Positions 1-35,636 of a DNA stretch of 35,636 nucleotides are shown here, piece by piece. The stretch's first letter is position 1. The number at the start of each line of letters is the position of its first letter. Origin of the DNA: a virus. The notes under the pieces are model-generated. The model saw only the letters and a list, made by a program, of their open reading frames with translations. It had not been told where the DNA came from and searched no databases. Position numbers and translations under genes: made by a program. Where the stretch lies: positions 1 to 35,636 of IMG/VR virus record IMGVR_UViG_3300042892_002007, one strand, 5' to 3'.

Positions 1-1
1 C

Positions 2-1564
2 GGTGCTATTGATGCGTTCTACGAAGACACTGACAAGCCTGTCATCATCGACAAGTCCCGTGGCTGGCCTATCGGTCAGATCATGGGCGCTATGTCACAG
101 GTGCTAGGTCGTCAGCCTAAGATCATTGCTACTGTTCGTTCTGTTCCTGACTGTGCCGCCAGCTTTATCCGTGTTGCCAAACCAACAGACCTAGACGAGT
201 TCATGGCAACTGGTCAATTGATGGATCACCTCCGCGCCGCTTACATCTCCCTGCAAAACGGCTACGAGTACGCACCAGAAAACTTCCTGTTTGTTGAATA
301 CGAAGACTTGTTAGCTGACCCCAAAGCGCAGTTAGCCCGTATCCATGAGTTCTTAGAACTGCCTGAGTTTGCCTACGACTTCAACAACATTGATGGCTCA
401 AGCGTAGCTGAAGATGACGAGAACCTACACGGTCACGCAGGTATGCACGATGTCAAGCCTGTATTGGCGGCACAGCACAAGCAAGACCCCCGCGATCTAC
501 TGAAGCACCACTACTCAGCATTCTGCCAGCCTGAGTTCTGGCTTGAGCGTCCACGCACAGTTCCTGAGTTGCATGACCTAGATTTACAGCTTGCCGCATC
601 CACAATGGGTGACTTTGCTGAAGGCTGGAGACTGGCTCAGAAGTTAGAAGCAGAAGAACCTAACAATCATCGAGCCGCCTATAACCGTGGCTGGTACTAC
701 CTGCGTCAAGGTCAAATCCAAAAGGGCTACGGCTTGATGGACAGAGGACGAATCGTAGGTGTCTTTGGTAACTCACGCCCTGATGTGCCTACACCCCAAT
801 GGGACGGCAAGACAAAGGGTACGGTCATGCTGTATCTGGAAGGCGGTCTGGGCGATCAGATTCACCAGATTCGCTATGCCAAGCTGATTGCAGAGCGTGG
901 CTGTAAGGTGGTTGTTTCCTGTACTGGACAACTGGCATCCTTATTCCAAGGCGTAGAAGGCGTATCAGCCGTAGTACAGCATGAGGCTACCTTTGGTATC
1001 TACCACGACTTCTTTGTGTCTGGAATGTCTGCTGTGGTTCCTCTAGGCTTAGAACTTCGTGACCTGTCTGGTGCGCCCTACCTTGAGAAGCCAATGTCGA
1101 TCAAAGGGCGTAAGAAACGCATCGGTCTGCGCTGGCAGGGCAACAGTAAATTTGAGCACGAACATCATAAAAAGTTTCCCTACGATCTGATGTTTGACGC
1201 AGTAAAAGATGCTGATGCAGAATTTATTTCTTTGCAGCGAGATGAGGGTGTAGACGCTTGCCCAGCTTGGGTAAAACAAGTACCATTACAGTCATGGGAA
1301 GACACTCGACAAGCGGTGGCTTCATGTGACTTGGTGATCTCAGCCTGTACCTCTGTCAGTCACTTGGCGGCGGCGATGGGCGTAGAAACTTGGGTGGTAA
1401 CTCCGATCATGCCTTACTTCTTATATGCGATTGACGGTGATAAAACGCCGTACTACGACAGCATGAAGCTGGTTCGCCAAGAGGTGTATGGTGATTGGAC
1501 TGCTCCGTTTGAGAAGATCAAAGAGCGTGTTGGTTCTAAGCCAGCATTGAGGAGTGTAGCGTGA
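2..1564 (+). CDS. Sulfotransferase / TPR / GT9-like glycosyltransferase fusion, 5' end outside window
   Basis: The reading frame is open to the left edge (no stop from base 2), so the ATG at 83 is internal and the gene starts upstream. The visible 520 residues begin with the C-terminal part of a PAPS-dependent sulfotransferase: DKSRGWP near residues 18-24, then an ATVRSVPDCAASF stretch like the 3'-phosphate-binding segment, then YEDLLADP. A TPR-like pair of helices follows (about 220-240). The rest resembles ADP-heptose/GT9-type transferases, with GGLGDQ at 281-286 and SACTSVSHLAAAMG near 447-460. The likely role is to sulfate and glycosylate a surface or virion glycan. Its stop overlaps the next GTG start (GTGA). 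Family assignment is from motifs; the substrate is unknown. Confidence 0.75.
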   Translation, partial: GAIDAFYEDTDKPVIIDKSRGWPIGQIMGAMSQVLGRQPKIIATVRSVPDCAASFIRVAKPTDLDEFMATGQLMDHLRAAYISLQNGYEYAPENFLFVEYEDLLADPKAQLARIHEFLELPEFAYDFNNIDGSSVAEDDENLHGHAGMHDVKPVLAAQHKQDPRDLLKHHYSAFCQPEFWLERPRTVPELHDLDLQLAASTMGDFAEGWRLAQKLEAEEPNNHRAAYNRGWYYLRQGQIQKGYGLMDRGRIVGVFGNSRPDVPTPQWDGKTKGTVMLYLEGGLGDQIHQIRYAKLIAERGCKVVVSCTGQLASLFQGVEGVSAVVQHEATFGIYHDFFVSGMSAVVPLGLELRDLSGAPYLEKPMSIKGRKKRIGLRWQGNSKFEHEHHKKFPYDLMFDAVKDADAEFISLQRDEGVDACPAWVKQVPLQSWEDTRQAVASCDLVISACTSVSHLAAAMGVETWVVTPIMPYFLYAIDGDKTPYYDSMKLVRQEVYGDWTAPFEKIKERVGSKPALRSVA

Positions 1565-2688
1565 GCTTTAGATACGCCGCTGGGATAAACAAGCCGGGGT
1601 TTAATCCGCTTGGTGCTCAGACGAGTTCGCTTTTGTACAACTTATTTAGTTGGGGAAATAACAGTAATGGTCAACTTGGCCTTGGTAACTTAACTAACTA
1701 CTCCTCACCAAAGCAAGTTGGAGCATTAACTACTTGGTATGGTATTTTCGCTGGGGATTTTTCTGTATTTTCAACAAAAACCGATAGCACTTTATGGGGA
1801 TGGGGTAACAACGGTAATGGGCAACTAGGGTTAGGTAACACTACATATTACTCATCACCCAAACAAGTAGGCGCATTAACCTCATGGAGCAAAATTTCAT
1901 GTGGGAGCGGTCACACTGTAGCTATTAAAACTGATGGTACTTTATGGTCTTGGGGTGCTAACAGTAATGGTCAGTTAGGTCTTGGAAATACAACAAGCTA
2001 CTCATCTCCCAAACAAGTGGGCTTACTGACTACTTGGCTCAATATTGCTGGTGGGCTTGGAAGTCGCCACACACTCGCCACTAAAACCGATGGCACTCTA
2101 TGGTCTTGGGGAAATAACAGCGTTGGACAGCTTGGTCTTAGCAACACCACTTATTATTCCAGCCCCAAACAAATTGGTGCTTTAACTACTTGGCTAAAAG
2201 TATCATGCGGCAGGTATTTTTCCGCTTCTATTAAAACCAACGGTACGCTTTGGACTTGGGGCGATAACACAAACGGTCAATTGGGTTTGGGCAACACAAC
2301 TTATTATTCCTCTCCTAAACAAGTTGGCGCTTTAACAAATTGGCTTACAGTAACCTGCGGTAAATATTTTACAGTTGCAGTAAAGACTGACGGAACTTTA
2401 TGGAGTTGGGGTAGGAATAATGTTGGTCAGTTAGGTCTTGGCAACACAACAAATTATTCTTCACCCAAACAAATTGGCGCACTTGCAACTTGGTTAACTT
2501 CTGTCGCTGGTTTTACTCATGCTGGTGCAATTAAAACTGATGGATCGTTTTGGGTTTGGGGTAGAAACCATCTTGGACAATTAGGTTTAAATAACATTAC
2601 TAATTATTCAAGCCCTAAGCAGGTTGGAGCTTCTCTTACATGGTTAACTCCAGCCATGACCGACGACTCAACTATAGTTTTAGGATAA
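1561..2688 (+). CDS. RCC1-repeat beta-propeller protein (probable virion or receptor-binding protein)
   Basis: 375 aa, starting at a GTG that overlaps the upstream stop by 4 bp. After a short N-terminus (MSFRYAAGINKPGF) there are seven near-identical units of about 53 residues with core SWGxNxxGQLGLGNxTxYSSPKQVGALTxW. That is the number expected for one closed seven-bladed RCC1/BLIP-II-like propeller. No signal peptide is seen. Codons look A/T-richer than in neighbouring genes, which may mark separate origin. Position beside a second RCC1 gene and sugar-modifying genes fits a tail or capsid decoration that binds a host surface ligand, but the function is inferred. The DNA repeats should allow blade exchange between the two genes. 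Confidence 0.8.
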   Translation: MSFRYAAGINKPGFNPLGAQTSSLLYNLFSWGNNSNGQLGLGNLTNYSSPKQVGALTTWYGIFAGDFSVFSTKTDSTLWGWGNNGNGQLGLGNTTYYSSPKQVGALTSWSKISCGSGHTVAIKTDGTLWSWGANSNGQLGLGNTTSYSSPKQVGLLTTWLNIAGGLGSRHTLATKTDGTLWSWGNNSVGQLGLSNTTYYSSPKQIGALTTWLKVSCGRYFSASIKTNGTLWTWGDNTNGQLGLGNTTYYSSPKQVGALTNWLTVTCGKYFTVAVKTDGTLWSWGRNNVGQLGLGNTTNYSSPKQIGALATWLTSVAGFTHAGAIKTDGSFWVWGRNHLGQLGLNNITNYSSPKQVGASLTWLTPAMTDDSTIVLG

Positions 2689-2691
2689 GTA

Positions 2692-4119
2692 ATGGCAACC
2701 ACCGTCGTATCAGGCGTTCAATACTCAGGTATCTGGAACATCAGCAGTCAAGCCAATGCGCGTGGCTCTAACCAGTGGCCTGCCGCTCCCGGTGCTCCTA
2801 CCATTGGTACAGCCACTGCTACTGGAACGACTACGGCATCAATAACTTTTACTGCGCCAACAAATCTTGGAATTCCTGCAACTATTACTGGGTACACAGT
2901 TACTTCTAGCCCCGGCGGTTTAACTGGCACGGGTGCATCTTCCCCTATTACTGTGTCAGGTTTAACAAGTGGTACAGCTTACACATTTACAGTAACTGCT
3001 ACAAACGCAACAGGCACTGGCCCAGCTAGTGCGGCAAGTAACAGCGTTACACCACCATTACCTGTAAATCTATATTCTTGGGGTAAGGGTCAATTTGGTC
3101 GTTTAGGTTTGGGCAATGTAACTGACTACTCATCACCTAAACAAGTTGGGTCATTGACTAATTGGGTTGAAATTGCGGCACAAAATGATTTTAGTATGTC
3201 AATTAAGACAGATGGGTCTTTATGGGGCTGGGGTAATGGTAGTCAAGGGCGCTTAGGTTTGGGAAATACAACCAGTTATTCAAGTCCAAAACAAGTTGGA
3301 AGTTTGCTAAATTGGTCAAAAATACAAACAGGTGATACTTTCTGCATAGCAATTAAAACAGACGGAACTTTGTGGTCTTGGGGCGACAATAGTTTTGGCC
3401 AATTAGGTTTAAATAACTCTACATATTATTCAAGCCCCAAGCAAGTTGGCGCTTTAACCGCTTGGAGCAAAATATCTTGCGGAAATGCTTTTACTCTTTC
3501 CATTAAAACAGACGGCACATTATGGTCTTGGGGGCGTAATTCATTTGGACAACTTGGTTTGGGTACAAGTGGAGCATATACACAAAGGTCTTCGCCTGTA
3601 CAAATAGGTGCATTAACTGCTTGGGCGAGTGTATCGGCTGAAGGTAATTCTAGTTTGGCTGTAAAAACTGATGGAACACTCTGGGCGTGGGGCTATAATA
3701 ATTTTGGTCAATTAGGATTTGGAAATACAACCGATTATTCAAGTCCTAAGCAAGTAGGTGCTTTAACTAATTGGCTTTTACCATCTGGTGCAAGTACCAA
3801 TAGCTTTGCCATTAAAACCGATGGAACTATATGGTCGTGGGGAAGAGGCGGTCAAGGTCAACTTGGGTTAGGTAATACAACTTACTATTCATCACCCAAG
3901 CAAATTGGCGCTTTGACTATTTGGTCAAGTATAGCTGGTGGTAATAATCAAGCAATTGCATTAAGGACAGATAAAACTCTTTGGACATGGGGCGCAAATG
4001 ACTTTGGGCAACTTGGCTTAGGTAATGTTACTTACTACTCTTCACCAAAACAAGTTGGGGCTTCAGCTAATTGGACTAGAGTTGCCGCTGGCGAAAGATT
4101 TATGTTGGCTATTGGATAA
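2692..4119 (+). CDS. FN3 domain plus seven RCC1 repeats, probable virion adhesion protein
   Basis: 475 aa. The N-terminal GIWNISSQANARGSNQWP stretch resembles segments common at the start of phage tail or structural proteins. Residues about 31-120 form a fibronectin type III domain (Pro-rich start, ITGYTVTSSPGG, SGLTSGTAYTFTVTATNATGTGP). Seven RCC1 units follow. Unit 4 departs from the pattern (GLGTSGAYTQRSSPVQIG), while the others match the preceding gene's units closely. FN3 domains are common on phage virion surfaces, so a displayed adhesin is likely. Only 3 bp separate it from the paralogue upstream, and the pair looks like a duplication followed by addition of FN3. The ligand cannot be told. 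Confidence 0.8.
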   Translation: MATTVVSGVQYSGIWNISSQANARGSNQWPAAPGAPTIGTATATGTTTASITFTAPTNLGIPATITGYTVTSSPGGLTGTGASSPITVSGLTSGTAYTFTVTATNATGTGPASAASNSVTPPLPVNLYSWGKGQFGRLGLGNVTDYSSPKQVGSLTNWVEIAAQNDFSMSIKTDGSLWGWGNGSQGRLGLGNTTSYSSPKQVGSLLNWSKIQTGDTFCIAIKTDGTLWSWGDNSFGQLGLNNSTYYSSPKQVGALTAWSKISCGNAFTLSIKTDGTLWSWGRNSFGQLGLGTSGAYTQRSSPVQIGALTAWASVSAEGNSSLAVKTDGTLWAWGYNNFGQLGFGNTTDYSSPKQVGALTNWLLPSGASTNSFAIKTDGTIWSWGRGGQGQLGLGNTTYYSSPKQIGALTIWSSIAGGNNQAIALRTDKTLWTWGANDFGQLGLGNVTYYSSPKQVGASANWTRVAAGERFMLAIG

Positions 4120-4149
4120 ATCTATAAATTTTTTAACAAGGAGTCTTAA

Positions 4150-4560
4150 ATGACACATTTCGTTCAAGTCCTCAATGGGGAAATCAAACAAGTCTGGGAC
4201 ACACCTCCCGCAGAAGGCGTAGGCAATAACGGCTGGCGCAACGCTGTAGAAGTTCGTCCTGCAATCACAGCACACCGTCAGGGCTACACTGCCCACCGCT
4301 TTGATCTAAACACTGATCCTGTTCAAATCATCTGGGACACATACGAAATCTCCGTGGCTGACCGCAAAAACGGCATGAAGTCCAACGCAGGTTTTGGATT
4401 TCAACAAGTGGTGATGGAGCAGTCCCGCTTACAGCTTTCTCCTAACGCTAACGAGCAGTACGATGCCACAGCGGTAGAGACAGCGCGTCAGGCTATGTTG
4501 ACCAAGCAAGCCGCTATTGATGCCGCTACGACTCACGATCAGCTTGACGCATTGCTGTAA
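4150..4560 (+). CDS. Conserved-looking hypothetical protein after the RCC1 pair
   Basis: 136 aa with a good ribosome binding site (AAGGAG, about 8 bases before ATG). The sequence opens MTHFVQVLNGEIKQVWDTPP and ends in a helical stretch (ARQAMLTKQAAIDAATTHDQLDAL). No catalytic motif, signal peptide or membrane segment is visible. A short protein directly after large receptor-type proteins is often a tail-fibre assembly or attachment factor, but nothing in the sequence proves that here. Codon use resembles the later genes more than the A/T-rich RCC1 genes. Confidence 0.6.
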   Translation: MTHFVQVLNGEIKQVWDTPPAEGVGNNGWRNAVEVRPAITAHRQGYTAHRFDLNTDPVQIIWDTYEISVADRKNGMKSNAGFGFQQVVMEQSRLQLSPNANEQYDATAVETARQAMLTKQAAIDAATTHDQLDALL

Positions 4561-4570
4561 GGGGTAACGA

Positions 4571-5359
4571 ATGAAACGCATCTTGGTGATGGGTCTTCCC
4601 GGAGCGGGCAAGACCACCTTAGCGCAACACATTCTTGACCACTTGCAAGCTGAACGCAAGACGGTCATGTGGTTGAATGCTGATGATGTTCGTAAGAAAT
4701 ACAACGACTGGGACTTCTCCCACGAGGGCCGTATTCGCCAGAGCTTGCGTATGCGCGAGTTGGCTGACAGCTACGATGTAGATTATGTGATCTGCGACTT
4801 TGTTGCTCCTCTTGTTGAGATGCGTAACAACTTCAAAGCTGACTGGACTATCTGGGTTGACACCATCAATCAAGGTCGTTTTGAGGATACCAATAAAGTA
4901 TTTATTCCTCCCAAGGAATATGACTTTAGGATCACTGAGCAGAAGTCTGAGAAGTGGGGTGAGTTCATCGCCGCGCACATCTTGGATGACCGCCGCCGCC
5001 CTGTGTTTGACTGGCAAAAAGAAACAGTCCAGATGCTTGGCAGATGGCAACCGTGGCATGAAGGCCACCGCAAGCTGTTTGAACGGGCGTTAGCTAAGAC
5101 TGGTCAGGTCGTTATCCAGATTAGAGACTGCCAAGGCTGGAACGGCTCTAACCCGTTTGCCGCCAATCAGGTCAAAGAGTTCATTAGCCGTGATCTAGAT
5201 ACTTTGTACCAAGGTCAGTACGAGGTTCAATTGGTTCCGAATATTGTGAACATTACCTATGGGCGTGATGTCGGCTACAAGATTGAGCAGGAATCTTTTG
5301 ACGATGCCACCCACGCTATCTCGGCAACCAAGATACGCAAAGAGATGGGAATTGAATAA
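4571..5359 (+). CDS. APS-kinase-like P-loop kinase fused to HxGH nucleotidyltransferase
   Basis: 262 aa with two domains. Residues 1 to about 150 are a P-loop kinase of the CysC (adenylylsulfate kinase) type: Walker A GLPGAGKTT at 8-16, then NADDVRKKYNDWDFSHEGR, like the APS kinase region that binds substrate. Residues about 155-262 are a small nucleotidyltransferase with GRWQPWHEGH (HxGH at 163-166) and a C-terminal ISATKIR (250-256). The second half looks more like an NMN-type adenylyltransferase than classical ATP sulfurylase. Together they could make activated sulfate for the upstream sulfotransferase, which would explain the grouping. This pairing is inference; the true substrate of the second domain is open. 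Confidence 0.7.
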   Translation: MKRILVMGLPGAGKTTLAQHILDHLQAERKTVMWLNADDVRKKYNDWDFSHEGRIRQSLRMRELADSYDVDYVICDFVAPLVEMRNNFKADWTIWVDTINQGRFEDTNKVFIPPKEYDFRITEQKSEKWGEFIAAHILDDRRRPVFDWQKETVQMLGRWQPWHEGHRKLFERALAKTGQVVIQIRDCQGWNGSNPFAANQVKEFISRDLDTLYQGQYEVQLVPNIVNITYGRDVGYKIEQESFDDATHAISATKIRKEMGIE

Positions 5360-5576
5360 GTACCATGTGCGCTTTAACACCAAGCACAACGGCTCCGACT
5401 TGGTGTGGCGCATATTTGAAAATGGTGCTGAACACCTTGCCTCCGATGTAAGAATCGTTGGTGAGACTTTCACGGAGTGTACTCACGAGCACGGCGAAAC
5501 CAAGTGGAACATAGCCTGTAAGGGTAGGCTGGTCTGGGTAGATAAGGTTGCTGTAATCGTGACGGACAAAGACTGA
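5352..5576 (+). CDS. Small conserved-looking hypothetical protein between sugar-nucleotide genes
   Basis: About 74 aa if it starts at TTG 5352, which overlaps the end of the upstream kinase gene; GTG 5367 is an alternative. An earlier in-frame ATG (5259) would lie deep inside the kinase gene and gives non-homologous-looking sequence, so it was not chosen. The protein reads NKYHVRFNTKHNGSDLVWRIF and later KWNIACKGRLVWVD, consistent with a small compact beta protein. Its stop overlaps the next start (TGATG). Function unknown; tight packing inside the heptose cassette suggests co-expression. Confidence 0.55.
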   Translation: MNKYHVRFNTKHNGSDLVWRIFENGAEHLASDVRIVGETFTECTHEHGETKWNIACKGRLVWVDKVAVIVTDKD

Positions 5577-6013
5577 TGACAATTGTCTTTACCAATGGCT
5601 GCTTTGATGTGCTCCACCGTGGGCATGTTGAGTATCTGGAGAAATCCAAAGCGTTGGGTGACAAGCTAATCGTAGGTTTAAATTCAGATGCGTCTGTACG
5701 GGTACTAAAGCCCGGCAGACCTATTAATTCCCAAGATGACCGCATGGCTGTGCTGTTGGCTCTACGTTGGGTAGATGAGGTCATCATCTTTGATGAGCCT
5801 ACACCGTTGCAATTAATCCACAGAATCAAGCCTGACATCATCACAAAAGGCGGAGATTACAAACCTGAGCAGGTTGTTGGGTTCACCTTGGTCAAACAGA
5901 CAGTTATCATTCCTTTCCTAGATGGCCATTCATCAACAAGGATAATCAATGCAACTCAAAGGAATAGTAAACAAGGGTTGGGGGTCGGAGCTAATTTGGG
6001 CTACCAACGATAA
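5576..6013 (+). CDS. Heptose-1-phosphate adenylyltransferase (HldE C-terminal domain type)
   Basis: 145 aa, a stand-alone cytidylyltransferase-fold enzyme. FTNGCFDVLHRGHVEYL carries the nucleotide-binding HxGH (HRGH, 14-17). It is followed by GDKLIVGLNSDASVRVLKPGRPIN and DIITKGGDYKPEQVVG, which closely match the RfaE domain II family. The reaction expected is ATP + D-glycero-beta-D-manno-heptose 1-phosphate to ADP-heptose, for LPS core. In Escherichia coli this domain is the C-terminal half of bifunctional HldE; here it is a separate gene placed before the kinase gene. The end overlaps the cupin gene by 65 bp, so the last ~20 residues (after SSTRIINAT) are probably a poorly conserved tail. 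Confidence 0.82.
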   Translation: MTIVFTNGCFDVLHRGHVEYLEKSKALGDKLIVGLNSDASVRVLKPGRPINSQDDRMAVLLALRWVDEVIIFDEPTPLQLIHRIKPDIITKGGDYKPEQVVGFTLVKQTVIIPFLDGHSSTRIINATQRNSKQGLGVGANLGYQR

Positions 6014-6311
6014 ATACTGCGGGAAGTTAATGACTTTCCGTAAGGGTGCTAAGTTTTCTATGCACTTCCACTCTGAGAAAGATGAGACTTGGCTAGTCCA
6101 AAGTGGTCTGTTCAAGGTTATTTGGATTGACACCAAAGATGCCAGCCGCCATGAGAAGATCCTTAACGTCGGGGATACATGGCACAACCCACCATTACTC
6201 CCTCACCAGCTAGTCTGCCTAGCAGCAGGTGTGATCTTAGAAGTCTCAACTGCTGATTCCGTAGAAGACAACTATCGAGTAGAAGCGGGGGACAGTCAAT
6301 GCGTATCTTAG
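5949..6311 (+). CDS. Cupin-domain sugar isomerase/epimerase-like protein
   Basis: 120 aa single cupin. The GKLMTFRKGAKFSMHFHSEKDETWLV stretch carries the cupin motif 1 pattern (HxH followed by E), and LLPHQLVCLA with LEVST supplies motif 2. It resembles type II mannose-6-phosphate isomerase C-terminal cupins. The start sits about 10 bases after AAGGAT inside the upstream gene. It lies between the two halves of an HldE system, so a role in heptose or related sugar-phosphate metabolism is likely but not proven. It overlaps the next gene by 13 bp. Confidence 0.65.
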   Translation: MQLKGIVNKGWGSELIWATNDKYCGKLMTFRKGAKFSMHFHSEKDETWLVQSGLFKVIWIDTKDASRHEKILNVGDTWHNPPLLPHQLVCLAAGVILEVSTADSVEDNYRVEAGDSQCVS

Positions 6312-7009
6312 TCATTGGTGATGTCTGTATAGATGAATACAGATACGGGGAAATCCGAAGAGTAAATCCAGAATCTACTGCGCCGTTGTTGAATTTTCAG
6401 GACAGCGAAGAGAAAATGGGTATGGCGTTTAACGTGGCCCAGAACCTTAAAGCTTTGGGTGCAGATGTAACCCTGTCTGTTAGTGAAGAACTATCCCGCA
6501 AGATTAGATATATTGACCGCAGGACGGGTGAGCATCTGCTCCGGGTAGACCATGACGTACAAGCCAAGCCTTATTTTGTTGGCAGTAAGTACATGTTTGA
6601 TGCCATCGTGATCTCGGACTACGACAAAGGTTTTATAACCAACGAGGTCATCTGGAAGCTGCGTCAGAAGTTTCAAGGGCCAATCTACATGGATACCAAG
6701 AAGAAGAACTTAGCTGACTTCCCCAATATTTATATCAAGATTAACCAGCGGGAACTGTACGAATCTACATCTATCCCAGATCCAGAACATCTAATCGTTA
6801 CTTACGGGGCCAAGGGGTGCGGATATCAAGAAACACTCTACCCGGCTAAGGTGATAGAAGTTGTGGATGTATGCGGGGCAGGGGATGTATTCCTAGCGGC
6901 TATGGTGTACAAGCACATACAGACTGGCGACATGGGCCAAGCTTTGCCGTTTGCCAATGAGAAAGCGGCAATATCTTGCCAGAGCATAGGGGCTGTATGC
7001 GTATCTTGA
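6299..7009 (+). CDS. Compact PfkB-family heptose-7-phosphate kinase (HldE N-terminal domain type)
   Basis: 236 aa. VIGDVCIDEYRYGEIRRVNPE matches the N-terminal motif of D-glycero-beta-D-manno-heptose-7-phosphate kinase, and VDVCGAGDVFLAA is the PfkB signature with the catalytic Asp. HldE kinase domains are usually about 310-320 residues, so this one is much shorter. The missing part falls after NVAQNLKALGADVT, where the central region is compressed to SVSEELSRKIRYIDRRTGEHLLRVD. The catalytic core is kept, so it may be a minimal active kinase. It overlaps both neighbours by 13 bp, and both junctions carry the same ATGCGTATCTT start. Confidence 0.75.
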   Translation: MRILVIGDVCIDEYRYGEIRRVNPESTAPLLNFQDSEEKMGMAFNVAQNLKALGADVTLSVSEELSRKIRYIDRRTGEHLLRVDHDVQAKPYFVGSKYMFDAIVISDYDKGFITNEVIWKLRQKFQGPIYMDTKKKNLADFPNIYIKINQRELYESTSIPDPEHLIVTYGAKGCGYQETLYPAKVIEVVDVCGAGDVFLAAMVYKHIQTGDMGQALPFANEKAAISCQSIGAVCVS

Positions 7010-7752
7010 TTACTGGATACAAAGGGTTTATAGGCCAGAACATGGTCAAAGCCCTGTCAGATCACGACCTAGATCTGTGCGAATGGGGTGATGAGTATTC
7101 CCTCTACGGAATAGATAGGGTCATCCACCTGGGTGCCATTTCAGATACCAGGTGTCAAGACTGGGTAGCCCTGCGGAAACAGAACGTGGGCTATTCCATT
7201 ACTTTGATGGAACGCTGTCAGAAGTATGGGATACCCATCCAAATAGCTTCTTCAGCTTCAGTCTACGGCCCAAACAATACAACGTTTAAAGAGACTGACC
7301 AGGTGGCGCCAGCCAATCTATATGCTGAGTCCAAATCTTTAATTGAGCAGTACTTTCATGACATGCGCCCGGTATCGCCGGTGCAGATCTTTAGATACTT
7401 CAATGTCTATGGCCCCCAAGAGGATCACAAGGGTGACCAGGCTTCTCCGTTTCACAAGTTTCGCGAGCAGGCAAAGACAGGAACCATTAAGATATTTGAG
7501 GGTAGCGAAAACTTTAAACGGGACTTTATCCATGTAGACCAGGTCATTGATGTCCATAAGAAGTTCTTTCAAATCCCTAGATCTGGAATTTGGAATGTTG
7601 GCACCGGAAAAACAATGTCTTTTTTGGATGTTGCGCGCTTGGCAGCAGATGAATTTTCAGCGAAAATAGAGACTATTCCAATGCCCATTTTGGGTGGGTA
7701 TCAAATGTATACGTGTGCTGACATGAGCAAATTGAACGGGATATTAAAGTGA
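6997..7752 (+). CDS. NAD-dependent epimerase, probable ADP-heptose 6-epimerase (HldD-like)
   Basis: 251 aa from ATG 6997 (MRILITGYKGFIGQ). An in-frame ATG at 6976 would add seven residues before the Rossmann strand and is less likely. It is a short-chain/extended epimerase: GxxGxxG NAD-binding loop (GYKGFIG), catalytic SSASVYG and YAESK (YxxxK), then RYFNVYGPQED and FKRDFIHVDQV typical of RfaD/HldD. Length is below the ~310 aa of the family. The reaction expected is ADP-D-glycero-D-manno-heptose to the L-glycero form, last step of the pathway encoded by the two genes before it. The stop overlaps the next GTG (GTGA). Confidence 0.75.
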   Translation: MRILITGYKGFIGQNMVKALSDHDLDLCEWGDEYSLYGIDRVIHLGAISDTRCQDWVALRKQNVGYSITLMERCQKYGIPIQIASSASVYGPNNTTFKETDQVAPANLYAESKSLIEQYFHDMRPVSPVQIFRYFNVYGPQEDHKGDQASPFHKFREQAKTGTIKIFEGSENFKRDFIHVDQVIDVHKKFFQIPRSGIWNVGTGKTMSFLDVARLAADEFSAKIETIPMPILGGYQMYTCADMSKLNGILK

Positions 7753-7841
7753 AAGACTGGGCCGAAGCATTGATTGCAGCGGCCTGCCTTGTGGCCTTTG
7801 TTATCTTTGGGACTTACATAATCGCATGGAGTATGGTGTGA
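7749..7841 (+). CDS. 30-aa single-pass membrane peptide
   Basis: A GTG-initiated frame of 30 codons overlapping the epimerase stop by 4 bp, the coupling used elsewhere in this operon. It reads MKDWAEALIAAAC, then a hydrophobic helix through LVAFVIFGTYIIAW and ends SMV. The whole length fits one transmembrane helix with a charged N-terminal cap. It lies between the heptose genes and the lysis module, so it could be a small lysis or membrane-modifying peptide. The evidence is the coupling, composition and absence of another gene here; no homologue is recognised. Confidence 0.5.
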   Translation: MKDWAEALIAAACLVAFVIFGTYIIAWSMV

Positions 7842-7844
7842 TAA

Positions 7845-8132
7845 ATGCGTTGGCTCATTCTGTTACTGTTATTGGGGCTAGTTGGAGCCGTAGCCAAGAG
7901 TGGTTGCCATGTGCGCGAGTTCTATGGAATAGCGTACACCGTTCACGACCCAACCATACGACACAAAGAAATGATGGCGTGGCTGGACAAGAACGCAGGC
8001 CATTGCAAGTCAACGGAATACATGGTGATCTGGAACAATCTGGCAGAGTGGGCTGGCACGGCCGATTCCACATGGTTGCGTAACAAAGTTGTTCATGGCT
8101 ATAAAGATGCACTTGAGCGAGAAAAGAAATGA
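7845..8132 (+). CDS. Small membrane-anchored or exported hypothetical protein
   Basis: 95 aa. The N-terminus MRWLILLLLLGLVGAVAKSGC is a signal peptide or signal anchor; the Cys at the end is not preceded by a canonical lipobox (KSG-C). The rest is polar with REFYGIAYTVHDPT, then WLDKNAGHCKSTEYMVIWNNLAEWAGTADS and a basic C-terminal helix. It is the first gene of the lysis region and overlaps the next gene (ATGA). A spanin-like role is possible from position, but no coiled coil or Pro-rich pattern supports it. The overlapping frame 7826-8083 is taken as a shadow. Confidence 0.65.
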   Translation: MRWLILLLLLGLVGAVAKSGCHVREFYGIAYTVHDPTIRHKEMMAWLDKNAGHCKSTEYMVIWNNLAEWAGTADSTWLRNKVVHGYKDALEREKK

Positions 8133-8368
8133 AGGTCAGCTACGACAAGTGGTATCCCGTAGTTCAGCCAAGAGGCTTGGTGCAACAGGAAGTCTTTATC
8201 AAAAAGGTAGAGAAACAGAACGCTGAACGGGACAATCAAGTACAGGTGGACAACCGGATCAAAAAGTTTCACCAGTATGAGTATGAGATTTACCAGTACA
8301 GAATGCGTCAGGTAACACTGGACATTCAGATCAACAACCTTAAACGTGACATTGATTTACTTGTATGA
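8129..8368 (+). CDS. Small charged, coiled-coil-like protein of the lysis region
   Basis: 79 aa, MKVSYDKWYPVVQPRGLVQQEVF then a long helical stretch rich in Lys, Gln, Glu and Tyr (KKVEKQNAERDN ... YEIYQYRMRQVTLDIQINNLKRDIDLL) that can form a coiled coil. No membrane segment or signal peptide. It overlaps both neighbours by 4 bp, so it should be co-translated with the membrane proteins around it. Function unknown. Confidence 0.6.
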   Translation: MKVSYDKWYPVVQPRGLVQQEVFIKKVEKQNAERDNQVQVDNRIKKFHQYEYEIYQYRMRQVTLDIQINNLKRDIDLLV

Positions 8369-8646
8369 CCAGAAAGCCAATACCCAGACTTAAAAAGCCT
8401 GCGCCAGATACAAGGGATAAACTAACGCTGTGGGTTACGCTCATGGTAAGCACTACCTTGTGTCTCTCCGTATTGGCTATGGTGATCAGCTTTATGTTGG
8501 GTCTGTGGGCAAAGGAAGTAGACAATGCAGAAATATTTAAAATGATTTCACCCGCGTTTTCTACTCTTATCGGCGGCATGATCGGGTTTCTGTCTGGCAT
8601 CAAACTCATGCAGAATGAAGACAAATCAAAATCTTGTAAGGAATAA
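8365..8646 (+). CDS. Two-pass membrane protein, possible holin or antiholin
   Basis: 93 aa. A basic Pro-rich cytoplasmic head (MTRKPIPRLKKPAPDTRDK) leads into one hydrophobic helix (WVTLMVSTTLCLSVLAMVIS and on to FMLGLW). A second, Gly-rich helix follows (MISPAFSTLIGGMIGFLSGI), then a charged tail. Size and topology fit a class II holin or an antiholin paired with the 3-TM protein just downstream (2 bp gap). Assigned from topology and context only. Confidence 0.55.
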   Translation: MTRKPIPRLKKPAPDTRDKLTLWVTLMVSTTLCLSVLAMVISFMLGLWAKEVDNAEIFKMISPAFSTLIGGMIGFLSGIKLMQNEDKSKSCKE

Positions 8647-8648
8647 AA

Positions 8649-9152
8649 ATGCTATCTCTACTCTCAACATTAGGCGGCCTGCTTATATCGGGCTTGCCCA
8701 AACTTTTGGACTTCTTTCAGAACAAGGCAGATCAGAAGCATGAGTTAGCTCTTGCCCGTGTCCAGATGGACTTACAGCTTCAGATGCTGGCTCAAGGCTA
8801 TGCTGCCCAAGCCAAGATAGAAGAGATACGCACCGATCAAATCGCTATGGAAACAGATGCCCAGATGACTGTTGCGGCCTATGACCACGACAAGAAGATC
8901 ATGGACAACGCCAGCCGCTGGGTGGTTAACTTTGTGGGTACTGTACGCCCGATGGTGACTTACATCTTTGTGCTGGAACTGTGTGCCATTAATGCTTGGA
9001 TGGCTTACTACATCTACACCCGTCCCAGCCTGATCACAAGCATGGATGACTTGGTGCGTTTGACCGATATTCTGTTCAGCACTGACGAGATGGCCATGCT
9101 TGGAGGCATCATTGGTTTCTGGTTTGGCTCACGTAGCTGGAGCAAGAAATGA
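8649..9152 (+). CDS. 3-TM holin family protein
   Basis: 167 aa. It starts with an amphipathic hydrophobic segment (MLSLLSTLGGLLISGLPKLL). A long helical region (DQKHELALARVQMDLQLQML) follows, then VVNFVGTVRPMVTYIFVLEL and a C-terminal GGIIGFWFGSRSWSKK. The VRPMVTYIF and GFWFGSR blocks are typical of the three-TM holin/GTA holin family. It would form membrane lesions that let the following endolysin reach peptidoglycan. The stop overlaps the endolysin start by 4 bp. Confidence 0.7.
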   Translation: MLSLLSTLGGLLISGLPKLLDFFQNKADQKHELALARVQMDLQLQMLAQGYAAQAKIEEIRTDQIAMETDAQMTVAAYDHDKKIMDNASRWVVNFVGTVRPMVTYIFVLELCAINAWMAYYIYTRPSLITSMDDLVRLTDILFSTDEMAMLGGIIGFWFGSRSWSKK

Positions 9153-9655
9153 AACTGGGCAAGGCTGGCGCTGATTTGATGCACCAGTGGGAGGGGTATC
9201 GCACTAAGCCGTACCTTTGCCCAGCCCATATCTGGACAATTGGCTATGGCCATGTGTTGTACCAAGATCAGATCCGCCTGCCTGTAGTTAGGGTAGAGGG
9301 TAAAGATACACCCATGATTCGCAAAGAGATGCCACTGAAGCCGGAGGACAACCGTGTCTGGACTAAAGAAGAGATCGAAAAACTATTCGAAGATGATGTC
9401 GGCCCTACTGAACGTGGTGTTCTACGACTTGCTCCCGCTTTATCTGGTCGTCAAGGCGCTTTCGACGCGTGTGTCAGCTTTGCCTTCAACGCCGGAGTGG
9501 GGGCTTTTCAGCGTTCTTCTATTCGGATGAAAATCAACCGTGGTGATTGGGAAGGCGCAGCCGATGCCCTCTTGCTGTACTGCATGGCAGGGGGTAAAAT
9601 TCTCCTAGGGCTAAAAAAGCGCAGGGACGCTGAAAAAGCACTGTTTTTATCCTAG
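9149..9655 (+). CDS. Endolysin, GH24 lysozyme
   Basis: 168 aa, MKLGKAGADLMHQWEGYRTKPYLC... with IWTIGYGH. The GH24 catalytic spacing Glu-8-(Asp/Cys)-5-Thr is present: E15, C24, T30. Cys replaces the usual Asp. FDACVSFAFNAGVGAF and the C-terminal GLKKRRDAEKALFL complete the family pattern. An insertion (DQIRLPVVRVEGKDTPMIRKEM) follows the catalytic loop. No signal sequence is visible, so export should depend on the upstream holin. It cleaves the MurNAc-GlcNAc bond of peptidoglycan. Confidence 0.88.
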   Translation: MKLGKAGADLMHQWEGYRTKPYLCPAHIWTIGYGHVLYQDQIRLPVVRVEGKDTPMIRKEMPLKPEDNRVWTKEEIEKLFEDDVGPTERGVLRLAPALSGRQGAFDACVSFAFNAGVGAFQRSSIRMKINRGDWEGAADALLLYCMAGGKILLGLKKRRDAEKALFLS

Positions 9656-9663
9656 GACTACCG

Positions 9664-11751
9664 ATGGCACTTAAGAAACTCGTACTAAAGCCGGGCGTTA
9701 ACCGGGAGAACACCCGTTATGCCAACGAAGGTGGCTGGTATGAGTCCGACAAGGTTCGGTTTCGCCAAGGTACGCCTGAAAAGATTGGTGGCTGGGCACG
9801 TATATCTTCATCTACATTTCAAGGTTTGTGCCGTTCCTTATGGAATTGGATCACGCTAGACAACTTAAACCTAATTGGTGTAGGCACTAACTTAAAATTT
9901 TATCTTGAGCTGGGCGGTGAGTACAACGACATTACGCCTATTCGGGCGGCGGCTATTCTAAATAACCCGTTTGCCACAACTAACCTGCTTACTTTAGTTA
10001 CAGTTACAGACACAGCCCACGGCGCAATTACGGGTGACTTTGTAACGTTTAGTAACGTAGCTCCCGTAGGTGGCCTTGATTTAAACGGTGAGTATTCTAT
10101 TACTTACGTTGACGCTAATACCTACACAATCGTATCTGCTACTGCGGCTACTTCTACTGTAGCGGCTGGTGGTGGTTCAACTGTTAATGCAATCTATCAA
10201 ATTAACGTAGGGGATCCATACGAGATTCCACTGGCCGGCTGGGGTGCTGGTACATGGGGCGCAGGAACTTGGGGATTTGGCGGTACGTCTACCTCTGCTC
10301 TTCGTTTATGGAGCCAGAACAACTTTGGTGAAGACTTGGTTTATGGTTTCCGTGGGGGCCCAATCTATTACTGGGATGCTGGCTACGGCGTAGACCCCGC
10401 GTTGGCTACGATCACTATAGCTTCTCCTGCGGTTGTGACGGCTGCTTATAGTTTGCCTAATGGTTCTCCAGTCATTTTTACTAACAGCGGGTATCCGGCT
10501 GCGTTGCCTACAGGACTGTCCCCTGGAACCATTTACTACGTCATTAACGCTAGTGGTGCAACATTTAATCTAGCTTTGACTGTTGGCGGCGCGGCTATTA
10601 CCACGACAGGAACGCAGTCAGGCGACCACTACATCATGCCTAATGGTGTAAACATTGCAAGCTTGTCAGGCGCATCAGACTGCCCAATCATCCAGAACTT
10701 TGTATTTGTATCTGACATTAGCCGGTTTGTGTTTGCGTTTGGCTGTAATGATCTAGGATCTACTACGCAGAACCCCATGTTGATTCGCTGGTCGGATCAA
10801 GAGTCTGTGGTTAATTGGACACCTTCGGCAACCAACCAGGCCGGTAGTGTGCAGTTGTCTCATGGTTCAAGCATTGTGACCGCCATCCAAACCCGCCAAG
10901 AAATTTTGGTGTGGACGGATTCAGCCATCTATTCTCTTCAATACATTGGCCCGCCGGTGGTTTGGTCTAGCCAGTTGATGGGAGATAACATCTCCATCCT
11001 TGGTCAAAACGCAGCGGCCCAAGCATCTGGCGTGGTGTACTGGATGGGCGTGGATAAGTTCTATTTGTACGATGGACGCTTACAAACACTGCCATGCGAC
11101 CTAAGAAGGTACGTATATCAAGACATTAACCTCCAGCAGAACCAGCAAGTGTTTGCTAGTACCAATGAAGGCTTTAACGAGATCTGGTGGTTCTACTGCG
11201 CAGCTGGTAGCTTGATTGCCAATCGTTATATTGTGTACAACTACCTTGAGAAAGTCTGGTACTACGGCACGATGGAACGCACAGCGTGGCTAGATTCTGG
11301 TCTAAGGGATTTCCCTATAGCCGCGACGTACAACTACAACCTAGTTAATCAAGAGTTTGGTTTAGACAACAACGAAACAGGTACGCCCGCAGGTATTGAG
11401 GCTTACATTTCTTCTTCTGAGTTTGACATTGAAGACGGTGATAGATTTGGTTTTGTTTGGCGGATGTTGCCTGACTTAACTTTTTCAGGATCAGATGCTT
11501 CGCCAACTCCGCAAGTTACGTACACTTTGTACCCCATGCAGAACTCAGGCTCTGGCACAGGCACCGCGGTAAATAAGGATGTAGACAAGTTAACCGGCGC
11601 TCAATACACAGTGACTGAAGGTTTTACAGGGCAGATCAATACCCGTGTGCGGGGCAGGCAGTTAATCTTGAAAGTTAGCTCGGACAACCTTGGCACTACA
11701 TGGCAGTTGGGTGCTACCCGTATTGACATCAGACCGGACGGCAGACGATGA
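9664..11751 (+). CDS. P22 gp10-like tail/packaged-DNA stabilization protein
   Basis: 695 aa. MALKKLVLKPGVNRENTRYANEGGWYESDKVRFRQG is the usual opening of these proteins: they bind the portal/tail junction and close the head after packaging in P22-like podoviruses. Later blocks QNPMLIRWSDQESVVNWTP, LVWTDSAIYSLQYIG and WMGVDKFYLYDGR suggest a propeller-like central body. An inserted Thr/Ala/Gly-rich domain (about residues 95-170) looks like a decoration domain. It begins the virion-protein series 9 bp after the endolysin stop. Identification is from remembered family patterns, not a search. Confidence 0.62.
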   Translation: MALKKLVLKPGVNRENTRYANEGGWYESDKVRFRQGTPEKIGGWARISSSTFQGLCRSLWNWITLDNLNLIGVGTNLKFYLELGGEYNDITPIRAAAILNNPFATTNLLTLVTVTDTAHGAITGDFVTFSNVAPVGGLDLNGEYSITYVDANTYTIVSATAATSTVAAGGGSTVNAIYQINVGDPYEIPLAGWGAGTWGAGTWGFGGTSTSALRLWSQNNFGEDLVYGFRGGPIYYWDAGYGVDPALATITIASPAVVTAAYSLPNGSPVIFTNSGYPAALPTGLSPGTIYYVINASGATFNLALTVGGAAITTTGTQSGDHYIMPNGVNIASLSGASDCPIIQNFVFVSDISRFVFAFGCNDLGSTTQNPMLIRWSDQESVVNWTPSATNQAGSVQLSHGSSIVTAIQTRQEILVWTDSAIYSLQYIGPPVVWSSQLMGDNISILGQNAAAQASGVVYWMGVDKFYLYDGRLQTLPCDLRRYVYQDINLQQNQQVFASTNEGFNEIWWFYCAAGSLIANRYIVYNYLEKVWYYGTMERTAWLDSGLRDFPIAATYNYNLVNQEFGLDNNETGTPAGIEAYISSSEFDIEDGDRFGFVWRMLPDLTFSGSDASPTPQVTYTLYPMQNSGSGTGTAVNKDVDKLTGAQYTVTEGFTGQINTRVRGRQLILKVSSDNLGTTWQLGATRIDIRPDGRR

Positions 11752-12095
11752 GCTTTCTTGTTACCACTGACTTTGAACTAAACAAGGTAGCCGCACCTAA
11801 TCTGCCACTACCTCCAGAAGATTACAACCGCCAGTATTTTGACCAGATGCTAAACATCCTGCGTCTGTATTTCAACCGGCTTGATTCGCTGACCACTCAG
11901 TTAATGGCGTCTGGCGTAGTGCCACCATTGACTAACTACACCGTAGCTACGCTACCTAGCGCAGTCACTTCAGGCGTAGGTGCAAGGTCTTTTGTAACAG
12001 ATGCTTTAGGCCCAACATTTGGGGCTACCGTTGTGACTGGCGGGGCAGTAGCCGTGCCTGTATATTCTGACGGCACAAATTGGAAGGTTGGATAA
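11748..12095 (+). CDS. Small virion-associated protein, hypothetical
   Basis: 115 aa, overlapping the upstream stop (ATGA). PPEDYNRQYFDQMLNILRLYFNRLDSLT forms a helical N-terminal half. The C-terminal half ATLPSAVTSGVGARSFVTDALGPTFGATVVTGGAVAVPVYSDGTNWKVG is a pattern seen in many phage structural proteins ('FVTDA ... VPVYSDG.W'). The stop TAA overlaps the next ATG (TAATG). It is probably a tail component or adaptor; the exact role is unknown. Confidence 0.6.
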   Translation: MSFLVTTDFELNKVAAPNLPLPPEDYNRQYFDQMLNILRLYFNRLDSLTTQLMASGVVPPLTNYTVATLPSAVTSGVGARSFVTDALGPTFGATVVTGGAVAVPVYSDGTNWKVG

Positions 12096-15000
12096 TGGCT
12101 ATTAGTTACGAAGCCGCATATGACGCGTTTGGTGGAAAAGAAGCCACTGATAACTTACTGGAACAATTAAGGTCCATGGGGTTATCTGAGGATGTAATTA
12201 ACGCTGCGTTAACCCCGTATTTCAAAACAACCCCTGCGGCTGTCACTACCCCTGCAGCGGTCACTACTCCGGCGGTTGTCACCCCGCCTGCTACAACACA
12301 AACGTTTTCAGATCAAATTACATCTGGCGCCGACACTACTCCAGATGAGTTTATGTCTTTGGTTTCAACCCCGGCCAGCACGGTAGTTGGTGGAACGGGT
12401 AATGATACGGTTACGGGCGCTAAGGGTAACGATACGGTAGTGGCTGCGGCTGGTGCCGATACAGTTGTAGGCGGAACCGGCAATGACACAGTTACGGGCG
12501 CAGCAGCGGATAACATAACTCGATCTGGATTAACTGGACAAGCCGGTCAGATGGTTGTTGAAGGCGATGATATTGAGACACAGATTTCTCAGTTGCCTAC
12601 GGAATATGCAAGCTGGTCACGTTCGGCTGATCAGCGTTCTATGGAATTAATTCGCAAGTCGGATGGGGCCGTTTTGGACCGCCGCACGGTGGGTGACTTT
12701 AGCGATCTAGAGCTTGCAAAAATTGGCTTGTCTTTTATCCCCGGCGCGGGACAGATTCTGGCTGGGTTAAATGTTGCAGATGCTGTTAGAAGAGGCGATT
12801 TATTGCAAGCGGCTATTGGTGTCACAGGATTGATGCCGGGGGCGCAAAACGTTAACACAGCGCTACGTGTGGGACAGGCCGTAGATTCTGGAAATACATT
12901 TGGGGCACTTACAGCGCTGGCTGGCAATACAGACCTACAAAACCTGACTGGTTTAAACACAGTTAACGTTGGTGGGTTTACTTCTAAAGATGTGATGTCG
13001 GCAGCCCAATTAGGATCGGCTGCTCTTGCGGGCAATACCGCTGGTGTTCTGACAAGCTTAGGTGCATTGGCTGGCAGTAGCGACACGGTGTTGGCTGGTC
13101 GGGCTTTGGGGTTAATTACACGCATTCAAAACGGAGATACCAGGGCGCTTGGCGAAGCTATTAGTTTGTCAAATAGCGTTGCTGGCGGTGGCACTACAAC
13201 TGGTTCCACTGGCTCTACCGGGTCCACCGCAGCAGCCATTACCACTTTGTCTGACGAAGACTTGGCAGAGCTACAACCCGGGGAACTAAACGCTTACCAA
13301 AATGGCGGCGTTCAGGGATTAGCTGACTTTAGACGAGACATGCGGTTGCTCAATAGTTTAACCACCAGCGGTCGCACAGGCGATGACACAGGCGGCGACA
13401 CAACTACCACAAGCACCGTGGTTGGTGGAGCCGGTAACGATGTGACACTACCCGGTGGAGTGCAACTTGCTTCGACTGGCGATGGCGTATTTAGAACAGA
13501 TGTTGGCGGCACGCCTATATTTGCGGATAGTAAAAACGCGGCCACGGTTACGGTCCCGTTTGGCTACACCTTGCTGTCTTCTTCAGAAGCAGACAATAAA
13601 CCAGAGGGCGCGTACTACGACATTACCGCCAATGCCTGGTTCAAGCCCAGCACAGACCTTGCCGATTTAACTAGCGGCACCTCTATTAAATCCGATGTGG
13701 ACCTGTTTAACAGTTCCCTTGGCGACTTAGATACGTTAGATAACACCAACAGAACAACCGATGACTTTGCTGATTTCTTAAGAACTATTGGCATTACAAA
13801 TGTGTCGGAGCTGACGGATAGCGGGCTGTCCAACCAGGACATCCTGGACATGATCAACGCGTTAGACGACACGGTCGTAGTAACTGGTGGCACTGGTAAC
13901 GATTCTATTAAAGGCGGGACAGATAACGACACCATTGAGACTGTTTCGGTTACGGGTGGCAGAGGTAATGACGTCATTACTGGCGTTAGTACCATAGGCG
14001 GTGCGGGTGGTAATGACCTGATTGTTGATGACAAAGGAACCGTTACTGTGGTGGGTAAGAAAGAATCTTGCCCGGTTGGTTCTGTGTTAAATCCTACAAC
14101 TGGTGAATGTGAAATTATTGATGACAAGGGCACAGTGACCATTGTTGACAAAAAAGAATCCTGTCCAATTGGCACGGTGTTAAATACCGAAACGGGTGAG
14201 TGTGAGGTTGTGACGGAGCAGCCTATTACATGCCCCGCAGGCTATGAACTAAACGCCGCTGGAACAGAATGTATTCCAGTAGTTGAAATTGTGGATAAGA
14301 AATGCGGCGTAGGCTACGTCTACGATGAAGAGTTAAAGAAATGTGTAGCCATAACCGAAACGCCCATTACCTGCCCAGCAGGCTATGAGCTAAATGACGC
14401 TGGTACGGAATGTATACCCGTTGTAACAATTACAGATAAAAAATGCGATGCCGGTTTTGTCTACGACGAAGACCTCAAAATGTGCGTCCCAATTAAGGTA
14501 GATGAAACATGCCCCACAGGATTCCATAAAGATGAAAGCGGCAAGTGCGTCCCAGATACCAAGGAAGATCTGAAATGCCCAGAAGGATATGAGCCTAATG
14601 AAGCTGGCACGGAATGTATTCCAGTAGTAACTATTACAGATAAAAAATGCCCGCCTGGCCAGGTGTACGACGAAGACTTAAAGATGTGCGTTGCAGTTAA
14701 GGATGAGGAATGCCCAACTGGTTATCACCGTGACGCGTCTGGAGTTTGCGTATTAGATGATTGCCCAGATGGCTACGCCCGTAATTTGGCCACTGGTGTC
14801 TGTGAAAAAGTGGAAGAGCCTTGCCCAGAAGGATTTGAACGCGATGAAATTACAGGGAAGTGTATTCCGGTAGTTACGATTGTGGACAAGAAATGTCCGA
14901 CTGGATTTGTATACGATGAAGAATTAAAAAAATGCGTACCCATTAAGGAAGAAGAGTGCCCCACGGGTTACCACCGCGATGAGTCAGGCGTTTGTGTTAA

Positions 15001-15952
15001 GGACGCAATCATTTGCCCAACAGGTTATGAGCTTAATGATGCGGGTACAGAATGCATTCCGGTTGTTGAAATCGTAGATAAGAAATGTCCAACCGGTTTT
15101 GTATACGATGAAGAGCTTAAGAAGTGTGTTCCTATTAAAGAAGAGGAATGCCCAGAAGGGTTTGAACGTGATGAACTGACGGGCAAATGTATTCCAGTCA
15201 TCACCATCGTAGATAAAAAATGTCCGGTCGGTCAGGTCTACGATGAGGAATTAAAGAAATGCGTGCCTATTGAAGAAGACTGCCCCGAAGGATTTGAGCG
15301 TGATGAAATTACGGGCAAGTGTATTCCGGTCATTGTGATTGAAGACAAGAAATGTCCGGTAGGATCTGTGTACGATGAAGAACTAAAAAAATGCGTACCT
15401 ATTGAAGAAGATTGCCCAACCGGCTTCCATAAAGACGAAGCCACCGGTTTGTGCGTGCCGGACGATGATGATAAATGTGAAACCGGGTATGAAAAAGTTG
15501 ACGGTAAATGTGTGCCGGTTTGCAAAGAAGGGTACATCCGCAACTTAGCTACCGGCGTCTGCGAAAAAGAGGCAGACAAAGCTTGTCCACTTGGGCAAGT
15601 GCGTAACGCGGAAGGTAAGTGCGTTCCTGTCACAACAGTTACGCCACCTCTTGTTTGCCCAACCGGATACCGAAACGTTGGCGGTGTGTGCGTTCCAATC
15701 ACAACCACTACGCAGCCAACTTACACAACCGGAGCATATGGCGCCCAAGGAGAAAAGACTGATCCCATCTATGCGGGCGGTATGGATGACTTTAATTTAT
15801 TGGCTACTTTAGAAGAGCTTTTGGCAAAAGAAGCCCCCAAAAAAGATACCAAGAAATCAAAGGATAAGACTAAAATGGCTACCGGCGGGCACCTTGACGA
15901 CCTGCTGGCGGAGCCGATGACAGTGGACGATCTGCTAAAACTCTTACGCTGA
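12095..15952 (+). CDS. Giant virion protein with RTX-like repeats and 25 two-Cys repeats
   Basis: 1285 aa from ATG 12095 (MAISYEAAYDAFGG), chosen over an in-frame ATG 15 bp upstream because it overlaps the previous stop. Residues about 98-140 and 596-648 hold RTX-like GGxGNDTV nonapeptides. Residues 150-560 are Gly/Ala-rich and helical, as in ejected internal proteins. Residues about 659-1199 contain 25 tandem short units C-P-x-G-(Y/F/V)-x(7-11)-C-(V/I)-P with Asp/Glu/Lys-rich linkers, giving 50 Cys. The C-terminus ends MATGGHLDDLLAEPMTVDDLLKLLR. Paired Cys spacing suggests one disulfide per unit, formed outside the cytoplasm or after lysis. Function unknown; a fibre or tail component is plausible. 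Confidence 0.75.
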   Translation: MAISYEAAYDAFGGKEATDNLLEQLRSMGLSEDVINAALTPYFKTTPAAVTTPAAVTTPAVVTPPATTQTFSDQITSGADTTPDEFMSLVSTPASTVVGGTGNDTVTGAKGNDTVVAAAGADTVVGGTGNDTVTGAAADNITRSGLTGQAGQMVVEGDDIETQISQLPTEYASWSRSADQRSMELIRKSDGAVLDRRTVGDFSDLELAKIGLSFIPGAGQILAGLNVADAVRRGDLLQAAIGVTGLMPGAQNVNTALRVGQAVDSGNTFGALTALAGNTDLQNLTGLNTVNVGGFTSKDVMSAAQLGSAALAGNTAGVLTSLGALAGSSDTVLAGRALGLITRIQNGDTRALGEAISLSNSVAGGGTTTGSTGSTGSTAAAITTLSDEDLAELQPGELNAYQNGGVQGLADFRRDMRLLNSLTTSGRTGDDTGGDTTTTSTVVGGAGNDVTLPGGVQLASTGDGVFRTDVGGTPIFADSKNAATVTVPFGYTLLSSSEADNKPEGAYYDITANAWFKPSTDLADLTSGTSIKSDVDLFNSSLGDLDTLDNTNRTTDDFADFLRTIGITNVSELTDSGLSNQDILDMINALDDTVVVTGGTGNDSIKGGTDNDTIETVSVTGGRGNDVITGVSTIGGAGGNDLIVDDKGTVTVVGKKESCPVGSVLNPTTGECEIIDDKGTVTIVDKKESCPIGTVLNTETGECEVVTEQPITCPAGYELNAAGTECIPVVEIVDKKCGVGYVYDEELKKCVAITETPITCPAGYELNDAGTECIPVVTITDKKCDAGFVYDEDLKMCVPIKVDETCPTGFHKDESGKCVPDTKEDLKCPEGYEPNEAGTECIPVVTITDKKCPPGQVYDEDLKMCVAVKDEECPTGYHRDASGVCVLDDCPDGYARNLATGVCEKVEEPCPEGFERDEITGKCIPVVTIVDKKCPTGFVYDEELKKCVPIKEEECPTGYHRDESGVCVKDAIICPTGYELNDAGTECIPVVEIVDKKCPTGFVYDEELKKCVPIKEEECPEGFERDELTGKCIPVITIVDKKCPVGQVYDEELKKCVPIEEDCPEGFERDEITGKCIPVIVIEDKKCPVGSVYDEELKKCVPIEEDCPTGFHKDEATGLCVPDDDDKCETGYEKVDGKCVPVCKEGYIRNLATGVCEKEADKACPLGQVRNAEGKCVPVTTVTPPLVCPTGYRNVGGVCVPITTTTQPTYTTGAYGAQGEKTDPIYAGGMDDFNLLATLEELLAKEAPKKDTKKSKDKTKMATGGHLDDLLAEPMTVDDLLKLLR
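14063..15705 (+). repeat. 25 tandem two-Cys protein repeats
   Basis: Counted by eye: 25 units of roughly 16-28 residues, each with one CPxG and one closing Cys, inside the 1285-aa protein. Three unit types alternate (KKC-x-xG-VYDEELKKCVPI; EECP-GYHRDESGVC; DCPEGFERDEITGKCIPV), so blocks were duplicated as pairs or triplets. DNA copies remain similar enough to recombine. Confidence 0.75.
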
Positions 15953-15962
15953 AGGAATTAAT

Positions 15963-18014
15963 ATGGTCATGGTTTGCAGACAAGTAGCTCTTGGGTATGA
16001 AGATGACTACGGAAATCCCGAATACGAAACGGTATGCGAAGACGACGGCACCGAAAACCCAGATAACGCATACGACCCATACGATTATTTTACGCCCACG
16101 CCTGGCAACGTAACGTATGACTCTTACTTGTCGCCGCTAGGGGATACCAGCGAATGGTTTAAAACTGATGTTGCGTCTACTACCGCCACAAAAGAGACGG
16201 ATGCGTCTGGCAACATAACGTACAAATATGATGACGGCTCTACTCTTACTGTAGATAAAAGCGGCAATCCAATTAGCAACACAGAAAGCGCTGACGCCAA
16301 AGGGAACTCTGTTGCAGCCAATCGCGCTATAGCGTGGTCGGCTAAGAATTTAGGCCCTAATGCAGCAAAAATCATACAGTCAGTACTTAGCAACGGGGCC
16401 GGTATTGTTACGGCGTTGGCAGCAGCCAAAACTATTGGTGGGGAAAAAGAGGGTGGATACAACGTCCCTGTACCTAAGCTTGATGCAATACGCGAACAAG
16501 TTACGTACAACGATGTGAACCGCCGTCCTGGCGCAGCTGGGCGTCAATACTTTACTGATCCTAAGTTTGCCAAACAAGGCGATGCAGCTGCCTTAACCGC
16601 GGCAAAAAATGTGGCCTCTGCCCAATCAGCTGGTTTGTTAGCTGCGGCGCCTACATATACGGCACCAGTTAATACCTACGATACAACCATGAAAATGCCA
16701 TGGAATCCACCGGCAGTTACCACAACTGGCGGCACAACAGGCGCTAAAACCGGCACAACCACCGGCGACGCGGCGGCTGCTCAGCCCGTTGGTTTGGCTG
16801 CCATTCCTACACAGGCTCAACTTATGGACCCCAACTACAAAATTGGCATGGCTTCTGGTGGTATTGCGTCCGCTCGCTATTTGCAAGGCGGCACAGATGG
16901 TATGGCCGACAAGATCCCAGCCAACATTGATGGCGAACAGCCCGCGGCTTTAAGTCACGGTGAGTTTGTAATTCCTGCCGATGTCGTATCTCACTTGGGT
17001 AACGGCAATTCAGAAGCCGGCGCAGATAAGTTGTACCAGATGATGGCCCGTATTCGTAAGGCACGGACTGGTAACGAAAAGCAAGGTAAGAAGATTAACG
17101 CCGACAAGTTTATGCCTGGTGGTTTGGCTGCTGCTTATGCGGGCGGTGGATCCGTGAAAGGGTACGAAGTAGGTGGAAACGTTGCCACCTCGGCGGGCGG
17201 AGTTCCTTTAGATACATCTAAAACTTCTACCTTGTCACCTTGGGCTGGCGATTACGTTACCAACTTCCTTGGTCAAGGCGCTGCTTTAGCTAATGCTCCG
17301 CAGCAAATTTATGGTGGGCCACTTACAGCCGGCGCTTCTAACTTACAGCAGCAAGGTTTTGCGGGTATTAGCGATGTAGCGGCAGGGGGCTTTCAGCCTA
17401 CAACGTTTACCAGCGGAACGTTTGGTACAGCCGAAGCCAACAAGTACATGAACCCGTACTTAACGTCAGCCTTACAGCCGCAGATTGATGAGGCTCGTCG
17501 CCAATCCCAGATTACCCAGCAGCAAAACGCCGCCAAGATGACGCAAGCTGGTGCGTTTGGTGGTTCACGCGGCGCCATTATGGATGCTGAAACTCAACGT
17601 GCTTTGGGCGCTAACCTGGCCAACATTACGGGCACCGGCTATAACACTGCGTACGACAAAGCGATGGCGCAATTTAATGCCGAGCAAGGTCGCGGCCTGG
17701 ATACCCAGAAAGCCACCGAAGCATCACGCCAGTACAGTGCTGACTATGGTTTGAAATCATTGTCGGATCTGATGTCTGCCGGTGCAACCCAGCGCGACAT
17801 TGCGCAACAGGGTATGACCGCAGACAAAACCCAGTTTGAGCAGCAACAAGCGTATCCCTTTAACATGGTTGAATTCCAACGTAAGTTGGTGGAAGGTCTG
17901 CCAATTGGCGCTTCTACTACAGCGGTTAACCAGGATGCCGTTTCTAAAATTCAGAGTGATGTTGCCGGCTTAGCTTCTTTGTATAAAACATTAGCCAACC
18001 TTGGCGTTAAATGA
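15963..18014 (+). CDS. Internal virion / ejection-type protein with GEFVIP motif
   Basis: 683 aa with SD GAAGGA upstream. It begins with an acidic, Tyr-rich head (ALGYEDDYGNPEYETVCEDDG). MASGGIASARYLQGGTDGMADKIPANIDG lies near residues 296-324, and LSHGEFVIPADVVSHLG carries GEFVIP at 333-338, a segment frequent in phage tail or internal proteins. A second Gly motif, MPGGLAAAYAGGGSVKGYEVGG, follows near 384. The C-terminal ~250 residues are helical and Gln/Ala-rich (MNPYLTSALQPQIDEARRQSQITQQQNAA, AGAFGGSRGAIMDAETQRAL), typical of internal virion proteins that leave with the DNA. Role by analogy only. Confidence 0.65.
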   Translation: MVMVCRQVALGYEDDYGNPEYETVCEDDGTENPDNAYDPYDYFTPTPGNVTYDSYLSPLGDTSEWFKTDVASTTATKETDASGNITYKYDDGSTLTVDKSGNPISNTESADAKGNSVAANRAIAWSAKNLGPNAAKIIQSVLSNGAGIVTALAAAKTIGGEKEGGYNVPVPKLDAIREQVTYNDVNRRPGAAGRQYFTDPKFAKQGDAAALTAAKNVASAQSAGLLAAAPTYTAPVNTYDTTMKMPWNPPAVTTTGGTTGAKTGTTTGDAAAAQPVGLAAIPTQAQLMDPNYKIGMASGGIASARYLQGGTDGMADKIPANIDGEQPAALSHGEFVIPADVVSHLGNGNSEAGADKLYQMMARIRKARTGNEKQGKKINADKFMPGGLAAAYAGGGSVKGYEVGGNVATSAGGVPLDTSKTSTLSPWAGDYVTNFLGQGAALANAPQQIYGGPLTAGASNLQQQGFAGISDVAAGGFQPTTFTSGTFGTAEANKYMNPYLTSALQPQIDEARRQSQITQQQNAAKMTQAGAFGGSRGAIMDAETQRALGANLANITGTGYNTAYDKAMAQFNAEQGRGLDTQKATEASRQYSADYGLKSLSDLMSAGATQRDIAQQGMTADKTQFEQQQAYPFNMVEFQRKLVEGLPIGASTTAVNQDAVSKIQSDVAGLASLYKTLANLGVK

Positions 18015-18023
18015 AGGTGAATT

Positions 18024-19781
18024 ATGAATCTCGTTAAAGCACAAGAACTTGCCAAGGGCATGGGCCCGGCAGAATTAAAAAAGTTTGCTAATGGCTTTGC
18101 CCCTGATCTAATTCCACCTTGGTTGGCGACGGGAGAAATACAGGCGCAGATGCAGCGTGCGCAGAAAATGCAAGCTATGCAAGGCGGTGTTCAGGGCCCA
18201 CAGCCCAGCGTCAAAGAACAGATTGAGCAGAAAGCCGGCTTAATGGGTTTGCAGATGGCCCAGCAAAAAATGGCGCAGCAGCAGCAAATGGGGCAAATGG
18301 GGCAGCGCCCACCAGCCGGCCCAGTGCCAGAAGGTACGCCTGAACCTGAGATGCAACCAGACCCTGAAATGATGATGGCCCGCGGGGGATTGGCTAGTGT
18401 CCCAGTAAAATTTAACTATGATGGTGGCGGTATTGTGGCGTTTACCAGTGGCGGTGACGTAGATAGCGCGCGCGTAGCAGCTAAAGAAGCGCTAGCAAAA
18501 GTGCGCACGTATGGTTTGGCCCAACGCAAAAACGACCCCAGTGGTTACCAGGCCGCACAAGCTGCATTGGAAAAAGCGCAGAGTGCGTTGGCTGCCGTTG
18601 AAGCTGCCTATGCTAAAGAAATGTCTGCTGCGGGCGCTGATCGTCCTGCCAGAGGAGCCAAAGACGTTGGCGGCCTTAAGCAATTGATGGCTGCTGAGCC
18701 TACTGCTAGAGAATCCATCATTCCTTATGGTCAAAGCAAAGCAACAAATGTTTTGGCTGAGGCCCCTCCTCGCCCACCTGCACCCCCTCGCCCACCCGCC
18801 CCTCCTGGTGCGCAGCCAGCGACACCACAAATGGGCCCGGTGCAAGAACCTTTAAATGTGGGTGTACCAGGTACACCAAACATTCCTGGATTAAGCGACC
18901 CTGCCGCGGGCGCAGCTGTAGCTACAGCACTGAAGGCGCCAGACCAGGCGTCCTTACTGTCAGAAAACCAAGCGCGCTTAGCGGCTATGGGCGTGACGGG
19001 TCGTGGCGGTGAAGATCAAGAAGCTCGCATCCAGGCAGCTCGTGACTTGTATGCCAAATCTAAACCATCTGGTTTGGATGATTTGATTCGTGTGTTTGGC
19101 CAGGCCGGTCAGTCCAAAGGTTTATCTGGTTTGGCCCCAGCTTACACAGCCATGCAAGCCCAGAAGCGCGCTGAAGATATGAAGATGCAGCGGGACGAAA
19201 TGGAAATGCGTAACGCGGTAGATGTTGCCCGTCGGTCCGAAGGTATTGCTGGCGCTAATAAAGTTGGTGACACATTGTCTAAGTTGCGCGATACATCTGC
19301 TACTACTGGCGCCAGTGTGCTGGGTTCGCAGATGCAAGGAAATATTAACCTAGCTAACCAGGCATCTAGCAACGCAGTGCAAATGCAAATCGCTAAAGAA
19401 CGTAACTTGAATTCGTTAGAGGTTGCGCGTATTCAAGCTGCAACTGCCAACCGTCCTGGCGAAACCGAGCGCATGATGATGCAGTACAGCGCCTTGAAAG
19501 CAAAAAATCCGCAAGCTGCAGAGCAATACATGCTGGATGTAGAACGCCTGAAGACCGGTTCACGCGGGCAAACAGCCCAAGATAGGGTTGCGCTGCAACG
19601 TCAAGCTTTGGTTGAGAAGAGCGAGCCGTATAAAAACGCTGCACAACAATACTATTTCAGTAAAGACCCTGCTAAGAAAGCATCAGCTAAAGCTATCATG
19701 CAAGAGATTGAGCGCGGCGCCGGCATCATGCCTGACCTGCCAGACAATATTGCAAACTTAGTAAATCAATACGCAAAATAA
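18024..19781 (+). CDS. Gln/Ala-rich internal virion protein
   Basis: 585 aa. MNLVKAQELAKGMGPAELKKFANGFAPDLIPPWLATGEI opens a helical, Gln/Met-rich region with VKEQIEQKAGLMGLQMAQQKMAQQQQMGQMGQ. A Gly motif MMMARGGLASVPVKFNYDGGGIVAFTSGG lies at about 116-144. A Pro-rich linker (EAPPRPPAPPRPPAPPG) and a long helical C-terminal half follow. The layout and shared Gly motif match the two genes around it, so these three proteins probably act together as ejected or inner-core proteins. No enzymatic motif is seen. Confidence 0.6.
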   Translation: MNLVKAQELAKGMGPAELKKFANGFAPDLIPPWLATGEIQAQMQRAQKMQAMQGGVQGPQPSVKEQIEQKAGLMGLQMAQQKMAQQQQMGQMGQRPPAGPVPEGTPEPEMQPDPEMMMARGGLASVPVKFNYDGGGIVAFTSGGDVDSARVAAKEALAKVRTYGLAQRKNDPSGYQAAQAALEKAQSALAAVEAAYAKEMSAAGADRPARGAKDVGGLKQLMAAEPTARESIIPYGQSKATNVLAEAPPRPPAPPRPPAPPGAQPATPQMGPVQEPLNVGVPGTPNIPGLSDPAAGAAVATALKAPDQASLLSENQARLAAMGVTGRGGEDQEARIQAARDLYAKSKPSGLDDLIRVFGQAGQSKGLSGLAPAYTAMQAQKRAEDMKMQRDEMEMRNAVDVARRSEGIAGANKVGDTLSKLRDTSATTGASVLGSQMQGNINLANQASSNAVQMQIAKERNLNSLEVARIQAATANRPGETERMMMQYSALKAKNPQAAEQYMLDVERLKTGSRGQTAQDRVALQRQALVEKSEPYKNAAQQYYFSKDPAKKASAKAIMQEIERGAGIMPDLPDNIANLVNQYAK

Positions 19782-19790
19782 GGTTGGGCT

Positions 19791-22700
19791 ATGGCAGACA
19801 TGCAGACTCTTTACCGCGCGCTGCAAAACGCGCATGCGGCGGGTGACGTACAGGCGGCCACGCAACTGGCCACATACATCAAGAGTATGCAGGGGCAGGC
19901 TGAGCCCATACCCGCGGAACCTACATTTCTAGGTAGTGCTAAAGCTGCCGCCGTCCGGGGCTTTGAAGCCGTACCCGAAAGCGCATCCGGTATTGGGTTG
20001 GGTATTAAAGCTGCCCTGGGTATGCGGGAATCTGCCAGTAAACAGGCGGAAGACATTCGCGCGCAGGCTCAGGCAGAAGCAGGCAAACCCCAGGGTACAT
20101 CGTTTGCTGATCTGGAAAAAGCATATCAAGAGCAAGGTCTGATGGCTGCGGCCAAAAAGGTTCCTTCCTACATTACTGAACAAGCACTGCAAAGCGCCCC
20201 GTCTATGGCTGTACCGTTGGCCGCCGGTGCTAGTGCTGCTGCTTTTGCTGGCCCGCTTGCTCCCGTGGTAGGACCAGCTGTAGGTATTGGTACGTATGGC
20301 CTGCAGCAGTTTGGTAACTTTATGCGCCGTCAAGCTGAAGAGGGCAGGACTGGTGAAACCTTAGAGCCTGGCAAAGCATTTGGAACTGCGGCGGCCACCG
20401 CTCCTATTGGATATTTTGCTGATAGATTAATACTTGGTTTTGGCAAGGTTCCGGAAAAGATTCTGGGGCAGCAGGTTGCAGCTGAGCTGGCAAAACGCGC
20501 TGGTGTGCGCGCTGCTACGGGTGCAACTGTTGGTGTGGTGGCAGAAGCCCCTACTGAAGTGCTAGAGCAAATGGGTGAACGGTGGCAAGCAGGCCTACCC
20601 CTCAAGGGTGACGATGCTATGCGCGAATACAAAGAGGCATTCTTTGGTGGTGCTGCTTTGGGTGGTGTTGGCGGTGCTGCTTCCGGCGCCCTGCGTAAGC
20701 CTGCCGTTACACCGAAAGAAGAGCCGCCTGCATACCAACCACCTGTTTCCCTAACCGGAAAAACACCCGCCGAGATGTTCCAGGAGCAAGCTGCTGGCCG
20801 TCAAGGTATGGGCGCTGATGTTCTGGGCGCTGTGCGTGAGCGTGAAGCTGCTGCTGCTAAAGCTAAACAAGATGAGCTGGACGCCCAACGTGCGACACAA
20901 GAGCGCGCTGCTGGTTTGTTTGAGCAACAAGCCGCCCCACGTAATGAAGATTTGATGCAGGCTGCCCGCGTCCGTGCTGATGAGAAAGCTGCCGCTGACG
21001 AAGAGCTGCGCGTCCAGGCCGAGAAAGAAGCTAAAGCTAAGCGTGATGCCGAAGCCAAGGCTGCTGCTGCGGCTACGTACAGCGGTGACCCAGCAATCAA
21101 TGCCATCCGCCGTGATGAACAGCTGGCTACTCTGGGATATCAGATGTCCAGGGATAAGCAGGGTAACGATATTGTTATACCTACGCCCCCGCCTGTCAGG
21201 GATATTGCCGCCGAACGTGCAGCTCAAGAGGCAAAAATTGCCGAAGGTCGCAGGGCTGATGAGGTGCGTCAGTCCTTGGCTGGGACCACGGCTAACGAAG
21301 ATTTAATGGCGTCTATCCGTCAGCGTCAGGCAGACCAAGCCGCGGCCGCAACTAAAGCCGAGCAGGACAAAAAGACTGCAGAAACCAGCGATGTACAGGC
21401 GCGTGTGCGCGGGGTTATGGCTACTCAATACAGCCGTGACCCGATTATGAATAACGTCCGTCAACGTGAAGCGTTGGGTGAATTGGGATATGAGCTAAAG
21501 CTGGACAAGAAGGGCAACCTAACGCCCCAGCCTAAGCAAGAAGCCGCCCCGACGGTCACGCCTACGCCACCTTTGACGTTGGAAAAGCCACCAGAAACGC
21601 CACCCGTTACCACTACACCAGAGGTGCGGGAAGAGTACCCGCCGCTTACACAAGCTGAAGTGGATGAGCTAGGACTGATCCCGCCTGCTAAAGTGGTTAA
21701 GCCTAAAGAACCAAAGGTAGATTACTTTAACCACCCTGACAACATTGGCCACGACGCTGCTGAAAAGCGCGAGCTGGACAACAAGGGTAAGTTACAAGTA
21801 GCGCCCCAGCCAATTACTGAAGGCGGCGTACCATTTACATCCCGCAAGTCAGCGGATATGGCGCGTAAGAACTATCCTGAAATGCGCGTGTTGCCCAATA
21901 AAAACGGAAAGGGTTTCATCCTGGCGCCCAAGACGCCTAAGCAAATTGCTGCTGATGAAGCCAAAGCTAAACGTTTAGGCCTGGCCAAGACGTCGGCTAC
22001 GGGTACGCCCATGTCTGCGCATGAGTACATCACCAGCGAAGGCGGCATAGTTAAAACTGAAATGTCTGACCTGGGCATGGACAAGAATGTCCGTGTTGGT
22101 AATCGATTCCTATTTGCTGGCGACGGCAAGGGCCTGACGATGGAAGAGGCTTACACCAAGCTTCAAGAAGCCGGCTACCTGGGTGAGAATGCCACCCAGA
22201 ACGACGCCCGCAACATGATCACGGACAGCGTCAAGAAGCCTAAGTACCGTCCACAAGACGAAGAAGCAATGGCCAAGCGCGACGAAGAAAAGCGCTTTGA
22301 AGATTACCGTAAGGCCGAAGAAGAAGCATCCCTGTATTCCCCAGTCGATGAAGAGCTGGGTTATGAGATGTCTGACTTTGACGGCACGGGCTACGAAGCT
22401 GCCGACCCTGACATCCAGGCTGAAGTGCGCGCGCTGCTGGCCCAGGCCGATGAGCTTGGCATCGATACAGAATCAATGAGAGAAGAGGTCTTTTATGAAA
22501 CAGAAACCCAATCAGTCCAAGCCTACTACAAAGCCTTCAGGTCAGCCCTCGAAGGAGCCATCGACCGAGGCCGTGAAGATAGCGTCCAGGATACTGGCGA
22601 ACCGAGCGATGCGGGAGCTGAACTCACGCTAACCCAGCCGACCGCTCAAGAGATTATTGATAAGCAAGACGCTGCGATCAAAGCGGAAAAGGACAGGAAA

Positions 22701-25700
22701 GCTGCTGATCGTGCGGCGGAAGAGAAAGCTAAAGCCGACGAAGCTGCTGCTGACTTTACGCTGACAGGTAGCGACCGGGATGCTGATGTTGCTGCGTCCC
22801 GTGGCCAGAAAGATATCTTTGGTGAAGAAGCAATGTTGCGGGATGCGACGCCAGAACAAATTGCTTTTGTAGATGCCGGGGCCGAAGGCGTAAATGGTCA
22901 AGTTGTTTGGCAGCGCAAAGATGTGGCGCTGGTACGCGGCTGGAATAAACGAACAGGTAATCCGGTTTATGTAGCCATTAAAGGTTTTACCCGCAATAAC
23001 TTTGATATTGATACCCCACAAGGTGCCAATGGCTTAACAAGCGCCGAAACCAAAGAGTTGCGTCAAGTTAAATTAGATCTGGAAACGGCCGACGCCCAAG
23101 CGGAAGCTGAGAATCCGTTCATTAAATTTAACAAAGATGGGTTGGCGTTTTCCAAGAATATGCCGCCCAAGATTGCCGGTGTGGTCAAGGGCTGGAAAGA
23201 ACAGCTGGGCCTGACCAATAACATCTACATCACGACCATCCCTGATGCCCGCGTAGACGCACATAACATGACGGGCCAGTGGCGCGCCGTTGGTTCTGCT
23301 GCGCTGGATTACCGCCAGGCTGGCACGATGCGTCAGATGCCCAATGGGGATTACTACATTGCCATGACGCCGTCTTCTAGCATTACGTCTATGCTGGAAA
23401 TTATGGCGCACGAGCTGGGCCACATGCACCAGTTTGAAGTGTTTAACAAAGCGCCAGCCGAAACCCAGGCCGCCATCAAAGCTGAATACGACAAGTGGTT
23501 GGCGTCTACCAAAGGCAAGACTGCCCGTGAGCTGGTTAATTCTTTGCGCGCTAAGACAACGGCAAAAACTACTGACATTAGTGAAGGCGCTATGGCCGCC
23601 AACATGGATCCGTATTGGTTCAACTTTAAGGAATGGTACGCTGACCAGGTATCCCGCTGGGCGCTGACGTCTGACAAGCCGGTAGGTGTGGTTGAGCAGT
23701 TCTTTAAACGCCTGGCTGATTCGCTCCGTGCGTTCTATACCAAGGCAAAGAATGCTGGTTACTTGCCAAACGAAACGTTTAAGAAGTATTTAGAAGCTGC
23801 TAATGCAGCCGCTCAAAAATCCAAGGACATGACGGTTCCGCCAATTATTGCGGAAGATGCGCAGATGGAAATGTTCATGCTGAAAGAAGCGGGTGAATCG
23901 GCAGCTAAGGTTGCGGCATCCGTTAAAGCTGCTGCCCAGCAGAAGCTACAGAAGCGTGAGCCTATTAACCGCGAAGCCCTGTCCGACTTAGATGCGGATT
24001 ACGTGGAAAAGCTGGGCGCAGTATTTAACCCCCAGACCAAGACCATCATTGACCGCATTGCTGGCTTGCAAGATGGCTTCTGGCGCCGTGCTGCCCAGGG
24101 TATTGCTGACCAGTACCGCACCATCAAAGACTACAGCGAAGAAGCCTACATGATGGCCCGTCTGTCCAAAACTGTGGACGGTGCGCTAGAAGGTTTGCTG
24201 ATGCACGGCCATGTCTACAACAACGGTGGCGCCCTGGATATCAAGGGCCAGACCAAAGGTTTGTTTGAAGCAATGAAGCCGGTCGGTGCTGAGACAGACC
24301 GCTACATGATGTGGGTTGCCCTTGGTCGTGAAGCGCGTCTGCCACTGCCAAAACGTTCACCCAACCTAGCTCCTTTGCTTGCTGACCGTGACCAGCTAGT
24401 ACAGGGCGACATCAATGGTAGACCCCGCCTAGAGGTGTATCAAGAAGTCCAGAAGGACATGAACGCCTTAAATAAATCTGTGCTGGATGTTGCATACAAC
24501 GCCGGCCTGATGGATCAGAAAGCATACGAGCGTTTCTCCCAGGACCTGTTCTACATTCCGTTTTATAAACAGATGGAGAGTGGCGACCTGCAAGACGCGG
24601 CTACGGCTTCCGGCTTAACGAGCCAGAAGTTTAGCGCCGAACTGAAAGGTCAAAGCGACAAACCATTTGGCGACCTGATGGAAAACACGCTGCGCAACTG
24701 GAGCCACATCCTGTCAGCGTCCATGAAGAACCAGGCATCCAACGCCACGCTCGATGCAGCGATGGAAGCTGGCGCTGCCATCCCCAATCTGAAGGTTGGC
24801 TTGGCTTGGGAAGACGGCAAAGTGGTGTCCTCCAAATCGGGGGAAGTAGTGGGGGATGGTTCGCTACGGGCGGAATACACCGAAGCTGGTAAAGGTATTG
24901 TCAAGACAATGATGAACGGCCAGCCAGCCTACTTTGAAGTGCTGGATCCGATGCTGCTCGATTCCATTACATCCATTGGTTACCTGGGCCCCAAGTCAAA
25001 GTTCCTGGACGTTGCCCGCGACTTTAAAAATCTATTGCAATACGGCGTAACCATGTCCCCCGCCTTCAAGGTAAACAACTTGATTCGCGATTCAATCCAG
25101 GCAATTGCTGTTAGTGATCTGAAACGCAATCCATTTGCCAACGTGATTGAGGGCTGGGCTGCCACGGATAAAAACAATCCTGCGCACATTTCTGCCTTGG
25201 CTGGTGGTGCAATCTTTAACTTTGGTTCCGCATACGAGGGCGATCAGTCTAAGTTGATCAAACGTTTATTGGCTCAGGGCGTTAAGGGTGAGCATATCCT
25301 GGACACTCAAGACAAGATTAAAGCCGGCTTAAACGTCGCCTGGGATAAGTACCAGGAATGGGGCAACAAATCTGAAGCTGCTAACCGCATGGCTTTGTAT
25401 AACCAGATGCGAGAGCGCAAGCTAACCCATTTGCAAGCATCGTTTGCTGCCAGGGATCTGTTGGACTTTTCCATGCAAGGTTCGTGGCCAGCGTTTAGGT
25501 TGGTGACCCAGACGGTGCCGTTTATGAATGCGCGTGTCCAAGGTTTGTATAAGCTGGGCCGTGATGGTGTAACGCCTACAGCTCGCGTTCTGTACAACAC
25601 CGTGACCGGCAAGCCTATTGAGCAGACGGATAAGCAGAAAGCTGAAGCGTTTGGCTATACCACATTGGCCGTGGCTGGTGCGTCTATGGCTTTGTACATG

Positions 25701-26606
25701 ATCTTTAAAGACGACGAAGACTATAAGAAGCGCGACGAGTGGGACCGCGATAACTTCTGGTGGTTCAAGCTGCCCGGTATGGACTTTGCATTCCGTGTAC
25801 CTAAGCCGTTTGAGATTGGCGCATTTGGAACCATGGCCGAGCGCACCCTGGAGCAGATCATTGACCAGGAAGCAGAAGGCAAACAGTTTGCAGATAGTAT
25901 CAAGCGCATGTTGGGTGATACGTTTGCGTTGAATCCTGTGCCGCAGATGTTTAAACCAGTGTTAGATCTGTACGCCAACAAAGATAGCTTTACCGGCTCC
26001 CCAATTGAAAGCGCTGGCATGGAGCGCCTGTCTAAGCAGGAGCGCGCAGCTGACACAACTAGCCCGCTGGCCATAGCTCTGGGCGGTATGACTGCCATCT
26101 TGGGTGAGAAGGGTGAGCTGTCGCCTGTCCAGGTGGACTATGCCATCAAAGCCTACTTTGGTTGGCTGGGTAGCACGGCTGCTGTCACCAGTCATTACGC
26201 CGTTATGCCATTCCGCGAGGGCGACTACCCTGATGCCAAGTGGTTGGACCGCACCAGCTTGGGATTGATTAAGTCCCTACCATCTAACCAGTCGCGCTAT
26301 GCCACAGCGTTCTACGAAAACAATCGTCAGATTAGCCAAGCCTTTGCCGACATGCGCCACTACGCTGAATCCAATCAAACGGATAAAGTGATGGAAATCT
26401 TGGAAGAAAAGGGCGACAAGATTGCTTTGGCAAAAATGTACGATCAAACCTCTAAGAAAATGGCTGCTGCGCGTAAACAGATTCGAGAAGTTCAAGCTAG
26501 TACTGCGCTAAGCGGGTCTGACAAGCGGGAAGAAATTGACCGCCTGAAAGAGTTGATTGGCATCTATGCAGAGCAAGCGGAGTCAGTACGAAAATCTCTT
26601 AAATGA
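19791..26606 (+). CDS. Giant polyvalent ejected protein with zinc-metalloprotease motif
   Basis: 2271 aa. N-terminal helical and hydrophobic region (MAVPLAAGASAAAFAGPLAP near 142-160), then Lys/Ala-rich linkers. An internal duplication of about 117 residues is visible: NEDLM at 385 and 502, and YS-(G/R)-DP near 430 and 547. A metalloprotease core follows: HELGH at 1207-1211 with a possible third ligand Glu1281 in KEWYADQ (gluzincin-like). The C-terminal region (about 1750-2270) has AFKVNNLIRDSIQAIAVSDL and FMNARVQGLYKLGRDG, matching the LPD38-type segment of 'polyvalent proteins'. It is likely injected with DNA to process host or virion proteins. The downstream hairpin ends the operon. Confidence 0.72.
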   Translation: MADMQTLYRALQNAHAAGDVQAATQLATYIKSMQGQAEPIPAEPTFLGSAKAAAVRGFEAVPESASGIGLGIKAALGMRESASKQAEDIRAQAQAEAGKPQGTSFADLEKAYQEQGLMAAAKKVPSYITEQALQSAPSMAVPLAAGASAAAFAGPLAPVVGPAVGIGTYGLQQFGNFMRRQAEEGRTGETLEPGKAFGTAAATAPIGYFADRLILGFGKVPEKILGQQVAAELAKRAGVRAATGATVGVVAEAPTEVLEQMGERWQAGLPLKGDDAMREYKEAFFGGAALGGVGGAASGALRKPAVTPKEEPPAYQPPVSLTGKTPAEMFQEQAAGRQGMGADVLGAVREREAAAAKAKQDELDAQRATQERAAGLFEQQAAPRNEDLMQAARVRADEKAAADEELRVQAEKEAKAKRDAEAKAAAAATYSGDPAINAIRRDEQLATLGYQMSRDKQGNDIVIPTPPPVRDIAAERAAQEAKIAEGRRADEVRQSLAGTTANEDLMASIRQRQADQAAAATKAEQDKKTAETSDVQARVRGVMATQYSRDPIMNNVRQREALGELGYELKLDKKGNLTPQPKQEAAPTVTPTPPLTLEKPPETPPVTTTPEVREEYPPLTQAEVDELGLIPPAKVVKPKEPKVDYFNHPDNIGHDAAEKRELDNKGKLQVAPQPITEGGVPFTSRKSADMARKNYPEMRVLPNKNGKGFILAPKTPKQIAADEAKAKRLGLAKTSATGTPMSAHEYITSEGGIVKTEMSDLGMDKNVRVGNRFLFAGDGKGLTMEEAYTKLQEAGYLGENATQNDARNMITDSVKKPKYRPQDEEAMAKRDEEKRFEDYRKAEEEASLYSPVDEELGYEMSDFDGTGYEAADPDIQAEVRALLAQADELGIDTESMREEVFYETETQSVQAYYKAFRSALEGAIDRGREDSVQDTGEPSDAGAELTLTQPTAQEIIDKQDAAIKAEKDRKAADRAAEEKAKADEAAADFTLTGSDRDADVAASRGQKDIFGEEAMLRDATPEQIAFVDAGAEGVNGQVVWQRKDVALVRGWNKRTGNPVYVAIKGFTRNNFDIDTPQGANGLTSAETKELRQVKLDLETADAQAEAENPFIKFNKDGLAFSKNMPPKIAGVVKGWKEQLGLTNNIYITTIPDARVDAHNMTGQWRAVGSAALDYRQAGTMRQMPNGDYYIAMTPSSSITSMLEIMAHELGHMHQFEVFNKAPAETQAAIKAEYDKWLASTKGKTARELVNSLRAKTTAKTTDISEGAMAANMDPYWFNFKEWYADQVSRWALTSDKPVGVVEQFFKRLADSLRAFYTKAKNAGYLPNETFKKYLEAANAAAQKSKDMTVPPIIAEDAQMEMFMLKEAGESAAKVAASVKAAAQQKLQKREPINREALSDLDADYVEKLGAVFNPQTKTIIDRIAGLQDGFWRRAAQGIADQYRTIKDYSEEAYMMARLSKTVDGALEGLLMHGHVYNNGGALDIKGQTKGLFEAMKPVGAETDRYMMWVALGREARLPLPKRSPNLAPLLADRDQLVQGDINGRPRLEVYQEVQKDMNALNKSVLDVAYNAGLMDQKAYERFSQDLFYIPFYKQMESGDLQDAATASGLTSQKFSAELKGQSDKPFGDLMENTLRNWSHILSASMKNQASNATLDAAMEAGAAIPNLKVGLAWEDGKVVSSKSGEVVGDGSLRAEYTEAGKGIVKTMMNGQPAYFEVLDPMLLDSITSIGYLGPKSKFLDVARDFKNLLQYGVTMSPAFKVNNLIRDSIQAIAVSDLKRNPFANVIEGWAATDKNNPAHISALAGGAIFNFGSAYEGDQSKLIKRLLAQGVKGEHILDTQDKIKAGLNVAWDKYQEWGNKSEAANRMALYNQMRERKLTHLQASFAARDLLDFSMQGSWPAFRLVTQTVPFMNARVQGLYKLGRDGVTPTARVLYNTVTGKPIEQTDKQKAEAFGYTTLAVAGASMALYMIFKDDEDYKKRDEWDRDNFWWFKLPGMDFAFRVPKPFEIGAFGTMAERTLEQIIDQEAEGKQFADSIKRMLGDTFALNPVPQMFKPVLDLYANKDSFTGSPIESAGMERLSKQERAADTTSPLAIALGGMTAILGEKGELSPVQVDYAIKAYFGWLGSTAAVTSHYAVMPFREGDYPDAKWLDRTSLGLIKSLPSNQSRYATAFYENNRQISQAFADMRHYAESNQTDKVMEILEEKGDKIALAKMYDQTSKKMAAARKQIREVQASTALSGSDKREEIDRLKELIGIYAEQAESVRKSLK
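20943..21650 (+). repeat. Internal duplication inside the giant ejection-protein gene
   Basis: Encoded residues 385-501 and 502-618 share NEDLM, a Lys/Ala/Gln-rich coil and YSxDPxxNxxRxxExLxxLGYxL with a constant offset of about 117 residues. The DNA copies have diverged, so the duplication is old. Probably a flexible linker module. Confidence 0.6.
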
Positions 26607-26611
26607 GAACT

Positions 26612-26655
26612 AAAATGCACCGAGAACCAAAACGTTTCGGTTCTCGGTGCATTTT
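26612..26655. terminator. Bidirectional rho-independent terminator between convergent operons
   Basis: A perfect 17-bp inverted repeat: arm 26612-26628 (AAAATGCACCGAGAACC) and arm 26639-26655, with a 10-base loop (26629-26638). A-tract on one side and T-tract on the other give a hairpin with U-run in either direction. It lies 5 bp after the giant gene's stop (plus) and 6 bp after the HNH-like gene's end (minus), so it should end both operons. Confidence 0.9.
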
Positions 26656-26661
26656 GTAATA

Positions 26662-26931
26662 CTAATCACCGCGTTTTTCAAGTAGTCTTTCTATGGTGAT
26701 ATTCAAAGCATCCAGCTCGTCCATCTTTTTGATGGCCCATATGCGCCTCTGCCCGTGCCAGCCCATGACCGAGCCCTGGTGGCAGTCGGTGCATAGGGCG
26801 ACAGCGGTGTACTGCTGGTGTTGCTTGACATGATGCGCAGCGCTGGGGCCTGGTGCATCACATACGCTACATGGTAAAGCCTTCACCAAAGCCAGGTGTC
26901 TCCGTTGCTTGGCGGTAAGCTTGTTATTCAC
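26662..26931 (-). CDS. HNH-like / Ref-type zinc-binding nuclease candidate
   Basis: 89 aa. Two Cys pairs (CSVC at 21-24, CTDC-H at 47-51) and a central AAHHVK (His33-His34) form a treble-clef/HNH-like arrangement, followed by SVMGWHGQRR. This resembles RecA-dependent Ref-type or related phage HNH proteins. It is the last gene of the minus-strand recombination operon and overlaps the gene before it by 4 bp. Putative DNA nicking or cleavage; catalysis is not proven by motif alone. Confidence 0.55.
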   Translation of the reverse strand: MNNKLTAKQRRHLALVKALPCSVCDAPGPSAAHHVKQHQQYTAVALCTDCHQGSVMGWHGQRRIWAIKKMDELDALNITIERLLEKRGD

Positions 26932-27134
26932 AGACGCTTTTCCCGCTCGGCTATCAAGGCTTCTGCCATGTCAAAGATCTTTTCGGCTTCCGCTCCGTGA
27001 TCTTCGTCGGTGCAAACCCAGGCAATCGTGATGGCCATCGCATACCAGTCAAGCATCGTGATGTCTTGGATGGATGGGTTGTGCGGCTTGGGCGCCAGGG
27101 CTGCTATGCCTTCAGCCTTTTTTCTTGTTGCCAT
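26928..27134 (-). CDS. Hypothetical protein in the recombination operon
   Basis: 68 aa from the ATG at 27134 (MATRKKAEGIAAL). An in-frame ATG 93 bp upstream lies within the RHH gene and encodes unrelated-looking residues, so the internal start is preferred. It overlaps the RHH gene by 23 bp and the HNH-like gene by 4 bp. Helical, with DWYAMAITIAWVCTDEDHGAEAEKIFDMAEALIAE. No recognised domain. Confidence 0.5.
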   Translation of the reverse strand: MATRKKAEGIAALAPKPHNPSIQDITMLDWYAMAITIAWVCTDEDHGAEAEKIFDMAEALIAEREKRL

Positions 27135-27417
27135 TTTCGCCCCCAATCTTTTCTGCGATCTGGTCAGCCAACACTTCTGACATGAGTTCGCCGTGAACGG
27201 ACAAGCTCTTGGCCCACACGTCATCACGCACCACCTTCATGGCTTCGCGTAGACCTTTGTTAAACCCGGCGTTAAAGGCGTCGTCGCCCTCAATGATCAT
27301 GGTGATGGCATCACGCACAATTCCGCTGGCTTTGCGGCCCTTTGCAGCGTCTTTTAGCTGATGGTAGATGTCCTCCCGCAGGTGGACCGAATAAGGGATT
27401 AGGCGCTTTGTTTCCAT
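27112..27417 (-). CDS. Ribbon-helix-helix-type DNA-binding protein
   Basis: 101 aa. RLIPYSVHLREDIYHQLKDAAKGRKASGIVRDAITMIIEG has the strand-helix-helix layout of CopG/Arc-like repressors, with an alternating strand LIPYSVHL and a helix ending SGIVRDAI. The second half is helical and charged. The start follows AGGAATACCTAGC (AGGA about 9 bases upstream). In an early recombination operon it may control that operon; no operator was matched to it. Confidence 0.55.
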   Translation of the reverse strand: METKRLIPYSVHLREDIYHQLKDAAKGRKASGIVRDAITMIIEGDDAFNAGFNKGLREAMKVVRDDVWAKSLSVHGELMSEVLADQIAEKIGGENGNKKKG

Positions 27418-27818
27418 GCTAGGTATTCCTGTTGCAGGGCCATGTATTGTCTGGCCGCTTCTGGGTTGTTTTTAAGTTCTGCGCGCGAGGCGATCTGGAA
27501 TTCATCCAGCATCCATTGCCGGGCTTCTTCTTCGCTTTCGCCAAAGGTCTGGCCGGCTTGGCACAGAAACTTTTGAAAGAGTGGGTCACGGCACAGCATC
27601 CCGGCGCTGCGAACCAGGTCGCGGGCGTACTCATGCTCGCGGTTCATTGGTTCTTCTTGCGCGTTCAGCCGGACCATGACCACCTGGTACCGTGCCCCAA
27701 CAAAGTCACGCAGAATATCTTCGGGTACTTCATCGGGGTGGACGGACAAGGTCAACACGTAGCCGGTGCGATTCTGCGTCATCGCAATCTTGACGGCTTC
27801 AAAGTTGTTGGTCTTCAT
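27399..27818 (-). CDS. Hypothetical phage protein downstream of SSB
   Basis: 139 aa, starting 2 bp after the SSB stop with no clear ribosome binding site, so coupled translation is likely. MKTNNFEAVKIAMTQNRTGYVLTLSVHPDEVPEDILRDFVGARYQVVMVRLN looks like a small alpha/beta domain and the remainder is helical. Similar proteins sit next to SSB genes in other phages as far as I recall, but no function is known to me. It overlaps the next gene by 19 bp. Confidence 0.55.
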   Translation of the reverse strand: MKTNNFEAVKIAMTQNRTGYVLTLSVHPDEVPEDILRDFVGARYQVVMVRLNAQEEPMNREHEYARDLVRSAGMLCRDPLFQKFLCQAGQTFGESEEEARQWMLDEFQIASRAELKNNPEAARQYMALQQEYLAWKQSA

Positions 27819-27820
27819 GG

Positions 27821-28198
27821 TCAGAAGGGCATGTCACCGTCGTCATACGCTTCAGCTTTTGGGGCTGCGCGGCGCTCTTGCTGCGGCTCTGCATCACGGC
27901 GGCCGCCTTGCAGGGCTACGTCACCCACGCGAACGTCCATAGACTTGCGCTTGTTGCCTTCTTTGTCGGTCCATTCGCGCTCGGACACGGTGCCTGATAC
28001 GGTGACCGCCTGACCTTTGACCAGGTACTGGGACAAAGCTTCTCCGCGCTTGCCGTACAGGCTGCAGTTCCACCAAATGGTGGGCTTGTCTTTGCCCTGG
28101 CCATCTGCTACTGAGAAATTGCACAAGGCATCACCGTTAGGCAGTTTCTTCATCTCTGAGTCTTTGCCCAGGGTGCCGGCTACTGTAATTGAGTTCAT
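27821..28198 (-). CDS. Single-stranded DNA-binding protein
   Basis: 125 aa OB-fold protein. MNSITVAGTLGKDSEMKKLPNGDALCNFSVAD and WWNCSLYGKRGEALSQYLVKGQAVTVSGTV are the SSB strands; the tail DDGDMPF is the acidic partner-binding tip that recruits replication and repair proteins. It follows the ERF gene with a 4-bp overlap and SD AAGGA. Together with ERF it should coat and anneal single strands during recombination-driven replication. Confidence 0.88.
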   Translation of the reverse strand: MNSITVAGTLGKDSEMKKLPNGDALCNFSVADGQGKDKPTIWWNCSLYGKRGEALSQYLVKGQAVTVSGTVSEREWTDKEGNKRKSMDVRVGDVALQGGRRDAEPQQERRAAPKAEAYDDGDMPF

Positions 28199-28881
28199 GC
28201 TTTTTCCTTAAATGATTCACTGGTCTTTTTAAATTCCGCCATGAGCTTTTCATAGCGGTCTGCATCTAGCGCTTTGAAGTGTGCAAAGATGTTGCGGTTT
28301 ACCTTGAAGAGGGACATGGCATCTGCTTCGCTGCCGCACTGGGTTAGGCCCATGCGGGACATGTCCTCCACCACAGAAAACCATTCCTTGGGGTCGCCCG
28401 TTGGTTTGGCTGTAACCTTAAGCGACCAGTAGTCGGGGGCGCCTTGCATCACCTCGGGTGTGGCTGGCTTTGGTGCGGGCTTGGGCTCAGGCTTAGCCTT
28501 TGGTTCTGGTGCTGGCGTCATATCAATCGTGTCATGCTCGGTCAGCTCCATCGCTGCCATCCAAAGGTAACGGCGTTGATAAGTCTGTATGCTGCCCATG
28601 AGCTGGATCGGCTGGGCACCCTTGAGTGCCGCCTCGGCCATTGGACTGGTGATCACAATGACCGTGCCGTCGTCTACGTCTGTGATGCATAACTGGGCAT
28701 ACTCGTTGTTAAACGTCACCACCCCGCACAAACCTATATCGTTAAAGATGGTTTGAATGTGGGGGATGAAGTCTCCCAACTCAAAGTATGAGTAATTTTG
28801 AAACGTGTTCCGTCCCGACTTCTTTAAGTCAGTAGACAGAAGCTTGACGCGTGCTTGCATCAGTTTTTTATGTACGCTCAT
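28195..28881 (-). CDS. ERF-family single-strand annealing recombinase
   Basis: 228 aa. SGRNTFQNYSYFELGDFIPHIQTIFNDIGL and GSIQTYQRRYLWMAAMEL are the ERF core blocks (about residues 20-110). A Pro/Lys/Glu-rich linker (APEPKAKPEPKPAPKP) and a C-terminal helical domain follow. The reaction is annealing of complementary single strands for recombination and genome circularisation. It sits next to SSB and two genes after a RecB-like nuclease, the usual annealase-exonuclease pairing. The start is preceded by AAGGATATAC. Confidence 0.8.
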   Translation of the reverse strand: MSVHKKLMQARVKLLSTDLKKSGRNTFQNYSYFELGDFIPHIQTIFNDIGLCGVVTFNNEYAQLCITDVDDGTVIVITSPMAEAALKGAQPIQLMGSIQTYQRRYLWMAAMELTEHDTIDMTPAPEPKAKPEPKPAPKPATPEVMQGAPDYWSLKVTAKPTGDPKEWFSVVEDMSRMGLTQCGSEADAMSLFKVNRNIFAHFKALDADRYEKLMAEFKKTSESFKEKA

Positions 28882-28889
28882 GTATATCC

Positions 28890-29126
28890 TTATGGGTTTA
28901 CTTCGTTAATGATGCCGTGATTAGCTCGGCTCCATAACATTTCGTGTACGGCTGCTGCGCCCGCAAGCACCAGCTCGGCTGCGGAATAGGTGGTCCGGTT
29001 GAACTTGGGGTAGCCGGGTCCTACATACAGGTGGCAGTTGCGGTAATGCGGGACATAGGTCACATCCTTTAGCTTGTAGGCTGTTTGTGCCACACAAGGT
29101 GCGGCTTCTCCGGTGTTGCGTTTCAT
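28890..29126 (-). CDS. Hypothetical protein upstream of ERF gene
   Basis: 78 aa, start preceded by AAGGATTGAACA. The protein MKRNTGEAAPCVAQTAYKLKDVTYVPHYRNCHLYVGPGYPKF has a Tyr/Pro-rich first half and a helical Ala-rich second half. No known domain recognised. It overlaps its upstream neighbour by 4 bp, so it is part of the same transcript. Confidence 0.45.
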   Translation of the reverse strand: MKRNTGEAAPCVAQTAYKLKDVTYVPHYRNCHLYVGPGYPKFNRTTYSAAELVLAGAAAVHEMLWSRANHGIINEVNP

Positions 29127-29308
29127 TGTTCAATCCTTTGTATTGCACGGTTAGGGTGGCCAATCCACTTTTCGCCCAGCGCTTGGGCAGCCGCTCTTGA
29201 ACGGTCTTCGTTGCGCTGGTGCAAAGCCTGGAGCTTCTCTTCTGTAAAAATAATGTTTTCTTCACGAAAGAATTCTTTGATTTGGTTTTGTATTTGTTGC
29301 AGCATCAT
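29123..29308 (-). CDS. Small helical hypothetical protein
   Basis: 61 aa, almost entirely helical (LQQIQNQIKEFFREEN, FTEEKLQALHQRNEDRSRAAAQAL). The start overlaps the previous stop with ATGATG, so either of two adjacent ATGs could be used. Function unknown; could be a small DNA- or protein-binding factor by composition only. Confidence 0.45.
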   Translation of the reverse strand: MMLQQIQNQIKEFFREENIIFTEEKLQALHQRNEDRSRAAAQALGEKWIGHPNRAIQRIEQ

Positions 29309-29808
29309 CCGATCCTCATAACATCAACACAATTGTTTGTTCTGTTGCGATAGGTGGTGCAAGAGTTCTTGCCATGATTGGTTACAAACCATGCGGTCAC
29401 AGAGTTTTGTATGTTATGCACCCCATACTTATCCGCTGGGATGGTTACTGTAGCACCAACATCCAGGGGCTCAATAAACGGTTTAACGTACGCGCGCGTG
29501 TCCCCGTATGGAAATTCTCGTTCGGGTTTCGGTGGTGGTTCGGGCGTTCTGTCAATGGTGTTGCTGTACTTCATACCCTCTTTTGTGGTTATGACGTACT
29601 GGCACTCCATCTTTTCTAGCACGGCGCTCACCAGCCCGTGGCGTACACCAGCAGAATCTATAACAGCATAGGTAGAGCCAAGCTCATCCAAGACGGTTAG
29701 CGGGTTGCCGTGTAGTTCTTTGTCAGCGTCAATGATTGCATAGGTGCAACCCATGGCACTAAGTGTTTTCAGCGCCCGGTCAAGGGCAATCTTTTTTATG
29801 TCACTCAT
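29305..29808 (-). CDS. Hypothetical protein with three short internal repeats
   Basis: 167 aa. The N-terminal half repeats a short strand-turn unit: SAMGCTYAIIDADKELHG, DELGSTYAVIDSAGVRHG and a divergent third EKMECQYVITTKEG. A Pro-rich linker follows, then a C-terminal domain (VKPFIEPLDVGATVTIPADKYGVHNIQNSVTAWFVTNHG) like a small conserved phage module. It overlaps the nuclease gene by 4 bp, with SD AAGGAAAAATT. Function unknown. Confidence 0.5.
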   Translation of the reverse strand: MSDIKKIALDRALKTLSAMGCTYAIIDADKELHGNPLTVLDELGSTYAVIDSAGVRHGLVSAVLEKMECQYVITTKEGMKYSNTIDRTPEPPPKPEREFPYGDTRAYVKPFIEPLDVGATVTIPADKYGVHNIQNSVTAWFVTNHGKNSCTTYRNRTNNCVDVMRIG

Positions 29809-30683
29809 AATTTTTCCTTAAGGTAGGTTTGGTATTGATCACAGTATTGGGCGATTTGACAGAATCCTGAGCAGCGGGTGCGGTCACCTTCACGCACCTC
29901 GATGCCATAGCCCTTGGTCTTTGCGACTTCTAAGGCTGCCTGCGCTTCCTCAAGCGTCTTGTGAACGCTCTTGGCCCTGGCTGCGCCGTCTTTTTTAACG
30001 GCGTACATAGTGGGTTTTTCCCACATCTCTTCGGGGGTGCATTCGGAAATGTTCCCACCAATTTCTGCATTAAAGAACGCTGCTTCATGCAAGGCTACGC
30101 GGGCCTTGACATATGCTTCGCGCTCTTCAAATGACCATAAAGGAATATTGATTACCACAATCGGTGCTTGCGGGTAACCCTCGCGGGTCTTAGCGTCCCT
30201 ACGCGACCAGTCTCGAACGATAGCGACGATCTGCGCTTTACATACGGGCGCCTTCTTTACGCTTTCAACCAGGTATGCGTACAGGTTGAGTTGGGAATGC
30301 CAGTCTTGTTTCTCGTTCATCACGGCCCATGCGCTGGTGACCTTGTAGTCCGACAGGATGGTGCCGGCATCGGTCAATTCTTGTAGGTCGATGGCGCCTG
30401 ATATCTTCCAGCCATCCACCTCGGTATGGATGCGTTCTTCTACGATGTGGTGGTCGTCTTTGCCATGTTCTAGTACGCCATGTACGGCAGTCCCAAATAG
30501 GGACCAAACCATGTCGGCTGCGTCCTCTTCAATGTCGTCCCAGTGTCTACGCTTTAGCTGAACGACACGGGGGCTATTGAGTAGTTCTGTTGCGGATATG
30601 TTTGCCTTACCCTTGCTGTACGTGGGGCGCTTGAGGACGTTAACGATAGTCTCGGGCAGGTTGTAGTTGTTAGTGAGTTTCAT
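29805..30683 (-). CDS. RecB/Cas4-like PD-(D/E)XK nuclease
   Basis: 292 aa from ATG 30683, which has a strong SD (GGGAGG, 6 bases upstream); an in-frame ATG 18 bp further lacks one. Motifs: GTAVHGVLEHG, SGAIDLQEL (Asp), LSDYKV (Asp-x-Lys) and QLNLYAYL (QxxxY), all typical of RecB-family nucleases. A C-terminal cluster C-x3-C-x5-C (RCSGFCQIAQYCDQY) recalls Cas4 [4Fe-4S] proteins, but the usual N-terminal fourth Cys is absent. Partner of the ERF annealase for end resection. Confidence 0.72.
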   Translation of the reverse strand: MKLTNNYNLPETIVNVLKRPTYSKGKANISATELLNSPRVVQLKRRHWDDIEEDAADMVWSLFGTAVHGVLEHGKDDHHIVEERIHTEVDGWKISGAIDLQELTDAGTILSDYKVTSAWAVMNEKQDWHSQLNLYAYLVESVKKAPVCKAQIVAIVRDWSRRDAKTREGYPQAPIVVINIPLWSFEEREAYVKARVALHEAAFFNAEIGGNISECTPEEMWEKPTMYAVKKDGAARAKSVHKTLEEAQAALEVAKTKGYGIEVREGDRTRCSGFCQIAQYCDQYQTYLKEKL

Positions 30684-30912
30684 GTGATCCTCCCATTGCA
30701 CCCAAGCGGGCTGAGCGTTCGTAGACGCCGCTGATCAGGGCCTTAGCTTTTTCTTCTGCAATACGGTTGGAACACATCAGTGATGCGTATGCCATACCCA
30801 ATGCGAGAGAGGCCAACATGCCGTTGTTGTCTGCTTTGTCCATGGCGTGATCCACTAGATACGAAGCGAGATCGTATGTTGTGTCCATTGATGGAGGTTC
30901 TAGTTTGTCCAT
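30670..30912 (-). CDS. First gene of the minus-strand early operon, hypothetical
   Basis: 80 aa from ATG 30912, with SD AGGAGA 7 bases upstream; a longer in-frame start at 30972 falls across the promoter and is rejected. MDKLEPPSMDTTYDLASYLVDHAMDKADNNGMLASLALGMAYASLMCSNRIAEEKA is helical and acidic. No domain recognised. It overlaps the nuclease gene by 14 bp and is the first gene read from the promoter at 30944-30972. Confidence 0.55.
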   Translation of the reverse strand: MDKLEPPSMDTTYDLASYLVDHAMDKADNNGMLASLALGMAYASLMCSNRIAEEKAKALISGVYERSARLGAMGGSHETH

Positions 30913-30943
30913 TGCTTTCTCCTGACTGGTTGTTCTGTGTGTG

Positions 30944-30972
30944 AATGTAGCAGGTAGGTGCATGTACGTCAA
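30944..30972 (-). promoter_or_regulatory. Sigma70-type promoter for the recombination operon
   Basis: On the minus strand: -35 TTGACG (30967-30972), exactly 17 bp spacer, -10 TACATT (30944-30949). The start of transcription should fall a few bases later, about 30937, leaving ~25 nt before the first ATG with its SD. It lies back to back with the plus-strand promoter for the nuclease gene, so the two directions may compete or share a regulator. Confidence 0.65.
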
Positions 30973-30996
30973 CAGTTTTTTTATATCTGGTATAAA
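30969..30996 (+). promoter_or_regulatory. Extended -10 promoter for VRR-NUC gene
   Basis: TGGTATAAA (30988-30996) matches an extended -10 (TGnTATAAT). TCAACA 16 bp upstream (30969-30974) is a weak -35. The same 11-base string TGGTATAAACG recurs at the ncRNA promoter near 32064-32074, which supports both as promoters of one class. It drives the ATG at 31022. Confidence 0.45.
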
Positions 30997-31021
30997 CGCA
31001 AATCAACATGAGGACTTTTGT

Positions 31022-31306
31022 ATGCGACGAGCTGCCAGGCGCGACGACAATGAAAACGAAATAGTTCTATTCCTGCGGGAATGTGGGGCGTATGTGAAGC
31101 CGGTTAACCATGCCGGCCTGTTTGATTTGTTGGTGTTCTACAACGGCTACACACTTTTATTTGAAATAAAAGACGGGAGTAAATCCGCGTCGGCGCGCGA
31201 TCTGACAGTGGCGGAACAGAAGTTCCATGATGAATGGCCTGGCAATAATTTATTTATTGTTAATTCTGTTGAAGATGCGGTTGAAGTTTTAAAAAAATGT
31301 GTGTAA
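31022..31306 (+). CDS. VRR-NUC-type PD-(D/E)XK nuclease
   Basis: 94 aa from ATG 31022; an in-frame ATG at 30941 would run through the divergent promoters, so the shorter protein is chosen. SD GAGGA at 31010-31014. MRRAARRDDNENEIVLFLRECGAYVKPVNHAG, FDLLVF (Asp35) and FEIKDGSKSASARDLTVAEQ (Glu48-x-Lys50) give the compact VRR-NUC nuclease core, with conserved Gln66 in the following helix. Such enzymes can act as Holliday-junction or flap nucleases. First gene of the plus-strand early region. Confidence 0.72.
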   Translation: MRRAARRDDNENEIVLFLRECGAYVKPVNHAGLFDLLVFYNGYTLLFEIKDGSKSASARDLTVAEQKFHDEWPGNNLFIVNSVEDAVEVLKKCV

Positions 31307-31309
31307 TAT
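31281..31309 (+). promoter_or_regulatory. Possible promoter at the end of the VRR-NUC gene
   Basis: TTGAAG (31281-31286), 17 bp spacer, TAATAT (31304-31309), then a perfect 11-base palindrome GGAATCATTCC (31310-31320) at the expected start site. Each hexamer matches consensus at 4 of 6 positions, so this is weak. If real, the transcript would meet the terminator at 31366-31393, leaving a ~75-nt leader or small RNA. Confidence 0.3.
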
Positions 31310-31365
31310 GGAATCATTCCAGAGGGCTGGTGGGTTTGTTGATTGCTTTTGCCTTTGATTGATTT

Positions 31366-31393
31366 GTGGCTCCGTAACTGGGGCCACTTTTTT
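31366..31393 (+). terminator. Rho-independent terminator after VRR-NUC gene
   Basis: Stem GTGGCTCC (31366-31373) pairs with GGGGCCAC (31380-31387; one G-T pair), six-base loop GTAACT, followed by TTTTTT (31388-31393). It ends the VRR-NUC transcript or acts as an attenuator before the glutaredoxin leader. Confidence 0.85.
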
Positions 31394-31409
31394 CTGAGGA
31401 GCAACACGT

Positions 31410-31448
31410 ATGGGGACTAAGCCAAGCTTCCATTCGTGTTGGTGGTAA
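31410..31448 (+). CDS. Possible 12-aa leader peptide ending Cys-Trp-Trp
   Basis: ATG at 31410 is preceded by GAGGAG (31396-31401, 8-base spacing) and opens MGTKPSFHSCWW followed by TAA. Tandem Trp codons at the end of a short leader frame, overlapping alternative RNA helices, are the pattern of ribosome-mediated attenuation. The downstream gene is a glutaredoxin, not a Trp gene, so the sensed signal is unclear and chance remains possible. Confidence 0.35.
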   Translation: MGTKPSFHSCWW

Positions 31449-31508
31449 ACGGGTTAGCGCCGTGCGTTGTTCCTTAGTTCGGTTTTAATGCCAACACTGC
31501 TTCATGTG
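31436..31508 (+). repeat. Copy A of a two-copy RNA-like element
   Basis: Shares with 32216-32285: GTGTTG, the 13-mer CGGGTTAGCGCCG, TCCTTA and AACACTGCT-x-CATGTG in the same order. The hairpin closing pair changes from A-T here (ACGG/CCGT) to G-C in the other copy (GCGG/CCGC), a compensatory change. Confidence 0.55.
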
Positions 31509-31534
31509 CCCACTAACAATTTACAGGAGCTGCT

Positions 31535-31774
31535 ATGAAGATCACTGTCTATTCCAAATCAGCGTGCCCACAGTGCGATGCTGCCAAGAAACTACTCACC
31601 GCCAAGGGCATGGCATACGAAGAAGTTATGCTCGACGACGAAGCCGGCCGCATAGCTTTCTATGAGAAGTGCGGGCCATCGGTCCGTCAAATGCCGCAGA
31701 TCTTTATTGACGACCAGCGCGTCGGTGGATTAGCTGGACTGCACCAGGCCCTGTGCCAGATGACCCACATATAA
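31535..31774 (+). CDS. Glutaredoxin
   Basis: 79 aa. Active site CPQC at residues 11-14, cis-Pro in QMP (Pro54), and the GG of the glutathione-binding turn (RVGGLAGL, 64-65). Full length for a phage glutaredoxin. It reduces disulfides with glutathione, commonly supplying electrons to ribonucleotide reductase; the phage RNR, if any, is outside the window. SD AGGAG five bases before the ATG. Confidence 0.88.
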   Translation: MKITVYSKSACPQCDAAKKLLTAKGMAYEEVMLDDEAGRIAFYEKCGPSVRQMPQIFIDDQRVGGLAGLHQALCQMTHI

Positions 31775-31775
31775 A

Positions 31776-31792
31776 AACGGACTAGTCCTGTT
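31776..31792 (+). promoter_or_regulatory. 17-bp palindromic operator candidate at the XRE gene start
   Basis: AACGGACTAGTCCTGTT fills the 20-bp gap between the glutaredoxin stop and the XRE start. Its right half CCTGTT and its 17-bp span match AACAGGAACAACCTGTT at 32601-32617. It also can fold as a short hairpin (GGA-CTAG-TCC flanked by AAAAC/GTTTT), so a weak terminator is the alternative. No SD precedes the XRE start, so occupancy here could also affect translation. Confidence 0.45.
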
Positions 31793-31794
31793 TT

Positions 31795-32046
31795 ATGAAT
31801 TTACCCTACGAACTAGAACACTTTGCTGCTGCCGTGCGTAGTGCGCGCAATGCGTTAGGGTGGGCTCAGAAAGATTTAGCCATGCATACGGGGCTGTCTT
31901 TGCCTACGATTGCCAGGGTTGAAACGGGTCAAAACCCTCAAGCGGTAACCATGCTGCAGCTTATTAAATTATTTAAGGCCCGCGGTATTGAGTTCGACTG
32001 GCGCCCGGACGGGTTTAAAATGGAAACTATTTTCCTGGTCAGTTGA
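31795..32046 (+). CDS. XRE-family HTH repressor
   Basis: 83 aa. NALGWAQKDLAMHTGLSLPTIARVETGQNPQAVTMLQLIKLFKARGIEF is the lambda-repressor-type helix-turn-helix, with a short C-terminal strand segment. There is no Shine-Dalgarno sequence before the ATG; instead a palindrome occupies this space, suggesting autoregulation. The stop TGA overlaps the -35 hexamer of the downstream ncRNA promoter. Likely the regulator of the early region. Confidence 0.75.
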   Translation: MNLPYELEHFAAAVRSARNALGWAQKDLAMHTGLSLPTIARVETGQNPQAVTMLQLIKLFKARGIEFDWRPDGFKMETIFLVS

Positions 32047-32072
32047 CAAGCCAATAATTTATTTGGTATAAA
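32043..32072 (+). promoter_or_regulatory. Strong sigma70 promoter for a small RNA
   Basis: Consensus -35 TTGACA (32043-32048), 18 bp spacer, TGG-extended -10 TATAAA (32067-32072). Predicted transcription start near 32079, directly where the first RNA hairpin begins. The -35 overlaps the XRE stop codon, so XRE gene transcription could interfere with it. Confidence 0.7.
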
Positions 32073-32078
32073 CGAGGT

Positions 32079-32198
32079 GTTGCTGTAGTGAGCAATAAAT
32101 TTAGGCCGTTTACACATGCGTTTCGCCTTACCTAATGACCCAGTTGGAAAGTCATTAGGCAAGGTCACTACCGAACGCAGTTGTAAACGGCCTTTTTT
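32079..32198 (+). ncRNA. Candidate ~120-nt structured phage RNA with kissing-loop and built-in terminator
   Basis: No ORF fits; the RNA is bounded by the promoter at 32043-32072 and a T6 tract (32193-32198). Hairpin 1: TTGCT (32080-32084)/AGCAA (32091-32095), loop GTAGTG. Hairpin 2, long: GGCCGTTTACA (32104-32114)/TGTAAACGGCC (32182-32192); TGCGTTTCG (32117-32125)/CGAACGCA (32172-32179, one T bulged); CCTT (32126-32129)/AAGG (32161-32164); CCTAATGAC (32131-32139)/GTCATTAGG (32151-32159). The 3' bulge TCACTAC (32165-32171) is perfectly complementary to GTAGTGA (32085-32091). Function unknown. Confidence 0.6.
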
Positions 32199-32600
32199 GT
32201 TTTGAGACTGGGATTGTGTTGCGGGTTAGCGCCGCAAGCTCCTTAAAGTGGACGAAGAAGTTTTGAAAAAACACTGCTACATGTGAGCAGTCCCAGTCTC
32301 TCCTCCTACGGCAACCCTCAGAGCGGGTTAGCTAATAGGCCAATGTCGGGGCCGTACTCAAGAAACCGATGGCGCTTTAATAGACCCCCGGCGCCGCAGC
32401 GTTTCGTAGCGACTGCATAAAACGACCAAGCAAACCGACAATCAGCGTCTGGCCCACGACACGGGCGGTCGATAGTTGAATACGACGTTCCGCGAGCAGC
32501 AGGTTTCGACTGGCTGGTGACTTCCACATACCTACCGCAAGGGTACAGGTCGGGAGTCTCGGGGGTCTACTATCGCTATACGTACTGCCTGCTATAAATA
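32199..32600 (+). ncRNA. Dense inverted-repeat region, possible second structured RNA or origin
   Basis: About 400 bases without a supported gene. Domain 1 is closed by GAGACTGGGA (32204-32213)/TCCCAGTCTC (32291-32300), enclosing GTGTT/AACAC (32216-32220/32270-32274), GCGG-GTTAGCG-CCGC (32221-32235) and CTGCT/AGCAG (32274-32278/32286-32290). Domain 2: TACGGC (32307-32312)/GCCGTA (32351-32356) around AACCC/GGGTT (32313-32317/32325-32329). Further stems: GGCGC/GCGCC (32371-32375/32391-32395), CGACC/GGTCG (32423-32427/32467-32471), GCCC/GGGC (32452-32455/32463-32466) and ACC-GCAA-GGT-type hairpin near 32531-32550. It may be RNA, a replication origin, or both. A frame 32253-32597 interrupted by one TAA is the coding alternative. 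Confidence 0.4.
32216..32285 (+). repeat. Copy B of a two-copy RNA-like element
   Basis: Partner of 31436-31508 about 780 bp away; see that entry for the shared blocks. A partial third match, GCGGGTTAGC, lies at 32323-32332. Copy B is embedded in the closed three-way domain 32204-32300. Confidence 0.55.
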
Positions 32601-32617
32601 AACAGGAACAACCTGTT
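32601..32617 (+). promoter_or_regulatory. 17-bp palindromic operator candidate
   Basis: AACAGGAACAACCTGTT, a perfect 6-5-6 inverted repeat overlapping the -35 of the promoter at 32616-32644. The same layout with identical right half lies at 31776-31792 before the XRE gene. A dimeric repressor bound here would block the following operon. Confidence 0.5.
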
Positions 32618-32644
32618 GCAAAGTATCTTGAATACGTGTATAGT
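32616..32644 (+). promoter_or_regulatory. Sigma70-type promoter of the right-hand early operon
   Basis: -35 TTGCAA (32616-32621), 17 bp spacer, -10 TATAGT (32639-32644). The start near 32651 is 20 bases before the ATG at 32671, with SD AAAGGAGA between. The palindrome 32601-32617 overlaps the -35. Confidence 0.6.
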
Positions 32645-32670
32645 CGATTTCAAGTTTAAAGGAGAAGCTT

Positions 32671-32853
32671 ATGACAAAACACGGGGGAGCTAGGGTTGGC
32701 GCGGGCCGGCCGGCAACACCAATAGATGTAAGGCGGGTGATTGTGCTGCGTAAACAGGGGCTTTCGTATCGACAAATTGCAGAAAGATTTGGGGTAACGG
32801 AAACAATTGTAAGGCGGGCCATCAGAAACGAAAACAAAAAGGATCAAGCATGA
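32671..32853 (+). CDS. Small HTH protein with GGARVGAGRP basic motif
   Basis: 60 aa. MTKHGGARVGAGRPATPID is the Gly/Arg motif often found at the N-terminus of phage DNA-binding proteins, followed by a helix-turn-helix (VLRKQGLSYRQIAERFGVTETIVRRAIRNE, about 25-54) of the Hin-recombinase/sigma-like type. First gene after a promoter with an operator. Could be an early transcription regulator. Strong SD AAAGGAG. It overlaps the next gene by 4 bp. Confidence 0.7.
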   Translation: MTKHGGARVGAGRPATPIDVRRVIVLRKQGLSYRQIAERFGVTETIVRRAIRNENKKDQA

Positions 32854-33152
32854 AACCAAACAAACAAGCGATTTGCCTAGTGATGGCCAAGTTTCAGTAC
32901 GACTGCCGCAACGAACGGTTAATGTGGCAATGGTTATTTGAATGGGCTACCTGGGGCGAAGACATGGGCTGCTTTGTAGACGCCCGCATGCCAGTGTTTA
33001 AGCCCAGGAAACCAAAGCGCAAGTGGAAGAACCTGACCAATAGTGAAACAAACGCCATCATCAGACAGATACCCAACTGGACAACGGATCACCTCAACAC
33101 ATTCATCTTTAAGGTGCTGGTGGAAGAGAAATTTAAGGAGAAAAACGCATGA
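32850..33152 (+). CDS. Hypothetical early protein
   Basis: 100 aa. Trp- and Lys-rich: [19 protein letters not shown], then a basic patch [13 protein letters not shown] and a helical C-terminus ending [12 protein letters not shown]. No domain recognised. It overlaps both neighbours by 4 bp (ATGA). The basic middle could contact nucleic acid or host RNA polymerase, but this is only composition. Confidence 0.55.
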
Positions 33153-33505
33153 AAAAAGAAGACTTACTTGATCAACTTGCAATAGAAATGTTGCGTCTTG
33201 CACCGCATTTGTTGGTGAAAACTTATGAGGTTTATGACCTTGCAAAGGCAATGGTAGATCGTAGACAGCACATCCTTGATCAATGGACGTTGCGCGATGC
33301 CAACAGCGGAGGTGCGATTGAATCTTTGGGGCTAAGCGTTAGATCTGGTAAATGTCTGGAGGCAGAGGAGATTTACACAATCGATCAGCTGATTTACTAC
33401 ACCGAGAATGAGTTACTAAAAACGCCCAATCTAGGCCGCAGAAGTTTGAATGAAATTAAAGAGAAGCTGGCCGAGCGAGGACTGAAGTTGCGGGGACAAG
33501 CATGA
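33149..33505 (+). CDS. RNA polymerase alpha C-terminal-domain mimic
   Basis: 118 aa. Residues 57-115 align by eye with the bacterial Rpo[55 protein letters not shown]. Against E. coli numbering, R65 equals R265, G96 G296, S99 S299 and E102 E302, residues that touch UP-element DNA; N268 is Lys68, K271 is Glu71 and K298 is Arg98. The N-terminal 55 residues are helical and unlike RpoA. It could bind promoter DNA or activators in place of the host subunit, or be grafted into a phage regulator. Function is inference. Confidence 0.75.
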
Positions 33506-33735
33506 ACAGAGAAGACATCATGCGTATGGCTGAAGCATCGGGCGTTGAGGATAGTCTGTTGTATGAACATTGGCGGTGTAATCTTGAATCAATGACAAAG
33601 TTTGCCGAGTTAGTTGCTTCTGCCGAGCGTGAGGCGTGTGCAGAGATTTGCAATCAAATTGCAAAAGAGGATGGGTGGGAAGGCGGGTACGCATATCGTT
33701 GCGCTATACACATCCGAGCAAGGGGGCAAGCATGA
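33502..33735 (+). CDS. Small conserved-type phage hypothetical protein
   Basis: 77 aa. [77 protein letters not shown] follows a pattern common in early phage operons (helical, ending in IRARG). Overlaps both neighbours by 4 bp. Function unknown to me. Confidence 0.6.
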
Positions 33736-33947
33736 ATGACTGTTCAAACTGTGAGTACCACAGGAAACGAGCACAACTGTGGCGTGATGAAGCCTACAAG
33801 CTATCGGGGCATCCATTGCCTGAGCGTGAGTGGTGGGTTGGGCTTACGGATGCAGAGATCGGGGAGATCTATCGTATAGGTTGGGCAAACAACATGGAAC
33901 TTGCGCGAGCAGTTGAAGCAAAACTCAAGGAGAAGAATGGATGCTAG
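33732..33947 (+). CDS. Small hypothetical protein with N-terminal Cys pair
   Basis: 71 aa from ATG 33732, which overlaps the upstream stop (ATGA); an in-frame ATG at 33636 inside the previous gene is less likely. [17 protein letters not shown] has a C-x2-C. PLPEREWWVGLTDAEIGEIYRIGWANNMELARAVEAKLKE is a frequent phage C-terminal segment. No function known to me. Confidence 0.6.
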   Translation: MNDCSNCEYHRKRAQLWRDEAYKLSGHPLPEREWWVGLTDAEIGEIYRIGWANNMELARAVEAKLKEKNGC

Positions 33948-34132
33948 TCCGTAAGGTCAGAGGCCAAAACAAAATTGGCAAGATCATATTACTTAAGACC
34001 GAGGTAGACATGATTCGCAAGATGGAGCTATCTATTGCGGATTACGTCAGGCATGCTCTGCTGCGGATTGCCAAAGAGCGCAGATGGCATTGGTATTTAA
34101 ACAAGGAGAAGACTGATGGCAAAGCTAAGTGA
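33941..34132 (+). CDS. Small basic hypothetical protein
   Basis: 63 aa. Starts 7 bp before the previous stop. LLKTEVDMIRKMELSIADYVRHALLRIAKERRWHWYLNKEK: strand followed by helices, rich in Lys and Arg, which might be an RHH-like DNA-binding fold, though this is weak. Overlaps the next gene by 17 bp. Confidence 0.5.
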   Translation: MLVRKVRGQNKIGKIILLKTEVDMIRKMELSIADYVRHALLRIAKERRWHWYLNKEKTDGKAK

Positions 34133-34364
34133 AACCACGGCAAGACAAACCATAGGCATGATGCGTTCAATTGCAAGCCACATACCAATCAGCCCTTTTC
34201 ATTTGCAAGCGGCTAAAGATATGGAGAGCCTGTTAGAAGAAGTATTGAAATACCGAAAGGAAAAAAATGAGCGAAGCACAACTAAACGTATGGGAAAAAG
34301 CCCTGGGCTGGCGCAAGCGTCAGATGATTCAAAAACAACTCGACCCAATATCAAACAAGATTAG
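34116..34364 (+). CDS. Hypothetical protein, long 3' overlap with the next gene
   Basis: 82 aa. Start has a good SD (AAGGAG). The N-terminal ~50 residues (LSETTARQTIGMMRSIASHIPISPFHLQAAKDMESLLEEVLKYRKEK) are helical; the last ~32 (ERSTTKRMGKSPGLAQASDD...) overlap the next frame by 98 bp and look low-complexity. Either both genes are used, or the natural end was lost by a frameshift. Confidence 0.45.
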   Translation: MAKLSETTARQTIGMMRSIASHIPISPFHLQAAKDMESLLEEVLKYRKEKNERSTTKRMGKSPGLAQASDDSKTTRPNIKQD

Positions 34365-34470
34365 GAACGACACGCTTGAGGAGGTGGCCAAAGAAGTGAA
34401 CAACTTCAAAGCCTTCGAGAAGGTCACCATGGATAGCTTTGCGGCATACATACGAAGCATGAAGCGATGA
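34267..34470 (+). CDS. Small hypothetical protein
   Basis: 67 aa. MSEAQLNVWEKALGWRKRQMIQKQLDPISNKIRNDTLEEVAKEVNNFKAFEKVTMDSFAAYIRSMKR; helical. The segment IRNDTLEEVAKEVNNF resembles small phage proteins of early operons. SD-like AGGAAAAAA immediately before the ATG. The AxxIRxMKR end suggests a real gene. Confidence 0.5.
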   Translation: MSEAQLNVWEKALGWRKRQMIQKQLDPISNKIRNDTLEEVAKEVNNFKAFEKVTMDSFAAYIRSMKR

Positions 34471-34492
34471 TTCAATATATAGGAGCAAGAAA

Positions 34493-34738
34493 ATGATTGA
34501 GAAAGCATCAGCCGATGAACACCAGGTGGGTGGCGACCACTACCACCAAATCGGCATCCAGCCCTGGGCCGTTATGGAATCTGTGCTTAACCGCCAAGAA
34601 TTCATAGGCTACCTAAAGGGCAACATCATCAAATACAGCATGCGAGCCGGCCGTAAAGAGGGCACGGATGACGCAGCAAAAGCATTGCATTACAAGCAAA
34701 AACTCAAAGAATTTATAGGCTTCGACGCACCATTTTAA
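34493..34738 (+). CDS. DUF3310 family protein
   Basis: 81 aa. DEHQVGGDHYHQIGIQPWAVMESVLNRQEFIGYLKGNIIKYSMRAGRKEGTDDAAKALHYKQKLKEF is the full DUF3310 pattern (GGDHY; LKGNIIKY; RAGRK). These are small proteins found in many phage early regions, sometimes next to nucleotide kinases; the exact activity is uncertain. SD AGGAG upstream. Confidence 0.8.
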   Translation: MIEKASADEHQVGGDHYHQIGIQPWAVMESVLNRQEFIGYLKGNIIKYSMRAGRKEGTDDAAKALHYKQKLKEFIGFDAPF

Positions 34739-34747
34739 AGGAACGAC

Positions 34748-35590
34748 ATGTTAGAAAGACAAACCCTAAGCTTGAACCAAATCAGGTTAGACGGCGGCAC
34801 CCAGGTGCGCGCATCGATTAAAGAAGCGGCGGTCATGCGCTACGCTACGGACCTGGAAGGAGGCGCTGCATTCCCTCCAATGCGCGTGTTCTTTGACGGC
34901 GCAGATTACTGGCTATCTGATGGATTCCACCGCTATCACGCGGCCCTGCGTATTGGCATGACAGATTTCTTGTGTGAAATAGAAACAGGAACCCCTAGGG
35001 ATGCTCTGTACTACGGCAGCACGGCCAACAATCTGCACGGCGAGCCGATGGATAACGCCGACAAGCGCAAGATCACCATGATTTTCGTGGATGATTTTGA
35101 ATGGGGCCAATGGAGCAATGCAGAAATTGCCCGCCAGCTTCACGTATCCCCGCCGTTTGTTGCCAAGATGCGTGGCGAAGGCGCGCCGAATGTCCGGAAA
35201 TACATTACACCTAAGGGCAACGTGGCTGAGAAGCATACGCCCGTCAAGAAAGATAAGCCAGCTAAGCCAGCTAAGCCAGCCAAAGAAGCGCCCCTGGTTG
35301 AGCCACCCAAGGCAGAGCCACCAGCCGTAGACCACCGCCAGGAAATGGTTGACGAGCTGATTGCTCAGAACGAAACGCTAACCGACCGCTTGGCTGTCAA
35401 AGTCATGGACGCGACAGCAGAAGAAAAGAAAGCAGCGGAAGATCTGATCAAACAATTGCGCGAAGAGATTCGTATTTTGAAATTGGAAATGAATGCGGTG
35501 AAATCCAGTCGGGATAAGTTTCAGTTGGAAAACGCGCAGCTCAAGCGTCAGATTGCCATGCAACAAAGACAACTTAAAGCCTACGAATAA
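34748..35590 (+). CDS. ParB/Srx-fold protein with HTH and coiled coil
   Basis: 280 aa. Residues 1-95: ParB-like domain with GTQVRA and DYWLSDGFHRYHAAL (DGxHRxxA, 58-66). Residues about 118-142: HTH (WSNAEIARQLHVSPPFVAKMRGE). A basic Pro/Lys/Ala repeat linker (three KPA units from a tandem 9-bp repeat near 35258-35284) leads to a long coiled coil (about 200-278). The organisation is like ParB-type regulators or phage DNA-binding proteins. Binding site not identified. Confidence 0.72.
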   Translation: MLERQTLSLNQIRLDGGTQVRASIKEAAVMRYATDLEGGAAFPPMRVFFDGADYWLSDGFHRYHAALRIGMTDFLCEIETGTPRDALYYGSTANNLHGEPMDNADKRKITMIFVDDFEWGQWSNAEIARQLHVSPPFVAKMRGEGAPNVRKYITPKGNVAEKHTPVKKDKPAKPAKPAKEAPLVEPPKAEPPAVDHRQEMVDELIAQNETLTDRLAVKVMDATAEEKKAAEDLIKQLREEIRILKLEMNAVKSSRDKFQLENAQLKRQIAMQQRQLKAYE

Positions 35591-35601
35591 ACAAGGCCCA
35601 A

Positions 35602-35624
35602 GCCGGCGGGCATAGTGTGCCGGC
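35602..35624. other. GC-rich inverted repeat after the ParB-like gene
   Basis: GCCGGC (35602-35607) and GCCGGC (35619-35624) form a perfect 6-bp stem around 11 bases. No T-tract follows before the window ends (35636), so it could be a weak terminator, a leader hairpin for the next gene, or a protein-binding site. Only 46 bases lie after the ParB-like gene. Confidence 0.35.
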
Positions 35625-35636
35625 AGCGGAGAAACA

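Follow-up and report, generated by a model that had tools for sequence, protein, structure and literature searches.

The window, i.e., the whole stretch of DNA analysed here, is a 35.6-kb virus record in which a predicted small RNA (sRNA) gene is preceded by phage recombination genes (encoding an exonuclease and an Erf-like protein), a glutaredoxin gene and an HTH gene. On its 3' side follow a leader and the small genes listed in Table 1, one of which carries an alpha-CTD domain that hints at control of host transcription. Virion-side genes are found at 12080-15952 and 1561-4119 and encode a 1290-aa protein, part of which is cysteine-rich and chitin-binding/EGF-like, as well as two RCC1-repeat proteins. 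A search for tRNA and tmRNA returned none. Eighteen full records, which may be fragments, gave no match to tyrosine or serine recombinases (PF00589, PF00239), and for this reason a classical lysogenic immunity is doubtful.

Table 1. Features of the predicted sRNA gene and of the region downstream of it, in window positions.
Feature	Position	Strand	Remarks
Promoter	32043..32072	+	TTGACA at 32043-32048, 18-nt spacer, extended -10 TGG-TATAAA with the -10 box at 32067-32072
P1, 5' hairpin	32078..32097	+	predicted first base of the sRNA at about 32079
Pseudoknot 5' strand, GTAGTGA	32085..32091	+	in the P1 loop; exact loop/bulge complement in 112 of 113 relatives
P2, 5' strand	32103..32123	+	conserved 2x2 internal loop UUACA-CA-UGC / GCA-GU-UGUAA
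P3, apical hairpin	32125..32164	+	length and sequence differ among relatives
Pseudoknot 3' strand, TCACTAC	32165..32171	+	bulge separating P3 from P2
P2, 3' strand, and T6 run	32174..32198	+	sRNA end resembling an intrinsic terminator; T6 at 32193-32198
Hairpin GAGACTGGG...CCCAGTCTC	32204..32300	+	between terminator and target; conserved, in a subset of relatives
Putative cognate target CCTCCTACGGCAACC	32302..32316	+	pairs with 32079-32092 (GUUGCUGUAGUGAG), -19.1 kcal/mol
Leader, structured and ORF-poor	32317..32670	+	ahead of the gene at 32671; replaced by other modules elsewhere
HTH / sigma-70 region 4-like gene	32671-32850		first gene 3' of the leader
Small RNA polymerase alpha-CTD-like gene	33149-33502		after the leader; PF03118, E 1.5e-20

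The segment 32079-32199 is laid out like a free-standing sRNA gene of about 120 nt, in which a candidate promoter is followed by a 5' hairpin, a long hairpin and a T6 run. All positions that the initial annotation had given were borne out when the sequence was read again, and folding reproduced the 5' hairpin followed by the long hairpin it had described, with exactly the 7-nt bulge. The predicted fold of 32073-32199 has an energy of -54.2 kcal/mol (z -7.7), and none of 200 shuffled sequences folded as low. Among 123 relatives, the best promoter box scores 9.3 of 12 compared with 7.4 in shuffled sequence, and a promoter-like box mostly lies 6-9 nt 5' of the hairpin; a scan with a fixed consensus misses the window's own -10 box because its last base is A. 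The stem pairs of P1 are retained in 96% of the cells of the alignment, and a run of T5-T8 follows the hairpin in 111 of 114 relatives. Open reading frames called over the sRNA turned out to be different-frame translations of a conserved RNA and were judged spurious.

When the exonuclease was used as a query, 80 phage loci were obtained, about 25 of which contain the sRNA as detected by BLAST, and folding showed that the layout is kept while the letters differ. A pattern derived from P2 matched at least 119 viral contigs and no bacterial genome. Among the matches listed, there are 113 relatives in the sense of distinct copies with full upstream sequence, and in 112 of these the 7-nt loop is the exact complement of the bulge, the remaining one (L177) having a G-U pair. 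When the bulges were dealt out at random, on average 8.2 and at most 18 exact complements were obtained. The 113 relatives carry 26 loop labels, two of which are artefacts of the longest-match rule. In a 60-sequence alignment, both sides change together at six of the seven pairs of the pseudoknot helix, as the initial annotation had proposed to look for, and the covariation over the whole structure was reached by none of 500 shuffles. On this comparative evidence the 7-nt match between loop and bulge is genuine and best read as a pseudoknot. A covariance model, likewise suggested at the outset, recovered a single copy in each locus and never more than one true copy in a full phage record; second matches that had seemed to indicate several copies per genome turned out to be that hairpin read on its antisense strand.

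The same pairing would also be expected if the loop of each RNA bound the bulge of a neighbouring molecule, so that rings or chains formed as in phi29 pRNA or GOLLD/ROOL and the variable letters separated the assemblies of co-infecting phages, since covariation fits intra- and intermolecular pairing alike. Covarying intermolecular kissing loops have been published for the ROOL and GOLLD RNAs, which are phage-associated like the sRNA described here (PMC12286853). However, the bulge is separated from the end of P2 by 17-21 nt, and in nearly all relatives it lies 16-21 nt ahead of the end of the matched core, though the length of P3 varies widely, and this near-fixed distance favours a single molecule with a P1/pseudoknot stack spanning P2. 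Such assemblies would moreover not predict the downstream complement described below, and we consider them quite improbable.

In this group of relatives, termed class A, the sequence varies in the pseudoknot and in P3 but hardly at all in P2 and the P1 stem. Taken together with the high predicted stability of the sRNA, this would suit a decoy that binds a protein or the ribosome and titrates a host or phage factor through its conserved parts, such as the internal loop of P2, with the pseudoknot letters drifting neutrally and the downstream similarity being secondary. The invariance must be taken with caution, however, since it is partly imposed by the search pattern and since L007, L009 and L059 have other P2 sequences, as do the RNAs of the second class introduced below. 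A decoy would also leave unexplained the downstream segment that covaries in the phage pair L005/L006 and is, in our view, unlikely.

A script that used the layout only, requiring a 7-mer in the loop of one hairpin and the complementary 7-mer in the 3' bulge of a terminator hairpin, brought to light another class (class B) without sequence similarity to class A, including in P2, and gave no match in 60 shuffled loci. A pattern for class B had at least 120 viral matches, and among the matches listed 85 of 90 show a loop/bulge match of at least 7 nt, compared with 15.6 when shuffled. The initial annotation had argued for a folded RNA, to all appearances independently transcribed, with a loop/bulge interaction, and the compensatory changes across two RNA classes strongly support this proposal. 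Random changes in both paired segments of the homologues, which it had named as an argument against the idea, were looked for and did not occur. An inverted repeat that arose by chance and has no function is refuted by the covariation in classes A and B and by the absence of layout matches in the shuffled loci, and its probability can be regarded as negligible.

Sixty-one loci had enough flanking sequence to be scored, 43 of them as class A or B, and L024 and L073 appear B-like by eye. Other structured RNAs, assigned by eye to classes C and D (L003/L011/L017 and L062/L067/L069), occupy a similar place between promoter and T-run where relatives have class A or B; in class C, the best loop match is 5 nt. 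A scan of bacterial genomes from about 85,000 species revealed no genome with a convincing copy, the class A pattern having no bacterial match and the class B pattern 26, none with a 7-nt match plus a T-run; in L352 the match is only 6 nt. Judged from these searches, the predicted sRNA belongs to a family carried by hundreds of uncultured water phages at one genome position.

The sRNA behaves as an exchangeable cassette. Phages that are nearly identical to each other around the window share the promoter and the downstream DNA and differ in the RNA. In the pair L005 and L006, which carry unrelated RNAs, the region from -850 to +2000 contains 76 differences in the RNA (0-100), 6 at +200-250 and fewer than 10 elsewhere, and L044/L078 provide a second example. 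The only other cluster of changes in the approximately 2.8 kb around the sRNA is a segment of about 12 nt located 3' of the terminator. In the L005/L006 comparison this segment, the putative target, is complementary in each phage to the 5' strand of P1 plus the loop in that phage's own RNA, and in near-identical phages it changes along with the RNA class, its sequences being like CUACGGCAAC in class A and like CUCCACACC in class B. Since the roughly 100 nt between the RNA and the target are essentially unchanged in L005/L006, one contiguous swap or hitch-hiking does not explain the joint change.

The covarying complementarity between seed and target that an antisense sRNA should have was found, and is imperfect at the level of single loops. 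In a swap test on pairs of loci with similar leaders, the cognate combination was favoured by a mean of -3.0 kcal/mol and by about 26.5 to 8.7 independent pairs, with a median p of 7.5e-4 that, like the other p-values given here, is approximate because the loci are related by descent; shifted controls gave weak effects of -0.2 to -0.8. Pairings of class A with class B in independent sets were all negative (mean -11.8), and the effect was weaker within class A (mean -2.1, p 0.007). The rule that defines the target in this test was refined once, following an initial run, and the 7-mers of L180, L197 and L119, which the longest-match rule had mis-called, were assigned by hand. Own seeds also ranked better than seeds of other types in the region of the target (mean rank 0.39, p 9e-4; 0.23, p 2e-4), an advantage that was absent at a region 200 nt away. 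As many loci (e.g., L186, L184 and L171) show an imperfect loop-specific match to the target, the loci share descent and the target rule was refined, the evidence for a putative cognate pairing is good but not final. Elsewhere in the flanks, no case could be made for a target in trans, the loop 7-mer occurring 0.61 versus 0.44 times per 10 kb (8/200) and its reverse complement not being enriched. Pairing of P1 with the upstream 300 nt was no better than permuted.

The reading we favour, with about even confidence, is that of an antisense sRNA that has a pseudoknot-locked seed and is directed at the leader of the downstream operon, a possibility that the initial annotation had listed and that gains support from the covarying putative target just downstream. 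According to this model, the RNA would be transcribed from its own promoter and, in class A, end at the P2/T6 terminator after about 120 nt. The P1 5' half plus the loop would serve as the seed, seven bases of which would be sequestered by pseudoknot pairing with the terminator hairpin's bulge, and this pseudoknot would fold and protect the RNA. The complementary segment, which lies just 3' of the terminator at the 5' edge of that leader, would be bound in trans on RNA that has read through the terminator or that was started at promoters further upstream. Opening of P1 and the pseudoknot would then allow a longer seed:target duplex that could alter leader folding, termination or translation, whichever direction the regulation takes, and each allele would acquire its own specificity as seed and target change together.

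The main rival is a purely cis-acting attenuator, in which P1, the pseudoknot and the terminator would make up one of the folds of a leader, the P1 5' strand would instead pair with the downstream segment within read-through RNA, and the terminated RNA would be a by-product inactive in trans. The minimum-energy fold of 32060-32670 indeed contains this long-range pairing with P1 opened, and cognate pairing between seed and downstream segment is equally expected in this case. Yet the downstream pairing leaves the P2 terminator hairpin intact so that no obvious on/off switch results, and the dedicated promoter directly 5' of P1 together with the conserved T-run suggests a discrete product. We therefore regard an attenuator as rather unlikely, although less so than the decoy or the intermolecular assemblies.

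On the broader scale, the locus looks like a member of an undescribed family of swappable regulatory RNAs. More tentatively, and as a possibility that we hold with considerable doubt, the RNAs might form a large undescribed class of phage sRNAs, each with a variable, self-complementary seed that a pseudoknot locks and with a cognate target in the leader. Alleles differing in fold (A, B and probably further ones) would be exchanged at one site under selection for new specificity, and this would amount to a compatibility or superinfection system made of RNA only in phages that have no recognised integrase. The findings add an abundant RNA family that is apparently confined to phages, absent from Rfam and defined by very strong covariation, and they offer an example of allele exchange, open to testing, where sRNA and target change together. 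If the antisense reading is true, phages with no recognised integrase would use swappable RNA specificities much as temperate phages use the immunity types of their repressors, and orthogonal RNA control could be built on the seed/lock design.

The initial annotation knew of no family with this layout, and this still holds, as scans with Rfam 15 gave no match over the sRNA in the window or in other loci, whether at the curated threshold or at E up to 5, and no description of this sRNA was found in the open-access literature. There was also no match in these scans to the C4 antisense RNA, which we take to be among the families scanned. A resemblance to the self-cleaving pistol ribozyme was considered and rejected, since pistol also has a 5' hairpin whose loop pairs with a junction but has its second strand on the opposite side of P3, and no match was found. 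The pRNA of phi29 is a phage-associated RNA with covarying kissing loops. Like ROOL and GOLLD, it is far larger than or unrelated to the sRNA described here, and none of them was matched by it in Rfam.

The nearest published logic, by analogy, is probably that of IsrK from the Salmonella prophage Gifsy-1, a terminated sRNA that pairs in trans with its own read-through transcript, both arising from the same promoter (PMC4825925). The putative target described here likewise lies just after the terminator, and this complementary segment covaries with the seed. IsrK differs in that it shows no sequence or Rfam match, and the portions of its description considered here mention neither a 7-nt pseudoknot lock nor exchangeable alleles (PMC4825925). 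Furthermore, IsrK regulates translation of a small ORF. Phage precedents for variable antisense specificity may be seen in C4 and CI RNA. The C4 antisense RNA of phages P1 and P7 has a variable specificity loop of 7-11 bases in which changes of a few bases alter specificity, and its target is carried by the transcript from the immunity region to which it belongs (PMC5320573). It is processed by RNase P to about 77 nt and uses two loops, a' and b' (PMC5320573), whereas the sRNA described here is a promoter-to-terminator unit with a pseudoknot, for which one target site was found. The CI RNA of satellite phage P4 is described as an antisense RNA that is processed from a leader transcript, pairs with complementary sites upstream and downstream of its gene within the leader region, and controls the entry of transcription into the operon, with an effect on termination (PMC4825925). 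With the upstream 300 nt examined, the sRNA described here has a downstream site only.

The putative target sits at the 5' edge of a structured, ORF-poor leader of 250-400 nt, and several unrelated leader modules occur among the phages. Conserved ORF-poor modules unrelated to one another were seen in L131, L182, L140, L153 and L020 (e.g., CCGTCAGGGCGCGTTAGCTGATGG... and GACTCGGACACCATGCGG...), and some leader modules end in a terminator-like hairpin of their own. A related hairpin (GGGTTAGCGCC ... ACACTGCTWCATGTG) occurs twice on the + strand of the window, at about 31424-31515 before the glutaredoxin gene and at 32204-32300 after the sRNA terminator, and is possibly a leader RNA module. In L189 (5101-5216) and L112 (8239-8356), the Betaproteobacteria-1 RNA (RF02932; 94 and 87 bits) lies directly 3' of the sRNA as a neighbouring leader element distinct from it. 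The same element is present without the sRNA in Acidovorax phage AP1 (L219, about 5935-6085), between the primase gene and the next gene, and its occurrence in this operon suggests betaproteobacterial hosts. Finally, L140 contains at 234-299 a threshold-level match to the Rfam int-alpA RNA (35.9 bits, gathering threshold 35.8).
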